A DNA stretch of 64,000 nt, taken from assembly GCF_918797525.1 (NCBI RefSeq), contig NZ_OU963893.1:2480001-2544000 (forward strand). The letters run 5' to 3'. The stretch is from an unidentified bacterial endosymbiont (GTDB taxonomy: Bacteria; Pseudomonadota; Gammaproteobacteria; Enterobacterales; Enterobacteriaceae). Position numbers and translations under genes: made by a program. Below are positions 1-64,000 of the stretch, one piece after another; within the stretch, counting starts at the first letter, position 1, and each line of letters starts with the position of its first letter. Under the pieces are notes generated by a model. It was not told the DNA's origin. It saw only the letters and a program-made list of their open reading frames with translations, and did no database searches.

Positions 1-1
1 C

Positions 2-142
2 CTCGAAGATATTGCCGCAAAGGCGGCTTCTCCCGGCAACGCTGGCGAAGTGAATCTAGGGTTTTTGATCATGTATGAGCAGTGGAAACAGGAGATTTTG
101 TTATCAGATGGGATGACAGAAGACTATAACTCGGAGTGGTGA
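2..142 (+). CDS. C-terminal end of an unidentified protein (partial)
   Basis: This frame is open from the window edge for 46 codons and ends in TGA at 140-142, one base before the ATG of the next gene, as expected for the last part of a gene in an operon with it. The visible tail is polar and ends in Glu-Trp. I do not recognise the family from so short a piece. The tight junction suggests translational coupling with the lipoprotein gene that follows. That it is coding is inferred from the open frame and the spacing only. Confidence 0.5.
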   Translation, partial: LEDIAAKAASPGNAGEVNLGFLIMYEQWKQEILLSDGMTEDYNSEW

Positions 143-143
143 T

Positions 144-704
144 ATGAAATACAAAACCGTATTACCTGCGCTGTCTCTCCTGTTGCTTGCCGGCTGTCAA
201 AGTTCTGGATTTGGGGATTCATCCTCACAGACTCCACAATCAGCGGGTACGCAATTGTCGCAACTGCAGTCGCTGCGTTGTGCTTCGGGGCCTGTGACTC
301 AGAATGCAACTTTGCCCTCCAGTCTTTATCAGGAAATGGTAACCTGTGCCCGGCGAGGACAGTTTGATAAAGCTGCCACATTTTATGGTATTGCAGGGAC
401 TTTCAGCAGCTACGATGCTTTATCCGTGAACACGCGATATGCCAGAGAACGGCACGTGAGCTTGCTCAATGAGGGGCTCGCTCCTTTAACGGCAAGCGAG
501 AGGGAGAGAACATGGGCCGCGATTCGGGATACAATGGAGACTCCGCGAAAAAAAGAACTTTTATGTCAGCGAGTCCGTCATTTTGGGCCACCTCAATACC
601 GCCCGGACTATATGCTGACAAACAGTATTTCCTTCCAGAGTACGAGTGCTGATGGAAGTATTGGCAGATGGAATGCAGCGCTCCGTAGCTATCTCGATTG
701 CTAA
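144..704 (+). CDS. Putative lipoprotein of unknown function
   Basis: A 186-residue protein with a clear type II signal peptide: basic start, hydrophobic run, lipobox Leu-Ala-Gly-Cys with the lipidated Cys at residue 18. A Ser/Gln-rich linker follows and then a domain with several cysteines, the last being the final residue. Ser at +2 suggests outer-membrane sorting by the Lol rule. The ATG lies one base after the stop of the upstream partial gene, so both are probably cotranscribed. I do not recognise the domain. Its position between an unknown gene and a cell-wall amidase would suit an envelope or immunity role, but that is speculation. Confidence 0.7.
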   Translation: MKYKTVLPALSLLLLAGCQSSGFGDSSSQTPQSAGTQLSQLQSLRCASGPVTQNATLPSSLYQEMVTCARRGQFDKAATFYGIAGTFSSYDALSVNTRYARERHVSLLNEGLAPLTASERERTWAAIRDTMETPRKKELLCQRVRHFGPPQYRPDYMLTNSISFQSTSADGSIGRWNAALRSYLDC

Positions 705-902
705 TCTTGATCCTCTTTGTACCGCAGATGATAGTTAAGCTTGTACTGCGGTATAATTCGATTTTTAACATCACAAAACAGTATTCTCAGGCCATAACCT
801 GATGTAAATTTAGTATCGTCGATAATAGAGTTGGCTTTGCCTGTACATTGGTTAGTAAATTGTTGCACCCATGTTTTTCTCAAGGATGCTTTGAACTCAG
901 GG
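701..902 (-). pseudogene. Possible gene remnant, unrecognised
   Basis: On the minus strand a frame opens after a TAA near 903 and runs to a stop at 701-703 with protein-like composition (Trp, Cys, Tyr, balanced charges, a Gly-Tyr-Gly-Leu stretch). It has no good start or ribosome binding site and overlaps the stop of the lipoprotein gene. It could be the tail of a decayed gene or chance. I do not recognise it. Confidence 0.22.
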
Positions 903-915
903 GTTTATCATTATT

Positions 916-1815
916 ATGCTTATGCACCAACATGTTGTTATACAGAAGGCGTCGTCGCTTAAGAAAATTCTTAGGCTGGGTTTTTTATCTTTATCCTTAA
1001 CAAGTCTTATCAGCTGTAGCACGCATAATACGTCCTCGCAATACACGGACCGAGGTCGGTATATCGTTGACCATTCCTTTCCTTCACAAAGCCAAAACGA
1101 GCGAGTTAGATTCCTCATCATGCACTATACGGCATTAGATGATGCCGCATCCTTAAAGGCGTTGACCAAAGGAAACGTAAGCGCCCATTATCTGGTTAAC
1201 TCATTGCCGGAAATGCGTGATTATAAACCGGTTATTCTACAACTCGTTCCTGAAGAGAAAAGGGCCTGGCATGCTGGTATTAGCAGCTGGAATGGGCGGG
1301 GAAATATCAATGATACATCAATTGGTATTGAAATCGTCAACCCGGGATTTACACAAGGAATGTTAGGTGACAAAATCTGGTACCCTTTCAACGACAAGCA
1401 AATGGATGCCATTGCGCTGCTGGCTAAAGATATTATTGTCCGCAATAAAATAGATCCTGACAACGTACTGGGTCATAGCGATATTGCGCCCTTGCGCAAG
1501 CAGGATCCCGGCAGGCTTTTTCCATGGAAAAAATTAGCGCTGATGGGAATCGGGGCGTGGCCAGATGATAGTACGGTAAACAAATATCTGGCAGGGCGAG
1601 ACAAATATTCGCCCGGGGATGTTTTAGAAATTCAGAAGTCGTTAAAAAAATATGGCTATGACAAAATCCCTCAGAGTGGTGTCCTTGACGAGGAGACGCG
1701 TACCACAATCAGTGCCTTTCAAATGCACTTCCGGCAAGACGATATTGCGGGAAACGCAGATGCTGAAACTGAAGCAATTGCTAAGGCGCTGGTCGAAAAA
1801 TATCGTCAATCCTAG
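916..1815 (+). CDS. AmiD-like N-acetylmuramoyl-L-alanine amidase, lipoprotein
   Basis: The product (299 residues) closely resembles E. coli AmiD, a zinc amidase that splits the MurNAc-L-Ala bond of peptidoglycan and anhydro-muropeptides from the outer membrane. A lipobox ends in Cys34. The Amidase_2 domain spans about residues 60-205, with H70, H187 and D197 as likely zinc ligands and E139 as the catalytic acid. A peptidoglycan-binding-like helical domain covers about 230-295. The N-terminus is longer than in AmiD and the ribosome binding site before ATG 916 is weak, so the true start could be internal. It looks like an additional AmiD paralogue outside the usual amiD locus. A strong hairpin follows at 1822. 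Confidence 0.85.
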   Translation: MLMHQHVVIQKASSLKKILRLGFLSLSLTSLISCSTHNTSSQYTDRGRYIVDHSFPSQSQNERVRFLIMHYTALDDAASLKALTKGNVSAHYLVNSLPEMRDYKPVILQLVPEEKRAWHAGISSWNGRGNINDTSIGIEIVNPGFTQGMLGDKIWYPFNDKQMDAIALLAKDIIVRNKIDPDNVLGHSDIAPLRKQDPGRLFPWKKLALMGIGAWPDDSTVNKYLAGRDKYSPGDVLEIQKSLKKYGYDKIPQSGVLDEETRTTISAFQMHFRQDDIAGNADAETEAIAKALVEKYRQS

Positions 1816-1821
1816 CGCCCT

Positions 1822-1850
1822 AGTCCTCGCCCAGAGGGCGAGGACTTCTC
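1822..1850 (+). terminator. Hairpin terminator after the amidase gene
   Basis: Perfect 11-bp arms (AGTCCTCGCCC / GGGCGAGGACT) with a 3-base loop lie 7 bases after the stop codon. The following tract is only moderately T-rich (TTCTC), so termination is likely but not certain. Confidence 0.6.
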
Positions 1851-2032
1851 AGCTATCGATCATCCCATCCATCTTCAGTCCAGGGTTCAGTTTCTGAATC
1901 CGATTCTTCTATTTTCTTGCGTCTCTCTAACATAGGGTATTTCTGCCGCAATCGTTATGCCGAAGGCAAAGGTGGTGACAGTGGCTACCGCAGGCTGTGT
2001 CGGTTTAACCGGCTCATGGGGGAGTCTACTTT

Positions 2033-2368
2033 TCACCCGTGAATCAGAGAAAATGCTGTATATGGCCACACCTTAAGCGTGTCAAACGCGCTTGGCATAG
2101 GGGCAGGGAGTTCCTTTTCCGGAAAGACAAAGCTGCTGCCAGGCTCAAAGGCGACAATGGCTTTGACCTTGTCATTTTTCATCGCCGTGTACCAGCTTGG
2201 TCCGCCACCCTGAGAGTGGGTGAAAAGGATAGCGGGGCCGGATTTATCCACGACGGCGGACATCGCATCAGAGATAACATTGATATCAAACGGCCCGGTA
2301 TTTGGGATCATCTGACGGAAATACTGATTCAGTGCTTCTTTGTCGTGTGAGAACTGAACGCCCTTAAT
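2033..2368 (-). pseudogene. Alpha/beta hydrolase remnant
   Basis: A minus-strand frame open from 2368 to 2033 encodes about 111 residues of an alpha/beta-hydrolase core, including the nucleophile elbow His-Ser-Gln-Gly-Gly and the following Ala-Phe-Glu-Pro-Gly segment. The N-terminal third, the acid/histidine part and a proper C-terminus are missing, and the frame ends in unrelated sequence after the Phe-Asp-Thr-Leu-Lys segment. It is therefore an internal fragment left by deletions at both ends. It lies downstream of a flavodoxin fragment on the same strand, so a small operon has probably decayed here. Confidence 0.6.
2101..2108 (+). other. KOPS-like octamer
   Basis: GGGCAGGG matches the FtsK-orienting consensus GGGNAGGG. 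It lies left of dif and points towards it, the expected polarity. Confidence 0.4.
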
Positions 2369-2416
2369 TTAGCACCCCTGATTGCCCTTATTTGGCAGAC
2401 TCATGAATGCGGACGA

Positions 2417-2611
2417 TTAACTGCGTATTGTCTCTAACAGATCGGTATTCAGGCTGCGGTGAATGACGCCCGCAATGACTCGTGTATTTCCGCTGCGGGA
2501 AAAGTACGCCACCAGAACACGGCTTTTACCATGAACGTTTGCGGTTCCGATGGCTGCCGATGCCAAGGAGACGTTCGCAAGCGTCAGCCCGGCAAGAGCC
2601 AATACCGCCAT
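2417..2611 (-). pseudogene. Flavodoxin-like protein, N-terminal remnant
   Basis: The minus-strand frame begins with a hydrophobic signal-like segment and contains the flavodoxin P-loop region (Val-Ala-Tyr-Phe-Ser-Arg-Ser-Gly-Asn-Thr), which binds the FMN phosphate. It stops after about 64 residues, where a full flavodoxin would continue for another 100 or more. Upstream bases (to about 2690) in the neighbouring frame look like the start of a signal peptide. Joining them to this frame requires removing one A from the AAAA run near 2612-2615, so a frameshift may add to the truncation. Non-functional as it stands. Confidence 0.55.
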
Positions 2612-2831
2612 TTTGCTTGCCTACGTGCTTGAGCACGCTGACATGCGAGCGGGTGAGCTGGCGGAATACGCTGGCCGGGCAAGAATAAAAGGTTTGCAGT
2701 GTGAAAACACATATAAGGGGTTTGAGGGTCAATGGAACGAAAACGTACGTTAAGGAGATAATTCATTGTTTCAGCTGAATTAAGGCGTAACCAATACGCA
2801 ACAAATCTGGTGAAGCCCTTGTCACATTTTG

Positions 2832-2855
2832 CCCGGCACTGACCGGGTATTTTTT
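2832..2855 (+). terminator. Rho-independent terminator upstream of the DUF29 cassette
   Basis: A CCCGG/CCGGG stem with a 6-base loop is followed by TATTTTTT. It would stop transcription entering from the left and insulates the following two-gene cassette, which has its own promoter immediately downstream. Confidence 0.65.
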
Positions 2856-2861
2856 GTCCGC

Positions 2862-2890
2862 TTGACGGTGGGTAACATAATTGTTACCCT
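2862..2890 (+). promoter_or_regulatory. Promoter with palindromic operator for the antidote-like/DUF29 pair
   Basis: TTGACG at 2862-2867 and TACCCT at 2885-2890 are 17 bases apart and could be -35 and -10 elements. An inverted repeat, GGGTAACA / TGTTACCC with a 4-base spacer (2870-2889), fills the space between them and overlaps the -10. An operator placed there about 30 bases before the start codon suggests autoregulation by the helix-turn-helix product, as in toxin-antitoxin operons. The repeat is directly visible; its function is inferred. Confidence 0.6.
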
Positions 2891-2918
2891 GAATCCGTTA
2901 ATCAATCAGGGGGCTTGT

Positions 2919-3239
2919 ATGGCCAGCATTGAAACCGATGAATCAACAATCCGGTATCTGAAGGAAAACCCCGAAGCCAGAATGGCGGCAATAGACGAGG
3001 TTTACAGGCTGATACGTGAAGGTGATGTTGATGTGGCAAAGATAACGCTACGCATGATTATCAATCTTACTTGTGGATTTCCTGCCATTTCAAATGAGGT
3101 AGGCAGACATCCAAAGTCCATCATGCGCATGCTTACGCCTGATGTAGATCCAGGTATAAAGGCGTTTATGTCAGTGGTAAATGCCACGAAACGGCAGATA
3201 GCTAACGCGTCAACAGGAGGTATGAACGATGCGCAGTAA
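2919..3239 (+). CDS. HI1420-type antidote-like DNA-binding protein
   Basis: 106 residues. ATG 2919 is chosen because a G-rich ribosome binding site (AGGGGG) sits 6 bases before it. The layout resembles the HI1420 addiction-module antidote family (COG3636): an N-terminal Tyr-Leu...Pro-Glu segment, an acidic Gly-Asp-Val-Asp turn, then a helix-turn-helix around residues 50-80 with Ile-Ser-Asn-Glu-Val-Gly-Arg and a Met-Arg-Met-Leu motif. In most members the partner is a short RelE/HigB-like protein; here the next gene is DUF29, overlapping by 11 bases. The palindrome in the promoter makes an autorepressor likely. Family assignment is by eye and moderately sure; a role in addiction is inferred. 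Confidence 0.65.
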   Translation: MASIETDESTIRYLKENPEARMAAIDEVYRLIREGDVDVAKITLRMIINLTCGFPAISNEVGRHPKSIMRMLTPDVDPGIKAFMSVVNATKRQIANASTGGMNDAQ

Positions 3240-3663
3240 TCTTTATGAAACAGACTTTTACGGGTGGACGCAGCAACAGGCGGCACTTCTCAAAGATGGA
3301 CGTTTATCTGATTTAGACGTGATGCATTTAATGGAGGAAGTCGAATTTATGGGCGGCAGCGAACGCAGGGAACTTGAATCACGTCTTGAAATTCTGTTTA
3401 TGCATTTGCTTAAGTGGAAATTCCAGCCCAGCCACCGTGGAACAAGCTGGACGCTAACCATTAAAGAACAGCGCCGTAAAATCGCCAGGCATCTTGAAAA
3501 GAACCCGACACTGAAAAGCAAACTGCCTGAAATGGCAACGGAGGCATACGGCGATGCCGTTTTATCTGCCGCGCGTGAAACGGGCTTTGATGAATCCACA
3601 TTCCCGGAGTCGATGCCGTGGACGCTGTTACAGGCATTTGAGGCAAACTATCGGCCTGAGTAA
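3229..3663 (+). CDS. DUF29 family protein
   Basis: 144 residues with the DUF29 hallmarks: the N-terminal Leu-Tyr-Glu-Thr-Asp-Phe-Tyr-Gly-Trp segment, a following Asp-Val-Met-His-Leu-Met-Glu-Glu-Val-Glu helix, a central Leu-Lys-Trp-Lys-Phe-Gln-Pro segment and a C-terminal Pro-Trp-Thr-Leu motif. The biochemical function of DUF29 is not known to me. Its ATG lies inside the last codons of the antidote-like gene, so the two are translationally coupled, and a terminator follows 20 bases after its stop. No signal peptide or membrane segment, so it is probably cytoplasmic. The arrangement fits the toxin position of an addiction module, but nothing in the sequence proves toxicity. Confidence 0.8.
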   Translation: MRSNLYETDFYGWTQQQAALLKDGRLSDLDVMHLMEEVEFMGGSERRELESRLEILFMHLLKWKFQPSHRGTSWTLTIKEQRRKIARHLEKNPTLKSKLPEMATEAYGDAVLSAARETGFDESTFPESMPWTLLQAFEANYRPE

Positions 3664-3682
3664 AAGAAAGGCAATGCACCAG

Positions 3683-3709
3683 ACCCGGCCACCGCGCCGG
3701 GTTTTTTTT
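3683..3709 (+). terminator. Rho-independent terminator of the DUF29 cassette
   Basis: Seven-base arms ACCCGGC / GCCGGGT with a 6-base loop and an 8-T tail. With the terminator at 2832 it isolates the cassette on both sides. Confidence 0.85.
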
Positions 3710-3742
3710 ATGCCCGAAGCAAACGAAACGCACACACGGTGC

Positions 3743-3750
3743 GGGTAGGG
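3743..3750 (+). other. KOPS-like octamer close to dif
   Basis: GGGTAGGG matches GGGNAGGG exactly. It is 130 bases left of dif and points at it, the polarity needed for FtsK to translocate towards dif. Confidence 0.5.
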
Positions 3751-3879
3751 CGGACGCAATCGCGTTAATGTGCTGTTTGTAGTTGAAATAATCAGGCCTG
3801 AGAAGTGGACTGGAAGTTAGAGTCTTGCAACAAGGGCGTAAACTGCCTTGTCCTGCCTGTGTTTGTACATTACTGCTGT

Positions 3880-3907
3880 ATTTAACATAATATACATTAT
3901 GCGCACT
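3880..3907 (-). other. Chromosome dimer resolution site dif
   Basis: Read on the minus strand, the 28 bases are the XerC arm AGTGCGCATAA, the 6-base centre TGTATA and the XerD arm TTATGTTAAAT. The E. coli K-12 site has GGTGCGCATAA in the first arm and is otherwise identical, so 27 of 28 positions agree. XerC and XerD recombine here to resolve dimeric chromosomes at the FtsK-controlled division septum. Location near hipBA is the same as in K-12, so this is the native chromosomal site rather than a dif copy on a mobile element. Confidence 0.95.
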
Positions 3908-4173
3908 AACGTTGTTAGAACCATTTAGTAATGTCCGCCTGTAGCTCATCCAGATGTCCGCATTATGATGATGCCTAAACTACCCTCGAAGCCACACGCC
4001 ATTATATCGATAGACATGGCAAACCGCTGGCGCTGTAAAGTGATAAAGCCGGTGTTTTCCGCGTAAATTGCTTTCAGTAACCTCTGGCGGCGGTAAAATT
4101 AACGTTTACCCGCTCCTGCTCAGGAGCTGTTCTGGAAATTCTCAGGTATTAAATCATCAAAGGGAGTTTCGCT

Positions 4174-4581
4174 ATGACTATCTCTCTCAGTCCCGGTATC
4201 GCCCGTCGTAATACGCTGGAATCAGTCACAAATACCTACGCCACTCAAGGCTCGGTCTATATTCCCGCAGTTCACTGTATCAACCAGACGTTGAAGTCCT
4301 GTAACGTTGGGCTAAGCTCACGGTCGCTGGCCAGTATCACCGACAACATTAAAAATGTTTATAAGGGCAACCGTACGGAGGCTGCTGCTTCCTTACGTGA
4401 ATGCGCTGCGTTCACTCGCGATACTTTTGACGCCCTGGCTGTCGGGCATTTTGTCGACGCGCTGGCAAGCGCCAGCGGAGTAATAATGAATGGCGTGGGG
4501 AGTACACTCTATTTTGCTAACTATGATCGTGAACGATTGTCGCCTCACGCCAAAGCGCTGTACGACATGATGCATCCATAA
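4174..4581 (+). CDS. Hypothetical protein, 135 residues
   Basis: The start is well supported by AAAGGGAG 8 bases upstream of ATG 4174. The product has no signal peptide; the N-terminal half is Ser/Thr/Asn-rich, and residues about 65-105 form Ala-rich helices ending in a Gly-Val-Gly-Ser stretch. I do not recognise the family. Its stop codon directly abuts the stop of hipA on the other strand with no terminator between, so the two transcripts must overlap. It sits 270 bases from dif, a common site of strain-specific insertions, so it may be an acquired gene. Confidence 0.65.
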   Translation: MTISLSPGIARRNTLESVTNTYATQGSVYIPAVHCINQTLKSCNVGLSSRSLASITDNIKNVYKGNRTEAAASLRECAAFTRDTFDALAVGHFVDALASASGVIMNGVGSTLYFANYDRERLSPHAKALYDMMHP

Positions 4582-5901
4582 TCAACGAGCCAGGTTCTTC
4601 ACGAGACGCGCATGCAGTCTGAGGACATTTTCAGTGATGGACCTGGCAACCTTCTGAGAGAAACGTTCTGGCAACGCCATTTTAACGGTTTCAAGCGCCT
4701 GCGGCACGTTTTCTACAAAATCCTGCAGGATTTGCCAAACCTGATCCTGTGGAAATTTCACGGCCTTTGCCGTGGCCAGAAAATGGCGTGGATGAATCTT
4801 GTCGATGGCATTTTTTCGCCCTTTTGACGCATTCAGGCTCATCGCCAGCTTTAGATCGCTGATATGAATACCAGTGCCACCCAACACCGGAAACGCGGAA
4901 ATAATGTCGTAAAACGGCGTTAACCGATAACTTCCGCCTGGCAGAATAAAGACAGAGAAGTTTTTGGCGTGCCCATCCGTGGCCCCCAATAACCACTGGA
5001 AAACCAGGAATCTCATGAAGTTATAGCGGTCGGCCAGGGCTTCACTGGAGCCCAGTAAAAACGCCATAACTTCAGCTATACCTGGCCCGCCATCGGACTC
5101 ATATTTGAGTGACGATGGCAGGCCAAAAGCCTGACACATATCTTCCTGAGGTAGTCTGAACAATACCGAGCGGTCTGCGCTCCAGCGTCTGTCAAAACGT
5201 TCAACCGCCAGTGCACGAACCCCGCCAGCAATAATAATTTCTGCATCCGGAACGTCAAAACCCAGCGTTTTTGCCATTAATAGGCAAAAGTATTCGTTAT
5301 CGACGCTGTCACATAGATCCAGGGTGGCATTCGGTTGCTTTATTTCACCAATGGGTAATTTGATAATGTGCGTGGTCGGCGTCGTCGCTTTTGGTATACA
5401 CCACGCGTCGCTCATTTTGAGCAGCGCAGTTTTTTCCTGCGCACCCGCGACGGAAATGCGAAAATCACTCTCTTCGTTGATCATGCCCAGCGGAATGTCT
5501 GATTTGTATGCCGACAGCACCGCTTCCAGTTTCTTCTCGCTCAGGGTCTCCCACGCCATGCCGGGCAAACTGATCTCTTCATTTTCAGCAAGCAACGTCA
5601 CGGCGCCTACGCTGTCTCGCCCTATTTCCGCCAGTAGATCAAAGGGCTGCTTCGAACGTGCATGATAGCGTTTTACGATACGATCCCTTACCACTGGGCT
5701 GTCGGGAAGCAGATTATCAAAAAAATTAAATACTGCATCGGAGGTAATCTGGCCAAACTGTAGTGGCAGCGAGAGCGATAACGGTCGCGCATGGCGACTG
5801 TCCATCCACTCGCGTGCGTAATGAAACGTATGTGCCCCATTCGGCTGTTTTATTAATTCGCCCACGCGCTCATTATTCATCCATGTCACAAGCTTAGCCA
5901 T
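4582..5901 (-). CDS. hipA: HipA serine/threonine kinase toxin
   Basis: 439 residues, highly similar along its whole length to E. coli HipA (440). HipA phosphorylates glutamyl-tRNA synthetase, which triggers ppGpp synthesis and persistence. Key residues are in place: the autophosphorylated S150 in the Arg-Ile-Ser-Val-Ala-Gly-Ala-Gln loop, catalytic D309 in Ala-Thr-Asp-Gly-His, and metal-binding D332. The start codon abuts hipB, placing both in one operon repressed by HipB-HipA. The gene appears intact. Its 3' end meets the convergent 135-residue hypothetical gene. Confidence 0.97.
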   Translation of the reverse strand: MAKLVTWMNNERVGELIKQPNGAHTFHYAREWMDSRHARPLSLSLPLQFGQITSDAVFNFFDNLLPDSPVVRDRIVKRYHARSKQPFDLLAEIGRDSVGAVTLLAENEEISLPGMAWETLSEKKLEAVLSAYKSDIPLGMINEESDFRISVAGAQEKTALLKMSDAWCIPKATTPTTHIIKLPIGEIKQPNATLDLCDSVDNEYFCLLMAKTLGFDVPDAEIIIAGGVRALAVERFDRRWSADRSVLFRLPQEDMCQAFGLPSSLKYESDGGPGIAEVMAFLLGSSEALADRYNFMRFLVFQWLLGATDGHAKNFSVFILPGGSYRLTPFYDIISAFPVLGGTGIHISDLKLAMSLNASKGRKNAIDKIHPRHFLATAKAVKFPQDQVWQILQDFVENVPQALETVKMALPERFSQKVARSITENVLRLHARLVKNLAR

Positions 5902-6170
5902 TACCAGTCCAGATCCTGTTGGTTATCATCGCTCGACTGCGCCCGCGCATCACCGCGTTCATGCAGCGCCAGGGTCATTTCCAGAGACTGCAAGATTTTA
6001 AAAAAGGTAGTGAGGGTTGTCTTATCAGGATTGTTTTCAAAGTTGGATACCGTAGCTTGCTTAATGCCAATTTTTTTTGCCAACGCACTCTGCGTCCAGT
6101 TGTTTTTCTGACGCATCAGTTTCATGTAATTCGCTAGCTGAATCGGGCTGAAAATCATCGGTGGTTTCAT
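5901..6170 (-). CDS. hipB: HipB antitoxin, XRE-family repressor
   Basis: 89 residues from ATG 6170; an upstream GTG at 6185 is in frame, but the ATG matches the length of E. coli HipB (88) and has GGAAG at a normal distance. The helix-turn-helix region (Trp-Thr-Gln-Ser-Ala-Leu-Ala-Lys-Lys-Ile-Gly) and the Asn-Phe-Glu-Asn-Asn-Pro-Asp turn are nearly the same as in E. coli. The C-terminal tail ends in Leu-Asp-Trp, as in the E. coli protein (Leu-Glu-Trp), where this tail targets HipB for Lon degradation. It binds HipA and the operator array just upstream. Confidence 0.96.
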   Translation of the reverse strand: MKPPMIFSPIQLANYMKLMRQKNNWTQSALAKKIGIKQATVSNFENNPDKTTLTTFFKILQSLEMTLALHERGDARAQSSDDNQQDLDW

Positions 6171-6192
6171 AACGTTCACTTCCACGAAGGCT

Positions 6193-6315
6193 TATCCCCT
6201 GGTAGGGATAACGGAAGTATTATCCCTACCAGGGGATAATGTCAAATTAAAAGCACAAAGCGTTGTTCATATCCTCTGCAGGGTATAGAACAGCTATTAT
6301 CCTCTCTAGGGGATA
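6193..6315 (-). promoter_or_regulatory. hipBA operator array (four HipB sites)
   Basis: The E. coli HipB operator is TATCC-N8-GGATA. Perfect copies lie at 6193-6210, 6221-6238 and 6298-6315, and a copy with one changed base (GTATA) at 6270-6287. The first two are separated by 10 bases and directly precede hipB. Four sites with wide gaps match the looped, cooperative repression known for E. coli hipBA. Confidence 0.93.
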
Positions 6316-6325
6316 AATACATGCA

Positions 6326-7618
6326 TTATCGCTCATAGGTATCATTACTAGCCTGCGTGATGTCTGCCGCGCTGACCTGAACATCCTTGAAAATCAGCCC
6401 CTTCACGCCAGAAATTTTACCGAACTCGGTTGCATCGATGGAGACTGACGACAAGGTTAATGCCTGCACAGGACGTTCCGGATAGCCTTCAATAAAAAAC
6501 GCGCATGAAAACGGCTTACTGTCTGAACGGCGGGCAACAATATTTTCCAGCGTCAGCTGGCTAACCTCGGTAAGACCGGCCTCCCCTTCAATGCCCTCAG
6601 CCAGTTTGCGCCAGTGCTCTGGCTTACTCGCCAGGTCGTCTTTATTACCGTAACTGTACTGTGGAAACCAGTTTAATTGCATAAGTACCGGGAAACGGAC
6701 ATCGAGCAGTTGCAGGTCTCGCACGGTGATATCACGGATGAATCCACCGCGGTTGCGGGCCGATTTAATTCGAAAATCCACCCCCGTACTGTTAAAGCCG
6801 TTCTTTTCAATCAATACGCGTTCGATGCCACCGGATGTCTCACTGCCGAGCGTAATGCCAGACCCCTTGTTCAGGATGCACTCACGAATGACAATATCTC
6901 TCGACGATCGCTGTTTTAGTGCGGCTTCCTGCCCCCGTCCCGCTTTAATACAGATATTGTCGTCATTACAGGAGAGCGTACAACGTGCGATGCGTACCTG
7001 TTCGCAGGAGTCGATATCAATGCCGTCCGTGCTCGGCCCTGCTGAATTGCTGATACGGACGCCTTCAACGATAATATGACGGGAATAGCAAAGATGCAGG
7101 TTCCAGAAACCGGATTCGCGGCTGGTGAAATCCTGCAGCGTAATGTGCTCGCTTTCATACACCAGAATATTCCGCGGACGCTGGCAATCATAATCCACGA
7201 CCCAGCGCAAACCTTTGGCACTGTACTCTTCCACCATTCCACTGTGCTCGTCGTCGCCCCAGAAGCGCTGCCACCAGACCAGCCCCTGTCCGTCAAGTGT
7301 CCCCGTCCCGGTAATGCTAACATCCTGACAGTCAATGATATTGATGATTGCAGCAGGCCAGCGCATATCAATGCCGGCGACGCGGGTCTCTATCTGCGGG
7401 TAGTCCTCAAGGCACTGACTGCCCAATAGCTGTGCGCCAGGCTCCAGATGCAAAGTGATGCCGCTTTTCAAAAAAAGGGCTCCGGTCAGAAAGGTGCCTG
7501 CGGGGATCACAACGGTGTCATCTGGCTGCGCGTTTGCGATAGCCAACTGGATCGCGACGGTGGATGGGCATTCAGCGAAGGGATCCGCGCCGAACGCAAT
7601 AACAGAGATCGCTGCCAT
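6326..7618 (-). CDS. GH28 family glycoside hydrolase (polygalacturonase-like)
   Basis: 430 residues from ATG 7618, preceded by AAAGGA; an in-frame TTG at 7660 is less likely. The right-handed beta-helix repeats and GH28 motifs are visible: Ser-Thr-Asp-Gly-Ile-Asp (196-201), Asn-Asp-Asp-Asn with the catalytic aspartates D219/D220, and Arg-Ile-Lys (283-285). The usual Gly-His-Gly is Gly-Ser-Gly (252-254), as in some GH28 members that act on substrates other than plain homogalacturonan. No signal peptide, so it probably acts in the cytoplasm on imported oligosaccharides. Its neighbour upstream is a broken sugar symporter, so its substrate supply may be lost. A 16-bp palindrome lies upstream. Confidence 0.85.
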   Translation of the reverse strand: MAAISVIAFGADPFAECPSTVAIQLAIANAQPDDTVVIPAGTFLTGALFLKSGITLHLEPGAQLLGSQCLEDYPQIETRVAGIDMRWPAAIINIIDCQDVSITGTGTLDGQGLVWWQRFWGDDEHSGMVEEYSAKGLRWVVDYDCQRPRNILVYESEHITLQDFTSRESGFWNLHLCYSRHIIVEGVRISNSAGPSTDGIDIDSCEQVRIARCTLSCNDDNICIKAGRGQEAALKQRSSRDIVIRECILNKGSGITLGSETSGGIERVLIEKNGFNSTGVDFRIKSARNRGGFIRDITVRDLQLLDVRFPVLMQLNWFPQYSYGNKDDLASKPEHWRKLAEGIEGEAGLTEVSQLTLENIVARRSDSKPFSCAFFIEGYPERPVQALTLSSVSIDATEFGKISGVKGLIFKDVQVSAADITQASNDTYER

Positions 7619-7668
7619 AAAAGGTCCTTTATAGGCTTGCTCAATCAGTGGATTTGACAATCAATGGA

Positions 7669-7684
7669 GTGTTTGTACAAACAC
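7669..7684 (-). promoter_or_regulatory. Perfect 16-bp palindrome upstream of the GH28 gene
   Basis: GTGTTTGTACAAACAC is a perfect inverted repeat about 50 bases before the GH28 start. Its form is typical of LacI- or GntR-family operators. The regulator is not in the window, so assignment is inference. Confidence 0.5.
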
Positions 7685-7798
7685 GACCGCCGATCAGGAT
7701 GGTCAACGAGCGCGAGGGCTGTGTGACCACGGTAATACGCAAATCAGCGGGTAAAAACTTAACCCGGTCAGAGGCGCGGTTTATTTACCCGGAAATAG

Positions 7799-7965
7799 TC
7801 AAATAAGAGCAGACAACACCTTGATAATCTGTGTCTGGCTTGAGACCACATTATCATCACCATTCCAGCCAAAAGTGACTTTGAGGCGATATTCATCCCT
7901 TTCGCGGTTGTCATAATAACGAATTGCAGGTGCCCATATTCCCTTGCTTGTTATCTGGAGCCCAG
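7799..7965 (-). pseudogene. Coding remnant downstream of the broken transporter
   Basis: A minus-strand frame to a TGA at 7799-7801 reads as protein, with a Gly-Ile-Trp-Ala-Pro-Ala-Ile-Arg-Tyr-Tyr stretch reminiscent of the start of GH43 beta-xylosidases, followed by alternating polar/aromatic residues that would equally suit an outer-membrane beta-strand. No start codon or complete domain is present. In xynTB/yagGH-type operons a GH43 gene follows a GPH transporter, which is why I mention that option. Uncertain. Confidence 0.3.
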
Positions 7966-8268
7966 ACGGGATTTTCTTTGATATTTATCATATTGACACC
8001 GTTTCGCTTGAATAAAGGGCACCGTCTCATTCTCTTCTTCAGATGCTGCTATTTTGCGCTTTTCGAGATCCGCCTGAATTTTCTCCATAAATTTATCATC
8101 CGGTTTGTAGAACAGAGATAAAAACCACAGCACCAGGTAAGAGGCGGATGGTGCAAGCGTTAACATCAAAATGATTCCAGTTGTCGCCAGGGGCGTCTGG
8201 ACGTTGGACCCCGGTTGATAGCCAAACCAGCCAAGTGAAAAACCGACCAGCGCGCCGGCAAACGCCAT
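7951..8268 (-). pseudogene. GPH-family sugar:cation symporter, C-terminal fragment
   Basis: 105 residues matching only the end of glycoside-pentoside-hexuronide symporters: two hydrophobic helices (Gly-Trp-Phe-Gly-Tyr...; Ala-Tyr-Leu-Val-Leu-Trp-Phe-like) and the tail Tyr-Lys-Pro-Asp-Asp-Lys-Phe-Met-Glu-Lys-Ile-Gln typical of XynT/YagG-like members. About ten upstream helices are missing and a stop lies just before the first Met. The 3' end runs into out-of-frame sequence. It is a deletion remnant of a transporter that probably fed the neighbouring glycosidase. Confidence 0.7.
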
Positions 8269-8308
8269 CCCTAACGTTTAGCGGTATTCCGCGCAGCTAT
8301 TTAGCTCG

Positions 8309-9223
8309 TCACGTCAGCTGATAGTACTTGTCCGGAAACTTTCTTTCCGGAATGTCTTCTTCATCGTTCATTTGCAGCAGGTCGCGTTCCATCATATTGC
8401 AGATGGCGTCAAGCGGCAGGTCGTTATCTTCGGTGCCAAACGGATCTTCCAGCTCTTCCGCCAGCGTATCAAGTGAAATAAAGGTATATGAAATCAGTGC
8501 GGAGACAAAGGGTGTCATGTAGTGCAAGTCAACAACCAGGGCAAATGGCAGCATGATGCAAAAAAGATAAACCGTACGGTGCAGGATCAGCGTATAGGCA
8601 AACGGCACGGGGGTTGTAGCAATCCGCTCGCAGCCGGAAAGAACCACAGACATATCGTTCAGCCGGTTGTTCAGGCTGTGGAACAGGATGTCAGACAGCT
8701 GACCTTCACGGCGGCGCACGGCAAGCCATTCTCCCATTTTCAGCAAAATACGATTCGCGGGGGAATTTGAATCCATCACTTTGCGTAAAACATCTGCGGA
8801 AAGATAGGCAGAAAGCTGTTCGGCATTCGTCTCCCTGCGTAGCGTCATGCGTAAGCAGTTGGCAAAAGCTATCTGCAGACGAACAAACTCCCCCAGGTGC
8901 TTATCGTCAGGGAGCGTGTTTTTAACCTCGCGAAACAGCGATCGTGCCGCTATCATCAGTTGCCCCCACAGCTGTCGAGCCTCAACATAGCGCGAATAGC
9001 AGGCGTTATTTCTAAAACCGAGAAATATCGCAATAGCCACACCGAGAATGCTAAACGGAGCAACGGTAAATTTGATGCCAAGTGAGGTGTACCACGGCAG
9101 CATCAGGATGACGGCAAGAGATAGCAGGAAGTTAAGCAGCAACCGGGTGTAGATTTTGGGTAAAACGGAACCGTGCCAGACAAAAATCAGTTGTAGCCAG
9201 TGCTGTTGAGGACGAACAATCAT
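8309..9223 (-). CDS. yneE: Bestrophin-family membrane protein YneE
   Basis: 304 residues, the same length as E. coli YneE and very similar throughout, including the Phe-Leu-Gly-Phe-Arg-Asn-Asn stretch after the second membrane helix and the Leu-Ala-Glu-Glu-Leu-Glu-Asp-Pro-Phe-Gly motif conserved in bestrophin-like channels. Bacterial homologues form pentameric ion channels in the inner membrane; the physiological role of YneE is not established. In K-12 uxaB follows directly across TerC; here the macAB efflux operon is inserted between them. A CRP-like palindrome lies about 40 bases upstream of the start. Confidence 0.93.
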   Translation of the reverse strand: MIVRPQQHWLQLIFVWHGSVLPKIYTRLLLNFLLSLAVILMLPWYTSLGIKFTVAPFSILGVAIAIFLGFRNNACYSRYVEARQLWGQLMIAARSLFREVKNTLPDDKHLGEFVRLQIAFANCLRMTLRRETNAEQLSAYLSADVLRKVMDSNSPANRILLKMGEWLAVRRREGQLSDILFHSLNNRLNDMSVVLSGCERIATTPVPFAYTLILHRTVYLFCIMLPFALVVDLHYMTPFVSALISYTFISLDTLAEELEDPFGTEDNDLPLDAICNMMERDLLQMNDEEDIPERKFPDKYYQLT

Positions 9224-9260
9224 AGTCAGATTCTGTAAAGAAAAGAGCGTGGCTATTAAA

Positions 9261-9276
9261 CGTGATCCCTATCACG
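9261..9276 (-). promoter_or_regulatory. CRP-like palindrome upstream of yneE
   Basis: CGTGATCCCTATCACG keeps GTGA-N6-TCAC, the core of the CRP consensus, with both outermost bases changed. It lies 38 bases before the yneE start. CRP binding is a guess from sequence only. Confidence 0.35.
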
Positions 9277-9362
9277 GTTGCAAGCGTGTTAACGAGAGTT
9301 TGCATTTTACGTTCTGGGGGAGTAAACGGGAACAGTGCCCCTGCCTTCATCCTTCTCCACAT

Positions 9363-10733
9363 TCAAGGAAAGGTAGACGACCCGCCAAACTCAAGATAAA
9401 TTTTTGCCAGATTCTGCAACTGATTAAAGCGGTTTTCATCCAGCCGCAGTTCCGCCTGACGGCGTTTTTCCTGAGCATCGAGCCAGAATGAGATACGCGC
9501 TGCGCCCTGCCGATAACGCACTTCGTTTAATCGCTCCGACTTACGCGCAAGCTCCAGTCCCTCCCGAAGCCTTGTCTCCTGAGCCAGCAGTTGATTACGC
9601 AGGGAAAGCTCGTCTTCAATGCTGCTCATCGCCTTATAAAGCAGTTGTTTGAACTCCAGCACTCGCTGCTCGTAATCGTTACGGGCAATTTTTACCTCGA
9701 CGCCCCGCTGCCGCCACTCGAGGAACGGCAGCGTCAGGTTAGCGCCTACGGAGCCGACCGGATTATGCAGGAACGTCAGCAGCGAAGTGCTGCTGGTACC
9801 AAGAGCGCCGGTCAGGTTGAAGGCGGGATAGTATTCGGTACGCTTGATATCAACCGTAGCCAGCGCCTCACGCACCCGCCACTCTTTAGCGCTGATGTCA
9901 GGCCGGCGCATCAGCACGCTGGCAGGAATGTTCGCATTTACCTTCGGCAGGTTTCCTTTTGGCAGCATTGTTGGCTCGACTACCGGGTTGCCCGGCACGG
10001 CGCCGAGCAAGACCGCCTGCTGATTGAGTCCCTGCAAACGCTCCCGCTGTAGCCCGGTAAGCCGGTTTTCCTGCGCGAGCAGGCTTTGTTGCGCATCAAC
10101 CACATCCAGCGATGAGGCACCTCCCGCGCGATAGCGAGCTTCGGCCAGACGCAGCGTCTCTTTTGCATAGGCAATACTCTGCCGGAGGACGGCAATCTGC
10201 TGATTCACAAAGCTGATGCGCCAGTAATTATTACTGGCCTCTGAAAGCAGCGTCAGGCGCGCGGAGCGAAGATCCTCTTCGCTGGCATGGCTTGCCCACT
10301 CCGCCGCATCGCGCTGACGGGCAATTTTGCCCCAGAGATCCAGCTCATAGCCGGTGCTGAGGCTGGCGGAACTGCTTTTTGTCCAGCCGGACGAGTTATT
10401 CAGCTGGTTTTTTCCGTCCACGCCCAGCAAACCTTTTAGTCCAGGATCGTTGGTGATGCCTACTCTTTCCGCGTCCAGTCGCGCCCTATACACCCGCAGC
10501 ACGGCTATAGCCACGTCGTTATTACTTGCCATCACCTGGCGGAGCCAGTTATCGAGATGAGGATCGTTAAACGCTTTCCAGTCAAACGGAGCTAAATCTG
10601 CGGCCATATCGCTCTTGTTCCAGCTGGCGGGATAGCTCACTTCGGGCGCGCGGTAGTCGCTTTTCAGCGTGTTGGCGCAGCCAGCGCTGAGCGCGGTGGC
10701 AAGGCATAAAGCCAAAGGGGATAAAATTTTCAT
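9363..10733 (-). CDS. Outer-membrane efflux factor, NodT/OprM family lipoprotein
   Basis: 456 residues with a lipoprotein signal (Leu-Ser-Ala-Gly-Cys, Cys about 19) and two OEP repeats rich in long helices, including the Asp-Leu-Trp-Gly-Lys and Arg-Arg-Pro-Asp-Ile motifs usual in this family. It forms the TolC-like exit duct of a tripartite pump. The ATG begins 3 bases after the macB stop, so it belongs to the macA-macB operon. In E. coli MacAB uses TolC; having a dedicated outer-membrane partner in the operon suggests a pump with its own specificity. Confidence 0.9.
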   Translation of the reverse strand: MKILSPLALCLATALSAGCANTLKSDYRAPEVSYPASWNKSDMAADLAPFDWKAFNDPHLDNWLRQVMASNNDVAIAVLRVYRARLDAERVGITNDPGLKGLLGVDGKNQLNNSSGWTKSSSASLSTGYELDLWGKIARQRDAAEWASHASEEDLRSARLTLLSEASNNYWRISFVNQQIAVLRQSIAYAKETLRLAEARYRAGGASSLDVVDAQQSLLAQENRLTGLQRERLQGLNQQAVLLGAVPGNPVVEPTMLPKGNLPKVNANIPASVLMRRPDISAKEWRVREALATVDIKRTEYYPAFNLTGALGTSSTSLLTFLHNPVGSVGANLTLPFLEWRQRGVEVKIARNDYEQRVLEFKQLLYKAMSSIEDELSLRNQLLAQETRLREGLELARKSERLNEVRYRQGAARISFWLDAQEKRRQAELRLDENRFNQLQNLAKIYLEFGGSSTFP

Positions 10734-10736
10734 AGG

Positions 10737-12677
10737 TTACTCGCTGGCCAGTGAAACAACCGGATCCATCCTTGCCGCCTTGCGGGCGGGGAGATAACCG
10801 AAGATCATGCCGATTAAGGTTGAACAAAAAAACGCAGCGGCGGCGGCCTGCCACGAATATATAGCCGTGAACATTCCGCCCGCCAGGATGGAAAAGAGCG
10901 CGCCTGCGGCATACGACAGCGCAATGCCTAACGCGCCGCCAATCAGGCAAACCAGTACGGCCTCAATCATAAACTGCTGCATGATGTCGCTACGCCTTGC
11001 GCCTACCGCCATGCGTACGCCAATTTCATGAGTACGTTCTGTCACAGAGACCAGCATGATGTTCATCACCCCGATACTGCCGATCATCAGCGCGATAGAG
11101 GCGACCATCAGAATTAAAATGGTGAAGGTCATTGAGGTGCGTTCGATAGATTTTCTGATCTGTTCGAAGTTATAGAGTTGGAAGTCTTTTACGCCGTGAC
11201 GCTGGGTTAACAACTGGGTGATAGCACTAACCGCCGCCTCGTTAGCCACATTGTCCTTAAGCCTGACGCTAATGCTGGTCAGAACTGGTTTGCCTACCAT
11301 GCGGTATATCACCGTGCTGTAAGGCATCCACACGGTAATGCGGTTTGGCGCATAGCTCCGGTTGTTGCTTTTGGCGATGCCCACCACGCGTGCCGGTACG
11401 GAACCCAGGAAGACAATTTGCCCCAGCGCCTGTAGCCCCGCGTCGTCGAAAAGCGCCTTGCGGGCGTTTTCATCAATAATGACTTCCTGCAGGGCGTTGC
11501 GGTCGTCCCTGAAGGTCGCTCCCTGCAACAACTCAATACCGTTTACCCGGAAATGATCCCGCCCGACGCCGTTGATGGAAGCCGTTGCAGATTTACCGAG
11601 AAAACGAATGTTGTCTGAGGTGCTAACTTCCGGGCTTACGCTGTCGACAAATCCTTGCTTCGCCAGCGCATCAGCGTCCGCAGGTACCAGCGTTCGAATG
11701 CCCTCGATGCTGTCATCGAAGAAATCGCGCCCGGGATAAATGCTGACCACGTTGGTCCCCAGTTCTTTAATATTCTCCAGCGTCTTCTGCCTGGCACCCT
11801 CACCCAATGCCACGACGGTGACGACGGCGGCAATACCGAAAATAATCCCGGTCATGGTAAGCGTGGTGCGTAAGCGGTGTGCGTTCATCGCTTTTAGCGC
11901 CATTTGCAGCGATTCACGCGTACGATCGAGCAGCGTTTGCCAACGGCTTTGCCGGATAGAGTTGGGCGGCGGCAGTGTTTCCGTCGCAGTTACGCAACTG
12001 CCGCTATCAGCGATAATTTCGCCGTCACGCAGCTCGATAATTCGCTTCGCGTACCGGGCGACATTCATATCGTGGGTCACCATCACTACGGTATGACCAC
12101 GCTGATTGAGCTCGCTCAGAATGGCTAACACTTCTTGCCCGGACTGCGAGTCCAGCGCGCCAGTCGGCTCGTCCGCAAGGATTATCTCTCCGCCGTTGAT
12201 CAGCGCTCGGGCAATACTGACGCGCTGCTGCTGGCCGCCTGAAAGTTCGCCGGGTTTATGATGCTCACGCCCTTCCAGGCCAAGTCTGCTAAGTAGGACG
12301 GTCGCACGCCGCCGACGGTTCTCGCGTCCGCTGCTGGCGTAAATGGCCGGGATCTCAACGTTGCCTAGCGCGCTAAGGTCAGGCATCAAATGGTAGCGCT
12401 GGAAGATAAAGCCGATATGTTCCCGGCGCACTCTGGCCAGCTCATCGGGCGAAAAGTGGGCGGCGTTTTGCCCGCCAATGGAGTAATCGCCGCTGTCGGG
12501 TACGTCGAGGCAACCCATGATGTTCATCAGGGTTGATTTGCCCGAACCTGAGGCGCCGATGATCGCCACCATTTCACCGGCCGCAATAGTCAAATCGACG
12601 TTTTTAAGAACGGTCAACGCCTGGCTACCGTTGCCATAAGTTCGACTAATACCTTTTAGCTCGATGATGTTTCTCAC
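10737..12677 (-). CDS. macB: MacB-type ABC transporter, ATPase/permease
   Basis: 646 residues. The N-terminal ATPase has Walker A Gly-Ala-Ser-Gly-Ser-Gly-Lys-Ser-Thr (41-49), the signature Leu-Ser-Gly-Gly-Gln-Gln-Gln and Walker B Ile-Leu-Ala-Asp-Glu-Pro. One membrane helix follows at about 270-295, then a large periplasmic domain and three C-terminal helices, the type VII ABC (MacB/LolE) plan. It powers export of macrolides, peptides or other substrates with MacA. Its ATG overlaps the macA stop by 4 bases. It could be a MacB paralogue rather than the K-12 macB orthologue, since the location differs. Confidence 0.92.
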
Positions 12678-13861
12678 GGTACCCCCCCTTCCTCAGACGC
12701 ATTCTCACCCGGCTGCGACAGCACGACATTTTCCCCGACCTTTAAGCCTTTGAGGATCTGAATATCCACGCTGTTGGTGAGGCCGGTTTTCACATCCCGG
12801 GTTTCCAGCGTGCCGTTCTCCGCCAGCACCTGGACCTGCTGCTTATTTCCTTCAGCTCTGCGCACTGCCTGAATGGGTACCAGCAGCGTATTTTGGGCTT
12901 CGCCCGCAAGCAGCGTAACCTGCGCCGTCATGGCAATACGGAGTCGGTTTTCTGGGTTAGGTACGTCAAGCAGAGCGTTGTAATAGACGGACGCATTTGA
13001 GGTGCCGGAGCCTGATGCCGAACTGGTGCTGGCAAGTGAGTCGTCTTTCATTATCGACTCCGGTGCCAGTTCAACGGTACGCAGCGTCGCGTCATAGTGT
13101 ATGTCCGGCTCGGAGAAGATAGTGAAACGGGCTTTTTGGCCTGGGGAAATACGGGTGATGTCGGCTTCGGAGATCTGCGCTTTAATGGTCATGACGTCCA
13201 GACGCGCTAGCTTGATGATGGTCGGCGCACTCTGGCTTGAGTTAACGGTCTGCCCCTGCTGAGTGACGACGGCGATAACAATACCATCCATCGGCGCTAC
13301 GACTCGCGTATAGCCAAGATCGACCTTTTTCTTATCGACTTCGATCTGCGCCTTAACCAGTTTGGCATTCAGAGACAGTAATTCAGCGCGCGTGGTGGCA
13401 AGCGTAGCCTCCGCAGACTCAAAATCTTCACGCGAGCTGGCATCTTCACTTAACATCTGGCGCTGGCGTTTAAAACGCCGTTCAGCCTGTTTCAGAAGCG
13501 CCAGCTTCGACTGGCGTTCGGCTTTCACTTCGTTGAGCGCGGCTTCGGCGTTGCGCAAGTCGTTACGCTGAGGCACGTCGTCAATGTCGGCAATCAACTG
13601 TCCTTTAGTCACGTGGTCGCCGAGCTTCACTTTCAATGATTTCACCTGGCCTGATACCTGCGCCCCTACGTTAACGCGTTCAATCGCGTCAATGCGACCG
13701 GTGGCCAAAACGGAATTTTCTATATCGCCTTTGCGCACAGGGGCCGTAATATATTCCGGCACATCAGGGCTTCTCAGAAAGAAGAACAAAGCGATAATAA
13801 GAACGATGAGCAGCGTCACGGCTAAGACGACGGCACGGCGAGAGAGAGATTTCGTTAGCAT
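12674..13861 (-). CDS. macA: MacA-type periplasmic adaptor (membrane fusion protein)
   Basis: 395 residues with an N-terminal membrane anchor (about 11-29), a lipoyl/barrel-sandwich domain interrupted by a long alpha-helical hairpin (about 95-175), a beta-barrel and a membrane-proximal domain. This is the MacA layout and it links MacB to the outer-membrane duct. A Ser/Gly-rich insert near residue 275 (Ser-Thr-Ser-Ser-Ala-Ser-Gly-Ser-Gly) is visible. It is the first gene of the macA-macB-OMF operon. Confidence 0.92.
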   Translation of the reverse strand: MLTKSLSRRAVVLAVTLLIVLIIALFFFLRSPDVPEYITAPVRKGDIENSVLATGRIDAIERVNVGAQVSGQVKSLKVKLGDHVTKGQLIADIDDVPQRNDLRNAEAALNEVKAERQSKLALLKQAERRFKRQRQMLSEDASSREDFESAEATLATTRAELLSLNAKLVKAQIEVDKKKVDLGYTRVVAPMDGIVIAVVTQQGQTVNSSQSAPTIIKLARLDVMTIKAQISEADITRISPGQKARFTIFSEPDIHYDATLRTVELAPESIMKDDSLASTSSASGSGTSNASVYYNALLDVPNPENRLRIAMTAQVTLLAGEAQNTLLVPIQAVRRAEGNKQQVQVLAENGTLETRDVKTGLTNSVDIQILKGLKVGENVVLSQPGENASEEGGVP

Positions 13862-14251
13862 TGTGCAGGTTTTCCATAACGATGAAAGCGGTGATCCAGG
13901 TTCTCATAGTGAATGCCCCAGCTTCTACTGGAGCTAAACACGGTGCATCTGGTTAGATTTTATCCTTAAGTGGCAAGAGGGATGTCCGCTTTATTCTGTT
14001 CCGGAAGACGGGGTTAACCCTCTGAAAGATCAGGATGAACCATCCCCTTATTTCATTTCTCCGCTTGTCACTACTTAAAATGGCATCGTTCCTGCGATAT
14101 TGTATTACTTCACTCCTGCTACCACCACCGGCCATTATTTTTACCACATCGAGCGCCGTCCGGTTCCCCTGGTAATGAGCAGGTAACAAAAGGTCAACTA
14201 ATCCCTCAAGACTTAGACCGCACGGTGTTGCAGACTTTTTTAAATTTAATG
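13862..14251. other. Non-coding interval upstream of macA
   Basis: About 390 bases carry the macA promoter region and nothing I can identify as a gene. A CTTAAGGATAAAATCTAA stretch on the minus strand near 13955-13973 has one CTTAAG half typical of PmrA-type boxes, but the second half is missing, so I do not assign it. Confidence 0.5.
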
Positions 14252-14274
14252 CTATAGTATGTTGTAACTAATTA
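14252..14274 (+). other. Tus-binding replication arrest site (TerC equivalent)
   Basis: The core GTATGTTGTAACTA (14257-14270), flanked by CTATA on the left and ATTA on the right, matches the Ter consensus and most resembles K-12 TerC, which lies in the same yneE-uxaB interval. The G at 14257 pairs with the conserved C6 that Tus locks when a fork arrives from that side, so forks moving left to right, having passed dif, should be blocked. This is the orientation expected for TerC. Confidence 0.93.
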
Positions 14275-14282
14275 AGGTGCGG

Positions 14283-14305
14283 AAAAAACCCGGCTGAAGC
14301 CGGGC
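14283..14305 (-). terminator. Rho-independent terminator of uxaB
   Basis: On the minus strand the stem CCCGGC/GCCGGG with loop TTCA is followed by six T residues, 8 bases after the uxaB stop. It lies only 9 bases from the Ter site. Confidence 0.88.
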
Positions 14306-14312
14306 TAACGGG

Positions 14313-15764
14313 TTAGCCGAGCGGTTGTACCGCTGCGCGCATTCCCTGAAGCAAAATAGTATCGAGATCCTGCGTGACGTGGTCTACCAGTCCCGTGACC
14401 TGAGAGAGATCGCACTCCCAGTGTTCGCTCACGCTCAGTACAGAGCGCACCAGTTCATGGGTACTGATTTGTTTATCATGGTGCCGCGCCCAAAGCTGCT
14501 GATAACGTTCAAGCCAGTGCGCGTCATCCTGCACAGGATAAGGTTCACCGTTACGCTCGCCACGGTAAAATGCGATTAACGCGGCCAGAGCAAAGGTCAG
14601 CCGCGCAGGCAATTTACCGGTTGCCTTATGCCCTGCCAGCAGTTGCGGCAAAATACGCGTGCGGTATTTGGTCATTCCGTTAAGGGCAATCGACAGCAGC
14701 TGATGCTTAATGTACGGGTTACGGAAACGCCCCGTCACTGCGCTTGCAAAGGACGCCAGCTCGTCGCGCGGCAGGTCCAGCACCGGAATGATTTCATCGT
14801 AAATCGCTTTCTCTACGAACGCGCACACGTCAGCGTCGTTCATCGCATCACCTACTGTATCCAGGCCCGCCTGGAACGCCACCGGCACCAGTGCCGTGTG
14901 CGCGCCGTTGAGGATCGCCACTTTGCGCTCTTTATAGGGTTTGATGTCATCGACAATCAGCACGTTGAGCGGGAGTTTATCCAGCCGCAGCTCGCTGGCC
15001 AGCGATTTTGGTCCCTGAATCACAAACAGGTAGAAATGTTCGGCGGTATCGAGAAAGGCATCGTGGTAACCCCGTTCCTTTTCCAGCGCGGCCACTTCAT
15101 CACGCGGATAACCCGTTACAATGCGGTCAACCAGCGTAGAGCAGAAACTGTTGGCGTCATTTAGCCACTGGGTGAATGCTGCGGGAAGTGCCCACTCTTG
15201 CGCATACCGCAGAACCAGCTCACGAAGCGCAGCGCCATTGTAGTCAATCAGCTCGCACGGAATGATTATCCAGCCTTTGTCCGCAGCGCCGTTGAAATGG
15301 CTGAAACGCTCATACAGTAGGCGCGTCAGTTTAGCCGGGTAGCTCACCGCCGGAGCATCATCAAATTTATCCTCAGCGTGATAGCTGATACCGGCCTCGG
15401 TGGTATTTGAGAAAACAAAACGCATCTGTGGGTTATGCGCCAGTTTCAGGAACTCATCGTACTGGCTGTAAACGCTGATTTCACGGTTAACGGAGCGGAT
15501 AAGACGCGCATCACTGACCGCCTCCCCCTTCTCATTCAGGCCGCGGATGATAGTGGTGTACAGACCATCCTGAGTGTTCAATGACGGCGGAAAGTCGCTC
15601 TGGATAGGTCGCACAATCACCACCCCGGCGTTCAAATCGGTATGTTCGTTTAACAGGTCTATTTGCCAGTCAACAAATGCGCGCAGAAAGTTGCCTTCAC
15701 CAAACTGAATGATGCGTTCCGGATAATGCGCACCGGGAAAATCACGACGGTTGAGTGTGTTCAC
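14313..15764 (-). CDS. uxaB: Tagaturonate reductase (altronate oxidoreductase)
   Basis: 483 residues, the E. coli UxaB length, with near-identical blocks such as [10 protein letters not shown] near the N-terminus (NAD-binding) and [10 protein letters not shown] in the catalytic domain. It reduces D-tagaturonate to D-altronate with NADH in galacturonate catabolism, which leads to 2-keto-3-deoxygluconate (KDG). It is monocistronic with its own terminator. A TTGGTGTGATAACTT stretch about 35-50 bases upstream is a weak candidate for an ExuR operator. It links functionally with the uronide-degrading genes elsewhere in the window. Confidence 0.97.
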
Positions 15765-15914
15765 AATGGGGGATCCTTTTATGATTAGTCATACAGCCTG
15801 ACAAGATTGGTGTGATAACTTATCAAAACATAACGACCAGAATCCCCTGTCTGGATCAATTCATGACGTCATTGTGAAAATTAATCATAAGAAAAGTTTA
15901 AATTTTTTGCCCTG

Positions 15915-16880
15915 TCACCTTGCACACTGACGCTGTTGCTTCATGGCATACATTTTTTCATCTGCATCTTTTAGCCACTGCTGCATATCATCGCCGTTAT
16001 GATCGAATTCGCTCAGCCCCCAGGAGAAGGATAACGTCCACGGATGCAGCTTCCGCGCGTTGTAGGCTTCAACCTGCTCGGCAAGGTGCTGCATCGCAAT
16101 CCATGCCCCCTGCTCATGGGTATCGGCAAACAGCACGGCAAACTCGTCACCGCCAAAGCGCACCAGCAGATCGGCCTCACGAAAGGAGGATCGCATCAGT
16201 GTGGCCATCGCCTTAAGCGCATTGTCGCCCTCTTCATGGCCGTAACGGTCGTTGATCTCCTTGAAACGATCAAGGTCGAGCCAGCCCAGCGTTAACGGCT
16301 CGGCGCGACGTCTGGCGACGGAAAGCGTGAACCGGACAAACTGATTAAAGCCCCGACGATTAAATAAACCGGTGAGTTCATCCGTGGTTGCGGCACTGAC
16401 GGCGGCAAATTCATCTTCTACCAGTGCGCCAAGGTCGTCTAACACCGCAAGATCGCCGGGTGAAAACTCACGCGGTGCGTAGTCTATAACGCATAAAGAC
16501 CCCACGCTCGCGCCATCCCTTAAGCGCAAGGGAATACCTGCATAAAAACGGATCCCAGGCTTACCCACCACCAGCGGATTATCAACAAAACGCGGATCCT
16601 GTTGCGTGTCCCCCACCACCAGCGGAGCGTGGCTCAGGATTACATGACCACAGAATGAGATGTCACGAGGAAGGGTGTCAGGCCCCTGCCCGCTAACGGA
16701 TTTCATTATCAGAGAATGTTCCTCGACGAGGTTAACCATCGCCAGCGGCACCCCAAAGAAGCGTTTTGCCAGTCGCGTAAGGCGATCGAACGCCGGGGAA
16801 CGTTCAATCTCTAAGAGTCCAGACTCACGCAGCGAGTTCAGACGTTCCAGTTCATTTTCAGGGGTAGCGGGTGCTTTCAT
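15915..16880 (-). CDS. GAF-GGDEF diguanylate cyclase
   Basis: 321 residues: a GAF sensor domain at about 20-160 (with Ser-Phe-Cys-Gly-His, a motif of this sensor group) joined to a GGDEF domain at about 165-318. The active-site loop is Gly-Gly-Asp-Glu-Phe (243-247) and the inhibitory RxxD site Arg-Glu-Ala-Asp (234-237) lies the standard five residues before it, so it should make cyclic di-GMP with product inhibition. No membrane segments. It lies between uxaB and dgcF, where K-12 has no such gene. Confidence 0.9.
   Translation of the reverse strand: MKAPATPENELERLNSLRESGLLEIERSPAFDRLTRLAKRFFGVPLAMVNLVEEHSLIMKSVSGQGPDTLPRDISFCGHVILSHAPLVVGDTQQDPRFVDNPLVVGKPGIRFYAGIPLRLRDGASVGSLCVIDYAPREFSPGDLAVLDDLGALVEDEFAAVSAATTDELTGLFNRRGFNQFVRFTLSVARRRAEPLTLGWLDLDRFKEINDRYGHEEGDNALKAMATLMRSSFREADLLVRFGGDEFAVLFADTHEQGAWIAMQHLAEQVEAYNARKLHPWTLSFSWGLSEFDHNGDDMQQWLKDADEKMYAMKQQRQCAR
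16684..16691 (-). other. KOPS-like octamer
   Basis: CCCTGCCC on the plus strand is GGGCAGGG on the minus strand. It lies right of dif and points back to it, the expected polarity. Confidence 0.4.
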
Positions 16881-16961
16881 AACGTCTCCTGACGCATAGC
16901 ATTACTAAAAGCGTAGCTTAAACAGAAACATTGTCATCCGGTTCTCATTATCGTGATCCGC

Positions 16962-18377
16962 TCAAGCTTGCTCGTCCGGGAAATGAGCGCTGGTGCGATT
17001 ACGCCCCGCTTTTTTCGAACGATAAAGGTGGTCGTCCGCTTCGGCCAGAAGCTTATTGAACACCTCTGTCAGCTGTCGCGCCCCTGGTCTTCCACTTCCC
17101 AGGCCAATACTGACGGTCAGAAATAGCGTTTGCTGTCGCCAGGTGAACGGATGATGAGCAATAGTGACTCTAATACGTTCCGCCAGTTCGACGCCATGCT
17201 TCGCGTCTTCGCTATACACGACAACGGCGAACTCCTCGCCCCCCATCCGCGCGACCAGCCCGTCCTCCCCGACAACGTTCCGCACCTGCCGGGCAAATAC
17301 GGCCAACACACGGTCTCCGCACTCGTGTCCATAGTTATCGTTAATGTTTTTAAAGTAATCGATATCCAGCAGCATGACGGTCAGGTAGCGTGAATGCCGA
17401 TGTGTCTCTTCTTCTTTAAGCGCTTCATAAAGCCCGGAGCGGGAGTAAACCTGAGTCAGAAAATCATAATCCGCGCGCAACGAGACCTGTTGTATCAGGG
17501 AATTAATGGCCGCCATGCTAACGGAAACCATGATCGGGCAAATGGCCATCGTGGCAATACCGAGCCGGGCTGAGAACATCATCGGCGTCGACAGCGGCGC
17601 AGCCACGGCGATATTAATAATGCCGTTCGCCACCAGAATTACCTCCGCCGCGCCGGTGATAAAGGTCAGCAGACAGGTTGCCGGCAGGGAATAACGCACC
17701 GCACACCAGATAAGCGCGGGCAGTGGGAAGGCCAGACTCCCTGCCCCGCCAATCACCACAGACGCCATGACCGATACGATCAGCGCCAGCACCGGCAATA
17801 ACCGTTCAGGACGCAAACGAATCTGCTTAACGGGTACGCTCACTGTCAGCATACAGGGCACGATGAGTACACCGGTCGAAAACTGTTCGCTAAACCAGTC
17901 GGCAAACAGCGGCCAGAAGGTTTGACTGTCAATACCCACTGAGCCAACCGCTCCGAGTAAGGCGCACAGCAGTGCAGCAATCAGGCAGTAATTAAACAGC
18001 CGTAGCGCATTAAGCGGATCGGGGGTTTTCTTCAGCATTCGCTTATCGCGTAGCACCAGCAGCGCGACCGTGACGATAAAAACCATATTTGACAGGTTAA
18101 TGATAAGCGAAGCCATACCCCAACTGGTGGTCACTACGTCGTATACCAGCATCGCGACATAAGATACCGCGTAATAATGAATACGGTTCAGATACGCATA
18201 GCGGGCAAACACGCCAGCCATCACGCCATTTAGCGGCCAGAACAGGGATAACGCTTCAACCAGACGTAATTCCGCCCCCACAAAATAAAAAAAGGTAGTG
18301 AGGATAAAAATACCCGCCGCATTCCGCAGCGGGTTTTCTGCCTGAAAAAGCCTGAAAGTTAAGAGAGCAGGATGCAT
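16962..18377 (-). CDS. dgcF: Diguanylate cyclase DgcF (MASE1-like membrane domain plus GGDEF)
   Basis: 471 residues, close to full-length E. coli DgcF (YneF). Eight or so hydrophobic helices occupy residues 15-300, including the Trp-Pro-Leu-Asn-Gly-Val-Met-Ala-Gly-Val-Phe motif of MASE1-type sensors. A GGDEF domain follows with Gly-Gly-Glu-Glu-Phe at 379-383; Glu in the third place is an active variant. The RxxD inhibitory site is absent. It is predicted to synthesise cyclic di-GMP at the inner membrane in response to an unknown signal. In K-12 yneG separates it from glsB; yneG is missing here. Confidence 0.95.
   Translation of the reverse strand: MHPALLTFRLFQAENPLRNAAGIFILTTFFYFVGAELRLVEALSLFWPLNGVMAGVFARYAYLNRIHYYAVSYVAMLVYDVVTTSWGMASLIINLSNMVFIVTVALLVLRDKRMLKKTPDPLNALRLFNYCLIAALLCALLGAVGSVGIDSQTFWPLFADWFSEQFSTGVLIVPCMLTVSVPVKQIRLRPERLLPVLALIVSVMASVVIGGAGSLAFPLPALIWCAVRYSLPATCLLTFITGAAEVILVANGIINIAVAAPLSTPMMFSARLGIATMAICPIMVSVSMAAINSLIQQVSLRADYDFLTQVYSRSGLYEALKEEETHRHSRYLTVMLLDIDYFKNINDNYGHECGDRVLAVFARQVRNVVGEDGLVARMGGEEFAVVVYSEDAKHGVELAERIRVTIAHHPFTWRQQTLFLTVSIGLGSGRPGARQLTEVFNKLLAEADDHLYRSKKAGRNRTSAHFPDEQA
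17739..17746 (-). other. KOPS-like octamer
   Basis: CCCTGCCC on the plus strand (GGGCAGGG on minus), again right of dif and pointing towards it. Confidence 0.4.
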
Positions 18378-18564
18378 TGAACATCAGTCCATATAATGAC
18401 TTACGGCAAGAATTTACGGTCGTCAGCATGAAGGAGAATGACTTGACGTCTATCTATAGCACATAAACGACAGGAGCATAACTCGTCAAATTTAGGGGTT
18501 CATCTGCACTCCCAGCTAATGGTAGAGCGCGCCAGACGGGAAAAAAGGGATTCAAGCGATGACA

Positions 18565-19491
18565 TCAGTATACGGAACGCCCCAGGCGTTGGGTCAGTTG
18601 TTCAAGCACGGCCACACCGGCAAGTGAATTACCCGTCTCGTCCAGTTCCGGACTCCAGACGGCAATCGCCATCTCATGCGGCACAATCGCCACTACGCCG
18701 CCGCCGACACCCGATTTAGCCGGAAGGCCTACCCGCCAGGCGAATTCTCCGGCGTTCTGATACATTCCGCTGGTCGCCATCAGGGCGTTCACCTGCCGGG
18801 CCTGCATTGGGGAGACCACCTCCTCGGCAAGATGCGGGGCATATCCCTGATGCGCCAGAAACAGAAACGTCTGCGCCAGCTCAACGCAATTCATTTTCAG
18901 CGCACAGTAATGAAAGTAATTTTGCAATACAGTCGCCACGTCATTATGGAAATTGCCGAAGGATTTCATCAGCCAGGCGATGGCCGCATTGCGCGCAGAG
19001 TGTTCAAACTCCGAACGCGCGACGACGGGATCGTAGGCAATATCCGTAATTCCGGAAAGCTGACGTACGATTTCGAGCATCCGCTGGCGCGGTGCGCTAA
19101 GACGGCTTTGCAGCATATCGCACACCACCAGCGCCCCGGCATTGATGAACGGATTGCGCGGCTTCCCCTGCTCGATTTCGAGCTGCAGGAGCGAGTTAAA
19201 CGGCTGGCCGGAAGGATCTTTGCCCACGCGCTGCCAGATCTCCTCCTCTTCGTAGTGACGCATCGCAGCGACCAGACTCAGCACTTTGGAAATGGACTGT
19301 ATTGAGAAACGCTCTGTGGCGTCACCGGCCTGATAGCGTTGTCCGTCCAGAGTACAAATGGCAATGCCAAGCTTGTTCCCGCTAACCGAAGCGAGCGCCG
19401 GAATATAGTCGGCAACTTTACCTTTCCCGAGTAATGGACGAACCTGCGCCAGAATCTCGTCCAGCATCTCATTATGGATGACCGCAGCCAC
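18565..19491 (-). CDS. glsB: Glutaminase B
   Basis: 308 residues, the E. coli GlsB (YneH) length, with high similarity. The serine-dependent beta-lactamase-like fold shows its Ser66-Ile-Ser-Lys69 catalytic pair, and the Asn-Pro-Phe-Ile-Asn-Ala-Gly-Ala and Ala-Lys-Ser-Gly-Val-Gly-Gly-Gly motifs are intact. It hydrolyses glutamine to glutamate and ammonia. In K-12 it is next to sad; here a chemoreceptor gene is inserted between them. Confidence 0.97.
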
Positions 19492-19553
19492 ACTTTGCTC
19501 CTTGCCCTCAGGCTAAAACGGGCTGCGAGTATAACAGACGCTTATGACTTGCG

Positions 19554-21032
19554 TCAGGCGCTAAGACGAAAACGGGTAACAGCCTGCAGCAAGAGATCCG
19601 ATCCCTTAAGGAGGCGCGCCGAAGCGTGCGAGGCGTCGGATACCAGCACGTCAGTCTGACGAGAAACCTGATTCAGGGCCTCAAGCTGACGGGTCATCTG
19701 ATGGATACTCTCCCCCTGACTCAGGGTAGCCGTCGAAATATCATTCAGTAAACTGCTTAAATTCGCCACCAGCCCGGTGACCTGCTGAAGAGTGTGTTCA
19801 AGACGGTTAACCGCTTTCGAGCCATCTTCAATTCCCTGCAGGGAGTAATTAATCAGCTCCTGAATGGTCTGCGTTGAATGACTGCTCTTCCTGGCGAGCA
19901 GCCCCACTTCCCGGGCCACCACGGCAAACCCACGTCCCTGATTTCCCGCATGGGCAGCCTCAATCGCCGCATTCAGCGCCAGAATGTTGGTCTGAAACGC
20001 CACGCTGTTGATAAGCGCCACGATGCCCTGCATTTCGGACGAGCGGTCAACGATCGCCCGCATGGATTCATTCACTCTAGACATCATTTGATCGCCGCCT
20101 GCGGCCGCCTGACGCGCAGACTGCTGATACAGCTTCTGGTTACCCTCTGCCAGAGAGCCAATGTTCTCTACCATCGAGGCGGTGGCATTGCTGACCTGCA
20201 TCACCAGTTGCTGAAGCCCGCGCTGCATGGTGATAATACTGTCATACAGCTGGCCGACCTCGCGGTTAAAACGGACAACCTCAGGAGGGGTGCCGGAAAG
20301 ATCGCCCGCAGCCAGCCGGTTAATGTGTGTAATCAAGCGGCGCAGCGGCGCGATCACCCACTTCGCCATACCGAACCACACCGCCATAGCAATGCCAAGC
20401 AACACAACCGGGGCGAGCAGGAACAGCGTTTGCAGGTAAGAGAGTTGTTCCATCAGCGAATGTCGTCCTTGCACTGCCTGTTTCTCGCGAAGCTGCTGAT
20501 AGCGCGCATAGTTGTCATTAAAGTCGGTCTGAAACGCCTGGGCGGGTACGGCAAAAAAGGCGTCGATGGCGTTGGTTTTGATAAGCCCCTCAGCCTGCTC
20601 GTTGATAGCGCCGTAGAAAAGCTGATAGCTGGCAATCAGCGCATCATCTTTTGGAGGATTCAGCGCCAGCCACGCATTCCAGTCCTGCTGCGAGGCATCC
20701 AGGGCTTTCTGCGCTTCATCCATCAGGCTATGCCAGCTTCCTTCAGACCCGGTCTCTTTATCCTGCATAAACCAGACACCAGAGCGGTTAAGCAGGTCGC
20801 TTGCCGCCAGCAGCGACACGCGCGCCATCTCCAGCTTACTCTTCTGCTGGTAGGCCAGTTGATTATGCTGTTCATTACGCTGAGCGTCTTTCAGGGAGGC
20901 AGTCAGCAGAAAGGAGGAGGAAAGCTGCAACGCGCAGAACAGCCCGATAATACAAAAGATAGCGGCCAGCAGATCAAACTGACGCGGGAGGATGCGCTGC
21001 GCACTACGGCGAAAAATTTGCGTTAGGTTCAT
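19554..21032 (-). CDS. Methyl-accepting chemotaxis protein
   Basis: 492 residues from ATG 21032 (longer in-frame openings exist, but this ATG begins a normal cytoplasmic N-tail). A first membrane helix at about 20-45, a periplasmic four-helix-bundle-type ligand domain, a second helix near 205-225, a HAMP domain, and a signalling domain with the hairpin tip containing Phe-Gln-Thr-Asn-Ile-Leu-Ala-Leu-Asn-Ala-Ala-Ile-Glu-Ala-Ala. The tip carries Gly-Asn-Gln-Gly-Arg-Gly-Phe where Gly-Glu-Gln is usual. No C-terminal CheR-docking pentapeptide, so adaptation must rely on other receptors. It interrupts the K-12 order glsB-sad. Ligand unknown. Confidence 0.93.
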   Translation of the reverse strand: MNLTQIFRRSAQRILPRQFDLLAAIFCIIGLFCALQLSSSFLLTASLKDAQRNEQHNQLAYQQKSKLEMARVSLLAASDLLNRSGVWFMQDKETGSEGSWHSLMDEAQKALDASQQDWNAWLALNPPKDDALIASYQLFYGAINEQAEGLIKTNAIDAFFAVPAQAFQTDFNDNYARYQQLREKQAVQGRHSLMEQLSYLQTLFLLAPVVLLGIAMAVWFGMAKWVIAPLRRLITHINRLAAGDLSGTPPEVVRFNREVGQLYDSIITMQRGLQQLVMQVSNATASMVENIGSLAEGNQKLYQQSARQAAAGGDQMMSRVNESMRAIVDRSSEMQGIVALINSVAFQTNILALNAAIEAAHAGNQGRGFAVVAREVGLLARKSSHSTQTIQELINYSLQGIEDGSKAVNRLEHTLQQVTGLVANLSSLLNDISTATLSQGESIHQMTRQLEALNQVSRQTDVLVSDASHASARLLKGSDLLLQAVTRFRLSA

Positions 21033-21138
21033 AATTTTCTTCAGTAACAATGCGTTAGACGCTCGCGAGTCTACGAAACGAAAATGACAGAACCATTGCA
21101 GAAAAATGACAGGGGCAGTCATTGCCGCCCCGTTAACG

Positions 21139-22527
21139 TTACACCCGGTTTTTCCACACCGTCTGCACATTACAGAATTCGTGCAAACCAAAGTGTGAAA
21201 GCTCACGCCCGAAGCCGCTTTTTTTCACGCCGCCAAACGCAACGCGTGCATCACTGGCGCTGTAGCCATTAATAAACACCCCACCACACTCCAGCTCACG
21301 GGAGAATTTTTCCGTAAGCGCAGCGTCTGCGCTAAACACCGTGGCAGATAAACCAAAATCACTGTCGTTAGCCAACTGCAGGGCATGATCCGCATCCTTA
21401 GCCACGGTAATTGCCGCAACCGGGCCGAACAGCTCCTGACGGAACGCCGTCATATCCGCTGTTACATTACCGAGCACAGTTGGGGCGTAATAGTTCCCTG
21501 CTCCGGAAATTTTCTCACCGCCCAACAGCAGCGTGGCGCCTTCTGCAAGCGTAGCCTGTACCTGCTGGTGCAGCTCATCGCGCAGATCGTAGCGGGCCAT
21601 TGGGCCAAGACAGGTTTGGTCTTGCTCCGGCGCGCCCATCTTCAGGCCAGCCGTCGCCTCGACGAAACGTCGGGTGAAGGCGTCAGCAATGCGCTCCTCG
21701 ACAATAAAGCGTTTTGCCGCCGCGCAAACCTGGCCGGTATTCTGATAACGCCCTGCCACTGCCGCCTTCACGGCCAGATCCAGATCGGCATCATTCAGGA
21801 CGATAAACGGATCGGCGCCGCCCAGCTCAAGTACGCACTTTTTGAGTGCCGCCCCCGCCTGGGCGCCGATGGCCGCCCCGGCTCGCACGCTGCCGGTCAC
21901 GGTAATGGCCGCGATACGACGATCGTTTATCGCCTGGCTTACGCCGTCGTTAGTGGCATTTACCCAGCCAAACACGCCCTCAGGGAAACCGGTGTCAGCA
22001 AAAATCTGCGCGATAAGCGCTGCTGAACCCAGGACGTTGGGGGAATGTTTAAGCAGATAGCTGTTACCCGCCAGCAGGATGGGGACTGCGCCGCGCAGCA
22101 CCTGCCAGAGCGGAAAGTTCCACGGCATTACCGCCAGAATCGGCCCCAGCGGACGGTACTCAATCACCGCGTTGTGGTTTTCTACAAGCGTGGGTTCGCT
22201 GTTCAGCATGGCCGGGCCATAGTCGGCGTACCAGTCGCACAGACTGGCAGATTTGCTGACTTCAGCACGCGCCTGAGCAATGGGCTTGCCCATTTCGCGC
22301 GTCATCATTTGCGCCATCTCTTCAGCCCGATGACGCAGCGCCGTGCCGAGATCGCGAAGCTTCTGCGCACGGTCAGCCACGCTTGCGTTACGCCACTGGC
22401 GAAAACCGGTATCGGCCAGGCTAAGGGCCTGTTCAACGTCTTCGGATGTCGCCCAGGGGCAGGCGGCCAGCGTCTCGCCCGTCGCCGGGTTAACCGAAAA
22501 GGCATGGGTAGCAGATGAATAAGTCAT
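21139..22527 (-). CDS. sad: Succinate semialdehyde dehydrogenase Sad (NAD-dependent)
   Basis: 462 residues from ATG 22527, which has GGAG at a good distance and matches the length of E. coli Sad (YneI); the in-frame codon 12 bases upstream is not needed. The aldehyde-dehydrogenase fold is complete: Leu-Glu-Leu-Gly-Gly-Ala-Asp-Pro (catalytic Glu) and Asn-Thr-Gly-Gln-Val-Cys (nucleophile Cys). It oxidises succinate semialdehyde to succinate in GABA/putrescine breakdown. yneJ is divergent and encodes its probable LysR-type regulator; a palindrome lies between them. Confidence 0.96.
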   Translation of the reverse strand: MTYSSATHAFSVNPATGETLAACPWATSEDVEQALSLADTGFRQWRNASVADRAQKLRDLGTALRHRAEEMAQMMTREMGKPIAQARAEVSKSASLCDWYADYGPAMLNSEPTLVENHNAVIEYRPLGPILAVMPWNFPLWQVLRGAVPILLAGNSYLLKHSPNVLGSAALIAQIFADTGFPEGVFGWVNATNDGVSQAINDRRIAAITVTGSVRAGAAIGAQAGAALKKCVLELGGADPFIVLNDADLDLAVKAAVAGRYQNTGQVCAAAKRFIVEERIADAFTRRFVEATAGLKMGAPEQDQTCLGPMARYDLRDELHQQVQATLAEGATLLLGGEKISGAGNYYAPTVLGNVTADMTAFRQELFGPVAAITVAKDADHALQLANDSDFGLSATVFSADAALTEKFSRELECGGVFINGYSASDARVAFGGVKKSGFGRELSHFGLHEFCNVQTVWKNRV

Positions 22528-22586
22528 GATGTTCTCCACGTAATAACAGTTGCGTCAGTATGGAACACTCTGCTATTTCTTAAAAA

Positions 22587-22611
22587 TGAATAATACAAAC
22601 CATTTTATTCA
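22587..22611. promoter_or_regulatory. LysR-type palindrome between sad and yneJ
   Basis: TGAATAA and TTATTCA form 7-bp perfect arms around an 11-base spacer, the geometry of LysR-family sites. It lies 15 bases before yneJ and about 60 bases before sad, as expected for an autoregulated divergent pair. Confidence 0.45.
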
Positions 22612-22626
22612 CAAAAAGAGAATGGC

Positions 22627-23523
22627 ATGGATTTAACTCAGTTGGAAATGTTTAACGCGGTTGCACTCACCGGCAGCATCACCCAGGCCGCGCAGAAAGT
22701 GCACCGCGTTCCGTCTAACCTGACGACCCGTATTCGCCAGCTCGAAGCCGATCTGGGCGTGGAGTTGTTTATTCGTGAGAACCAGCGCCTGAGGTTGTCT
22801 CCTGCCGGGCACAACTTTTTGCGCTACAGCAAGCAGATCCTTGCTCTGGTTGACGAAGCGCGAAGGGTCGTCGCCGGGGATGAGCCTCAGGGATTGTTTG
22901 CCCTCGGTGCGCTCGAGAGTACCGCCGCAGTGCGCATACCGGAAAGCCTGGCGCTGTTTAATCAACGCTATCCGCGCATTCAGTTCGCGCTCTCTACCGG
23001 GCCATCCGGCACGATGATCGACGGCGTGCTGGAGGGAACCCTGAGCGCGGCGTTTGTCGACGGGCCGCTATCACACCCGGCGCTGGAAGGTATGCCGGTT
23101 TACCGGGAAGAGATGGTGCTGGTCACGCCAGCCGGACACGCTAAAGTCTCGAAGGCCGCTCAGGTCAATGGCAGCGATGTCTACGCTTTTCGCGCCAACT
23201 GTTCGTATCGCCGACATCTGGAAAGCTGGTTCCATGCCGACAGGGCAACGCCCGGGCGCATTCATGAAATGGAGTCCTACCACGGAATGCTCGCCTGCGT
23301 GATTGCGGGGGCAGGCATTGCGCTGATGCCGCGCTCAATGCTGATGAGCATGCCGGGACACCATCAGGTAGAGGCGTGGCCGCTGGCGGAAAACTGGCGC
23401 TGGCTGACCACCTGGCTGGTATGGCGTCGCAAAGCGATGACCCGCCAGCTCGAAGCATTTATCGCGCTGCTAAATGAACGAGGCTCCCCGAATCAGGGGG
23501 CCTACGGCGGAGGCAACGCCTGA
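22627..23523 (+). CDS. yneJ: LysR-family regulator YneJ (PtrR)
   Basis: 298 residues, strongly similar to E. coli YneJ (293), with an N-terminal winged helix ([16 protein letters not shown]) and a C-terminal effector domain. E. coli YneJ controls the adjacent sad gene in putrescine/GABA utilisation. It is a few residues longer at the C-terminus (Gly-rich tail) than the K-12 protein. It is divergent from sad. Confidence 0.95.
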
Positions 23524-23536
23524 CAGGCACGGGCAG

Positions 23537-24328
23537 CTAACGCAAAAAAATCCGCCCTTTCAGGTATAACGTCGCCTGGCCGCCAATTAACACCCGGTCG
23601 CCCTTTTGCTCGCAGCGTAAATCTCCGCCACGGGCGGACACCTGGCGGGCATTCATCTGCGTTTTGCCAAGCTTAACATGCCAGTATGGGATCAGCATGC
23701 TGTGGGCCGATCCCGTTACCGGATCTTCCGGTACACCTTCGCCGGGGCAGAAAAAACGGCTGACAAAATCGTATTGCTCGCCCGGGGCGGTGACACAAAC
23801 CATTTTATCCAGCGGGATCATCGCCGCGATATCCGGGGTTAACGCCTCCACCTGCCGCTGATTCTCCATCACCACCAGGTAATCCCGTCCGACACGCACC
23901 TCTTTCGCCGCATCAATGCCCAGCGCGCTGAAGAGCAGCGCCGGGGGATTGTCGACAGCCTCCGTTGACCAGGCCGGGAAATTTAACGTCAGCCAGTCGC
24001 CGTTACGCGTGACCTTAAGCTCGCCAACAAAGCGCGTCGAGAAAGTGATTTCAGTGTGCGGGTAATCCAGATATTCAAAAATGACATGGGACGCGGCCAG
24101 CGTCGCATGGCCGCAGAGGTTGATTTCATGGAGCGTGGTAAACCAGCGCAGCTCGAAGCCGGTGTCGGTACGCACGAAGAAGGCGGTTTCGGACTGGTTG
24201 TGCTGCTGAGCCATTTTGAGCAAGGTTTCGTCCGCAAGCCACTCTTCCAGCGGGCACACCGCGGCGGCATTACCGCCAAACACCCTGTCGCTAAACGCAT
24301 CAACCAGATAAAAATCAATCTCCTGCAT
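23537..24328 (-). CDS. PhzF-family isomerase/epimerase-like protein
   Basis: 263 residues from ATG 24328, preceded by GAGGG. PhzF features: the N-terminal Val-Asp-Ala-Phe-Ser-Asp-Arg-Val-Phe-Gly-Gly-Asn segment, the conserved Glu47 in Gln-Ser-Glu-Thr-Ala-Phe that acts as acid/base in PhzF, Cys-Gly-His-Ala-Thr, and Glu-Asp-Pro-Val-Thr-Gly-Ser-Ala. Family members isomerise small metabolites; the substrate here is unknown. It differs clearly from E. coli YddE. It occupies the place of yneK between yneJ and sotB. Confidence 0.88.
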   Translation of the reverse strand: MQEIDFYLVDAFSDRVFGGNAAAVCPLEEWLADETLLKMAQQHNQSETAFFVRTDTGFELRWFTTLHEINLCGHATLAASHVIFEYLDYPHTEITFSTRFVGELKVTRNGDWLTLNFPAWSTEAVDNPPALLFSALGIDAAKEVRVGRDYLVVMENQRQVEALTPDIAAMIPLDKMVCVTAPGEQYDFVSRFFCPGEGVPEDPVTGSAHSMLIPYWHVKLGKTQMNARQVSARGGDLRCEQKGDRVLIGGQATLYLKGRIFLR

Positions 24329-24504
24329 GGTTTTACCCTCTGTTTTTATTGTGCTGGTCTGTATATTCAGTGATAACAAAGTCTTTAGCTACCGTATTCA
24401 TCCGCTAATTTTTGCGATATCCATCACATAATGGTTGAGTTTTAGCCGTTTATCGCTTTAAGATCGCCTCCTCGTCTTTTACGCAACGAATCTACGACAT
24501 CCCT

Positions 24505-25702
24505 ATGACAACGAACACAGTTACCCGCAGGGTCGCGTGGCTACGCGTGGTCACTCTGGCTATTGCCGCGTTTATTTTTAATACCACTGAATTTGTTCCG
24601 GTTGGGCTGTTATCTGACATCGCCGGAAGTTTCCAGATGGAGACGGCTCAGGTTGGCATTATGCTGACCATTTATGCATGGGTAGTGGCGCTGATGTCAC
24701 TGCCCTTTATGCTGCTCACCAGCCAAATGGAGCGGCGCAAATTACTGATTGGCCTGTTCGTGGTGTTTATCGCCAGCCACGTGCTGTCGTTTATGGCGTG
24801 GAACTTTATGGTGCTGGTCATCAGCCGCGTAGGGATCGCCTTCGCCCACGCGGTGTTCTGGTCGATAACCGCATCCCTGGCCATCCGCCTTGCGCCTGCG
24901 GGGTAAACGTGCTCAGGCGCTGAGCCTGATTGCGACCGGAACGGCGCTGGCGATGGTGCTGGGCCTGCCGATCGGCCGTATCGTGGGGCAATACTTTGGC
25001 TGGCGCACCACCTTCTTTACTATCGGAATGGGCGCACTGGTTACGCTGTTATGTCTGATCAAATTACTGCCTACGCTGCCGAGCGAGCATTCTGGATCGC
25101 TGAAAAGCCTTCCGCTGTTGATACGTCGTCCGGCGCTGATGAGCATCTATCTGCTGACGGTAATTGTGGTTACCGCCCATTACACGGCTTACAGCTACAT
25201 TGAGCCATTTGTGCAGGTTGTGGCCGGCTTTAGCGCAAACTTTGCGACCCTCCTGCTGCTTATTCTCGGTGGCGCAGGCATCATCGGCAGTATTCTGTTT
25301 GGCAGGTTCGGCAACAAGCATGCCTCGACGCTGGTCAGCTGCGCTATTGGTCTGCTGCTGGCGTGCCTGCTGTTGTTGATGCCTGCCGCGGCCAGCGAAA
25401 GCCATCTGGCGATCCTTAGCCTGTTCTGGGGGGTGGCAATTATGATTATCGGGCTGGGTATGCAGGTCAAGGTGCTGGCCCTGGCGCCGGATGCGACGGA
25501 TGTCGCAATGTCACTGTTTTCCGGGATTTTCAACCTCGGAATTGGCGCGGGCGCGCTGGTGGGAAATCAAATCAGCCTGCACGTTTCAATGTCGGCGATA
25601 GGCTATCTCGGGGCGATCCCGGCGCTGGTGGCGCTTATCTGGTCAGTGCTTGTTTTTCGCAAATGGCCGGCCCCGATGGAAGAACAGGCGCATCGCGGAT
25701 AA
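24505..25702 (+). pseudogene. sotB: sotB (sugar/arabinose efflux, MFS), single-base frameshift
   Basis: Two overlapping frames together cover E. coli SotB (YdeA, 396 residues). The first (24505-24906) stops after residue 133 at Ala-Pro-Ala-Gly; the second continues from Lys-Arg-Ala-Gln-Ala-Leu to 25702. Removing one G from the GGGG run at 24900-24903 restores one 398-residue reading frame with all twelve helices. SotB exports arabinose and other sugars. No other lesion is visible, so this is either a very recent mutation, a phase-variable state or a sequencing error. Confidence 0.92.
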
Positions 25703-25712
25703 TGTGATGCGG

Positions 25713-25750
25713 TTTTTGCCCGACAGCGCTACGCTTGCCGGGCAAAAAAA
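25713..25750. terminator. Bidirectional terminator / REP-like hairpin between sotB and marC
   Basis: Ten-base arms TTTTTGCCCG / CGGGCAAAAA enclose an inner AGCG/CGCT pair. Both strands end in a T run, so it can terminate sotB and the convergent marC. The GCCGGGC-like core resembles REP elements. Confidence 0.8.
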
Positions 25751-26416
25751 TCAGGGGTAAGTTTTAATAATTTCCAGCACGCCGTTAATAATAAACTGCA
25801 CGCCCATACATACCAGCAAAAAGCCCATCAGCCGGGAAATCGCCTCAATACCGCCCTTGCCCACCCAGCGCATAATGGCCCCTGAGCTACGCAAAGAAAC
25901 CCATATAATGACGCCGATAATCGCGAAGATCAGCGGCGGTGCAACGGCCAGTACCCAGTCAGGAAACGTTGCGTTATCACGTACCGTCGAGGCGGAACTG
26001 ATAATCATCGCAATTGTCCCTGGGCCTGCCGTACTCGGCATGGCAATGGGCACAAAGGCAATATTCGCACTCGGTTCGGATTCCAGCTCCTCGGATTTGC
26101 TTTTCGCTTCCGGAGATTCATGCGCTTTGTGCGCAGGAAACAGCATGCGGAAGCCGATAAAGGCCACAATCAACCCCCCGGCGATACGCAGACCGGGTAT
26201 CGAAATGCCGAAGGTATTCATCACCACCTGGCCGGCGTAATATGCAACCATCATGATGGCGAACACGTAAATGGCGGCCATCATCGACTGATGATTGCGC
26301 TCCGCGCTGTTCATGTTCCCTGCCAGCCCCAGAAAGAGTGCAACCGTCGTGAGCGGGTTAGCCAACGGCAACAGCACCACCAGCCCGAGGCTAATTGCTT
26401 TAATCAAATCCACCAT
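25751..26416 (-). CDS. marC: MarC family inner-membrane protein
   Basis: 221 residues, six hydrophobic helices, with the UPF0056 motifs Leu-Ala-Asn-Pro-Leu-Thr-Thr-Val near the N-terminus and Pro-Ser-Thr-Ala-Gly-Pro-Gly-Thr-Ile in the middle. Same length and position as E. coli MarC, divergent from marRAB across marO. Function is unknown; MarC itself has been shown not to be needed for multidrug resistance in E. coli. Confidence 0.96.
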
Positions 26417-26573
26417 AAGTTGTCGTTGTCCTTATCCATATTAAATACCGCAATTATAGGGTGAAAAGGCGTCGCTGAGCCATGGTCACAACGTAAGGAT
26501 TGTTGTCGTTGCTCATTGATAACCGTTTATTATGTATATGATTTAAAAGACGGCAAAAAATGCGCATAAAACG

Positions 26574-26672
26574 TTTTAGCAATTCGTGGCATCCCCTGAT
26601 TCATTCAGTTGACTTATACTTGCCTGAGCAATAATATCTGCCGTGACTAAACTACTTGCCAGGGCAACCATT
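26574..26672 (+). promoter_or_regulatory. marO: marbox, promoter and two MarR sites
   Basis: A marbox (TTTTAGCAATTCGTGGCATC, 26574-26593) is followed by -35 TTGACT (26609-26614) and -10 TAATAT (26632-26637), 17 bases apart. MarR site I (ACTTGCCTGAGCAATA) overlaps the promoter, and site II (ACTTGCCAGGGCAACC) lies just before the marR start. The arrangement is that of E. coli: MarA/SoxS/Rob activate at the marbox and MarR represses at the two sites. Confidence 0.94.
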
Positions 26673-27107
26673 GTGAAAAGCACCAGTGATCTGTTCAACG
26701 ACATCATCCCGCTGGGTCGGCTTATTCATATGGTTAACCAAAAAAAAGATCGCCTGCTCAATGACTACCTGTCACCGCTTGATATCACCGCAACACAGTT
26801 CAAAGTGCTGTGTTCCATCCGCTGCGAAGTGTGTATCACGCCGGTTGAGCTGAAAAAGGTGCTTTCCGTCGATCTGGGTGCGTTAACGCGCATGTTAGAT
26901 CGTCTTGTGTGTAAAGGATGGATAGAACGGAGCCCTAACCCGAATGACAAACGTGGCGTGCTGGTGAAGCTCACTTACGACGGCGCAGCCATGTGTGAGC
27001 AATGTCACCAACTCGTAGGACACACACTGCACCAGGAATTAACAAAAAACTTAACGGCAGATGAAGTGGCAACGCTTGAGCTTTTGCTTAAGAAAATACT
27101 GCCGTAA
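26673..27107 (+). CDS. marR: MarR, repressor of the marRAB operon
   Basis: 144 residues from GTG 26673, the start used in E. coli; an upstream in-frame start at 26643 would run through operator site II and is rejected. The winged-helix protein is nearly identical to E. coli MarR, including [10 protein letters not shown] in the recognition region and the copper/oxidant-responsive Cys in Met-Cys-Glu-Gln-Cys-His. It represses the operon until bound by phenolics such as salicylate. No inactivating change is seen. Confidence 0.97.
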
Positions 27108-27126
27108 TCAGAAAAGAGGTATGACG

Positions 27127-27507
27127 ATGTCCAGACGCAATACTGACGCTATAACCATTCATAGCATTTTGGACTGGATCGAAGATAACCTGGAATCGCC
27201 GCTCTCACTTGAAAAAGTGTCTGAGCGTTCAGGTTACTCAAAATGGCACCTGCAACGGATGTTCAAAAAAGAGACTGGTCATTCATTAGGTCAATACATT
27301 CGCAGCCGCAAGCTGACCGAAATTGCCCAAAAATTGAAAGAAAGTAATGAGCCGATCCTTTATCTGGCGGAGCGTTATGGGTTTGAGTCACAACAAACCC
27401 TCACGCGAACGTTCAAGAACTATTTTGACGTACCGCCGCATAAGTATCGTATCACCAGTGTTCCGGGTGAATCCCGATACCTCTATCCGCTCAAACATTG
27501 TAGTTAA
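27127..27507 (+). CDS. marA: MarA, AraC/XylS-family activator of multidrug resistance
   Basis: 126 residues; ATG 27127 is preferred over ATG 27121 because AAGAGG lies 8 bases before it, as in E. coli. Two helix-turn-helix motifs (Trp-His-Leu-Gln-Arg-Met-Phe and Gln-Thr-Leu-Thr-Arg-Thr-Phe) are identical to those of E. coli MarA; only the last fifteen residues differ appreciably. It activates acrAB, tolC, micF and its own operon through marboxes. Confidence 0.97.
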
Positions 27508-27538
27508 TTTCGCCTGTAAAGACGTAACCGAGGAAATC

Positions 27539-27745
27539 ATGAAAGTCATCGCCTCCGCCGCCCTCGCCTTGCTGGTGCTTGTCTCCAGCCAGACATTCGC
27601 GGAGCAACCCCCCGGTGCAACGCAGCAAAATAATCGTGAAACGATGATTTTGCCGTCAGCACATGAACAGTCACCCTTTGATTTAAACCATATGGGTGCG
27701 GGTAGCGACAAATCCGACGAATTAGGCGTACCGTATTACAACTGA
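27539..27745 (+). CDS. marB: MarB, periplasmic protein of the mar operon
   Basis: 68 residues with a signal peptide (cleavage near Ala21-Glu) and the conserved C-terminal block Pro-Phe-Asp-Leu-Asn-His-Met-Gly-x-Gly-Ser-Asp-Lys-Ser-Asp found in E. coli MarB. The start has GAGGAA 6 bases upstream. It is the last gene of marRAB and has been reported to lower marA expression from the periplasm. A strong terminator follows. Confidence 0.93.
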   Translation: MKVIASAALALLVLVSSQTFAEQPPGATQQNNRETMILPSAHEQSPFDLNHMGAGSDKSDELGVPYYN

Positions 27746-27752
27746 TTCGCTT

Positions 27753-27777
27753 AGCCCCGCAGATGCGGGGCTTGTTC
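27753..27777. terminator. Terminator between marB and eamA
   Basis: Nine-base arms AGCCCCGCA / TGCGGGGCT with a 2-base tip, followed by TGTTCCTGTTT. It separates the convergent marRAB and eamA transcripts. Confidence 0.8.
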
Positions 27778-27781
27778 CTGT

Positions 27782-28681
27782 TTATCCCCGCAGCCGCCTC
27801 GCCCGACGCCAGCGCAAACCAAACACGTTGATGTACAGACCGGCCATAACCAGCACCGCGCCAAGCAACTGCAGCGCACTCAGCTTTTCATCCAGCAGTA
27901 TCGCTGCACTGGCAATCCCCACTACCGGGACCAGCAGAGACAACGGCGCCACGCGCCAGGTTTCGTAACGCCCCAGCAGCGACCCCCAGATCCCATACCC
28001 CACGATGGTGGCAATAAACGCCAGATAGATTAGTGAAAGCACAGTAGTGAGATCGATTTCAATCAGGCTCATAAGCATAGTTTGCGGGCCATCGAGGATA
28101 AATGAGGCCGCCATAAAGGGGATAACCGGGATCAGCGCACTCCAGACAACCAGCGACATCACTGGCGGACGCGTCTGGTGCTGCATAATCAGTTTGTTGA
28201 AGATGTTGCCACAGGCCCAGCTCAGCCCAGCCGCCAGCGTGAGCATAAAGCCGAGTAACGCCACATGCTCGCCATTCAGGCTGGCTTCAATCAACACCAG
28301 CACGCCAAAAACAGCAAGGGTGATCCCCGCCAGCTGTTTCCCCTGTAGCCGCTCGCCAAAGACAAACGCGCCGAGAATGATGGTAAAGAAGGCCTGCGCC
28401 TGCAGCACCAGCGAGGCCAGCCCCGCAGGCATACCGAACTTAATGGCGCAGAACAAAAACGCAAACTGGCCGAAGCTGATGGTCAGGCCGTAACCCAGCA
28501 ACAGTTTGAATGGGATCGTCGGGCGCGCGACAAAAAAAAGCGCCGGGAAAGCCACCAGTAAAAAACGCAGTCCCGCCAGCATCAATGGCGGCATGTTATG
28601 CAACCCCACCTTGATGACCACAAAATTCAGCCCCCATACAATGACCACCAGCAACGCCAGCAGTCCGTCTTTACGCGTCAT
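27782..28681 (-). CDS. eamA: EamA, cysteine/O-acetylserine exporter (DMT family)
   Basis: 299 residues, ten hydrophobic helices in two EamA repeats, same length and marB-adjacent position as E. coli EamA (YdeD). The N-terminal Val-Trp-Gly-Leu-Asn-Phe-Val-Val-Ile-Lys-Val-Gly signature is intact. It exports O-acetylserine and cysteine pathway metabolites through the inner membrane. Confidence 0.95.
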   Translation of the reverse strand: MTRKDGLLALLVVIVWGLNFVVIKVGLHNMPPLMLAGLRFLLVAFPALFFVARPTIPFKLLLGYGLTISFGQFAFLFCAIKFGMPAGLASLVLQAQAFFTIILGAFVFGERLQGKQLAGITLAVFGVLVLIEASLNGEHVALLGFMLTLAAGLSWACGNIFNKLIMQHQTRPPVMSLVVWSALIPVIPFMAASFILDGPQTMLMSLIEIDLTTVLSLIYLAFIATIVGYGIWGSLLGRYETWRVAPLSLLVPVVGIASAAILLDEKLSALQLLGAVLVMAGLYINVFGLRWRRARRLRG

Positions 28682-29138
28682 ATCCGCCTCCCCTCCTGAA
28701 TATTAAATTTTTGTTAACACGTCAAGATAACGAAAAAAAAACGCTTACGAACAGATCATTAATATTGGCAGCCAGTCGACGGTGCTGAAAGCCTGGTTTG
28801 CCGATGTCCTGACGTCCAGTGAAAAAGCGCACGTCTTTTCGCTTAACTACACCTAAGAGATTAAGACGGTCTGAACGTTATGTCCTGTAATCAATATTTC
28901 CCACACGGGTTAAATAATAAACAACCCAACCTACCTCTGTGCTGAAAATATGCGCAGGTGCTTTTTTGCGCGTTTAAATCTCATTATCCTAAATTGTATA
29001 TTTTATATATTTTAAGAAACACCTCATGTCTAAATGTGGACATTTAAACCAGTATGAATTATTTGGAATGCTGTTTATGATTTATTACCGTTTTAACTAG
29101 AACGGTATTACACACTTATTTTTTATAGGAAAACATCA
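28682..29138 (+). other. Non-coding interval before the fimbrial subunit gene
   Basis: AT-rich. A frame from about 28748 to a TAA near 28855 reads as the tail of a protein (Lys-Ala-Trp-Phe-Ala-Asp-Val-Leu...), without a start, and may be a gene remnant; I do not recognise it. An inverted repeat TAAATGT-GG-ACATTTA at 29031-29046 lies 93 bases before the fimbrial start and may be an operator. No invertible-switch repeats of the fimS type were seen. Confidence 0.45.
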
Positions 29139-29663
29139 ATGAAACAATTAATCAAATTCAGCATAGCTGCTGCAATTGCGACTTCCTGCGCCACGTTTGC
29201 GGCAAATGCTGCCGATAATCAGGTGGATTTTACCGGTATTTTAGCCAGCTCGTCTTGTAATGTCTCTGTAAACGGCGGAGATAATACAGTTGATATGGGT
29301 CTTATTGACACATCAGGCATGGGCGCTGGAGAAATTACTGACGACGTTGCTTTTTCCGTTGACATTAAAAACTGCCCAACGACGCTGCAGACTGCGGTTC
29401 TGCAGTTCCAGGGCACGGCTTTCGATGGCAATAGCGCTTTATATAGTATTACCAAGCCTAGCGGTAACCAGCAAGATCATATCGCGCTGCAAATTAAAGA
29501 TATCAATAGCCAGGGTTATATTAACCCTAATACCGACAGTGCTTATATCCTGTCACAAGGAAACGTTACCATTCCTCTTGCTGCCAGCATGAAACTGGTT
29601 AAGGATGGCGTGGATGATGGTGCATTTACGGTATCAACAACCCTGCATATTGATTATAAATAA
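29139..29663 (+). CDS. Major fimbrial subunit (type 1-like pilin)
   Basis: 174 residues: signal peptide cleaved near Ala-Asn-Ala/Ala-Asp, then a FimA-type pilin with the two conserved cysteines (Ser-Ser-Cys-Asn-Val and Lys-Asn-Cys-Pro) and the C-terminal beta-strand ending in Tyr-Lys that the chaperone binds. AGGAAAA precedes the start. It is transcribed towards, and converges with, the adhesin-usher-chaperone genes, so it has its own promoter, presumably to allow high expression of the main subunit. Confidence 0.9.
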   Translation: MKQLIKFSIAAAIATSCATFAANAADNQVDFTGILASSSCNVSVNGGDNTVDMGLIDTSGMGAGEITDDVAFSVDIKNCPTTLQTAVLQFQGTAFDGNSALYSITKPSGNQQDHIALQIKDINSQGYINPNTDSAYILSQGNVTIPLAASMKLVKDGVDDGAFTVSTTLHIDYK

Positions 29664-29688
29664 CAGCCCAGCCTGATATTGATTAATT

Positions 29689-29714
29689 AAGCCGCGCCTG
29701 GTCGCGGCTTTTTT
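29689..29714. terminator. Terminator between pilin and adhesin genes
   Basis: Eight-base arms AAGCCGCG / CGCGGCTT, a 6-base loop and a T6 tract on the plus strand; it should end the pilin transcript and, less strongly, the convergent one. Confidence 0.85.
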
Positions 29715-29721
29715 AGTGGCG

Positions 29722-30648
29722 TTACGGATAAATTATATGAAACGTTGCCGTCGCGTTGAAATTCCCCTGAGACAGTTCGCCATCGCTTATTAAGTCTGCT
29801 TTAAACATTAATGCCCCCGTTTGCGGTGCCACTTTAAATATCCGGTTAAGATAAAGCGGACTCCCCTGCGAATGGCTAATACGAATAGCAATGCCTTTAT
29901 CCTTAAGCTGCGGCGAGGATAAATAACCCTTGTCGGTGGCAACCCCCTCCCAGCGGGTTAAGATTGGCCCCTGAAAGGCGCACTGATAGCGCAAGGCGAA
30001 AGGTTTGCTGCTGATTACGGTTCCGCGAAAGGCATTTCGGTCAAAATCGACCTCGCCAAAATCGACTTTCTCATCCTGAACAATACATGACTCCTGGCGC
30101 AGATGTACGCCGTGCATTAACGAGATAAGCACCGCGGGCTTTCCGCTATCGGGCTGGATAACGCCATAAACTCCAGGATGCAACACGCCGCTCATCTCGA
30201 CAGCCGGCAGCGTTTGCACTAACTGAAACGTTATTTTCGGCTTCACGGGCCAGGCATGATGGCAGTTGAAGCCTTTGCAGCTCAACGGCGCTCGCCAGGG
30301 AAAGTGTTTATCGTCCATCAAAAGACGATACCCTATTCCCCGTACATTGGTGGAGTAAATGCCATGGGCGTTTTTGCTGGAGTAACGCGCCAGCCCGGTC
30401 ACGCGGCCGTCGCCGGAACAGATGAAAGGCTGCTCATCACTCTCCCCGGAAAGGGTGATCGTTTTTTGCGCCAGGATACTACCCGGCGGGTTTGATGCCG
30501 ACAGCGTGATATCAGGCAGCATAAATTTTACGCGCTGGGTACGTTCAACATGGCAGCCCGCATGGGCGGCAGGAACAGAGAGGGCTACGATAAAAAATGA
30601 GGCCCGCCAGTAGGGGGAGACGCTACTGGCAGTGAAGCTGTAATTCAT
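29722..30648 (-). CDS. Fimbrial tip adhesin/minor subunit
   Basis: 308 residues from ATG 30648, which starts a normal signal peptide (cleavage after Ala-His-Ala); the longer in-frame opening lies wholly inside the usher gene and is rejected. The length, about twice a pilin, suggests an N-terminal receptor-binding lectin-like domain plus a C-terminal pilin domain (Cys-rich start, end in Ile-Ile-Tyr-Pro). It overlaps the usher gene by 26 bases. Receptor unknown. Confidence 0.82.
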   Translation of the reverse strand: MNYSFTASSVSPYWRASFFIVALSVPAAHAGCHVERTQRVKFMLPDITLSASNPPGSILAQKTITLSGESDEQPFICSGDGRVTGLARYSSKNAHGIYSTNVRGIGYRLLMDDKHFPWRAPLSCKGFNCHHAWPVKPKITFQLVQTLPAVEMSGVLHPGVYGVIQPDSGKPAVLISLMHGVHLRQESCIVQDEKVDFGEVDFDRNAFRGTVISSKPFALRYQCAFQGPILTRWEGVATDKGYLSSPQLKDKGIAIRISHSQGSPLYLNRIFKVAPQTGALMFKADLISDGELSQGNFNATATFHIIYP

Positions 30649-33079
30649 AAAGACGTTTTCCTGACTCTGTTTTGATTTTGTAGGGTGCATGACAGACCCG
30701 GGCTGGATCGCCCCATTGCGCGACGATCGTGCCCTCAGGCGACACGCCGGACAAATAGACCTGGCCATTTTCATCGATGATCCCCTCATTGCTCGCCTTC
30801 CCCGCCGTGGCAGTGGCGCCAAAGGGAAGCAGAGCGCCATCAGGTGCGCGCAGCGTGACTAACAGTTTTGCGCCGACGTGCGGCGAAAATTCCGCCACAA
30901 CGATAGCCCCCTCGGTTGGCACCGTTGAGACGACGGTATTCCCCGGTTCGATATCACTGCGCATCTTTTCAGTATCCAGGGCCACGGTGTCCTGCCGATA
31001 AGGTTGTAAATAGGGGACGATGGCATGGCCGAAACGATCGGTCACTACCCCCGGATTATTTTTAATAACCAAACCGGGGGCATTACGGGCCTTAACCAGC
31101 GCAACCGCGTCGTTGGTGTCGAAAGGCTGCCCTGCCGCGATGCCACAGGCGGAGGCGATGAGGGAGCCTTTTACCTCATAACTGAGACTTTGGCGCGCGG
31201 TGGCATGGCTATAGTTGGCCGAATATTCTCCATGCCGCCCCTTATAATTCACGTTAGCACTTTGCTCGGTTGTCGCTGAATCACCATGCGTCGCGTTCAT
31301 ATTCCAGTTAAGGGAATCATCATCAAAAGCATTACCGTTTATTCCCAGGGACTGCGACGGTGCGCCTGGACGTTGAAGGTTGCTGGCAAGGGAGACCCAG
31401 GTGTCTTTGGCAAACAGAGCAAACGGGATCTGGACATTGAGCGAGAACTGCTGTTCAGTCTCGTTCTCTTCATTCTGCGTCCAGGCCCAGCCCATGCTGA
31501 CGCTAACCTGGCCCAGAGAAAAGTTATCCGACAGCGACAGGCTCTCCTGAGTATCGCGATGCCAGTATTCAGCCCGCCACGCCGACAAGGCAAACGTGTT
31601 GGCGTCCCCGATGGGTTGATTGACCGAAACCTGAAGCTTGTTTTTCTGATACGCCGTCAGTTCATCGTCATCGTCGTAATGGGTTATCGCATCCGGAAAG
31701 GCGATATAGTTCTCTGACGGCGCGAACGACCACGAAAGCGAGATATCGGTATTGGAATCAATCAGATTTTTGGAATACTGCAGGCGATAATTTTGCCCCT
31801 CTGCGTACAGGGTGTCGGAATTAAATCGCATGGCGGTGACATCCGCCGAGATCGAGCCAAATTGCTGAAGACCAAGGGCATAGCCAACATCAGCAGCCTT
31901 GTATTTTTGCGCCACAAGTCCCCCGCCGAAAACCGTCATCTCACCCGGAAGGCCGTAAAAAAAGGTCATTTGAGAGAAGATCTGATTATCCGCGTCGTTA
32001 TTGTCGGTTCGCCCGGCGTTAACGCTGTATCGAAGATGGCCCGGGCGCTGCATAGCGGAAACCATTCCCCAGGGCTGGGTAAAGTAATGCGTACTCCCAT
32101 CAGCCTCGGTGATCCTGACGTTGAGTTCACCGCCGCCGGACTGCGGATAAAGATCGTTAATCACGAACGGTCCGGCAGAAACATAGCGCTTAGAAATCAC
32201 ATTGCCGTTCTGGCTAATTTCGACCTGGGCATTTGATGTTCGGGCGATGCCCCGGATGACGGGGGCATAGCCCTGCGCCTGGTCGGAGTACATGGCGTTA
32301 TCCGTCGCAAGGGAAACCCCGCGGTAGGAAACGCTATCAAAGAGTGCGCCATCGCTGCTACTATCACCGGCGATCAGCATGCTTCGCAGCAGGGGAATAT
32401 CGCGCTGCACCCACACCTGGTCGCTGCTCCAGGTGGTATTATCGTCCTCAGGTTTATCAAGCGTGCCAATGCTGCGAAACCGCCATGCGCCAACGTTAGC
32501 CCCGCTCATCAGGCGCATGTACTGCTCTTCGGGCTTAAAGCTCTCCCCTTGCTCTTGTTTTTGCGCTCCGTTGATATCGTAATTCAGGCTTAAGGCGTTT
32601 ACGCCCTCATCCCACTGCGATGAAACAACACTCAGGTCGGCATCTGGCCCATTTTTTAAAAGAGCTTGCGGAATGTTGATATCGAGTATTTGTTTGATGA
32701 AGTTAAACGTGACCGATACCCCTTCCAGCGCCCCTGGAAACGCCAGCTTTTCATTAGCATCAATGGCATCATCGGCAAAAAATAGACCAAAGGTATGCAG
32801 CGTCGCAATAGACAAAACAGGAGCAAGCTTACCTTCTTTATTATGCACAAAATTAAGTTTGGTTCTGGCAACCAGTTTGTTATTTATTCTGACGGCGACA
32901 TAATATTCTCCCTCCGGGTGGGAGTATCCATTAAATTGGTTCAGGTTAATATTTTTTGCCATCGTTTGGTTTGTATTCTCAATGGCAAAACTATCGAATG
33001 AAAACTCGGCACAATGAACGTTTCCTGAGCATAAAACTAAACCTGCAGCCGAACTGAAAAAATAAAACCGGGCATCCAT
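30623..33079 (-). CDS. Fimbrial outer-membrane usher
   Basis: 818 residues with signal peptide, N-terminal chaperone-binding domain (Asn-Leu-Asn-Gln-Phe-Asn-Gly), a long beta-barrel with the plug domain, and two C-terminal domains. Motifs such as Gly-Pro-Phe-Val-Ile-Asn-Asp-Leu-Tyr-Pro and the Phe-Gly-Ala-Thr-Ala segment are those of FimD/PapC proteins. Two cysteines near the C-terminus fit the usher disulfide. It secretes and assembles the pilus. The gene starts 21 bases after the chaperone stop. Confidence 0.93.
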   Translation of the reverse strand: MDARFYFFSSAAGLVLCSGNVHCAEFSFDSFAIENTNQTMAKNINLNQFNGYSHPEGEYYVAVRINNKLVARTKLNFVHNKEGKLAPVLSIATLHTFGLFFADDAIDANEKLAFPGALEGVSVTFNFIKQILDINIPQALLKNGPDADLSVVSSQWDEGVNALSLNYDINGAQKQEQGESFKPEEQYMRLMSGANVGAWRFRSIGTLDKPEDDNTTWSSDQVWVQRDIPLLRSMLIAGDSSSDGALFDSVSYRGVSLATDNAMYSDQAQGYAPVIRGIARTSNAQVEISQNGNVISKRYVSAGPFVINDLYPQSGGGELNVRITEADGSTHYFTQPWGMVSAMQRPGHLRYSVNAGRTDNNDADNQIFSQMTFFYGLPGEMTVFGGGLVAQKYKAADVGYALGLQQFGSISADVTAMRFNSDTLYAEGQNYRLQYSKNLIDSNTDISLSWSFAPSENYIAFPDAITHYDDDDELTAYQKNKLQVSVNQPIGDANTFALSAWRAEYWHRDTQESLSLSDNFSLGQVSVSMGWAWTQNEENETEQQFSLNVQIPFALFAKDTWVSLASNLQRPGAPSQSLGINGNAFDDDSLNWNMNATHGDSATTEQSANVNYKGRHGEYSANYSHATARQSLSYEVKGSLIASACGIAAGQPFDTNDAVALVKARNAPGLVIKNNPGVVTDRFGHAIVPYLQPYRQDTVALDTEKMRSDIEPGNTVVSTVPTEGAIVVAEFSPHVGAKLLVTLRAPDGALLPFGATATAGKASNEGIIDENGQVYLSGVSPEGTIVAQWGDPARVCHAPYKIKTESGKRLYELQLHCQ

Positions 33080-33100
33080 CCGTCTATGATCCTGCGTAAT

Positions 33101-33838
33101 TTATAAGGAAACGGTCTTTGCTTGAGAAATCTGTCCCTGGTCACCTAATGTTTGCCATGTAAGAGTATGAACACTGCCCGGGGCTGGAAAAGACATATTG
33201 CCAAAGGGATCCAACATGGAATTGACCGGCATTTTGATTTTTACGCCATTAATAGCCAGCGAATATAAGGTCACAAAATAGGCCGTGGGGTTATTCACGA
33301 CGAGGTTAGATCCGCTCTGTTTGTAAGTTAACTGTTGCCCTGCCGCGTCGGCGAGCGCGCCTTCAAGGCTGGATGGGCGATAGAACAGCTTCATTGAGGA
33401 GTCAACCGAGATCATCAAACTGCTTTTTTTGTCTTTTACCTTGCCGGGAATGGCCTTCACGTTAAGGTAAAACACCGACTCTCTGTCCTGTGGTAAGGGT
33501 AAACTTTCCGTTTTGACAATATTTAATACATAGGATTCATCAGCCTCAATTTTAAATAAAGGAGGAGTCACAATGAAGGGGATTTTCTTTACTGTATCGT
33601 TCTTAACTGAAGCTGATTTTTTTGAGGCCTGGCCAGGCGGCGTATACACTGAAATCCATGACTGAACCAGATAGGGGTTTTTATCCCGGTTTTTAACGTT
33701 TATTGATAAACTGTCATCAGACGCGCCATAGACAAAACGCGTGCCCCCCAGAGTTATTGATGCTAAAGCTGATTGTTGCGTCATGAAAGATACAGAAATA
33801 ACAAATGCAAGGGTCAGCAATTGTTTATAGCATTGCAT
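33101..33838 (-). CDS. Periplasmic fimbrial chaperone
   Basis: 245 residues from ATG 33838 (AGGAG 6 bases upstream). Signal peptide, then two immunoglobulin-like domains in the PapD/FimC style: the G1 donor-strand region, Leu-Phe-Tyr-Arg-Pro-Ser before the second domain, and Asn-Asn-Pro-Thr-Ala-Tyr-Phe-Val-Thr-Leu. It caps pilin subunits in the periplasm and delivers them to the usher. First gene of the minus-strand chaperone-usher-adhesin operon. Confidence 0.92.
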   Translation of the reverse strand: MQCYKQLLTLAFVISVSFMTQQSALASITLGGTRFVYGASDDSLSINVKNRDKNPYLVQSWISVYTPPGQASKKSASVKNDTVKKIPFIVTPPLFKIEADESYVLNIVKTESLPLPQDRESVFYLNVKAIPGKVKDKKSSLMISVDSSMKLFYRPSSLEGALADAAGQQLTYKQSGSNLVVNNPTAYFVTLYSLAINGVKIKMPVNSMLDPFGNMSFPAPGSVHTLTWQTLGDQGQISQAKTVSL

Positions 33839-34080
33839 AATAACTCCTGGAAATATTAACACTTAAATTATGTTGATAAAAATAGCCCCAGTCGAATAAC
33901 CGCTTATATTTTCGACTCAGGGCTTTATCAACAAAGAGATAGTTTATTTAGCAGGGGTTAATGTTATAAAATCCATGAATTAAGACGAAGAGCAATTTTA
34001 CACACCGAAGAGATACAGATGAGATACAGTACGGGCAGAATTGAAAGGCCGGGAAGGCACAATGCCACCCGGCGTAACCA

Positions 34081-34722
34081 TTAGTGATGTAGCATTTCCT
34101 CCACCACCTGCTCCCTGAACATCTCGTTCGGGTAATAGGTCGGCCAGTTATCCATCTCTTTCAGCAGGGCCTCGTGCGAGGTATTACCCATAAAGAGATG
34201 GAAGTGGGCAGACGCTTTCGGCGCGATGGTATGATCGCTGAACTGAACAAATTTCGGCGCTTTGCTGTCTGCATCCTTACACTCGAAGAGATAACGTACG
34301 CCCTTTTTCCCCGACGCATAGGTCAGGATTTTGAAGCCGCTATAGTCATAATGGCAGCTTGTTACTGTATCACCGGTGTGGAATTCCATGACATTATTTT
34401 CAATGCCGATCGCCTCTACATTCGTCTTATAACCCGCACGATAGTAGGCTTTAACCTTATCAAAGGATTTGCTTTTATCCTTTTCGACTTTCTTTTTAAA
34501 CACCGGATCCAGCGAGCCATCAAGCAGGAATGGATAGACCGACTGCCAGGTGCCGTCCCAGTCCGACAGTTCTCTGTCCTTAACGTCCTTGTCTTCAAAA
34601 ACGCCGTTAGCCGCCTTCTGTTCCGCTTCGGTCATCTGATGTCCGTGCGAGTGGGCAAACAGCGGGCCGCTCACCAGCAACGCCCCCAGAGTCATTGCAA
34701 ATTTTCCAATATGTGCCGCCAA
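34081..34722 (-). CDS. zinT: ZinT, periplasmic zinc-binding protein
   Basis: 213 residues with signal peptide and a His-rich N-terminus (His-Ser-His-Gly-His). The lipocalin-like domain keeps the zinc-binding histidines in Ser-Ala-His-Phe-His-Leu-Phe near the C-terminus. It scavenges zinc, and also binds cadmium, and can pass zinc to ZnuA. A perfect Zur-type box just upstream shows zinc-dependent repression. Not in the mar region of K-12, so a local rearrangement is likely. Confidence 0.96.
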
Positions 34723-34754
34723 AACATAACCCTCGTCCGTTTATAAGAATACAA

Positions 34755-34771
34755 ATGTTATAGTATAACAT
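34755..34771 (-). promoter_or_regulatory. Zur box of zinT
   Basis: ATGTTATAGTATAACAT is a perfect 17-base palindrome and matches the enterobacterial Zur consensus. It lies 33 bases before the zinT start. Confidence 0.93.
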
Positions 34772-35226
34772 ATTAAATCGCAACCAATCCGCGTACGCAC
34801 TCCTGCGCCCTGTTTTCACCGCGTCCTCGCTCAATAATCTGTGTGCTAACATTCGCCTGTCAGCCAGGAGAGGGGGTTAAGGGTGAGTAAACGTAATAAT
34901 TAATCACATAACGGCCGCGCAAACGGGAAACCATGCTTCATCACAGTCAGGAAATATCACTGGACGACATCTATTTCCGGTTTGTCAGCCACTATCATCC
35001 GTTCCACTGGCAGCATCCCTGAATGACATACCGTCCCAGGGGGAACTGAACAGGTTGTAATCCCTGCGTCCTGGGATATTCCAGGCGTGGAGACGGTTAA
35101 TTTTGGGGGATTGAAATGAAATCAGATATTTATAATTTACTTACTAAACCATTGAGCGGGGCAGCGCCGGACCGGGGATTGCTGCCGGGCAATAATACGA
35201 AGACCCGGCAGCGGCATCAGTGTAGG
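34772..35226. other. Interval between zinT and glgX without a clear gene
   Basis: A 29-codon open frame at 34933-35022 (rich in His) has only a weak ribosome binding site and is not claimed as a gene. An inverted repeat GCTGCCGGG / CCCGGCAGC near 35180-35212 lies just after glgX on the minus strand and may act in termination, although it lacks a T tail. Nothing else is recognised. Confidence 0.45.
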
Positions 35227-37302
35227 TTATGGCCGTCTGAATAACGTGATGCTTCTTCCGGCCAGCACATAATCCACGGCATGGGTAATAACGGCTCCAG
35301 CAGCGTTATCATCAGCCGTAGATAACTCAAGCACCCAACCTTTGTCACCCGTCTGCGGGATCTGGAACGGCACAGCACCGTCGAACGGATTAAACAGCAT
35401 TAGCACATCGTGCCAGATGCCCTCCTCCTGTTTAAGATCCGCCCTGCTGATAGAGACGCCAAGCGTTGACCCCTCATCCCACTGTTCAGACTGCTGTGGC
35501 CCGCCTCCGGCGTTAAACCAGCGGATCTCTAGCCCGTCACGCCAGCTTTCCCTGCGCAGCAAGGGCTGCCGGGCACGAAGGGCAATTAAACGCCGGGTAA
35601 ATTCGCGAAGCGCACTGTCGTTTTCAGACAAGCCTTGCCAGTTAATCCATGAGATCTCGCTGTCCTGGCAATAGCCGTTGTTATTGCCTTTTTGCGTCCG
35701 ACCAAATTCATCCCCCGCCAGCAGCATCGGTGTACCGTGGGAGAGTAGCAGCGTGGTCAGGAAATTACGTTTCTGCCGTTCGCGGGTGGCAAGGATATCC
35801 TCATTTTCCGTCGGCCCTTCCTCACCATAATTATAAGAACGGTTATCGTTATGCCCGTCGTTATTCCCTTCGCCATTGTCGGCATTATGCTTCTCGTTGT
35901 ATGACACAAGGTCATTGAGCGTGAAGCCGTCATGGGCGGTAATGAAATTGACGCTTGCCCAGGGGCGACGTCCGCGCAGATCGTACAAATCGCCGGAGCC
36001 AAGCAGGCGGGCGGCGAAGTCGGTTGAGACATTATCCCCCTTCCAGTATTCACGCACGGTATCACGGTATTTATCGTTCCATTCGCCCCATCCTGGTGGG
36101 AATCCGCCCACCTGGTACCCGCCCGGGCCGATATCCCAGGGTTCCCCGATAAGCTTGAGTCTGGATAACAGCGGATCCTGGCTTATCGCATCAAAAAAGC
36201 CACCACGCGGATCGAACCCTTCCGGCTCGCGACCCAGAATTGTCCCGAGATCGAAACGAAAGCCGTCAATATGCATGGATTCGGCCCAGTAGCGTAGGGA
36301 GTCCATCACCATCTGTAGCACCCTCGGGTGCGAAGTGTTAACCGTATTTCCCGTACCGGTATCGTTGATGTAGTAACGATGCTGGTCCGGCAAGGTACGG
36401 TAATAGCAGAAGTTATCAATACCTTTGAACGAGAGCGTGGGTCCCAGCTCGTTGCCTTCCGCCGTGTGGTTATACACCACGTCCAGAATCACTTCGATGC
36501 CCGCATCGTGATAGGCGCGCACCATATCGCGAACCCCCTGAATCCCCGCCGGACCGTAATAACGCGATGCCGGGGCAAAAAAGCCGAGCGTGTTGTACCC
36601 CCAGAAATTCTTCATCCCCCGATCAAGCAGGTGTTGATCGTCCGGGAACCAGTGGATCGGAAGCAGTTCGACCGAGGTAATCCCCAGGCTTTTGATATAG
36701 TCCACCGACGCTTTATGGCCCATACCTTCGAAAGTGCCGCGCAGTTCGGGCGGGATCGCCGGATTGAGCTGGGTGAACCCTTTGACGTGGCTTTCGTAGA
36801 CCAGGGTATTTGGCCAGGCGACGTTTGGCCGGTTGTTATCCTGCCAGTCGAAAGCATTTGGGTCGATGACCTTACACTTAGGCGTGAACGGCGCGCTGTC
36901 GCGTGTATCAAAGCTCAGATCTTTATCGTCATGCCCTAACGCATAGCCAAAATGCGCCTCGTTCCAGTCGATATCCCCCACCAGTTCACGGGCATAGGGG
37001 TCAATGAGCAGCTTATGCGCATTAAAACGATGACCGTTCTCTGGATCGTAAGGCCCGTACACGCGATAGCCATATAACGCACCGGGTTTCAGGTCAGGCA
37101 CGTAACCATGCCAGACTTCATGAGTATATTCCGGTAGCTCCAGACGGATGATTTCGTTTTTACCCGCAGCATCGTACAGACAGAGTTCCACTCGCTCTGC
37201 ATGCGCCGAAAAAAGCGCAAAATTGACGCCTTTGCCGTCGTAATTCGCCCCTAACTGCTGGCCATGACCGGCCCGGATTTCAAATGCGTTACCCTTTGTC
37301 AT
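35227..37302 (-). CDS. glgX: Glycogen/maltodextrin debranching enzyme (GlgX/TreX)
   Basis: 691 residues: N-terminal CBM48 domain, then a GH13 isoamylase-type barrel with Asp-Gly-Phe-Arg-Phe-Asp-Leu (nucleophile Asp), Ile-Gly-Glu-Pro-Trp-Asp (acid Glu) and Thr-Ala-His-Asp-Gly-Phe (third Asp). It removes alpha-1,6 branches. It starts 2 bases after treY, so here it is the TreX of a treZ-treY-treX operon, supplying linear maltodextrins for trehalose synthesis. A separate glgX may exist in the glycogen operon elsewhere. Confidence 0.94.
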   Translation of the reverse strand: MTKGNAFEIRAGHGQQLGANYDGKGVNFALFSAHAERVELCLYDAAGKNEIIRLELPEYTHEVWHGYVPDLKPGALYGYRVYGPYDPENGHRFNAHKLLIDPYARELVGDIDWNEAHFGYALGHDDKDLSFDTRDSAPFTPKCKVIDPNAFDWQDNNRPNVAWPNTLVYESHVKGFTQLNPAIPPELRGTFEGMGHKASVDYIKSLGITSVELLPIHWFPDDQHLLDRGMKNFWGYNTLGFFAPASRYYGPAGIQGVRDMVRAYHDAGIEVILDVVYNHTAEGNELGPTLSFKGIDNFCYYRTLPDQHRYYINDTGTGNTVNTSHPRVLQMVMDSLRYWAESMHIDGFRFDLGTILGREPEGFDPRGGFFDAISQDPLLSRLKLIGEPWDIGPGGYQVGGFPPGWGEWNDKYRDTVREYWKGDNVSTDFAARLLGSGDLYDLRGRRPWASVNFITAHDGFTLNDLVSYNEKHNADNGEGNNDGHNDNRSYNYGEEGPTENEDILATRERQKRNFLTTLLLSHGTPMLLAGDEFGRTQKGNNNGYCQDSEISWINWQGLSENDSALREFTRRLIALRARQPLLRRESWRDGLEIRWFNAGGGPQQSEQWDEGSTLGVSISRADLKQEEGIWHDVLMLFNPFDGAVPFQIPQTGDKGWVLELSTADDNAAGAVITHAVDYVLAGRSITLFRRP

Positions 37303-37304
37303 AG

Positions 37305-39785
37305 TTATTCTCCACCTTCATCGCAGGTTATCAGTACCCGTACGTATCCCTTGTCTGACGTGAGATCCAGCGTCTCTGGCAGCGTACGCCTTTCCCCGCT
37401 GAAGACGTCCCGAAAGCGTTTCCCGACCAGCTCTTTGGGCAGGGTGACCGTGGTGTTGACCCACAGTTGTTCACTTGACGTCACGTCAAACATCAGTCGC
37501 GGCACCGCCACAACCAGCGCCTGTTGGTCTTTCACGCGGGCATAGACAATCAGGTTATCTTCGCGTTCACCGGTTACTTTTAACGGTAACCAGTCGCCAT
37601 AGGCAAACAGCGCCGGATAGTGCGGCCTGAGCCGCAACAGCGTGGCGGTGACATACTGCTTCACGCTACCGTCCCGCCAGCACTGCTCATCATCAAATAC
37701 GCGCCGATCCGCCGTGGCAAGTTGCTGCACCAGCGCAGTAAAGTCCGGTTCAAGGCGGTTATCCGGATCTACCAGGCTAAAGTTCAGCGCTTCGCTACCC
37801 TGATAGATGTCCGGTACGCCCGGGGCGGTGAGTTTGAGCACCGTCTGGCTAAGGCTGTTCATCAACCCCGCGCGAATAAATGGCTGCAACGAATCGCTGA
37901 AATCCTGCAGGAACAGGGTATTGTCCGGCGACAGCAGATGTCGGACATAGTCCATCACCACGTTCTCGTAGCTTTCGTTGCTGTCAATCCAGTCGGTACG
38001 CTGTTTGGCCTCGCGCAGGGCCTTTTCGATGAAACCGAGGAAACGCGCTTCGAGTGACTCAAGCCCTTGCCGATCGTCCGGTGACAAGGTTGCAGGCCAG
38101 ACCCCAGCCAGCGCCTGATAAATCATCCAGCTATCGGCGGCGTTTGGCGCGGTGCCGTCGTTGAGGAACCTCACTCGGGTCTGGTTCATTTGCCGCCAGC
38201 GTGCCAGGCACTGCTCCCACTGTTCCGGCGCTTCGGTCAGGGTATACAAACGCGCCCGGGCATCTTCTCCGCGTTTGGTGTCATGGGTCGAGGTGCCTAA
38301 CAGCGCGTCGGGCTGACGGGCCAGACGGATGCGCATCTCCTGGTGAAAACGGGATACCGAAAAGCTGCGCGGTACCGGGTCGGCCCCTACTTCATTTAAC
38401 GCAAGTTCGAGGTTATGGCGAAAGAACAGCGTATCTTCTACGGATTTGGCCATAAGCGGGCCGGTGAGCTGTTGAAAGCGAGTTCTGAACAGGGCGGCGG
38501 TCTCCCGATCATGCTCGGGCAGATCGCCGGTCAGGATACGCACGATCAGGGTCAGCGCGGCTTCAGAGGTGTTTACGCTCGTAACCACCTGATTAAGCAA
38601 AGCGACATCGGGTGCGGTTAACCCCTCGCGGGTCCCGTAGGTACGGTAAACCGGGAAGGCGATCAGCAGTTCGCGCAACGCATGGCGAATCTCCTGCGTG
38701 GGCACATCAAGGTTATTGCGCCGCGCCAGTTCGCTGGCGAGCGTCAACAGGGTAGTAAATTCGCCTTCAAAGTTGCGGTCGGTCATCAACGCTTTGGCAT
38801 CACGTAGTTCAGCGAGGCGGTCCACGGTTTCACCCAGCGTCTGGTCATGGACTTTTTCAAGATGTTCCAGATTGTTGTCGTCTACCAGCACCTGGGCCAG
38901 CGAGGCGATGAACTCATAGCCCGTGGTGCCCGATACCGGCCATTCGGGCGGAAGCTGTTCCCCCTTCGCCAGGATCTTCTCGACCGTGATGTAGCACTCG
39001 TCACCCGCCGCCTGGCGCAAACGCTGTAAGTATTCCAGCGGATCCGCGAGGCCGTCGATATGGTCGATGCGTAAACCATCGACAATGCCCGCGTGGACCA
39101 GTTCGAGGATCAGGCGGTGCGTCTCCTCAAACACCGTCTCATCTTCCACTCTTAATCCGACCAGACCGGTAATTTCAAAAAAGCGACGCCAGGATAACTG
39201 CCTGGACGCTTCTCGCCAGGAGAGTAATCGCCAGCTTTGCGCCTCGTGGATCTCAGCGAGACTTTTGTCCTCGGCGAAGGTGCCTGGATTGAGCGGATAA
39301 GCCGCGTCGTAATAAACCAGTGAGGCGCCATCGGTGACACTGTCACGCTCAAGCGTCAATGCCCCCTTTTCCAACTCGGCGTTAAAGCTATCACCCAGGA
39401 ACGGCAACGTCAGCGGTCGTGACCAGTCGATATCAAAATAGCGGGCATAGCGGCTCTGTTTGCCATGTTCAATCACATCGCGCCACCAGCGATTCTCAAG
39501 TGAAGTGGACATATGGTTAGGGACGATGTCCAGAATCAGCCCCAGTCCCGCCTGCTTGAGCGCCGCCGCCAGGCGATTAAAGCCTTCACGACCGCCAATC
39601 GCCGGGTCGATTTCATTTGGGTCAGTGACATCATAGCCGTGGGTTGAATCCGTCGTTGCGGTAAAAATGGGTGACGCGTAAAGATGGCTGATGCCGAGGT
39701 CCTTAAAATACGGCACCAGGTCAATGACCCTGTCGAACGTCATGCCGTTGCGAAACTGAATACGGTAGGTGGCGGTAGGGATCAT
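37305..39785 (-). CDS. treY: Maltooligosyl trehalose synthase TreY
   Basis: 826 residues with the TreY opening Pro-Thr-Ala-Thr-Tyr-Arg-Ile-Gln-Phe and GH13 motifs Asp-Gly-Leu-Arg-Ile-Asp-His-Ile-Asp-Gly-Leu, Ile-Thr-Val-Glu-Lys-Ile-Leu and Ser-Thr-His-Asp-Thr-Lys-Arg. It converts the reducing-end alpha-1,4 bond of maltodextrins to the alpha-1,1 bond of trehalose. The start overlaps the treZ stop by 4 bases. K-12 makes trehalose by OtsAB only, so this is a second route. Confidence 0.95.
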   Translation of the reverse strand: MIPTATYRIQFRNGMTFDRVIDLVPYFKDLGISHLYASPIFTATTDSTHGYDVTDPNEIDPAIGGREGFNRLAAALKQAGLGLILDIVPNHMSTSLENRWWRDVIEHGKQSRYARYFDIDWSRPLTLPFLGDSFNAELEKGALTLERDSVTDGASLVYYDAAYPLNPGTFAEDKSLAEIHEAQSWRLLSWREASRQLSWRRFFEITGLVGLRVEDETVFEETHRLILELVHAGIVDGLRIDHIDGLADPLEYLQRLRQAAGDECYITVEKILAKGEQLPPEWPVSGTTGYEFIASLAQVLVDDNNLEHLEKVHDQTLGETVDRLAELRDAKALMTDRNFEGEFTTLLTLASELARRNNLDVPTQEIRHALRELLIAFPVYRTYGTREGLTAPDVALLNQVVTSVNTSEAALTLIVRILTGDLPEHDRETAALFRTRFQQLTGPLMAKSVEDTLFFRHNLELALNEVGADPVPRSFSVSRFHQEMRIRLARQPDALLGTSTHDTKRGEDARARLYTLTEAPEQWEQCLARWRQMNQTRVRFLNDGTAPNAADSWMIYQALAGVWPATLSPDDRQGLESLEARFLGFIEKALREAKQRTDWIDSNESYENVVMDYVRHLLSPDNTLFLQDFSDSLQPFIRAGLMNSLSQTVLKLTAPGVPDIYQGSEALNFSLVDPDNRLEPDFTALVQQLATADRRVFDDEQCWRDGSVKQYVTATLLRLRPHYPALFAYGDWLPLKVTGEREDNLIVYARVKDQQALVVAVPRLMFDVTSSEQLWVNTTVTLPKELVGKRFRDVFSGERRTLPETLDLTSDKGYVRVLITCDEGGE
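37437..37444 (+). other. KOPS-like octamer with reversed polarity
   Basis: GGGCAGGG on the plus strand, right of dif and pointing away from it. It is an exception to the expected polarity and may be chance. Confidence 0.25.
39334..39346. other. matS site (MatP binding)
   Basis: GTGACACTGTCAC fits the matS consensus GTGACRNYGTCAC exactly. matS sites occur only in the Ter macrodomain of Enterobacteriaceae, consistent with dif and Ter in the same window. It lies inside treY. Confidence 0.85.
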
Positions 39786-41569
39786 AACGGCGCATCTCCA
39801 TTAGCAAAACGAATAACGATGCTGTTCGCAGGCAAAATGTCATCAACTTCCGGCCACGCAAAGAGCGTTTCGCCAGCCAGCTCTGGCAACACAACGGGGC
39901 TGTGGCTGATATTAAGCGCCAGCGACAACGTTCCGCCCGAAAACTGCCACCGCACGGCCACGACGCCCGGCGCGGTATGCATGATGTCGCCGTCCGCAGT
40001 ACCGCCCGCACGCAGTAGCGGCACGATATAGCGGTGTCGCAACTCAAGCAGCTTACGGGTGAGCCGCAGCCACGTTTTGCCCTCTTCCGTGGCGATGCGA
40101 TCCCAGTTAAGTTTGGAGTGGTTAAAGGTATTCACATCATTGGGATCCGGCACGGATTCACCGTGCCCGGCATAGCCCGTAAACTCTTTCGCACGTCCTT
40201 CCCGCACGGCGCTGGCGAGTTTGCCGTGAAAATCGGTAAAGAACAGAAACGGATGCGTTTCACCGTACTCTTCTCCCATAAACAGCAACGGAATATGGGG
40301 TGAAAGCAGCAGCGCTATAAGCAGCACCCTTGTCTTATCTGCCCCGGCCAGGGTGATTAACCGGTCCCCCTGAGCACGGTTACCCGTCTGATCGTGGTTC
40401 TGGATAAAATCGACAAAGAACTGTGGTGGCTGGGTATGGCAATCAACCCCTCTGGGCTCTCCGCTCTGAGGGGATATTTCGCCCTGGTAGACAAAACCAT
40501 CGCTGAGCGCTCTGGCAAATTTCTGCTCAGGCTGATGCGCAAAATCCTGATAGTAGGCGTGGGTTTCGCCGGTCGCAAAGACATGCGCAGCGTTGTGAAA
40601 ATCATCATTCCACTCGGCGGTAAAAAGTGGCGTTTCGCCGTGCTCATCCCGTGGGTGCAGAAAAATGACGTTACGGCTGTCTTCGGTGGTGAGATGGATA
40701 TGACGATCGGGGATAAACTGACGGATACGCTCAGCGATCTCCTGCAGGATATGTTTGGCCGACGCGTCTTTAATCTGGTCGATGGCGTCAAACCGCAGGC
40801 CGTCGAGATGATATTCGGTTAACCAATACAGCGGCGCTTCGATGATATAGGATCTGACGGCGTCGTTTTCATAAGCGATACCGTTACCCCAGGGCGTCTT
40901 TCGCTGCGAATCAAAAAAGGCCGGCGACAATAAGGGCAGATAATTTCCCTCCGGGCCAAAGTGGTTAAGCACAATATCCAGCACCACTGAAAGCCCAAGC
41001 CCATGCGCAGCGTCGATAAAGGCATGGAACTCTTCCGGCGTTCCGTAGGCTGAGTGCGGCGCATACAGCAGCACGCCGTCGTATCCCCATCCCCGCGAGC
41101 CACCAAACTGCGACACCGGCATCACTTCCAGTTGGGTCACACCCAGTTCGGCGAGATACGGCAGCTTATCAATAGCCGCCCGGAATGTTCCCTCTGGGGT
41201 AAAGGTGCCGATATGCAGTTCATAAATAATGGTCTCTTCCCATGCGCGCCCTTTCCAGCCACGGTTAGCATGCAGATATCGGCTGGAATCAATGACGATA
41301 GAGGGGCCGTTTACATCCCCTTTTTGCGCGCGCGAGGCCGGGTCGGGGACTGCCATACCATCCTGCAAAACGAACTGGTACGCCGTGCCGTGCCTGATGC
41401 CCGGCACGTCAACCTGATACCAGCCGTCTCCGGCCGCCATCATCTGAATATCATTTTCTGGCAGACGCAGCGTCATATCGTTTTGCCCTTCAGCCCAGAC
41501 GCGAAAACGCACAACGTCACTGGAAATAAACTCAGCCCCCCACTGCTTTTGAAATGTCCTGAATTCCAT
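39782..41569 (-). CDS. treZ: Maltooligosyltrehalose trehalohydrolase TreZ
   Basis: 595 residues with an N-terminal CBM48-like domain and a GH13 barrel: Leu-Asp-Gly-Leu-Arg-Phe-Asp-Ala-Ile-Asp (nucleophile), Leu-Thr-Thr-Glu-Asp-Ser (acid) and Gln-Asn-His-Asp-Gln-Thr-Gly-Asn-Arg. It releases free trehalose from the TreY product. First gene of the treZ-treY-glgX operon, which makes trehalose, an osmo- and desiccation protectant, from glycogen. Confidence 0.95.
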   Translation of the reverse strand: MEFRTFQKQWGAEFISSDVVRFRVWAEGQNDMTLRLPENDIQMMAAGDGWYQVDVPGIRHGTAYQFVLQDGMAVPDPASRAQKGDVNGPSIVIDSSRYLHANRGWKGRAWEETIIYELHIGTFTPEGTFRAAIDKLPYLAELGVTQLEVMPVSQFGGSRGWGYDGVLLYAPHSAYGTPEEFHAFIDAAHGLGLSVVLDIVLNHFGPEGNYLPLLSPAFFDSQRKTPWGNGIAYENDAVRSYIIEAPLYWLTEYHLDGLRFDAIDQIKDASAKHILQEIAERIRQFIPDRHIHLTTEDSRNVIFLHPRDEHGETPLFTAEWNDDFHNAAHVFATGETHAYYQDFAHQPEQKFARALSDGFVYQGEISPQSGEPRGVDCHTQPPQFFVDFIQNHDQTGNRAQGDRLITLAGADKTRVLLIALLLSPHIPLLFMGEEYGETHPFLFFTDFHGKLASAVREGRAKEFTGYAGHGESVPDPNDVNTFNHSKLNWDRIATEEGKTWLRLTRKLLELRHRYIVPLLRAGGTADGDIMHTAPGVVAVRWQFSGGTLSLALNISHSPVVLPELAGETLFAWPEVDDILPANSIVIRFANGDAPL

Positions 41570-41688
41570 TCATCGTCCTCGATTGATCCACATTTTATGC
41601 GTAACGAATTACAAGCTTAGACCAGGAATGTGAGTGCGGATGTGCGAGAGCGTTATCTTAAACCGGGCATTTAGCCTGCGAGGAGGAG

Positions 41689-41714
41689 AACGCCCGAGCG
41701 GGCGTTCGCTTTTA
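41689..41714. terminator. Possible terminator hairpin
   Basis: AACGCCCG / CGGGCGTT arms with a 2-base tip, followed on the plus strand by CGCTTTT. It lies after the heparin-lyase-like gene and before treZ, both on the minus strand, so its T run is on the wrong side for them. Confidence 0.4.
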
Positions 41715-41758
41715 ACCCCAGCGCAAACCAGTCAGTCAGCTCAGTGTGACAGGGAGGA

Positions 41759-42682
41759 TTAGCGTTGTTTCTTATACATAGCAAAGCGATGAATTTCTTT
41801 AACGTTATCGAACAGAAAGGAGGTATCCTGAACCCCTTCTTCGTGTTTCTGTTGAGGAACATATATGCCAAACTTACTGTAATGGCTACTGGAATTTTGC
41901 GCACCGAATGTCACATGAGTCTCAAATACACTTCGCCCATTAATCGCTACCTGAATATTGGGATGTTTTCTGTTCCAGACTATCCTGATTTTAAAGTTAT
42001 ACCATTCTTGAGGGCAACTGAGCGTCGCTATTTTTTGTCTTAACACACTGCCATGCTCAGAGTTGATGGCAATATGGATCTCTTTCTCATTCTTTAGATG
42101 AAGAGAAACCGGAGGCTTGCCTCGCCCGGTAGTCGTCATATTACCGCCGCTCTCTTTTACCTGAAAGAAAATCACACTACGTGCCGCATAACCTGCTCTC
42201 ATCTGAAACTCATATAAAGAATCAGTATTCATGTTCAACTTATTTCTGTGCGCAAGCTCGACTCTGAAATTCCCTTTGTCTTTTGGCAGATAAAAACGTA
42301 ATACGCGATCGTCTTTTTTTCCAATCCACAAGCCATTCACAAAAGAGAGAAATTTTTCATCGATGTATCTTTCTTTTTCTTGCTGCCCGGACGGACCTAA
42401 TTGCGTATAGGTTTTAGTATTAATACTTACACTGTATTTTTTTAAGGAGTTTATGTTGTTAACAAAGGATGTTTTTATACTTTCAAGTTTTCGCCCACGA
42501 CCATGAGAAATAGGATCATAATACTTATCCCTGTGTGATATTTTGACACAATGGGGGTCCAGACGCCGAATACGTCTTCTATTTTGCATAACGTTGCTCA
42601 GATACGCAGGCGTCGAAGCTACAGTACCAGGTGGTTGGTTTACAACTGACGATAAAGAGTACTTACTCAGGGCTGACAGCAT
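41759..42682 (-). CDS. Heparin lyase I-like (Polysacc_lyase fold) protein, unknown function
   Basis: 307 residues from ATG 42682 (AAGGGTG upstream). Residues about 110-300 resemble the beta-jelly-roll polysaccharide lyase domain of heparin lyase I relatives: Arg-Val-Glu-Leu-Ala-His-Arg, Tyr-Glu-Phe-Gln-Met-Arg, Trp-Tyr-Asn-Phe-Lys-Ile-Arg, and a final Lys-Phe-Gly-Ile-Tyr block. The first 100 residues are Ser/Asn/Arg-rich with no signal peptide or membrane helix. The gene is visibly more AT-rich than its neighbours, pointing to acquisition. It could be a cytoplasmic enzyme, or be secreted by a specialised system through its N-terminal tail; I see no evidence to choose. Confidence 0.65.
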   Translation of the reverse strand: MLSALSKYSLSSVVNQPPGTVASTPAYLSNVMQNRRRIRRLDPHCVKISHRDKYYDPISHGRGRKLESIKTSFVNNINSLKKYSVSINTKTYTQLGPSGQQEKERYIDEKFLSFVNGLWIGKKDDRVLRFYLPKDKGNFRVELAHRNKLNMNTDSLYEFQMRAGYAARSVIFFQVKESGGNMTTTGRGKPPVSLHLKNEKEIHIAINSEHGSVLRQKIATLSCPQEWYNFKIRIVWNRKHPNIQVAINGRSVFETHVTFGAQNSSSHYSKFGIYVPQQKHEEGVQDTSFLFDNVKEIHRFAMYKKQR

Positions 42683-42875
42683 TAATTCACCCTTATATAA
42701 CATTCTGTATTACGGGTCGGTTTTTTTATGTTGAGATTCATATTGGCATTTCAATTAACACTCACACAAGATTCTAAAATACATCTGAAAAATACGTTTT
42801 ACAAATAAAGAAGAATATAAAACCCTGATGGTGTTCTTTTAGAGTAAAGCCAAATAGTGAAGCTGACGCAGGATG

Positions 42876-43760
42876 TCAGAGTTGTTCGAGCGCCGTGAGG
42901 AATTTTTTCACTACCGCTGAGCGGATGATGTTGTGACAAACCAGCATCAATTGGCTCGGCCTGAGTCGGTCAAGAATATCGACATAAATAACGTTCTCTA
43001 CGCTTACCGCTTTCGCCGAAGCCGGTAGCAGCGCAATCCCAAACCCCGCCGATACCAGACTGATAACGGTGGGAACGTCGCTTGCGTTTTGTACCACATT
43101 GGGCTGAAAGCCTGCGCCGTGGCAGGCATCCCAGAAATATTGCTCCAGCCCCATCCCCTCGGGATCGCGCAGGGAGATCCATTTCTCGTCTATAACAGAT
43201 GCGAGCGTAAGCGCGGTGGAGTCTGCGAGTGGATGGTGGGCATAGACCGCGAGCACTGTTTTCTCAGCGCTAAAGGGGCGGCTTTGGAGACAGTCTGGCA
43301 GCAACGGAAGCGGCGCACGAATGATAGCAACATCCAGTTGATTGCTCTGTACAGCGGCGTACAGCGTTTGAACATTTCCCGTCATCAGTGAAATGGTTAC
43401 AGCCGGCCAGCGCGCGTGCGTTTGGCGTAGCAGCGTTGGCAGTTTGCTATCGAACATCGCGCTCGACACGCATCCGAGGTTAAGTACCCCCTGCTCACCT
43501 CTTGCCGTCTGCCGGGCATCCAGAATAGCCTGCTCGGTCATGGCGATAGCCATTCTGGACTTACTGAGAAATGCCTCGCCGGCAGGCGTTAGCGTTAAAC
43601 GGCGGTTTGCCCGGCTGAAAAGGATCACGCCGAGACGTTCCTCAAGGGTTTTAATCTGCTGGCTTAAGGCCGGTTGCGCCATATTCAAACGCTCTGCGGC
43701 GCGGTGCATGTGGAGTTCTTCCGCAACAGTAATAAAATTTCGCATCAGTCGGAACTGCAT
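42876..43760 (-). CDS. LysR-family regulator divergent from aroY
   Basis: 294 residues; the N-terminal helix-turn-helix (Met-His-Arg-Ala-Ala-Glu-Arg-Leu-Asn-Met-Ala-Gln-Pro-Ala-Leu-Ser-Gln) and a periplasmic-binding-protein-like effector domain are clear, resembling BenM/CatM-group regulators of aromatic catabolism. The divergent gene encodes an aromatic acid decarboxylase, so it probably senses a hydroxybenzoate and controls that gene. Confidence 0.9.
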   Translation of the reverse strand: MQFRLMRNFITVAEELHMHRAAERLNMAQPALSQQIKTLEERLGVILFSRANRRLTLTPAGEAFLSKSRMAIAMTEQAILDARQTARGEQGVLNLGCVSSAMFDSKLPTLLRQTHARWPAVTISLMTGNVQTLYAAVQSNQLDVAIIRAPLPLLPDCLQSRPFSAEKTVLAVYAHHPLADSTALTLASVIDEKWISLRDPEGMGLEQYFWDACHGAGFQPNVVQNASDVPTVISLVSAGFGIALLPASAKAVSVENVIYVDILDRLRPSQLMLVCHNIIRSAVVKKFLTALEQL

Positions 43761-43770
43761 AACTCCCCCC

Positions 43771-43832
43771 TATTATTAATAATAAAAAAATTATCAATAA
43801 TGCATTAATGATGCAATTGATCGTATCGATCA
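43771..43832. promoter_or_regulatory. Putative LysR operator region upstream of aroY
   Basis: Two inverted repeats lie in the 111-base divergent intergenic region: TATTATTAATAATA (43771-43784), next to the LysR start, and TGATCG-TAT-CGATCA (43818-43832), 40 bases before aroY. One or both are likely binding sites of the divergent LysR protein. Confidence 0.45.
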
Positions 43833-43871
43833 TTCGACTAAAAATGGAGTCATTGATTCGAAGGAGGAAGA

Positions 43872-45359
43872 ATGGAAAACCCCATTAACGATCTCAGAAG
43901 TGCCATCGCCTTACTGCAGCGTCACGACGGCCAGTATATTGAAACCAACCACCCGGTTGACCCGAACGCTGAACTGGCGGGTGTATATCGCCACATCGGT
44001 GCGGGAGGAACGGTAAAAAGACCTACCCGCATTGGCCCGGCCATGATGTTTAACACCGTCAAAGGTTACCCCGATTCCCGAATTCTTGTCGGTATGCATG
44101 CCAGTCGTGAACGGGCGGCTCTGTTGCTGGGCTGCGAGCCTTCAAAACTGGCACAGCACGTGGGCCAGGCGGTAAAAAATCCGCTCGCCCCCGTTGTCGT
44201 TCCGGCTGCTCAGGCCCCCTGTCAGGAGCAGGTATTTTATGCAGACGATCCTGATTTTGATCTGCGTAAACTTCTGCCGGCACCGACCAACACGCCTGTC
44301 GATGCCGGCCCGTTTTTCTGCCTCGGACTGGTGCTGGCAAGCGATCCGCAAGACGCTTCTCTTACCGACGTCACGATCCACCGTCTCTGCGTCCAGGAGC
44401 GTGATGAACTCTCTATGTTTCTTGCCGCCGGTCGCCATATCGAAGTGTTCCGCAAAAAAGCCGAAGATGCCGGAAAACCGCTGCCGGTCACTATTAACAT
44501 GGGGCTGGATCCGGCTATTTACATTGGAGCCTGTTTCGAAGCACCAACCACGCCATTTGGTTACAATGAACTGGGTGTTGCAGGCGCATTACGCCAGCAA
44601 CCCGTAGAACTGGTTCAGGGGGTGGCCGTACAGGAAAAAGCGATTGCGCGCGCTGAGATCATTATCGAAGGCGAGCTTCTGCCTGGGGTACGCGTAAGAG
44701 AAGATCAACATACCAACACCGGACACGCGATGCCGGAATTCCCCGGTTATTGCGGCGAGGCAAACCCTTCCTTACCCGTCATTAAGGTGAAAGCCGTTAC
44801 TATGCGTCAGCAGGCGATCCTGCAAACGCTGGTGGGTCCAGGCGAAGAGCATACCACCCTCGCTGGTTTGCCAACCGAGGCCAGTATCCGCAACGCCGTT
44901 GAGGAAGCTATTCCCGGTTTTCTGCAAAATGTGTACGCGCATACCGCTGGTGGAGGTAAGTTCCTCGGCATTTTGCAGGTCAAAAAACGCCAGCCGTCAG
45001 ATGAAGGCCGTCAGGGACAGGCGGCGCTTATTGCGCTAGCCACCTACTCTGAACTCAAGAACATCATACTCGTCGACGAAGATGTGGATATTTTTGACAG
45101 TGATGACATTCTTTGGGCGATGACAACCCGGATGCAGGGCGATGTCAGTATTACCCATCTTCCCGGTATTCGCGGTCATCAGTTGGATCCCTCTCAGACG
45201 TCGGATTACAGTCACTCGATTCGCGCAAATGGCATTTCCTGCAAGACCCTATTCGACTGTACTGTACCATGGGCGTTGAAATCCCGGTTTGAACGCGCCC
45301 CGTTTATGGACGTTGACCCAACCCCGTGGGCACCGACGTTATTCGCCGCTAAAAAATAA
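43872..45359 (+). CDS. aroY: UbiD-family hydroxyarylic acid decarboxylase (AroY-like)
   Basis: 495 residues, very similar to protocatechuate/gallate decarboxylases (AroY) of Klebsiella and Enterobacter. UbiD enzymes use prenylated FMN made by UbiX; conserved blocks include Asn-Met-Gly-Leu-Asp-Pro-Ala-Ile-Tyr-Ile-Gly, Pro-Phe-Gly-Tyr-Asn-Glu and the catalytic Glu in Met-Pro-Glu-Phe-Pro-Gly-Tyr-Cys-Gly. It non-oxidatively converts protocatechuate to catechol or gallate to pyrogallol. AAGGAGGAAG gives a very strong ribosome binding site. Substrate preference cannot be read from sequence alone. No ubiX-like or lpdD-like partner is next to it. Confidence 0.9.
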   Translation: MENPINDLRSAIALLQRHDGQYIETNHPVDPNAELAGVYRHIGAGGTVKRPTRIGPAMMFNTVKGYPDSRILVGMHASRERAALLLGCEPSKLAQHVGQAVKNPLAPVVVPAAQAPCQEQVFYADDPDFDLRKLLPAPTNTPVDAGPFFCLGLVLASDPQDASLTDVTIHRLCVQERDELSMFLAAGRHIEVFRKKAEDAGKPLPVTINMGLDPAIYIGACFEAPTTPFGYNELGVAGALRQQPVELVQGVAVQEKAIARAEIIIEGELLPGVRVREDQHTNTGHAMPEFPGYCGEANPSLPVIKVKAVTMRQQAILQTLVGPGEEHTTLAGLPTEASIRNAVEEAIPGFLQNVYAHTAGGGKFLGILQVKKRQPSDEGRQGQAALIALATYSELKNIILVDEDVDIFDSDDILWAMTTRMQGDVSITHLPGIRGHQLDPSQTSDYSHSIRANGISCKTLFDCTVPWALKSRFERAPFMDVDPTPWAPTLFAAKK

Positions 45360-45373
45360 CCGTATGTCGATCC

Positions 45374-45395
45374 AGGCCCCATCGATACGGGGCCT
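45374..45395 (+). terminator. Hairpin after aroY
   Basis: Arms AGGCCCC / GGGGCCT around an 8-base loop, 14 bases after the stop; only a short pyrimidine tail (TCCC), so termination strength is uncertain. Confidence 0.5.
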
Positions 45396-45488
45396 TCCCA
45401 TAAACGGGATGCCATTGCCGCATCTCCTGCTTTCTTGTACCCTTTCACCGTTTATCCCACCCACAAAAAATGAGACAACCGAAGGCCT

Positions 45489-45764
45489 ATGAGTACACCC
45501 GGTTCTAAAGATCCTCTGCATGGCGTGACGCTTGAAATGCAGGTTAACGCCCTTGTTGCGCGATATGGCTGGAGCGAGTTGGGCGAGCGGATCAAAATTA
45601 ACTGCTTCCGACAAGACCCAAGCGTAAAGTCGAGCCTGAAATTCCTGCGCCGTACCCCGTGGGCACGTGCGGAAGTTGAAGCTCTGTACCTTGATTCCCT
45701 GGAAGATGACGGCGTTGAGCCTGCCTTTAATCCCTGGGCCACGAGCCGTATTATCAAGAGCTAA
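45489..45764 (+). CDS. VF530-family DNA-binding protein
   Basis: 91 residues with the VF530 family pattern: Asp-Pro-Leu-His-Gly-Val-Thr-Leu-Glu near the start, Ile-Lys-Ile-Asn-Cys-Phe, then [14 protein letters not shown] and a Glu-Ala-Leu-Tyr end of domain. The family is a small double-stranded-DNA-binding fold of unknown role. digH starts 7 bases after its stop, so they may be cotranscribed. Confidence 0.9.
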
Positions 45765-45771
45765 AACGCCC

Positions 45772-47064
45772 ATGACGCAACATCTAAAACGGATGGGTGC
45801 GCTGGTGGGCTGTGCACTTTTACTGGCCAGTTGCGCCTCAAAGCCACCGAAATCACGCGTTACTCCGCTCCCGACGGCGAGCCATACCGCTCTGCAGGAC
45901 AACGAACCGATGCGCGGGATCTGGCTGGCGACCGTCTCCCGGCTCGACTGGCCGCCGGTTTCGTCGCTGAACGCAAGCCGTTCTGAAATGCGCATCGCCC
46001 AGCAAAAACAGGCGTTAATAAATAAGCTCGACAAGCTCAACAGTCTCGGTATCAACACCGTCTTTTTCCAGGTCAAACCGGACAGTACGGCGCTTTGGTC
46101 GTCAAAAATCCTGCCCTGGTCAGATATGATGACAGGCAATATAGGCCACTATCCGGGATACGATCCGCTGCAATTCATGCTTGATGAAGCGCATAAGCGC
46201 GGGATAAAAGTGCACGCCTGGTTCAATCCCTATCGCGTCTCAACAAATACCAAACCCTCGACCATTGCCGCACTTAACCGCACTTCGTCGTTGCACCCTT
46301 CCAGCGTTTATGTCCAGCATCCGGAGTGGGTTCGCGTCTCTGGCGATCGTTTCGTCCTCGACCCAGGTATTCCACAGGTGCGAGACTGGATAACCCAGGT
46401 CGTCACTGAAGTCGTGGCGAACTATCCGATAGACGGCGTGCAGTTTGATGACTATTTTTATGCTGAATCGCCGGGTTCTGCGCTGAATGATGCGCAAACC
46501 TTCAGACAGTACGGACAGGGATTTACCTCAAAAGCCGACTGGCGCAGACATAATACACATCAGCTAATTGTGCAGGTTTCAAGAGCGATCAAACAGACTA
46601 AACCCGACGTTGAATTCGGCGTCAGCCCCGTTGGCGTCTGGCGCAACCGCTCGTTCGACCCGGCGGGCTCGGATACTCGCGGGTCCGCCGCGTATGATGA
46701 ATCCTACGCCGATACCCGCCAATGGGTGCAGCAGGGCCTGTTGGATTATATCGCGCCACAGATTTACTGGCCTTTCGCCCGGGATGCGGCGCGTTATGAC
46801 GTGCTAACCAAATGGTGGGCCGAGCTGGTGCAACCGACTCATACCCGCCTGTACATCGGCATTGCACTCTACAAGATAGGCGAGCCGTCGAAAAATGAGC
46901 CGGACTGGACGGTAGATGGCGGTGTGCCGGAGCTGAAAAAGCAGCTCGATCTCAACGATTCGCTGCCCGGCGTGGATGGCACGATTTTGTTCCGCGAAGA
47001 TTATCTCAACCAGCCGCAGACTCAGGAAGCGGTTAACTACCTGAGAAATCGCTGGGGACGTTAA
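45772..47064 (+). CDS. digH: DigH, glycosyl hydrolase of denuded peptidoglycan glycans
   Basis: 430 residues from ATG 45772, which begins a lipoprotein signal (Leu-Leu-Ala-Ser-Cys). The GHL10 barrel is nearly the same as E. coli DigH (YddW): Met-Arg-Gly-Ile-Trp-Leu-Ala-Thr-Val-Ser-Arg, Asp-Gly-Val-Gln-Phe-Asp-Asp-Tyr-Phe-Tyr, and Phe-Gly-Val-Ser-Pro. It cleaves glycan strands lacking stem peptides at the septum, from the outer membrane. Confidence 0.95.
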   Translation: MTQHLKRMGALVGCALLLASCASKPPKSRVTPLPTASHTALQDNEPMRGIWLATVSRLDWPPVSSLNASRSEMRIAQQKQALINKLDKLNSLGINTVFFQVKPDSTALWSSKILPWSDMMTGNIGHYPGYDPLQFMLDEAHKRGIKVHAWFNPYRVSTNTKPSTIAALNRTSSLHPSSVYVQHPEWVRVSGDRFVLDPGIPQVRDWITQVVTEVVANYPIDGVQFDDYFYAESPGSALNDAQTFRQYGQGFTSKADWRRHNTHQLIVQVSRAIKQTKPDVEFGVSPVGVWRNRSFDPAGSDTRGSAAYDESYADTRQWVQQGLLDYIAPQIYWPFARDAARYDVLTKWWAELVQPTHTRLYIGIALYKIGEPSKNEPDWTVDGGVPELKKQLDLNDSLPGVDGTILFREDYLNQPQTQEAVNYLRNRWGR

Positions 47065-47072
47065 GCCCCGTA

Positions 47073-47101
47073 CTCCGGCAGACACGCCAGTTCTGCCGGA
47101 G
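47073..47101. terminator. Hairpin between convergent digH and dsbG
   Basis: Ten-base perfect arms CTCCGGCAGA / TCTGCCGGAG with a 9-base loop; no strong T tract on either side. Confidence 0.45.
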
Positions 47102-47105
47102 AGTG

Positions 47106-47864
47106 TTACGGCTTCGGCCCGAACATGGCCTCAAGCTGCTTCTCGTTCGGCATGCCCACCACCTGTTGCAGCTCGTTTTGTTCATTCAGGTAGTAAATCG
47201 CTGGAGTGGCACTGGCCCCCAGACTGTCCATCAATGTCTGATGATTTTGCACTATTTCAACCGTCTCTCGTGAGGCTGTACCTTCTGCTTGCGGCCGTTT
47301 TTTGCCGCCAGAGAGTTCATACTCTCTCCAGGCTGTAACGGGGTCTTTCGCATTCAGGATCGCGGCGGCGTTACGTCCGCTAGCGGGGTTCAGAAAAGCC
47401 ACTAACAGGGTGTTAAGCTGAACCTTACCGGCTTTTACCCATGGCTGAGCTTCCGCCCAAAAGGCCTTACAATACGGGCAGAATGGATCGGCGAAGACAA
47501 ACACTTTACGCGGAGCATTCTCCGCTCCCTCTTTCAACGGATGCGCAGCATTGAGTTTTTTCCACATTTCGCGTCCCATCGGGGCATAGATCTCTTTCTG
47601 AAAATAGGCCTCACTGATGTTTTTTCCTTTTTCATCATATAGATAGCCTGACACAACATGCTTTCCGTCCGGGGTTAAGAAGAGCGTCACGCCCATGTCC
47701 TGGTACTGGCCCAGCCAGCCAGGGGCGCCCCCGGGAGCATCGATTTGCTTAATGATAGTGATATTCTGCTGCTGGCTAACATTCTTCACGACATCAGGAA
47801 TAGCCCCGTCGGATTGCGCCAGTCCCGACGCGGCCAGCAGGGTAAGTAACAGTAATTTTTTCAT
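47106..47864 (-). CDS. dsbG: Thiol:disulfide interchange protein DsbG
   Basis: 252 residues: signal peptide, DsbC/DsbG-type N-terminal dimerisation domain (Asp-Ala-Pro-Gly-Gly...Gly-Gln-Tyr-Gln-Asp-Met-Gly), a linker helix, and a thioredoxin domain with the active site Phe-Cys-Pro-Tyr-Cys and cis-Pro in Ala-Thr-Pro-Ala-Ile-Tyr. It protects single-cysteine periplasmic proteins such as L,D-transpeptidases from over-oxidation. K-12 has dsbG elsewhere, next to ahpC. Confidence 0.92.
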   Translation of the reverse strand: MKKLLLLTLLAASGLAQSDGAIPDVVKNVSQQQNITIIKQIDAPGGAPGWLGQYQDMGVTLFLTPDGKHVVSGYLYDEKGKNISEAYFQKEIYAPMGREMWKKLNAAHPLKEGAENAPRKVFVFADPFCPYCKAFWAEAQPWVKAGKVQLNTLLVAFLNPASGRNAAAILNAKDPVTAWREYELSGGKKRPQAEGTASRETVEIVQNHQTLMDSLGASATPAIYYLNEQNELQQVVGMPNEKQLEAMFGPKP

Positions 47865-47919
47865 TGCAGCATCATCCTTTAGCGTTGTTCAGGTTCGTCG
47901 CCGGGAAAAGCGAAATGCG

Positions 47920-49132
47920 CTAACGCGCCATGTGAGGCCAGTTGATCGCGCCCACGCCGTTGAGCTGCGGACGGGCAAACAAAAACCCCTGGAAGCGGCG
48001 AATACCGGCGGACTCCAGCCAGCACCACTCTTCCATCTTCTCAATACCTTCCGCCACCAGCGAGATTTCCAGGTCGGTGCAACAGCTGACGATAGACCTT
48101 ACAATCGCCTGCTTCGGCCCGCTAAGGTGAATATCGCTGACAATCTCTCGATCGATTTTGATCTTATCCGGCTGAAATTTGGTGAGCAGCGACAGCCCGG
48201 CGTACCCCGACCCGAAATCATCAATCGCCAGGCCAATGCCTTCCGCGCGCAACTGCTTGATGGCGCTGTTAAACTTGTTGAATCCGGAAATCATTTCGTT
48301 TTCGGTCACTTCAATGACTACCTGCTCTGGCAGCAGACCGTTGAGTTTGATCTGATTGACCAGAAACTCCACCGCGCCGGGCACATTCACCAGCGACATT
48401 GGCAGGAGATTGATCGCAATTTTATGCCCGCCAATCCCCAGCGCCTTCGCCAGGGCGAAGGCATAGGCTTTGGTCTGCAGATCGACTTCGTAAATCGTGT
48501 TCTGATCAAGGGTATTAAAAAAATGCTCCGGGCTGCCGCCATCGTTGCCGCGGATCAGGGCTTCGAGGGAACTGATTTTGCCTTCTGTGGGTTCGACAAT
48601 CGGCTGGAGTGCAAACTGGCATGATTGATTGGCAATCAGCCCAACGCCTTCGCCAAACGGCGGGGTTTTCACGCGAAAGCGTCCATTTTTTGGCATCAAA
48701 GATAGTTCCAGAGTGATCGTTTCTTTTACCCGTTATGAACGTCTGAATAAACTTGAATACCCGGTCGTCGGAAGTCAGATAGCTTTCCAGTTTACTGTAG
48801 TGCAGTACGGACTGCAGAACCTCTTTCGCTGATTTCACCTGCAGATCGAACAGCAGCATCCCCACGTTCTCAAAACGTCTGCGTGGACCGTAGTCACGCA
48901 TCAGTTCAACGACCCCACTGTGGCGCCTGTCATCACGGATCTTATTGAACAGCTTCACGACGCTCTCTTCCGTGCCTTCCAGAATTTGCAGGACCTCGCG
49001 ACCGTTAGAAAGCAAAATACCGGTGATATTAAGCCCCGTATTACGGATCCTGGCGCGCTCCACTAACGTCCCCAATTGCGCGGATCGGCAGGATAAATTT
49101 AGCTGGCTTCGATAAATAATAGTGGTCAGCAC
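47920..49132 (-). pseudogene. bluF: BLUF-EAL photoreceptor (BluF/BlrP1-like), single-base frameshift
   Basis: The upstream frame, from GTG 49132, encodes a BLUF blue-light domain (Ile-Ile-Tyr-Arg-Ser; Asn-Ile-Thr-Gly-Ile-Leu-Leu); the downstream frame encodes a complete EAL-like domain to 47920. Removing one C of the CCC at 48730-48732 joins them into 403 residues, the size of E. coli BluF, with a normal linker. The EAL domain has Glu-Ala-Leu, Asn-Leu-Leu-Pro, Glu-Val-Thr-Glu, Asp-Asp-Phe-Gly-Ser-Gly and Ala-Glu-Gly-Ile-Glu, so it looks catalytically competent like Klebsiella BlrP1, unlike the degenerate K-12 BluF. As given, light sensing and cyclic di-GMP hydrolysis are uncoupled or lost. 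Confidence 0.88.
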
Positions 49133-49224
49133 AGATAAAGGTCCTGATATGAGGTATGCGGCTGGAAGTACTGTAAGCATACTTTAACAACCTGAACTAA
49201 TACATAACTCATGCAAATCTTTCG

Positions 49225-50706
49225 TCACTCTTTACTAACGCCGATACGTGCGTCTATTCGCTCCTGCATATAGTCGTAGAACGGGTTCGACGTCACCCGC
49301 ATCAACGCCTCTTTCCCTACGCTTAATACCGAGGTCTCTCCCCATAGCGCAATGGTTCCAAGGCTGATGCCGTAGCGGTTTTTCACTGCGGGCTGTCGCC
49401 CATACAGGTCGTCATCAGGCGCAAAGGGTATGGCAACGTGTGAGAGAGAATAGACCTCTTGCGGATAAGTCAGCCCTAACGGCTCAAGCGTCATGTGCGT
49501 ACTGCCCGCAGGGGTGGTTTTCGCGACCGCTGCAAAACTATCTGCCCTGGCGTTGGTAATAACGGTGACACTGTAACGTCTTAGCGATACCGGCAGCAGT
49601 TCTGAGAGCGCCGTCCACGACGATGGCCTGAACAGGGGCCGGAAACTCGCGGCCTGGTTGATATCAAAGACCACCAGTTCACTGCCGTTTGCCGGCAGTT
49701 GATCGAACAGCTCCGTCACGACAGCGCGGGTGGTGACCGTCGAGTCCATCACCGACTGAAACGCCAGCACCGGCGGCAACCGCGTTAGCCGGTTTTCCCG
49801 CGCATCGCGGCTGAGCTGCTGCTGCAGGGCCTGCGTTAACAGCCATGACTGGCGCGCCGCATTGACAGGAAACGAATTGTATTTATAGGGATTATATTCA
49901 GGCGTGATATTCAGCCACGCCGCTTTGGCAAAGGCCGGTAATAACGCAGGCAGCCCGGCGAATCCGGCAAAACGGGCGAACGCGGTGACCCCAATCATCG
50001 GTGACAGGAGGATCACCTGCTGCGGTTCACGCAGTTCTGGGGCGTCGAGCGCATCAAGGGCATATTTCATCGCCAGCGCCCCGCCATTGGAGTAGCCAAC
50101 CAGATGGAGCGGCACATTATCTCCCGCCAGACGAGTCGCTTCGCGAACGCCCAGACGAGTAGCCGCCAGCCACATTTCCCAGTCAACTTTCGTGAGCGCG
50201 CCAGGCGCCGTTCCATGGCCTGGCAGGCGGGGCACCACGGCGACATAACCGCGCTGCTGATAATCACGCGCGATGTGTCTGACGCTGTACGGCGAGTCGG
50301 TCAGCCCGTGGAGCAGCACTACCGCCCCACGCGGCTTTCCCTGGGGGATCAGCACAAATGAACGGTTTGCATCCGGCGAAAATTGTCCGGGCCATACCAG
50401 GCTCTGACGATAATAGCGGTTCAGCGGGGTACGCTGTTCCCCTTCCGTTTTCGCCGTGACCTGCCGCTCAAGATCGGCGAAAATTGCGCTCTCACGGGAG
50501 AGGTACTGCGCAAAATCCGCCTTATCCATCTCCTTTACCGACATCTCATTTGCGCGCCACGTGTGCCAACGATGCAGCTCCGGCCCCTGTTGCGAGAGAT
50601 ATACCCGTACTGCAAGGAGTACAATCAGCACGATCCCCAAAACCATCGCAATTTTCTTGATGAAATAGATCAGCCGTACGCTGATACGCCAGGGCAAATT
50701 TGCCAT
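49225..50706 (-). CDS. Membrane-anchored alpha/beta hydrolase
   Basis: 493 residues. One N-terminal membrane helix (about 18-38) anchors the protein with its large domain outside the cytoplasm. The fold shows the oxyanion region Leu-Leu-His-Gly-Leu-Thr-Asp, nucleophile elbow Gly-Tyr-Ser-Asn-Gly-Gly, an acid in Met-Asp-Ser-Thr-Val and His in Ser-Leu-Ser-His-Val. It is probably an esterase or thioesterase-like lipase; the substrate is unknown. It follows osmC on the same strand with a 127-base gap. Confidence 0.85.
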   Translation of the reverse strand: MANLPWRISVRLIYFIKKIAMVLGIVLIVLLAVRVYLSQQGPELHRWHTWRANEMSVKEMDKADFAQYLSRESAIFADLERQVTAKTEGEQRTPLNRYYRQSLVWPGQFSPDANRSFVLIPQGKPRGAVVLLHGLTDSPYSVRHIARDYQQRGYVAVVPRLPGHGTAPGALTKVDWEMWLAATRLGVREATRLAGDNVPLHLVGYSNGGALAMKYALDALDAPELREPQQVILLSPMIGVTAFARFAGFAGLPALLPAFAKAAWLNITPEYNPYKYNSFPVNAARQSWLLTQALQQQLSRDARENRLTRLPPVLAFQSVMDSTVTTRAVVTELFDQLPANGSELVVFDINQAASFRPLFRPSSWTALSELLPVSLRRYSVTVITNARADSFAAVAKTTPAGSTHMTLEPLGLTYPQEVYSLSHVAIPFAPDDDLYGRQPAVKNRYGISLGTIALWGETSVLSVGKEALMRVTSNPFYDYMQERIDARIGVSKE

Positions 50707-50833
50707 GCCGCTATCCCTTTATTATTTACAGTGTTTATAGCTTAACAAAAAATGTGGCGGGAATGACCTGTCCTCACGCGCGGGCTATTTTTACCGTTCA
50801 AGAGGGATAGCCGGGCTGGCACCCGGCTTTGGT

Positions 50834-51262
50834 TTAGTTCAGTTTATAATCCAGCGTGATTTCCGCTTTCAATACCTGTGAAACCGGGCAACCGACCTTG
50901 GCTTTTTGGATGATGCCATCAAACTGCTGCGGGTCGATGCCTGGCACCGTGACCTTACTTTGCAGCGCAATTTTGCTGATGGCAAAACCGCTGTCGGTTT
51001 TGTCCAGCGAGACATCTGCGGTTGTATCGATGGCATCCGCAGTGTAGCCCGCTTCCCCGAGCATCAGTGACAACGCCATCGAAAAACAGGCCGCGTGCGC
51101 CGCGCCAATTAACTCTTCGGGGTTGGTCCCCTTTGCACCTTCGAAGCGGGTATTAAAGCCGTAAGGTTGTTGGTCAAGGACACCACTCTCTGTAGAGACT
51201 GTCCCTTTCCCGCGCTTAATATCGCCAGACCAGTGTGCCGAACCGTGCTTATGAATCGTCAT
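50834..51262 (-). CDS. osmC: Osmotically inducible peroxiredoxin OsmC
   Basis: 142 residues, OsmC length. The two redox cysteines are present in Ala-Ala-Cys-Phe-Ser and Val-Gly-Cys-Pro-Val-Ser, together with the conserved Asn-Pro-Glu-Glu-Leu-Ile. It reduces organic hydroperoxides. In K-12 the bdm-sra-maeA-adhP group follows directly; here three genes (LysR, MBL-fold, VOC) are inserted between osmC and bdm. Confidence 0.96.
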   Translation of the reverse strand: MTIHKHGSAHWSGDIKRGKGTVSTESGVLDQQPYGFNTRFEGAKGTNPEELIGAAHAACFSMALSLMLGEAGYTADAIDTTADVSLDKTDSGFAISKIALQSKVTVPGIDPQQFDGIIQKAKVGCPVSQVLKAEITLDYKLN

Positions 51263-51337
51263 TTTTGCTCTCCTTTTGGCTTACAAAGGGTTAAGTATAG
51301 GACGTGTATTTGATTCTGCCGGTAAGACAGACGAGTC

Positions 51338-52219
51338 TTAACCTTCACCAAGATAGTGGGCCAGCGCGTCCAGGAATACCCGCTGTGCTGCCGGCTGATA
51401 ATCTCGTGACTGATAAATGCCAAAAATAGCGATCGGTTTGGGGGTCAGTTCATGGAGTACAGGCACCAGTTCACCCCGTGACAGCGCCTCATGTGCCTCG
51501 CGCGCCGGTAACATAGCGATACCGCAATGGTTTATGGCGGCGTCCATTAATAAAGAGGAAATGCTCGCGCTCAAATTACCGCTCACTACCACTGACGCGA
51601 CCGTCCCTTCCGGGGTTACGAAAGACCATGACTGACCAGCGAAGAAGCTGTAGTGCAGGCAGTTATGGTTAGCCAACGCTTCCACGGTTTCAGGGGCACC
51701 CTTCTTTGCCAGATAGCGCGGTGAGGCGCAGAGTACGGAACGACATACCCCGAGCCTGCGCGCAATCATGCCGGGTTCAGGGTTATCCGTAATACGGATC
51801 GCCACATCAATGCGCTCTCCCACCAGGCTCACCGGATGATTGTTCACCTCCAGCTCGATACGCAGTTGCGGATAACGTAAGAGTAATTCCGGCAAAACAG
51901 GACCAATCATATGCATGGCGGTAAAATGCGCGCAGGCGACGCGCAACGTGCCGGTGGGCATATCGTTTGCCGACTGGTCTTCAATCTCCTGCGAAATTTG
52001 CGAGAGCGTACGTGTTTTCAGCAACACCTTCTCCCCGGCGGCAGTCAGCGTCAGCATTCGTGTGGAGCGGTTCACCAGCCGTGTACCGGCCCATTTTTCC
52101 ATCTGCTCAAGATAACGGCTGACCATCGGGCGAGAAATTCCCAGCGCACGGGCCGCCGCGCTCAGGCTCCCCAGTTCACAAATACGGTTATAAACCTGAG
52201 CGGCAATAACACGATCCAT
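51338..52219 (-). CDS. LysR-family regulator divergent from an MBL-fold gene
   Basis: 293 residues from ATG 52219 (GGAG 6 bases upstream; the ATG 12 bases earlier overlaps that site). N-terminal helix-turn-helix with Ser-Ala-Ala-Ala-Arg-Ala-Leu-Gly-Ile-Ser-Arg-Pro-Met-Val-Ser-Arg; the effector domain is of the YafC/DsdC-like group. The divergent MBL-fold gene and a 36-bp inverted repeat between them suggest a dedicated regulator-target pair. Confidence 0.9.
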   Translation of the reverse strand: MDRVIAAQVYNRICELGSLSAAARALGISRPMVSRYLEQMEKWAGTRLVNRSTRMLTLTAAGEKVLLKTRTLSQISQEIEDQSANDMPTGTLRVACAHFTAMHMIGPVLPELLLRYPQLRIELEVNNHPVSLVGERIDVAIRITDNPEPGMIARRLGVCRSVLCASPRYLAKKGAPETVEALANHNCLHYSFFAGQSWSFVTPEGTVASVVVSGNLSASISSLLMDAAINHCGIAMLPAREAHEALSRGELVPVLHELTPKPIAIFGIYQSRDYQPAAQRVFLDALAHYLGEG

Positions 52220-52237
52220 ACCACACTCCATTTGCTC

Positions 52238-52273
52238 AATTCCTGAAACAAAGCATGTCTTGTTTCAGGAATT
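52238..52273. promoter_or_regulatory. 36-bp perfect inverted repeat between LysR and MBL-fold genes
   Basis: Arms AATTCCTGAAACAA and TTGTTTCAGGAATT match perfectly over 14 bases around an 8-base spacer. It lies 18 bases from the LysR start and 57 bases from the MBL start, where a LysR-type protein would bind to control both promoters. Confidence 0.65.
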
Positions 52274-52330
52274 CTGGCAAATGAAGAGTGCCGTACAATA
52301 GAGACTTTCCTGACTGACTGAGACAAAAAA

Positions 52331-53182
52331 ATGAAAATCACCCGCGTTGCACTCCTGAGCACCCTTTTCACCCCAGCCGTTTTTGCGGCTCCGTTAACCA
52401 TTGATACCTATAACCCACAGGGAAATGGCATTTTTGCCGTTTCATCCACCCTGGTATCCGGCCCGAAAGAAGCGGTGCTGTTTGACGCGCAGTTCAGCGT
52501 AAAAGATGGGCAAGCGCTGGTGGATAAAATCCGTAAAAGCGGTAAAACGCTTAATAAAATTGTGATTACCTCTGGCGATCCGGACTTTTATTTTGGCCTG
52601 CAGCCGTTGGTTAGCGCCTTCCCGAATGCCGAGGTGGTTGCGACACAACAGGTTGTTGACCATATCAAGGCGACTAAGGACGCTAAACTTGCCTTCTGGG
52701 GCCCGCAGATGAAGGACGGCGCGCCCACCAGGCTGGTCGTCCCGCAGGTTATTGCCTCCACCACGTTTACGGTTGATGGCGAGAAAATCGAGATCGCACA
52801 GGCTGACAAATACGCGGCGTACGTATGGATCCCCTCAGCAAAAACGATCCTCGGTGGGACCGGCGTCTCCTGGGGCATTCACGTCTGGACAGCAGACACC
52901 CAAACGCCCGCACGTCGTCAGCAGTGGCAGCAAACCCTGGCGCGCATGGCGGGGCTTAAACCTGAGCGCGTGATCCCGGGTCACTACCTTGGGACCCCGC
53001 CTGCAGGAACCGGCGCTATCGATTTCACCCGTGAATATCTTGAGCGTTTTGAACAGGCATTGTCTGAGCATAAAGAGGCGTCAGGTGTAATTGCTGACAT
53101 GAAAAAACAGTATCCCGATTTAGCAGAAGTGAGTTCGCTGGAGCTTAGCGCCAAAGTCAATACCGGCGAAATGAAGTGGTAA
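52331..53182 (+). CDS. Secreted MBL-fold protein with degenerate metal site
   Basis: 283 residues with a signal peptide cleaved after Val-Phe-Ala. The metallo-beta-lactamase fold is recognisable (Ala-Val-Leu-Phe-Asp-Ala-Gln-Phe; Gly-Gly-Thr-Gly-Val; Ile-Pro-Gly-His-Tyr), but the usual His-x-His-x-Asp-His is replaced by Ser-Gly-Asp-Pro-Asp-Phe-Tyr-Phe (about residues 82-89), leaving the second-shell Asp and a single downstream His. Related periplasmic proteins with a Gly-Asp-Pro-Asp variant exist, so this is a subfamily trait rather than damage. Substrate and metal content unknown. A VOC gene follows. Confidence 0.8.
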   Translation: MKITRVALLSTLFTPAVFAAPLTIDTYNPQGNGIFAVSSTLVSGPKEAVLFDAQFSVKDGQALVDKIRKSGKTLNKIVITSGDPDFYFGLQPLVSAFPNAEVVATQQVVDHIKATKDAKLAFWGPQMKDGAPTRLVVPQVIASTTFTVDGEKIEIAQADKYAAYVWIPSAKTILGGTGVSWGIHVWTADTQTPARRQQWQQTLARMAGLKPERVIPGHYLGTPPAGTGAIDFTREYLERFEQALSEHKEASGVIADMKKQYPDLAEVSSLELSAKVNTGEMKW

Positions 53183-53194
53183 CAGGCTGACTAT

Positions 53195-53228
53195 CTCCTG
53201 CTATATTTTATATTTTTATAGCAGGAGG
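53195..53228 (+). promoter_or_regulatory. Hairpin sequestering the VOC gene ribosome binding site
   Basis: CTCCTGCTATA (53195-53205) pairs perfectly with TATAGCAGGAG (53217-53227) across an AT-rich 11-base loop. The right arm contains nearly all of the AGGAGG (53223-53228) that precedes ATG 53234. In an mRNA starting upstream the ribosome binding site would be closed. It suggests temperature- or translation-dependent control. The pairing is seen; the function is inferred. Confidence 0.6.
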
Positions 53229-53233
53229 TAATC

Positions 53234-53755
53234 ATGATTTCTGCCGTCAGAGGCATTGACCATATTGGCATTACGGTGCCGAACATTGAAGACGCAACCC
53301 TATTTTTTAAGCAGGCGTTTGGCGCGCAGGTTTTATACCATTCGGTTGATGCCGAAAGTGATGATATCGATCACGACGCCCAGCAGCATACCCTGCGATT
53401 ATTCCCGGGCACTAAAATTCGCGCCATCCGCATGCTGGCATTACCGAATGGCCCGGGCATAGAGCTTTTTGAAATGCATGGCCCGGAACAGGGCATGCCT
53501 GCCCGCGCCAGTGATTTTGGCCTCCAGCATTTTGCCCTGTATGTTGATGATTTTGAATCGGCTATCACCGCGTTCACGCGTGCTGGCGGCGAAATATTTA
53601 CCGAGCCTGAACCATTGTCTTTTCCGGCTGAACGCGGCGCCGGGAATGCCTTCTGCTATGGGCAAACGCCCTGGGGCAGCATTATAGAGTTGATCTCCTG
53701 GCCCACGCCGATGCCTTTCGAAAAAGAGACAAATTTACGTCGCTGGAAACCTTAA
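53234..53755 (+). CDS. VOC-family (glyoxalase/dioxygenase-like) protein
   Basis: 173 residues with two beta-alpha-beta-beta-beta modules: Gly-Ile-Asp-His-Ile-Gly-Ile-Thr-Val-Pro (metal His in the first strand), Leu-Gln-His-Phe-Ala-Leu-Tyr-Val-Asp (second module His) and Ile-Ile-Glu-Leu-Ile-Ser (likely metal Glu). The reaction is unknown; the family includes lyases, dioxygenases and resistance proteins. It lies downstream of the MBL-fold gene and its ribosome binding site is buried in a hairpin. Confidence 0.88.
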   Translation: MISAVRGIDHIGITVPNIEDATLFFKQAFGAQVLYHSVDAESDDIDHDAQQHTLRLFPGTKIRAIRMLALPNGPGIELFEMHGPEQGMPARASDFGLQHFALYVDDFESAITAFTRAGGEIFTEPEPLSFPAERGAGNAFCYGQTPWGSIIELISWPTPMPFEKETNLRRWKP

Positions 53756-53895
53756 TTAAAAAAGTGTGCTATGGAATATTATATTTTTATTTCCAGGACA
53801 AATCTGAACCACAACGGTTAAATTATTTGTCACTCTGGTTGCGAATTAAATTTTTGCAAGCCGTAACATTAAACAAATAACGACACGGAGGCAGT

Positions 53896-54111
53896 ATGTT
53901 TACATATTACCCGGCTAATACTTCAGCAGCCCAACCAGAACTGGTTAACGCGATTGCACAAGGTCTGCACGCTGAGCACGGTGCAGTGACTGAAGATGAC
54001 ATTTTGATGGAACTGACCAGGTGGGTGGAAGCCACCGATAATGACATCCTCAGTGACATTTACCAGCAGACCATTAACTATGTTGTCAGCGGGCAAAACG
54101 CCCCCCTGTAA
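53896..54111 (+). CDS. bdm: Bdm, biofilm-dependent modulation protein
   Basis: 71 residues, the Bdm length, with Met-Phe-Thr-Tyr-Tyr-Pro at the start and Leu-Thr-Arg-Trp-Val-Glu-Ala-Thr-Asp-Asn-Asp-Ile-Leu in the body. GGAGG precedes the ATG. In E. coli it is under Rcs control and affects flagellar genes. Same position next to sra as in K-12. Confidence 0.93.
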   Translation: MFTYYPANTSAAQPELVNAIAQGLHAEHGAVTEDDILMELTRWVEATDNDILSDIYQQTINYVVSGQNAPL

Positions 54112-54206
54112 AAATCTGCTATGCTGGATCTGCAACCTAAGGGGTTACATTTCGTTTGCGTAAGCGAACTTGTCCTTAAAACTATCCACAGGATTGAGGA
54201 GTAAAT

Positions 54207-54344
54207 ATGAAATCGAACCGTCAGGCACGCCACATTCTGGGGCTGAACTACAAGCTTTCAAACCAACGCAAAGTGGTGATTGAAGGCGAAAGCGAAACGC
54301 AAGTCACCCACGCCACTGGCAGGAAACGCGCTGCCGGCAAGTAA
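54207..54344 (+). CDS. sra: Sra, stationary-phase ribosome-associated protein
   Basis: 45 residues, exactly the Sra length: [13 protein letters not shown] at the start and Thr-Gly-Arg-Lys-Arg near the end. Highly basic, binds the 30S subunit in stationary phase. GAGGAG lies 6-11 bases before the ATG. Confidence 0.95.
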
Positions 54345-54365
54345 GTTCCAGGAAAAGATCCTCAA

Positions 54366-54392
54366 CGCCATCGGCACATCCGATGGCGTTTT
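54366..54392 (+). terminator. Rho-independent terminator of sra
   Basis: ACGCCATCGG / CCGATGGCGT arms, a 5-base loop and TTTTTGTTT. Confidence 0.9.
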
Positions 54393-54519
54393 TGTTTCTG
54401 TGTTGCGGTAATTACTCTTCAGCTCCTCTATACTACTCCCCGACCGCACCCGCAACACCGGCCAGAAAGATGACAAACAGCGGTGTCAGGGACGGATCTT
54501 CAAAAAAAGAGTGAGTGAC

Positions 54520-56218
54520 ATGGACAACAAACTGAAAAAACATCGTTCCTTATATATTCCGTACGCCGGACCGGTTTTACTTGAATTCCCCCTCCTGAAC
54601 AAAGGCAGCGCCTTTAGTATGGAAGAGCGCAGCAGCTTTAACCTGCTGGGCCTGCTGCCTGAAGTGGTTGAAACCATTGAAGAACAGGCAGAGCGAGCCT
54701 GGATACAATACCAGGGCTTTAAAACCGAAATCGACAAGCATATCTACCTGCGCAACATTCAGGATACCAACGAAACCCTCTTCTACCGCCTGGTGCAAAA
54801 TCATCTCGAAGAGATGATGCCGGTGATTTATACCCCAACCGTTGGCGCGGCCTGCGAGCGTTTCTCCGAGATTTACCGTCGCTCCCGGGGCGTATTCATC
54901 TCTTATCAGAACCGCCATAACATGGATGACATTCTGCAGAATGTCTCTAACCACAATATCAAAGTGATCGTCGTCACCGACGGCGAACGTATTTTAGGCC
55001 TCGGCGATCAGGGTATTGGTGGGATGGGCATTCCCATCGGTAAGTTGTCTTTGTATACCGCCTGCGGCGGTATCAGCCCTGCCTACACTCTGCCAGTAGT
55101 GCTCGATGTCGGCACGAACAACCAGCAGCTCCTGACCGACCCGCTGTACATGGGCTGGCGTCATCCACGCATTACTGACGACGAGTATTATCAGTTTGTT
55201 GATGATTTTATCCAGGCTGTAAAACATCGCTGGCCGGACGTTCTGCTGCAGTTTGAAGATTTTGCGCAAAAAAAACGCCATGCCGTTGCTGAACCGCTAT
55301 CGCGATGAGATCTGCTCGTTTAATGATGACATTCAGGGGACTGCGGCTGTGACCGTGGGCACGTTGATTGCGGCCAGTCGCGCTGCGGGCAGCCAGTTGA
55401 GCTACCAGAAAATTGTCTTTCTCGGCGCGGGTTCTGCAGGCTGTGGCATTGCCGAGCAAATCATCGCCCAGACCCAGCGCGAAGGCCTGAGCGAAGAGCT
55501 GGCGCGCTCGCGCGTGTTTATGGTTGACCGCTTTGGTCTGCTGACCGACGCCATGCCGAACCTGCTGCCGTTCCAGACCAAACTGGTGCAAAAGCGCGAG
55601 AGCCTTAAAAACTGGGATACCGACAATGACGTGCTCTCCCTGCTGGATGTGGTGCGCAACGTCAAGCCGGATATCCTGATCGGGGTGTCAGGACAAACCG
55701 GTCTCTTCACCGAGGAGATCATTCGTGAGATGCATAAATACTGCGAACGTCCTATCGTGATGCCGCTGTCTAACCCAACCTCGCGCGTGGAAGCCACGCC
55801 TCAGGACATCATTGCCTGGACGGAAGGCAACGCCCTGGTTGCAACCGGCAGTCCGTTTGATCCGGTGGTGTGGAAAGACAAGCTCTACCCAATTGCCCAG
55901 TGCAACAACTCCTATATCTTCCCGGGAATTGGTCTGGGTGTTATCGCATCGGGCGCATCGCGTATCACCGACGAAATGTTGATGTCCGCGAGTGAGACGC
56001 TGGCGGGCCACTCTCCGCTGGTCAACGATGGCGAAGGCCTGGTGCTGCCGGAGCTGAAAGATATTCAGAAAGTGTCCCGCGCTATCGCCTTTGCGGTAGG
56101 TAAAATGGCGCAGCAGCAAGGTGTGGCGGTGAATACCTCTGCCGATGCATTGCAGCAGGCCATTGACGACAACTACTGGATGCCGGAATACCGTAACTAT
56201 CGTCGGACGTCAATTTAA
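54520..56218 (+). pseudogene. maeA: maeA (NAD-dependent malic enzyme), single-base frameshift
   Basis: Two frames together match E. coli MaeA (SfcA, 565 residues). The first, from ATG 54520, ends at 55308 shortly after Phe-Glu-Asp-Phe-Ala-Gln-Lys; the second carries on from Asn-Ala-Met-Pro-Leu to 56218. The break is the A8 run at 55268-55275: seven A residues restore 565 residues exactly. The N-terminal part has Tyr-Thr-Pro-Thr-Val-Gly, the C-terminal part the NAD-binding Gly-Ala-Gly-Ser-Ala-Gly. It decarboxylates malate to pyruvate. Apart from one base it looks intact, and A8 is a typical slippage or sequencing-error site. Confidence 0.93.
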
Positions 56219-56259
56219 CATCCCCCTCTTCCCACCGGGAAGAGGGAACGCCGTACTCT

Positions 56260-58194
56260 CTAGATGAAACTGAGAAAATAAGTCTCTGCGTGATTAACCG
56301 TAACCCGAATGCCACCCTCCTCGTTTTTTACGTCAATATCATTGAGACCGGAGAAATCCGTCACGGTAACGTGAACAACGCGTTTATCCTCAGAGCGCAT
56401 AATCAGGTATTCAACGTCAGAGGTTGAGGGATTATCAGGCCCCTTGCCCTGAAAGAGTTGGGTCTCTCCCGGCGACCAGGACCAGGTACAAAATCGCCCC
56501 GTGCCGTACCAGGTATGTTTAATCACACCGTGCACGGCTTCGGCGTCTCCCACCACTATTCCGGGATGTAATCTTTTATCATACGTTCTCTGAATGGCCG
56601 GCTGGGCGTCAATAAGATATGACGTATCTACTGTCTGTCCATGCGGGTTATCGACAACTCGCATATCCATCAGCAGGTCATTTACAACGCTGATTGAACG
56701 ACGAAATACGATATCTTGATATGCCGCCTCATCCCATTCCACCCGCGTCTTGCTGTCCGGCAGGACAGAGGCCGCTCTCCAGTCCACCTCGACAATCAGC
56801 CGCGTTAATGCATCATCGCGGAAGAAAGAGAGCACCCGCGGTATCGCTGGCGGCTGGTTTTTACCCTGCACGCACAGCGTATTGTGTGAATACGTATTTT
56901 TGTAATAACCATAATGCAGCGGTGCGCCATAGCCTGTAGTGCCGAGATCCGGGAAGACAGCGTGGCCGTCATGGAACACGCTCAACGCCAGGCTATCGTA
57001 GTGATCGTGTTCCCCACCGTAAGGCGTGTGCTTGACGCAAATAGCACGACCTGGCTTATTACGAATAATGGTTATGCCGCTCCTGGGGTCATGTTGCGTA
57101 CCCTGCGGCGGCTCCAGAACATTGTCCGGCAAGGGCTGGCGATAAAACAGCGCGTCGACGCTATCCCGTTGTTGTTTTTCATAAATCAGGTTGAGCAATT
57201 GACCATACCGTTCATCTCCGTAAATCCACCAGGCGAACTCATAGACATCAGCATGATTCAGCTTTTCCTGCCCGTTGACGCAGTCGTTTATTTTCGGCAA
57301 CGTCATATCCGGCATCATCATTTGCAAAGGGATGTTCAGCATCCGCCGGTAATAAGGCTTGTCCAGCAGGCTGTAATCACTCCCGCACGCGAGTTTCTCA
57401 AAGGCAAAGAATCCCTGTAGCGCATAAAAGTGATAGTGAAACGAACCTTCAAACCATAGTCCGTCCGGCAGCAGCGCGTGTTCGAGCTGATACGCGAGAC
57501 CGTATTGGCCCTTTACGGCGAACTCAAGATAGCCATCGTCTTCCAGAACCGCCCCGATAATCGCGATAGCGGCATTAATTTTCACTTCGTGATTGTGGAT
57601 TTGATTGCAGCGGTGGGCGATCAGGAAATCGGCCCCCGTACGCAGCAGCCTTTCGGCAATATACGCCTGCTCAGCCGTGCTTAAAGCAGACCGAATGATA
57701 TCGAAACCACGGGCAAAATCGGTATGACAATTGGCTTCGCACAGCGTCTGCGCATTGGCTTTTCCTGGCCCGTTGTAGGGAATGCCACCGTGCTCCTCGT
57801 AGTCGGGGTAATAACGGGCATAGCCCAGTAGGATCTCCCGCACTTTGTTTAAATAGCGTACGTCCTCAGTCAAAAGCCAGAGGATCCCCAGCTCATAACT
57901 CGCCCTGGCGTTAAGGCCATTGAGCCAGCGCCACCAGGCGCCGTCGTAAGGCTCTCCGGTAAAAATTGCGCCGTCCTGCGGGCAGATATGCTGATGCGGC
58001 GAATGGCGATCCCACCTCAGACGTACGCTGTGGACCGGACAAAAAAAGTAGTGATTCCACGTGGCGCAACCAGTTTGCGGTACCAACACCGGGTGATGAA
58101 TCACCTCCGCGTTATTCTCTATTAATGCCTGGATGATGGCGGGTGTAGCATGTTGCCGCGCCTGACGTACCTGAAGCTCGGTAAATTGTTTCAT
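56260..58194 (-). CDS. Heparinase II/III-family polysaccharide lyase, cytoplasmic
   Basis: 644 residues from ATG 58194 (GGAG upstream; earlier in-frame codons lie in the preceding gene). An alpha-toroid domain (residues 40-350, with Asn-His-Glu-Val-Lys and His-Tyr-His-Phe-Tyr) is followed by a beta-sandwich with Gly-Gly-Glu-His-Asp-His-Tyr-Asp-Ser-Leu and Tyr-Ser-His-Asn-Thr-Leu, the heparinase II/III (PL12/15/17/21) signature. No signal peptide, so it probably acts as an exo-lyase on imported oligosaccharides, releasing unsaturated uronate. Last gene of the four-gene operon, starting 10 bases after its neighbour. Confidence 0.87.
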   Translation of the reverse strand: MKQFTELQVRQARQHATPAIIQALIENNAEVIHHPVLVPQTGCATWNHYFFCPVHSVRLRWDRHSPHQHICPQDGAIFTGEPYDGAWWRWLNGLNARASYELGILWLLTEDVRYLNKVREILLGYARYYPDYEEHGGIPYNGPGKANAQTLCEANCHTDFARGFDIIRSALSTAEQAYIAERLLRTGADFLIAHRCNQIHNHEVKINAAIAIIGAVLEDDGYLEFAVKGQYGLAYQLEHALLPDGLWFEGSFHYHFYALQGFFAFEKLACGSDYSLLDKPYYRRMLNIPLQMMMPDMTLPKINDCVNGQEKLNHADVYEFAWWIYGDERYGQLLNLIYEKQQRDSVDALFYRQPLPDNVLEPPQGTQHDPRSGITIIRNKPGRAICVKHTPYGGEHDHYDSLALSVFHDGHAVFPDLGTTGYGAPLHYGYYKNTYSHNTLCVQGKNQPPAIPRVLSFFRDDALTRLIVEVDWRAASVLPDSKTRVEWDEAAYQDIVFRRSISVVNDLLMDMRVVDNPHGQTVDTSYLIDAQPAIQRTYDKRLHPGIVVGDAEAVHGVIKHTWYGTGRFCTWSWSPGETQLFQGKGPDNPSTSDVEYLIMRSEDKRVVHVTVTDFSGLNDIDVKNEEGGIRVTVNHAETYFLSFI

Positions 58195-58204
58195 GTTTGC
58201 TCCG

Positions 58205-59431
58205 TTATTTAACCAGCACAGAACCGGGGAGAAGGATATTGATATCCCGACTGTTCGACGCGACAAGCCGTTCGGCGCTACGCAAAAACGTCGGTTCCTG
58301 CCACGCTCGCGCTGCCGCCAGCATGGGGCCAGTCGCCTCTCGTGGCGTATAGTGAATATCTTCATAGGGCCAGTCGGTGCGCGGCTTTCCTGTTTGTCGA
58401 CTCACCACCCCGAACGCTTTTTTCATGGTTCGACCGTCCAGCCCGAAGCCCCAGACATCGTTCCCGAGCGTTTCACCGTAGCGCCCCATGTGGGCATAGG
58501 CCGCAAGCGCAAAGTTGGTATAGTGAAATGAGCGGGTTCGTTCTGTCTCAGAGGTTATTTCTCCCCGGGCGTTTACCTGAGAGGCAAGATGGCGCAATTT
58601 GAAAATGTCCGTTTGTTTTTGCGCCTGCTGCACGTTGCCGGTAAAGAGCGAGAACGCGGTCACCTGCGCGTCATACCAGGCGCCATGATTGTTATACCAG
58701 TTCGCTTCTTCAAACCCGTTTTGGCTGGTCAGTAACCAGCGCGTGTAGTCGGCATACCATTTTTTGTAGCCGCTCAGCGCCTGAGGGCTAATCAGGCCAG
58801 AGGGTTCCAGCAGGACAATGCTGTCCGCCACGTCAATTAATACCCGGGTATCAATAATGCCGATTCCGCGTCCGTCTACCTGCCCCGGAATGGCCTGAGC
58901 ATATTTCAGGTTAGGGTTCATGCGGGTTGTGCGGTTTAAAAACCAGGTGTCCAACAGGTTTACCGCTTTGGCGGCGTATTTCTGGTCAGGTTGATAAAAC
59001 CACCTCAGGGCAAGCAGGCGGAGATCGTCAGCAAACTGGACCAGCCGTTTACTGTCGGTAGCATTGGTTTTAGCATCGGGATTAATTTGCCCGTCTTTGC
59101 GCACGTAAGGCATCCCGTTTTTCCCCACCGGGTTGGGCCACCAGTAAGGTCCAAAACTGTAATAATCATGTTTATCTCCCGAGGCCGGGGTCAGTGTTTT
59201 ATCCGTGACTGAATAGTTGGGGTGCGACAGCGCAGTTTCCGCATCACGTAACAAAGCCTGCCAGGCGGGTAAATAACGAGGATCCTGACGCGCAATGGCC
59301 TCTTTAATCGCCTCCATCCGGGCACAATCATAGGTCAGACAAGCATCATAATGCCGAGCAGCGAACGCTGATGACTGCGCAAACAATGCACAGCCAACAA
59401 CAGATGCCAGTAATGAACGGCTCCATTTCAT
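58205..59431 (-). CDS. Alginate lyase-family (PF05426) periplasmic lyase
   Basis: 408 residues from ATG 59431, which starts a signal peptide (Ser-Ser-Ala-Phe-Ala-Ala). The alpha/alpha-barrel motifs of the family are present: Gly-Pro-Tyr-Trp-Trp-Pro-Asn-Pro, Asn-Trp-Tyr-Asn-Asn-His-Gly-Ala-Trp (catalytic Asn-Asn-His) and Arg-Ser-Phe-His-Tyr-Thr-Asn-Phe-Ala-Leu (Tyr acid/base). It should cut a uronic acid polymer by beta-elimination in the periplasm. Substrate could be alginate or another uronan. It lies 13 bases after kdgM. Confidence 0.87.
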   Translation of the reverse strand: MKWSRSLLASVVGCALFAQSSAFAARHYDACLTYDCARMEAIKEAIARQDPRYLPAWQALLRDAETALSHPNYSVTDKTLTPASGDKHDYYSFGPYWWPNPVGKNGMPYVRKDGQINPDAKTNATDSKRLVQFADDLRLLALRWFYQPDQKYAAKAVNLLDTWFLNRTTRMNPNLKYAQAIPGQVDGRGIGIIDTRVLIDVADSIVLLEPSGLISPQALSGYKKWYADYTRWLLTSQNGFEEANWYNNHGAWYDAQVTAFSLFTGNVQQAQKQTDIFKLRHLASQVNARGEITSETERTRSFHYTNFALAAYAHMGRYGETLGNDVWGFGLDGRTMKKAFGVVSRQTGKPRTDWPYEDIHYTPREATGPMLAAARAWQEPTFLRSAERLVASNSRDINILLPGSVLVK

Positions 59432-59444
59432 GGCGTAAATTTCC

Positions 59445-60140
59445 TTATCCAAAATTGATTGAGAGACCCACGCGGAAGCGGTTTTCGGTTAAGCCTGCTT
59501 CGCCATCATATTTACCCTGCTGGCCCATATAGTCCCATTCGACGTAAGGCTGCCAGGTTTTGTTGAGCTTATAACGGATCACTAAGTCATTCTCCCAGGC
59601 GTTCTTTTTGCCGTTATTAAAATGGAAGTCGTTTACGTAGCGATAAAATACCGGATTATCCTGGATATCCCAGCGGTTGTTACGCCAGCCGAGGTAAAGA
59701 TCCAGTCGCGCCTGACTCCCTTTAGTGCGTTCGCCGGACAGGTCGCTTGAATCATATTGATTCCAGTCATAGCGCATGCGGATTGCCGAATAGAGGGACG
59801 GCGTCATATTCCAGCCAAATTTCACATACGGCCGGACCTGTGCCCCTTCGCTACCCCAGTGGTAAACCATTCCCGGCTGGATAAAGACGCTGTCATTGGG
59901 TTTATATTTATAATTCCCTTCCAGCTCGTTGTAATCCGTAGTGGATTGATCAAAATTATCCCCGCCCTGCTTATTATCGGTCTCCATACTGAGCCAGAAG
60001 GCATCCAGCGTTTGGCTCATCTTGAAGCGTGACTCATAGGTTTTACTGGCTGCTTTATATCCACCACGCATATCAAAGGTAACCGCGTGGCTGACCAGTG
60101 GGCAGCAGCAGGCCGCCAGCAATAAAGCCGTTTTTTTCAT
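59445..60140 (-). CDS. KdgM-family oligouronide outer-membrane porin
   Basis: 231 residues: signal peptide (cleaved after Ser-His-Ala) and alternating beta-strands of a 12-strand monomeric barrel, ending in Ile-Asn-Phe-Gly. Relatives KdgM and KdgN import oligogalacturonides, and NanC sialic acid. It starts 24 bases after the MFS gene and is flanked by two uronan lyases, so it is the outer-membrane entry step of this pathway. Confidence 0.92.
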   Translation of the reverse strand: MKKTALLLAACCCPLVSHAVTFDMRGGYKAASKTYESRFKMSQTLDAFWLSMETDNKQGGDNFDQSTTDYNELEGNYKYKPNDSVFIQPGMVYHWGSEGAQVRPYVKFGWNMTPSLYSAIRMRYDWNQYDSSDLSGERTKGSQARLDLYLGWRNNRWDIQDNPVFYRYVNDFHFNNGKKNAWENDLVIRYKLNKTWQPYVEWDYMGQQGKYDGEAGLTENRFRVGLSINFG

Positions 60141-60164
60141 GGAAGTGTCCTTAGCGGATTAAAA

Positions 60165-61421
60165 TTATGCTGTCGCCAGCGTTTGCGTTTTTTTAGGGGA
60201 TTTAATTAATGCCCAAAGGAACAGCGCGCCGATTAAGTCGAACACGCCCAGGCCAACGAAGAAAGCGTTGTAGCCGATAACCATCACCGACGCGCCAAGG
60301 AACAGGCCGAAGAGGAAATTACCCATACTGCCGGTGAAGGCAGCAAAGCCCGTCGCGGTGGCGACTTCTCTTTTAGGAAACAGATCGGAAGACATACTGA
60401 TAACGGTGATGGAGAGACACTGGTGAGCGAAACCCGCAATACAGAACAGCGCCAGCGCGGCATAAACGTTGGTGACAAACCCCACGCCCGCCATCGACAA
60501 CATCAGTATTGCGGCAAAGGTAAAGGTGATGCGTTTGGCATTCAGGACGCCAATACCGCGATTGACCAGCACGCGTGAGAGATAGCCTGCGAACATGCAG
60601 CCAAAATCAGCCGTCAGGAACGGTAACCACGCATACATAGCAATGTGAGCCATATCCATATGGCGGACCGTCACAAGATACAGTGGCATCCAGTAATGCA
60701 GGGTTCCCCACGCGGGATCGGCCATAAAACGCGGAAGCGAAATGGCCCACAGGTTGCGGTCCGTGATTATTGAGCGCAGCGACGCTTTTTCTTTTACGAC
60801 CTCAATCTGATCGTCCTGCACGGCAGCGTATTCCGCTGGGATGAGCGCACCGTTTCGTTCAGGAGAACGATAGAAAATATACCACACCAGCGCCCAGACC
60901 AGCCCCAGCGCGCCGGTCACCACAAACGACATTTCCCAGTTGTAATTGACAACCGCCCACACCACCAACGGCGGCGCCAGCATTGCCCCAACGGAGGTGC
61001 CGAGGCTGTAAATACCGCAGGCCAGGCCCCGCTCTTTCGCCGGGAACCATTCAGCGGTCACCTTCATCCCGGCCGGATTAAAGGCGGCTTCGGTCAATCC
61101 CAGCCCGCCGCGCAGCCAGGCCATCGGCAACCAGCTACTGCATAACCCCGTCAACATGTTGAAGATGGACCATAACGCCGCCAGCAGGGCGAAACTGAGG
61201 CGTAGCCCAAACCGGTCGATGATGAAACCACACACAATACCGCCAATCGCGTAGGTGAACGGGAAGACGGAGACTATCCAGCCATATTGCTCACTGGATA
61301 ATCCGAGGGTTTTCATCATTTCAGGTGCGGCAACGCCAAGCGTACTTCTTGCCAGATAATTGGTAACGGTTCCCAGCATCACAAGAACGATGATGTACCA
61401 TCTTAAATTTTTAATTTTCAT
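60165..61421 (-). CDS. MFS transporter, anion:cation symporter (hexuronate-type)
   Basis: 418 residues from ATG 61421, twelve hydrophobic helices. The opening Arg-Trp-Tyr-Ile-Ile-Val-Leu-Val-Met-Leu-Gly-Thr-Val-Thr-Asn-Tyr-Leu-Ala-Arg and the Gly-Leu-Thr-Glu-Ala-Ala-Phe-Asn-Pro-Ala segment are those of the ACS family (ExuT, D-galactonate and oligouronide carriers). The usual Asp in Asn-Tyr-Leu-Asp-Arg is Ala. First gene of the MFS-kdgM-lyase-lyase operon, placing it as the inner-membrane importer of short uronides. Promoter has CRP- and KdgR-like sites. Confidence 0.9.
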   Translation of the reverse strand: MKIKNLRWYIIVLVMLGTVTNYLARSTLGVAAPEMMKTLGLSSEQYGWIVSVFPFTYAIGGIVCGFIIDRFGLRLSFALLAALWSIFNMLTGLCSSWLPMAWLRGGLGLTEAAFNPAGMKVTAEWFPAKERGLACGIYSLGTSVGAMLAPPLVVWAVVNYNWEMSFVVTGALGLVWALVWYIFYRSPERNGALIPAEYAAVQDDQIEVVKEKASLRSIITDRNLWAISLPRFMADPAWGTLHYWMPLYLVTVRHMDMAHIAMYAWLPFLTADFGCMFAGYLSRVLVNRGIGVLNAKRITFTFAAILMLSMAGVGFVTNVYAALALFCIAGFAHQCLSITVISMSSDLFPKREVATATGFAAFTGSMGNFLFGLFLGASVMVIGYNAFFVGLGVFDLIGALFLWALIKSPKKTQTLATA

Positions 61422-61471
61422 AAATATTCCCACGTTAATTAACAATCAATGTAAAACACCATACCCAATAA

Positions 61472-61536
61472 AATGAAACAGTGTTTCGTACATATGAGAA
61501 TCAAAAATTAATATTAAATCCGTGAAGTTTTTCACA
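61472..61536 (-). promoter_or_regulatory. Promoter of the uronide operon with KdgR- and CRP-like sites
   Basis: A KdgR-like box AATGAAACAGTGTTTCGTA lies at 61472-61490 and a CRP-like site CGTGAAGTTTTTCACA at 61521-61536. Between them on the minus strand are TTAATA and TATGTA, 17 bases apart (-10 at 61489-61494). The CRP site would be centred about 40-47 bases upstream of transcription, and the KdgR box overlaps the -10 end and start, a repressing position. Good matches by eye, not tested. Confidence 0.6.
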
Positions 61537-61906
61537 AATACAATGGATGACACATTGTGGCAATAATTTTTGTGTATGCGGAAATGAACGACTTGCTCGA
61601 ATTTCACAAAGCTTTTCATTGGGTTACACTTCACCGCGCACGAGAAATATTATAAATTGTCGTTAAAAAATAATACCACCCGCACATGCTAATGAATAAA
61701 GTAACAACACCATTTAACAACTATTAATATTATTCATGAGAGTGGCCTTACTCTATTTTGGTCATAAATATTCATCATTTTTGTAAAAATGAATCCTTTC
61801 ATTCCTTGCGCTCTGGCGCAAAAAAACTAATACTTAAGAAGTAAGACCTATTCTCATCCACGCCCTACCTGCTCTGCAGATTCCGATCGTGAACAAGGAG
61901 ATAAAC
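61537..61906. other. Divergent intergenic region upstream of adhP
   Basis: AT-rich with no gene. An inverted repeat TCATTTTT-GT-AAAAATGA at 61775-61792 lies about 115 bases before adhP and may be a regulator site. AAGGAG at 61895-61900 is the adhP ribosome binding site. Confidence 0.5.
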
Positions 61907-62917
61907 ATGAAGGCTGCTGTTGTCACTCAAGATCATCAGGTTGATGTTACCGAAAAAACATTACGCTCACTCAACCATGGCGAAGCGTTGCTGAAGATGG
62001 AGTGCTGCGGTGTGTGTCACACCGACCTACACGTTAAAAATGGTGATTTTGGCGATAAGACCGGGGTTATCCTGGGTCATGAAGGGATTGGCGTCGTCAA
62101 AGAGATTGGCCCTGGCGTGCACTCTCTGAAGGTGGGAGACCGTGCAAGTGTGGCCTGGTTCTTTGAAGGCTGCGGTCACTGTGAATATTGTAACAGTGGT
62201 AATGAAACCCTGTGCCGCGATGTGAAAAATGCGGGCTACTCTGTCGATGGCGGCATGGCCGAACAGTGCATCGTTACCGCCGATTACGCGGTAAAAGTGC
62301 CGGATGGCCTGGGTTCTGCTGAAGCCAGCAGCATCACCTGCGCGGGCGTCACCACCTACAAAGCCGTAAAAGTGTCTGAAATCAAACCGGGCCAGTGGGT
62401 GGCGATTTACGGTTTAGGTGGGTTGGGCAACCTTGCGCTGCAGTACGCTAAAAATGTCTTTAATGCCAAAGTTATCGCGATTGATGTGAACGATGAGCAA
62501 CTTAAACTCGCGGCCACTATGGGTGCGGATTTGTTGATCAACTCCCGTAATGAAGATGCGGCAAAGGTTATTCAGGAAAAAACCGGTGGCGCACATGCCG
62601 CAGTGGTAACCGCCGTAGCAAAAGTGGCCTTTAACTCGGCGGTGGACGCAGTTCGTGCCGGTGGTCGCGTGGTGGCCGTGGGCCTGCCGCCGGAAGCGAT
62701 GAGTCTTGATATTCCGCGTCTGGTGCTGGACGGTATTCAGGTCGTGGGCTCGCTGGTGGGTACACGCCAGGACCTGATAGAAGCGTTCCAGTTTGCGGCG
62801 GAAGGTAAGGTTGTACCAAAAGTGACCCTGCGTCCGCTGGAAGATATTAATGCTATCTTCACCGAGATGGAACAGGGGCAAATCCGTGGCCGTATGGTGA
62901 TTGATTTACGCTCGTAA
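61907..62917 (+). CDS. adhP: AdhP, ethanol-active zinc alcohol dehydrogenase
   Basis: 336 residues from ATG 61907, matching the E. coli length; earlier in-frame ATG 61889 lies before the AAGGAG site. Catalytic zinc ligands (Cys-Gly-Val-Cys-His-Thr-Asp; Gly-His-Glu-Gly) and the four structural-zinc cysteines (Cys-Gly-His-Cys-Glu-Tyr-Cys...Cys) are present, as is the NAD-binding Gly-Leu-Gly-Gly-Leu-Gly. In K-12 it neighbours maeA; here the uronide operon separates them. Confidence 0.96.
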
Positions 62918-62946
62918 CGATTTGATGCCGGGAGATGCCCGGCCTG

Positions 62947-63456
62947 TCACGACGAAGCACGCCGGTCTGAAATCCACTCCTGTACCTCAATCTGAAAGGT
63001 GTCCGGCGCTTTGCGGTACATTCTGCGAGCCAGGTCGAGAATGGTGTGGCGTGCTAACTCCTCTTCCATTCGCTGCTGTGCGCTATCCATAACGGCACGC
63101 ACACCGCAGGGTCCATCGCATGCCCACGCCGGGGGCGTTTCGTCAAATACCGCCAGCCGCTGGCGCACTTCCCGACACTCAAACGTGTTTTTCTCGCCGT
63201 CGATGGCATGCGCGACATCCAGCACGGAAATCAGTTCTGCCGGACGTGCGAGCTTAAATCCTCCCCCCTTTCCTTCCGTGCTGGTGACCAGCCCGGCGCG
63301 GGACAAACGGGTAAAGATTTTCCCCAGATAGTCATATGGCACGCCCTGCAGGGCAGCCATCTCGCGGACGCTCATCTCACGTTCATTGCCTTTCGCATCC
63401 ACCATACACATCAGACTGTGAATGCCATATTCCACACCGGAACTGTAAAACGCCAT
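62947..63456 (-). CDS. Rrf2-family regulator with cysteine cluster
   Basis: 169 residues from ATG 63456. Rrf2 winged helix (Met-Ser-Val-Arg-Glu-Met-Ala...Ile-Phe-Thr-Arg-Leu-Ser-Arg-Ala-Gly-Leu-Val) and a Gly-Gly-Gly-Phe-Lys-Leu wing. Three cysteines, C94, C113 and C117, lie where relatives IscR and NsrR bind Fe-S clusters, so it may sense redox or NO-type signals; the spacing (18 then 3) differs from both. Divergent from a flavoprotein gene with a palindrome in the promoter. Confidence 0.9.
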   Translation of the reverse strand: MAFYSSGVEYGIHSLMCMVDAKGNEREMSVREMAALQGVPYDYLGKIFTRLSRAGLVTSTEGKGGGFKLARPAELISVLDVAHAIDGEKNTFECREVRQRLAVFDETPPAWACDGPCGVRAVMDSAQQRMEEELARHTILDLARRMYRKAPDTFQIEVQEWISDRRASS

Positions 63457-63513
63457 GGTTAACCTCGAAGTCACTGTTCCGGCCATTATAACGCGTTTTA
63501 ACTCAGAAAGAAG

Positions 63514-63542
63514 TTGTCGTAGTTAACTGCGACAAGTATAGT
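63514..63542 (+). promoter_or_regulatory. Rrf2 operator inside the flavoprotein promoter
   Basis: TTGTCGTAGTT / AACTGCGACAA (63514-63535) is a 22-base inverted repeat with one mismatch. TTGTCG also serves as a -35 and TATAGT (63537-63542) as a -10, 17 bases apart, so the operator fills the promoter spacer. Binding there would repress the flavoprotein gene; the palindrome is also 58 bases from the regulator start. Confidence 0.7.
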
Positions 63543-63588
63543 TGCAGTTGAGTCAGGCAGACGGCTTGACGATCGCAAAGGATCAAAG

Positions 63589-64000
63589 ATGAAAAAGCAG
63601 ATTTTAATCGTGGGTAGTGGTTTTTCTGGTATGTGGGCAGCGGTTAGCGCCGCGCGCCTGTCAGCACTGGCGGGTAAAAACAGTCTTAAAATAGCGGTAC
63701 TGGCGCCGGCCCCGGAACTGCGTATTCGTCCACGCTTTTATGAAGAAAACGTTTCAACGCTGGTGGCGCCGCTCAGCGAATTGTTCGCCGAACTGGATAT
63801 CGAATTTATCGGCGCCAGCGCAGAACGCATTAACGCCAGCGAAAAAACTGTGAGTTACCGTAACGCAACGGGTGAACTGTTGACGGTGAGCTATGAACGT
63901 TTAGTGCTGGCGACCGGTAGCCAGGCCAAACGTCCTCCTGTCGCCGGGCTGGCGGAGCACGCGTTTGATATCGACCAGATGGAATCAGCCCAGGTCTTCG
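63589..64000 (+). CDS. FAD-dependent pyridine nucleotide oxidoreductase (partial, runs off the window)
   Basis: 137 codons are visible. The N-terminal dinucleotide-binding motif Ile-Val-Gly-Ser-Gly-Phe-Ser-Gly-Met-Trp-Ala-Ala and Leu-Val-Leu-Ala-Thr-Gly-Ser-Gln are those of type II NADH dehydrogenase-like flavoproteins. The insert after the first helix (Arg-Ile-Arg-Pro-Arg-Phe-Tyr-Glu-Glu) is seen in a group often paired with Rrf2 regulators. Electron acceptor unknown. Apparently controlled by the divergent Rrf2 gene. Confidence 0.88.
   Translation, partial: MKKQILIVGSGFSGMWAAVSAARLSALAGKNSLKIAVLAPAPELRIRPRFYEENVSTLVAPLSELFAELDIEFIGASAERINASEKTVSYRNATGELLTVSYERLVLATGSQAKRPPVAGLAEHAFDIDQMESAQVF

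Follow-up and report, generated by a model that had tools for sequence, protein, structure and literature searches.

KdgR is known as the repressor of pectin genes, and Dickeya and Yersinia possess KdgR-regulated oligogalacturonide systems with a KdgM porin, Ogl and KduI/KduD. The operon described here lies in a contiguous stretch of 64,000 nucleotides from a bacterial endosymbiont of the Enterobacteriaceae (the window). It resembles these systems in its KdgM porin, its putative KdgR operator and the probable flow of its products to KDG. In contrast to them, its lyases are a PL38 enzyme and a member of a PL17-like clade rather than pectin lyases, and an ExuT-like MFS protein serves as carrier. 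The alginate PUL of Bacteroides ovatus CP926 (BoPL6, BoPL17 and BoPL38; PDB 8bdd, 8bdq) likewise combines a PL38 with a PL17-type lyase, there with KdgF and an MFS carrier (excerpt of PMC11381880). That PUL differs in its additional PL6 enzyme, in its Bacteroides-type uptake and in BoPL17 (8bdd), which is of the alginate type, unlike the lyase of the window. Brevundimonas CUL-I and Trichoderma TpPL38A are named endo-glucuronan lyases of PL38 (excerpts of PMC9029943 and PMC13027841), the family to which the periplasmic lyase of the window is also assigned. An open-access literature search found no paper describing this operon.

We propose that the operon is repressed by KdgR, activated by CRP and serves growth on a linear uronan, most likely β-1,4-glucuronan; on the sequence evidence we hold this reading with slightly more than even confidence. 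KdgR appears here to control the use of a second uronan in Enterobacteriaceae, one that is probably not pectin.

Gene content and genomic site

Four neighbouring genes, all on the minus strand, were found within positions 56260..61536, where the first-pass annotation had placed them (Table 1). The protein families that it had named were recovered in all four products, with PF06178 reaching 122 bits against a cut-off of 22 in the porin. Since relatives align from residue 1 of a start at 58194, the start of the heparinase-type gene was moved there from 58365, the position given previously; the starts of the PF05426 gene and the MFS gene were corrected to 59431 and 61421, respectively. The MFS carrier scores 290 bits with TIGR00893, which is under the cut-off of 395, and is 42.6% identical to K-12 ExuT over 418 aligned positions (the last residues of ExuT are missing from the compared stretch).

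Table 1. Coordinates of the genes and predicted promoter elements in the window.
Feature	Position	Strand	Remarks
ExuT-like MFS hexuronate-type carrier, first gene	60165..61421	-	418 aa; MFS_1 196 bits
KdgM-family outer-membrane porin	59445..60140	-	231 aa; signal peptide by inspection; PF06178
Periplasmic PL38-type lyase	58205..59431	-	408 aa; signal peptide by inspection; PF05426 272 bits
Cytoplasmic heparinase II/III-superfamily lyase	56260..58194	-	644 aa; no signal peptide by inspection; Hepar_II_III_C 56 bits
KdgR operator candidate, exact GAAACANTGTTTC	61475..61487	-	palindromic box in promoter; predicted
CRP-like site TGTGAAAAACTTCACG	61521..61536	-	one mismatch; centre 47.5 bp upstream of KdgR box centre
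Possible -10 hexamer TCTCAT	61494..61499	-	class II distance from CRP centre; weak, inferred

The operon is located between maeA and adhP, which are indeed neighbours in K-12 (133 bp apart), as had been pointed out. The idea of an ordinarily closed junction does not hold. In the window's own genus the interval measures about 0.2 to 8.9 kb (cases with both ends on one contig); maeA-adhP is therefore a variable-content site in this genus. The operon was probably acquired horizontally.

The heparinase-type gene adjoins the PL38 gene in 28 of 29 sampled Enterobacteriaceae loci, and in the remaining one the contig ends there. In a Pluralibacter MAG a KdgF-like gene comes straight after those of the lyase pair (PDB cupin 7zyb, 2e-35; KdgF entries 5fpx, 2e-22, and 5fq0, 6e-17). 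A cupin 79% identical to the Pluralibacter one is encoded in the host genome of the window. This genome also has a separate pectin cluster at ~1.08-1.10 Mb, which includes genes for a KdgM porin, an oligogalacturonate lyase, KduI, KduD and a KdgF-like cupin. The first-pass annotation had tied its reading to kdgK, eda and above all kdgR; all three are present, and identities to K-12 are 95% for KdgR, 94% for KduI, 92% for KduD, UxaC and Eda, and 86% for KdgK.

Promoter region

The KdgR-like box noted earlier proved to be an exact match to GAAACANTGTTTC. This pattern occurs at 2 places in the whole 4.76 Mb genome, whereas the same pattern read backwards as a control occurs at none. An identical 13-mer, GAAACACTGTTTC, was found upstream of K-12 kduI. 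The second exact box (L049) precedes a CSS-motif/EAL ORF by ~450 bases.

Of 20 distinct upstream regions of homologous operons, 14 show a CRP-KdgR spacing of 45.5-47.5 bp, compared with a mean of 0.27 and a maximum of 3 when all 20 regions were base-shuffled in 400 rounds. KdgR matches with at most two mismatches are present in 9 of the 20 (shuffled 0.18, maximum 2), and 9 of the 14 promoters with conserved spacing carry boxes with 3-4 mismatches. Among the 20 regions scanned, the conserved spacing is absent from L008, L165 and the Rahnella-type L015, L169 and L170, and that of L005 (Atlantibacter) contains no convincing site. Six of eight scanned marine loci are without a KdgR box at 0-1 mismatch. 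A chance origin of the promoter sites is ruled out by the two exact boxes against none in the backwards control, together with the spacing against the shuffles.

CRP class II geometry fits TCTCAT as a possible -10 hexamer; the offset profile over the 14 promoters has several near-equal peaks. A sigma-70 consensus scan called no promoter at the start of the operon, and TCTCAT was not called. The operon is probably switched by KdgR, the repressor that also controls pectin degradation in bacteria of the gut and of plants. Gene content, the conserved promoter layout and the presence of KdgR, KduI, KduD, KdgK and Eda in the genome support the earlier proposal of a uronide uptake and lyase operon under putative KdgR and CRP control.

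The two lyases

The PF05426 domain covers residues 74-351 of the periplasmic lyase (272 bits) and hence most of the mature protein. The nearest PDB entries are 3nfv (E=8e-76) and 8bdq (BoPL38, E=1e-41). Residue mapping places N248, H249, R298 and Y304 at N242, H243, R292 and Y298 of BoPL38, in which H243 and Y298 are described as the catalytic bases (excerpt of PMC13169297). The four retained active-site residues fit an assignment to PL38. The specificities within this family are mixed. CUL-I acts on glucuronan and not on alginate, Aly38A acts on alginate (excerpt of PMC9029943), and PL38 also includes alginate lyases and hyaluronan/chondroitin lyases (excerpt of PMC13027841). Family membership therefore leaves the substrate unfixed. 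The label 'alginate lyase' in the databases could be misleading for a large number of such proteins; one cluster alone, named after Salmonella enterica subsp. houtenae, has 108 member sequences on 297 contigs.

The PDB structures nearest to the heparinase-type lyase are PL17 alginate lyases. The enzyme shares its superfamily with the PL17 oligoalginate lyases (Alg17C, AlgL17, VaAly17A/B), with which the Asn-His pair, Tyr254, His396/His398 and an HN motif align. It differs from them in belonging to a separate clade beside PL17, with a mean identity of ~19% to the alginate type, and in lacking a Tyr-bearing loop. With the oligoalginate lyase model NF042990 (cut-off 1400 bits) it reaches 87 bits, and alginate-type PL17s of Vibrio and Neiella (453-834 bits) are likewise under the cut-off. 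The Asn-His neutralisers and the acid Tyr (N201, H202 and Y258 in Alg17C) are kept as N201, H202 and Y254 in 21 of 21 window-type sequences. The GGRYxxEN loop with Alg17C Y450, the second Tyr of PL17, occurs in none of these 21 versus all 11 alginate-type sequences. Y450 of Alg17C is named as the catalytic base in PMC12336832; PMC4765187 favours a His instead of a Tyr as the PL17 base, and this alternative His is kept as H398. Y428 or Y430 may be candidates to stand in for the missing loop Tyr. In Smlt2602, Phe in place of His at position 208 conferred glucuronan activity. This signature was sought in the alignment of the heparinase-type lyase and not found, the PL17 His being kept. The clade is conserved and no characterised member was found in it; the partner lyase offers enzymologists a conserved clade with a testable substrate.

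Substrate and proposed pathway

Clustering of nine marine loci (L018-L026) yielded UxaC-like, KdgR-like and KduD-like proteins in six loci each, one member of each cluster being named by NCBIfam above cut-off. An isomerase like PDB 4u8e (DhuI) is found in five of the nine. Because several marine loci group the lyases with glucuronate isomerase, KduD, a DhuI-like isomerase, a KdgF-like cupin and KdgR, the evidence favours a polymer of the glucuronate (or galacturonate) type, with β-1,4-glucuronan as the best guess, over alginate. The first-pass annotation had left the choice among alginate, glycosaminoglycan, glucuronan and capsule; the range is narrowed here to a glucuronate or galacturonate uronan. 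UxaC, KduD and DhuI are also compatible with galacturonate.

Taken at its word, the label 'alginate lyase family protein' given in databases would have the operon degrade alginate from seaweed or from Pseudomonas/Azotobacter. The nearest solved PL38-like chains (3nfv, 8bdq) are indeed named alginate lyases, the second lyase is nearest to PL17 alginate lyases, and the PL38 member Aly38A cuts alginate (excerpt of PMC9029943). However, six of the eight marine genomes searched encode their alginate-type PL17s elsewhere, and in the other two none was found, the window-type lyase standing alone; this window-type lyase lies at most 10 kb from PL38 in seven of the eight (exception L024). By this placement alginate as the plain reading of the name is down-weighted. 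UxaC and KduD act on gluco/galacto stereochemistry, so their presence as neighbours also speaks against alginate, as does the host, in which a search for PL7 found none; we regard this substrate as unlikely. No second lyase was seen within the stretches of L016, L017 and L027-L030.

Glycosaminoglycan-like chains of host or bacterial origin (hyaluronan, chondroitin, K5-type capsule) are similarly improbable, since the families of the four genes include none for sulfate or amino sugars and the named marine relatives are accompanied by uronate and pectin genes. Nevertheless, the heparinase II/III superfamily includes glycosaminoglycan lyases, a DhuI-like isomerase is present in marine loci, and RiPL38 cuts hyaluronan and, weakly, chondroitin (excerpt of PMC13027841). 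The KdgM porin, the KdgR box, the pectin lyases in two marine loci (L018 and L020) and the host's separate pectin cluster would also suit an accessory pectin role in the use of oligogalacturonides or of other oligomers that contain galacturonate. We know of no characterised PL38 or PL17 active on polygalacturonate, however, and the existing oligogalacturonate lyase of the host already does this job, which leaves a pectin role with a low probability. In the Vibrio locus L023, a beta-helix protein without a solved relative at E<=0.01 is encoded beside PL38.

For β-1,4-glucuronan as the preferred substrate, KdgM would admit oligouronides to the periplasm, where beta-elimination by the PL38 lyase would yield short unsaturated oligomers. 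The shortest of these would presumably be imported by the ExuT-like carrier. The heparinase-type lyase, if exo-acting, would then release 4,5-unsaturated monouronate and a final saturated glucuronate in the cytoplasm. The unsaturated unit could be converted to KDG by the KdgF-like, KduI and KduD proteins of the host, the saturated glucuronate would follow a route begun by UxaC, and KdgK and Eda would finish KDG. Since KDG is expected to release repression by KdgR, the pathway product would induce the operon; CRP, if bound at its predicted site, would add preferred-sugar control.

A wider reading seems possible, albeit short of probable: the heparinase-type enzyme may found a polysaccharide lyase family that has yet to be described and act in the cytoplasm as an exo-lyase on oligoglucuronates, with an active site devoid of the PL17 tyrosine loop. 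Together with PL38, it would form a two-enzyme module that Enterobacterales and Vibrionales have joined to three different carrier types and that would be under KdgR in Enterobacteriaceae. On this view, relatives of Enterobacter and Citrobacter would feed on glucuronan without this having been recognised, and the same might hold for Salmonella houtenae, in which only the PL38 protein was seen. The polymer, which also occurs in fungal walls, is a candidate niche for carriers of the operon; rhizobial exopolysaccharide and green algae are further sources named in literature excerpts.

A close-match search for carriage of the operon by E. coli gave none. In a distant search (query 58205-61600), the best 20 of 3311 matching genomes showed a 222-base resemblance to exuT, and no single site in any of the genomes matched 80% of the query.

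Gene arrangement and genomic setting

The first-pass annotation had placed a four-gene set for uronide uptake and cleavage between maeA and adhP. The genes were found at this place, transcribed away from adhP, and their families were assigned by domain search. A start at 58365 for the heparinase II/III-type gene had to be given up, since it overlaps the preceding gene, and with the start used here the alignment with relatives begins at the first residue. When read by eye, the porin and the PF05426 lyase carry signal peptides and the second lyase has none. The G+C content of the operon genes (49-54%) matches that of the window (52%).

Genes of the operon with window coordinates
Gene	Coordinates	Strand
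MFS carrier	61421-60165	minus
KdgM porin	60140-59445	minus
PF05426 lyase	59431-58205	minus
Heparinase II/III-type lyase	58194-56260	minus

A joined query of the maeA and adhP flanks matched all 61 genomes of the genus, a few by one half only. Gene content between maeA and adhP varies within the genus. With both halves on one contig, the interval ranges from about 0.2 kb (genome G056) to 8.9 kb (G004), is often about 2.2 kb and measures 5.7 kb in the window. Six of the seven intervals read (L148-L154) contain a related, ABC-F-like ATPase gene, with ABC_tran confirmed in three, and that of G056 is empty. The window has no such gene between maeA and adhP.

Relatives carry the operon elsewhere, next to gyrB and a YidA-like gene (Citrobacter) or in the vicinity of sucABCD (several Enterobacter and related bacteria). 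In four of the five other PL38-bearing members of the genus the porin could be read (the fifth contig is too short) and is divergent, with 40-43% identity; the window's operon is more like the ones found in Citrobacter, Atlantibacter and Trabulsiella. It was likely acquired horizontally. The neighboring maeA is in two frames (54511-55308 and 55253-56218), broken at a run of eight A (55268-55277), which is either a homopolymer sequencing slip or a real frameshift.

The two lyases and their substrate

Among solved structures, the PF05426 lyase is closest to 3nfv (E=8e-76), followed by 8bdq (E=1e-41). The latter is identical in sequence to 9fhu, the structure described as BoPL38 in PMC12448869. 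The BoPL38 chain has His at position 243 and Tyr at 298, the two residues named as its bases in an excerpt of PMC13169297. H249, Y304, N248 and R298 of our lyase align to H243, Y298, N242 and R292. According to a passage of PMC13027841, PL38 has two members that act on alginate, two on glucuronan and one on hyaluronan/chondroitin. Since the family covers several polymers, it does not by itself fix the substrate.

For the heparinase II/III-type lyase, PL17 alginate lyases are the nearest solved structures, also with a 14-sequence profile. It reaches 87 bits on an oligoalginate lyase model with a cut-off of 1400, and none of the 11 genomes searched (8 marine, 3 enterobacterial) gave a match above this cut-off. 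Alginate-type PL17s (453-834 bits) occur in six of the eight marine genomes, away from the gene of the window type, which scores 63-81 bits in marine genomes; Vibrio plantisponsor, Aliagarivorans and the three enterobacterial genomes have the window type only in this search. Three marine genomes contain tandem pairs of alginate-type PL17s. From their score and this pairing, as described for alginate-degrading Vibrio in the part of PMC12336832 consulted, we infer that the high-scoring marine PL17s are alginate enzymes.

When 21 window-type sequences were aligned with 11 of the alginate type, identity averaged 19% between the groups (highest 23%) versus 53% and 57% within them. N201, H202, Y254 and the HN motif are common to both. 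The His pair of Alg17C corresponds to H396 and H398; its second His is absent from two of the 11 alginate-type rows. The second-tyrosine loop is absent from the window-type lyase. In the available text of PMC12336832 this Tyr is the catalytic base, whereas that of PMC4765187 argues for His. Because these sources disagree, loss of the loop need not mean an inactive enzyme. We do not file the lyase as PL17.

An H208F change gave Smlt2602 exolytic glucuronan activity (PMC4765187, in part). Our lyase keeps His at this position, so this switch plays no part in it. The same source lists, by title, an exo-type cellouronate lyase among its references; exolytic glucuronan activity would thus have a precedent. 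It also gives C2 as the sole difference between glucuronate and mannuronate, so that glucuronan would be a chemically plausible substrate for an enzyme of the PL17 kind.

Nine marine loci, L018 to L026, were compared by ORF clustering; two of them, L019 and L025, are short. UxaC-, KdgR-, KduD- and KdgF-like genes each occur in six and an RpiB-like isomerase in five; cluster representatives exceeded NCBIfam cut-offs for glucuronate isomerase, KdgR and KduD. In the PDB, the RpiB-like protein has 3ono, a ribose/galactose isomerase, as its best match and also matches 4u8e (E=1.5e-66), presumably streptococcal DhuI. Further genes of L020 encode KDPG aldolase, a kinase of the PfkB type and an oligogalacturonate lyase; in L018 there is a gene for a periplasmic pectate lyase. 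In L009, a Pluralibacter MAG, a KdgF-like gene follows both lyases. UxaC acts on glucuronate and galacturonate, so the saturated unit released should be one of these two.

The host possesses the genes expected for a route through KDG: kdgR, kdgK and eda are all present (95%, 86% and 92% identity of the products to K-12), as are KduI (94%), KduD (92%) and UxaC (92%). The UxaC and Eda frames are open to their natural ends; in-gene stop reports stem from a joined query overrunning the gene ends. The cluster of KduI and KduD also encodes a porin of the KdgM family (213 bits), oligogalacturonate lyase (669 bits) and a cupin that shares 79% identity with the KdgF-like protein of L009. PL7 was not found in the host; of 14 control genomes only one matched, below the cut-off.

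Putative control by KdgR and CRP

Matches to both sites claimed for the promoter are present. The genome has two copies of the candidate KdgR box GAAACANTGTTTC, one of them in the operon promoter, and none of the backwards control pattern; the identical 13-mer stands upstream of K-12 kduI. Among 20 distinct upstream regions, nine have a distance of 47.5 bp between the centers of their top CRP and KdgR matches, and five a distance of 45.5-46.5 bp. In 400 rounds of shuffling the bases of all 20 regions the count had a mean of 0.27 and was never above 3; the regions share descent and so are not independent, for which the shuffling makes no correction. KdgR boxes have 3-4 mismatches in nine of the 14 regions with conserved spacing. 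Other spacings were found in L008, L165, L015, L169 and L170, the CRP match being poor in the first and the last two of these, and no convincing site upstream in L005. L009 is cut by a contig end, and L014 and L166 are without the MFS gene.

Taking the hexamer that lies 30-35 bases downstream of the CRP center as the -10 element would put CRP at class II distance and KdgR over +1. The offset profile does not single out this hexamer, and a consensus scan called no promoter at the operon start. Some 450 bases separate the second exact box (L049 1501-1513; host position 412258) from a downstream CSS-motif/EAL ORF of the cyclic-di-GMP phosphodiesterase type.

Distribution of the lyase pair and its carriers

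Searches of an open-access library turned up no account of the operon; an earlier mention is possible, perhaps in a comparative-genomics paper on KdgR that reportedly appeared in 2004. PL38 was detected at E<=1e-60 in 78 of 392 family genomes, at least 60% identical in 14 of those (own included), and in 6 of the 61 genomes of the genus. Of the 29 loci in the 392 family genomes that score best next to the one in the window, 28 have the heparinase-type gene beside PL38; in the 29th the contig ends at that point. No window-type partner was seen within the stretches examined of more distant PL38 loci (L016, L017, L027-L030), and in L024 it lies far from PL38.

The pair occurs with an ExuT-like MFS carrier and KdgM porin, or with an ABC carrier and an additional PL38-like gene, as read in L171 and L172, of which L171 alone was run against Pfam. 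In these two the pair is divergent from the ABC sugar carrier, a second enterobacterial system. An SSS symporter is in the same cluster in Cedecea (L014) and marine loci. The copy of Trabulsiella odontotermitis (L007) is split in carrier and second lyase and that of Atlantibacter (L005) in the second lyase, by decay in some hosts or by sequencing slips. A protein of the beta-helix type that has no solved relative clusters with PL38 in L021, L022, L023, L025 and L026; its domain matches are a weak PF12708 in L023 and PF13229 in L026, and it may be an unrecognized extracellular lyase that acts on the polymer cut by PL38.
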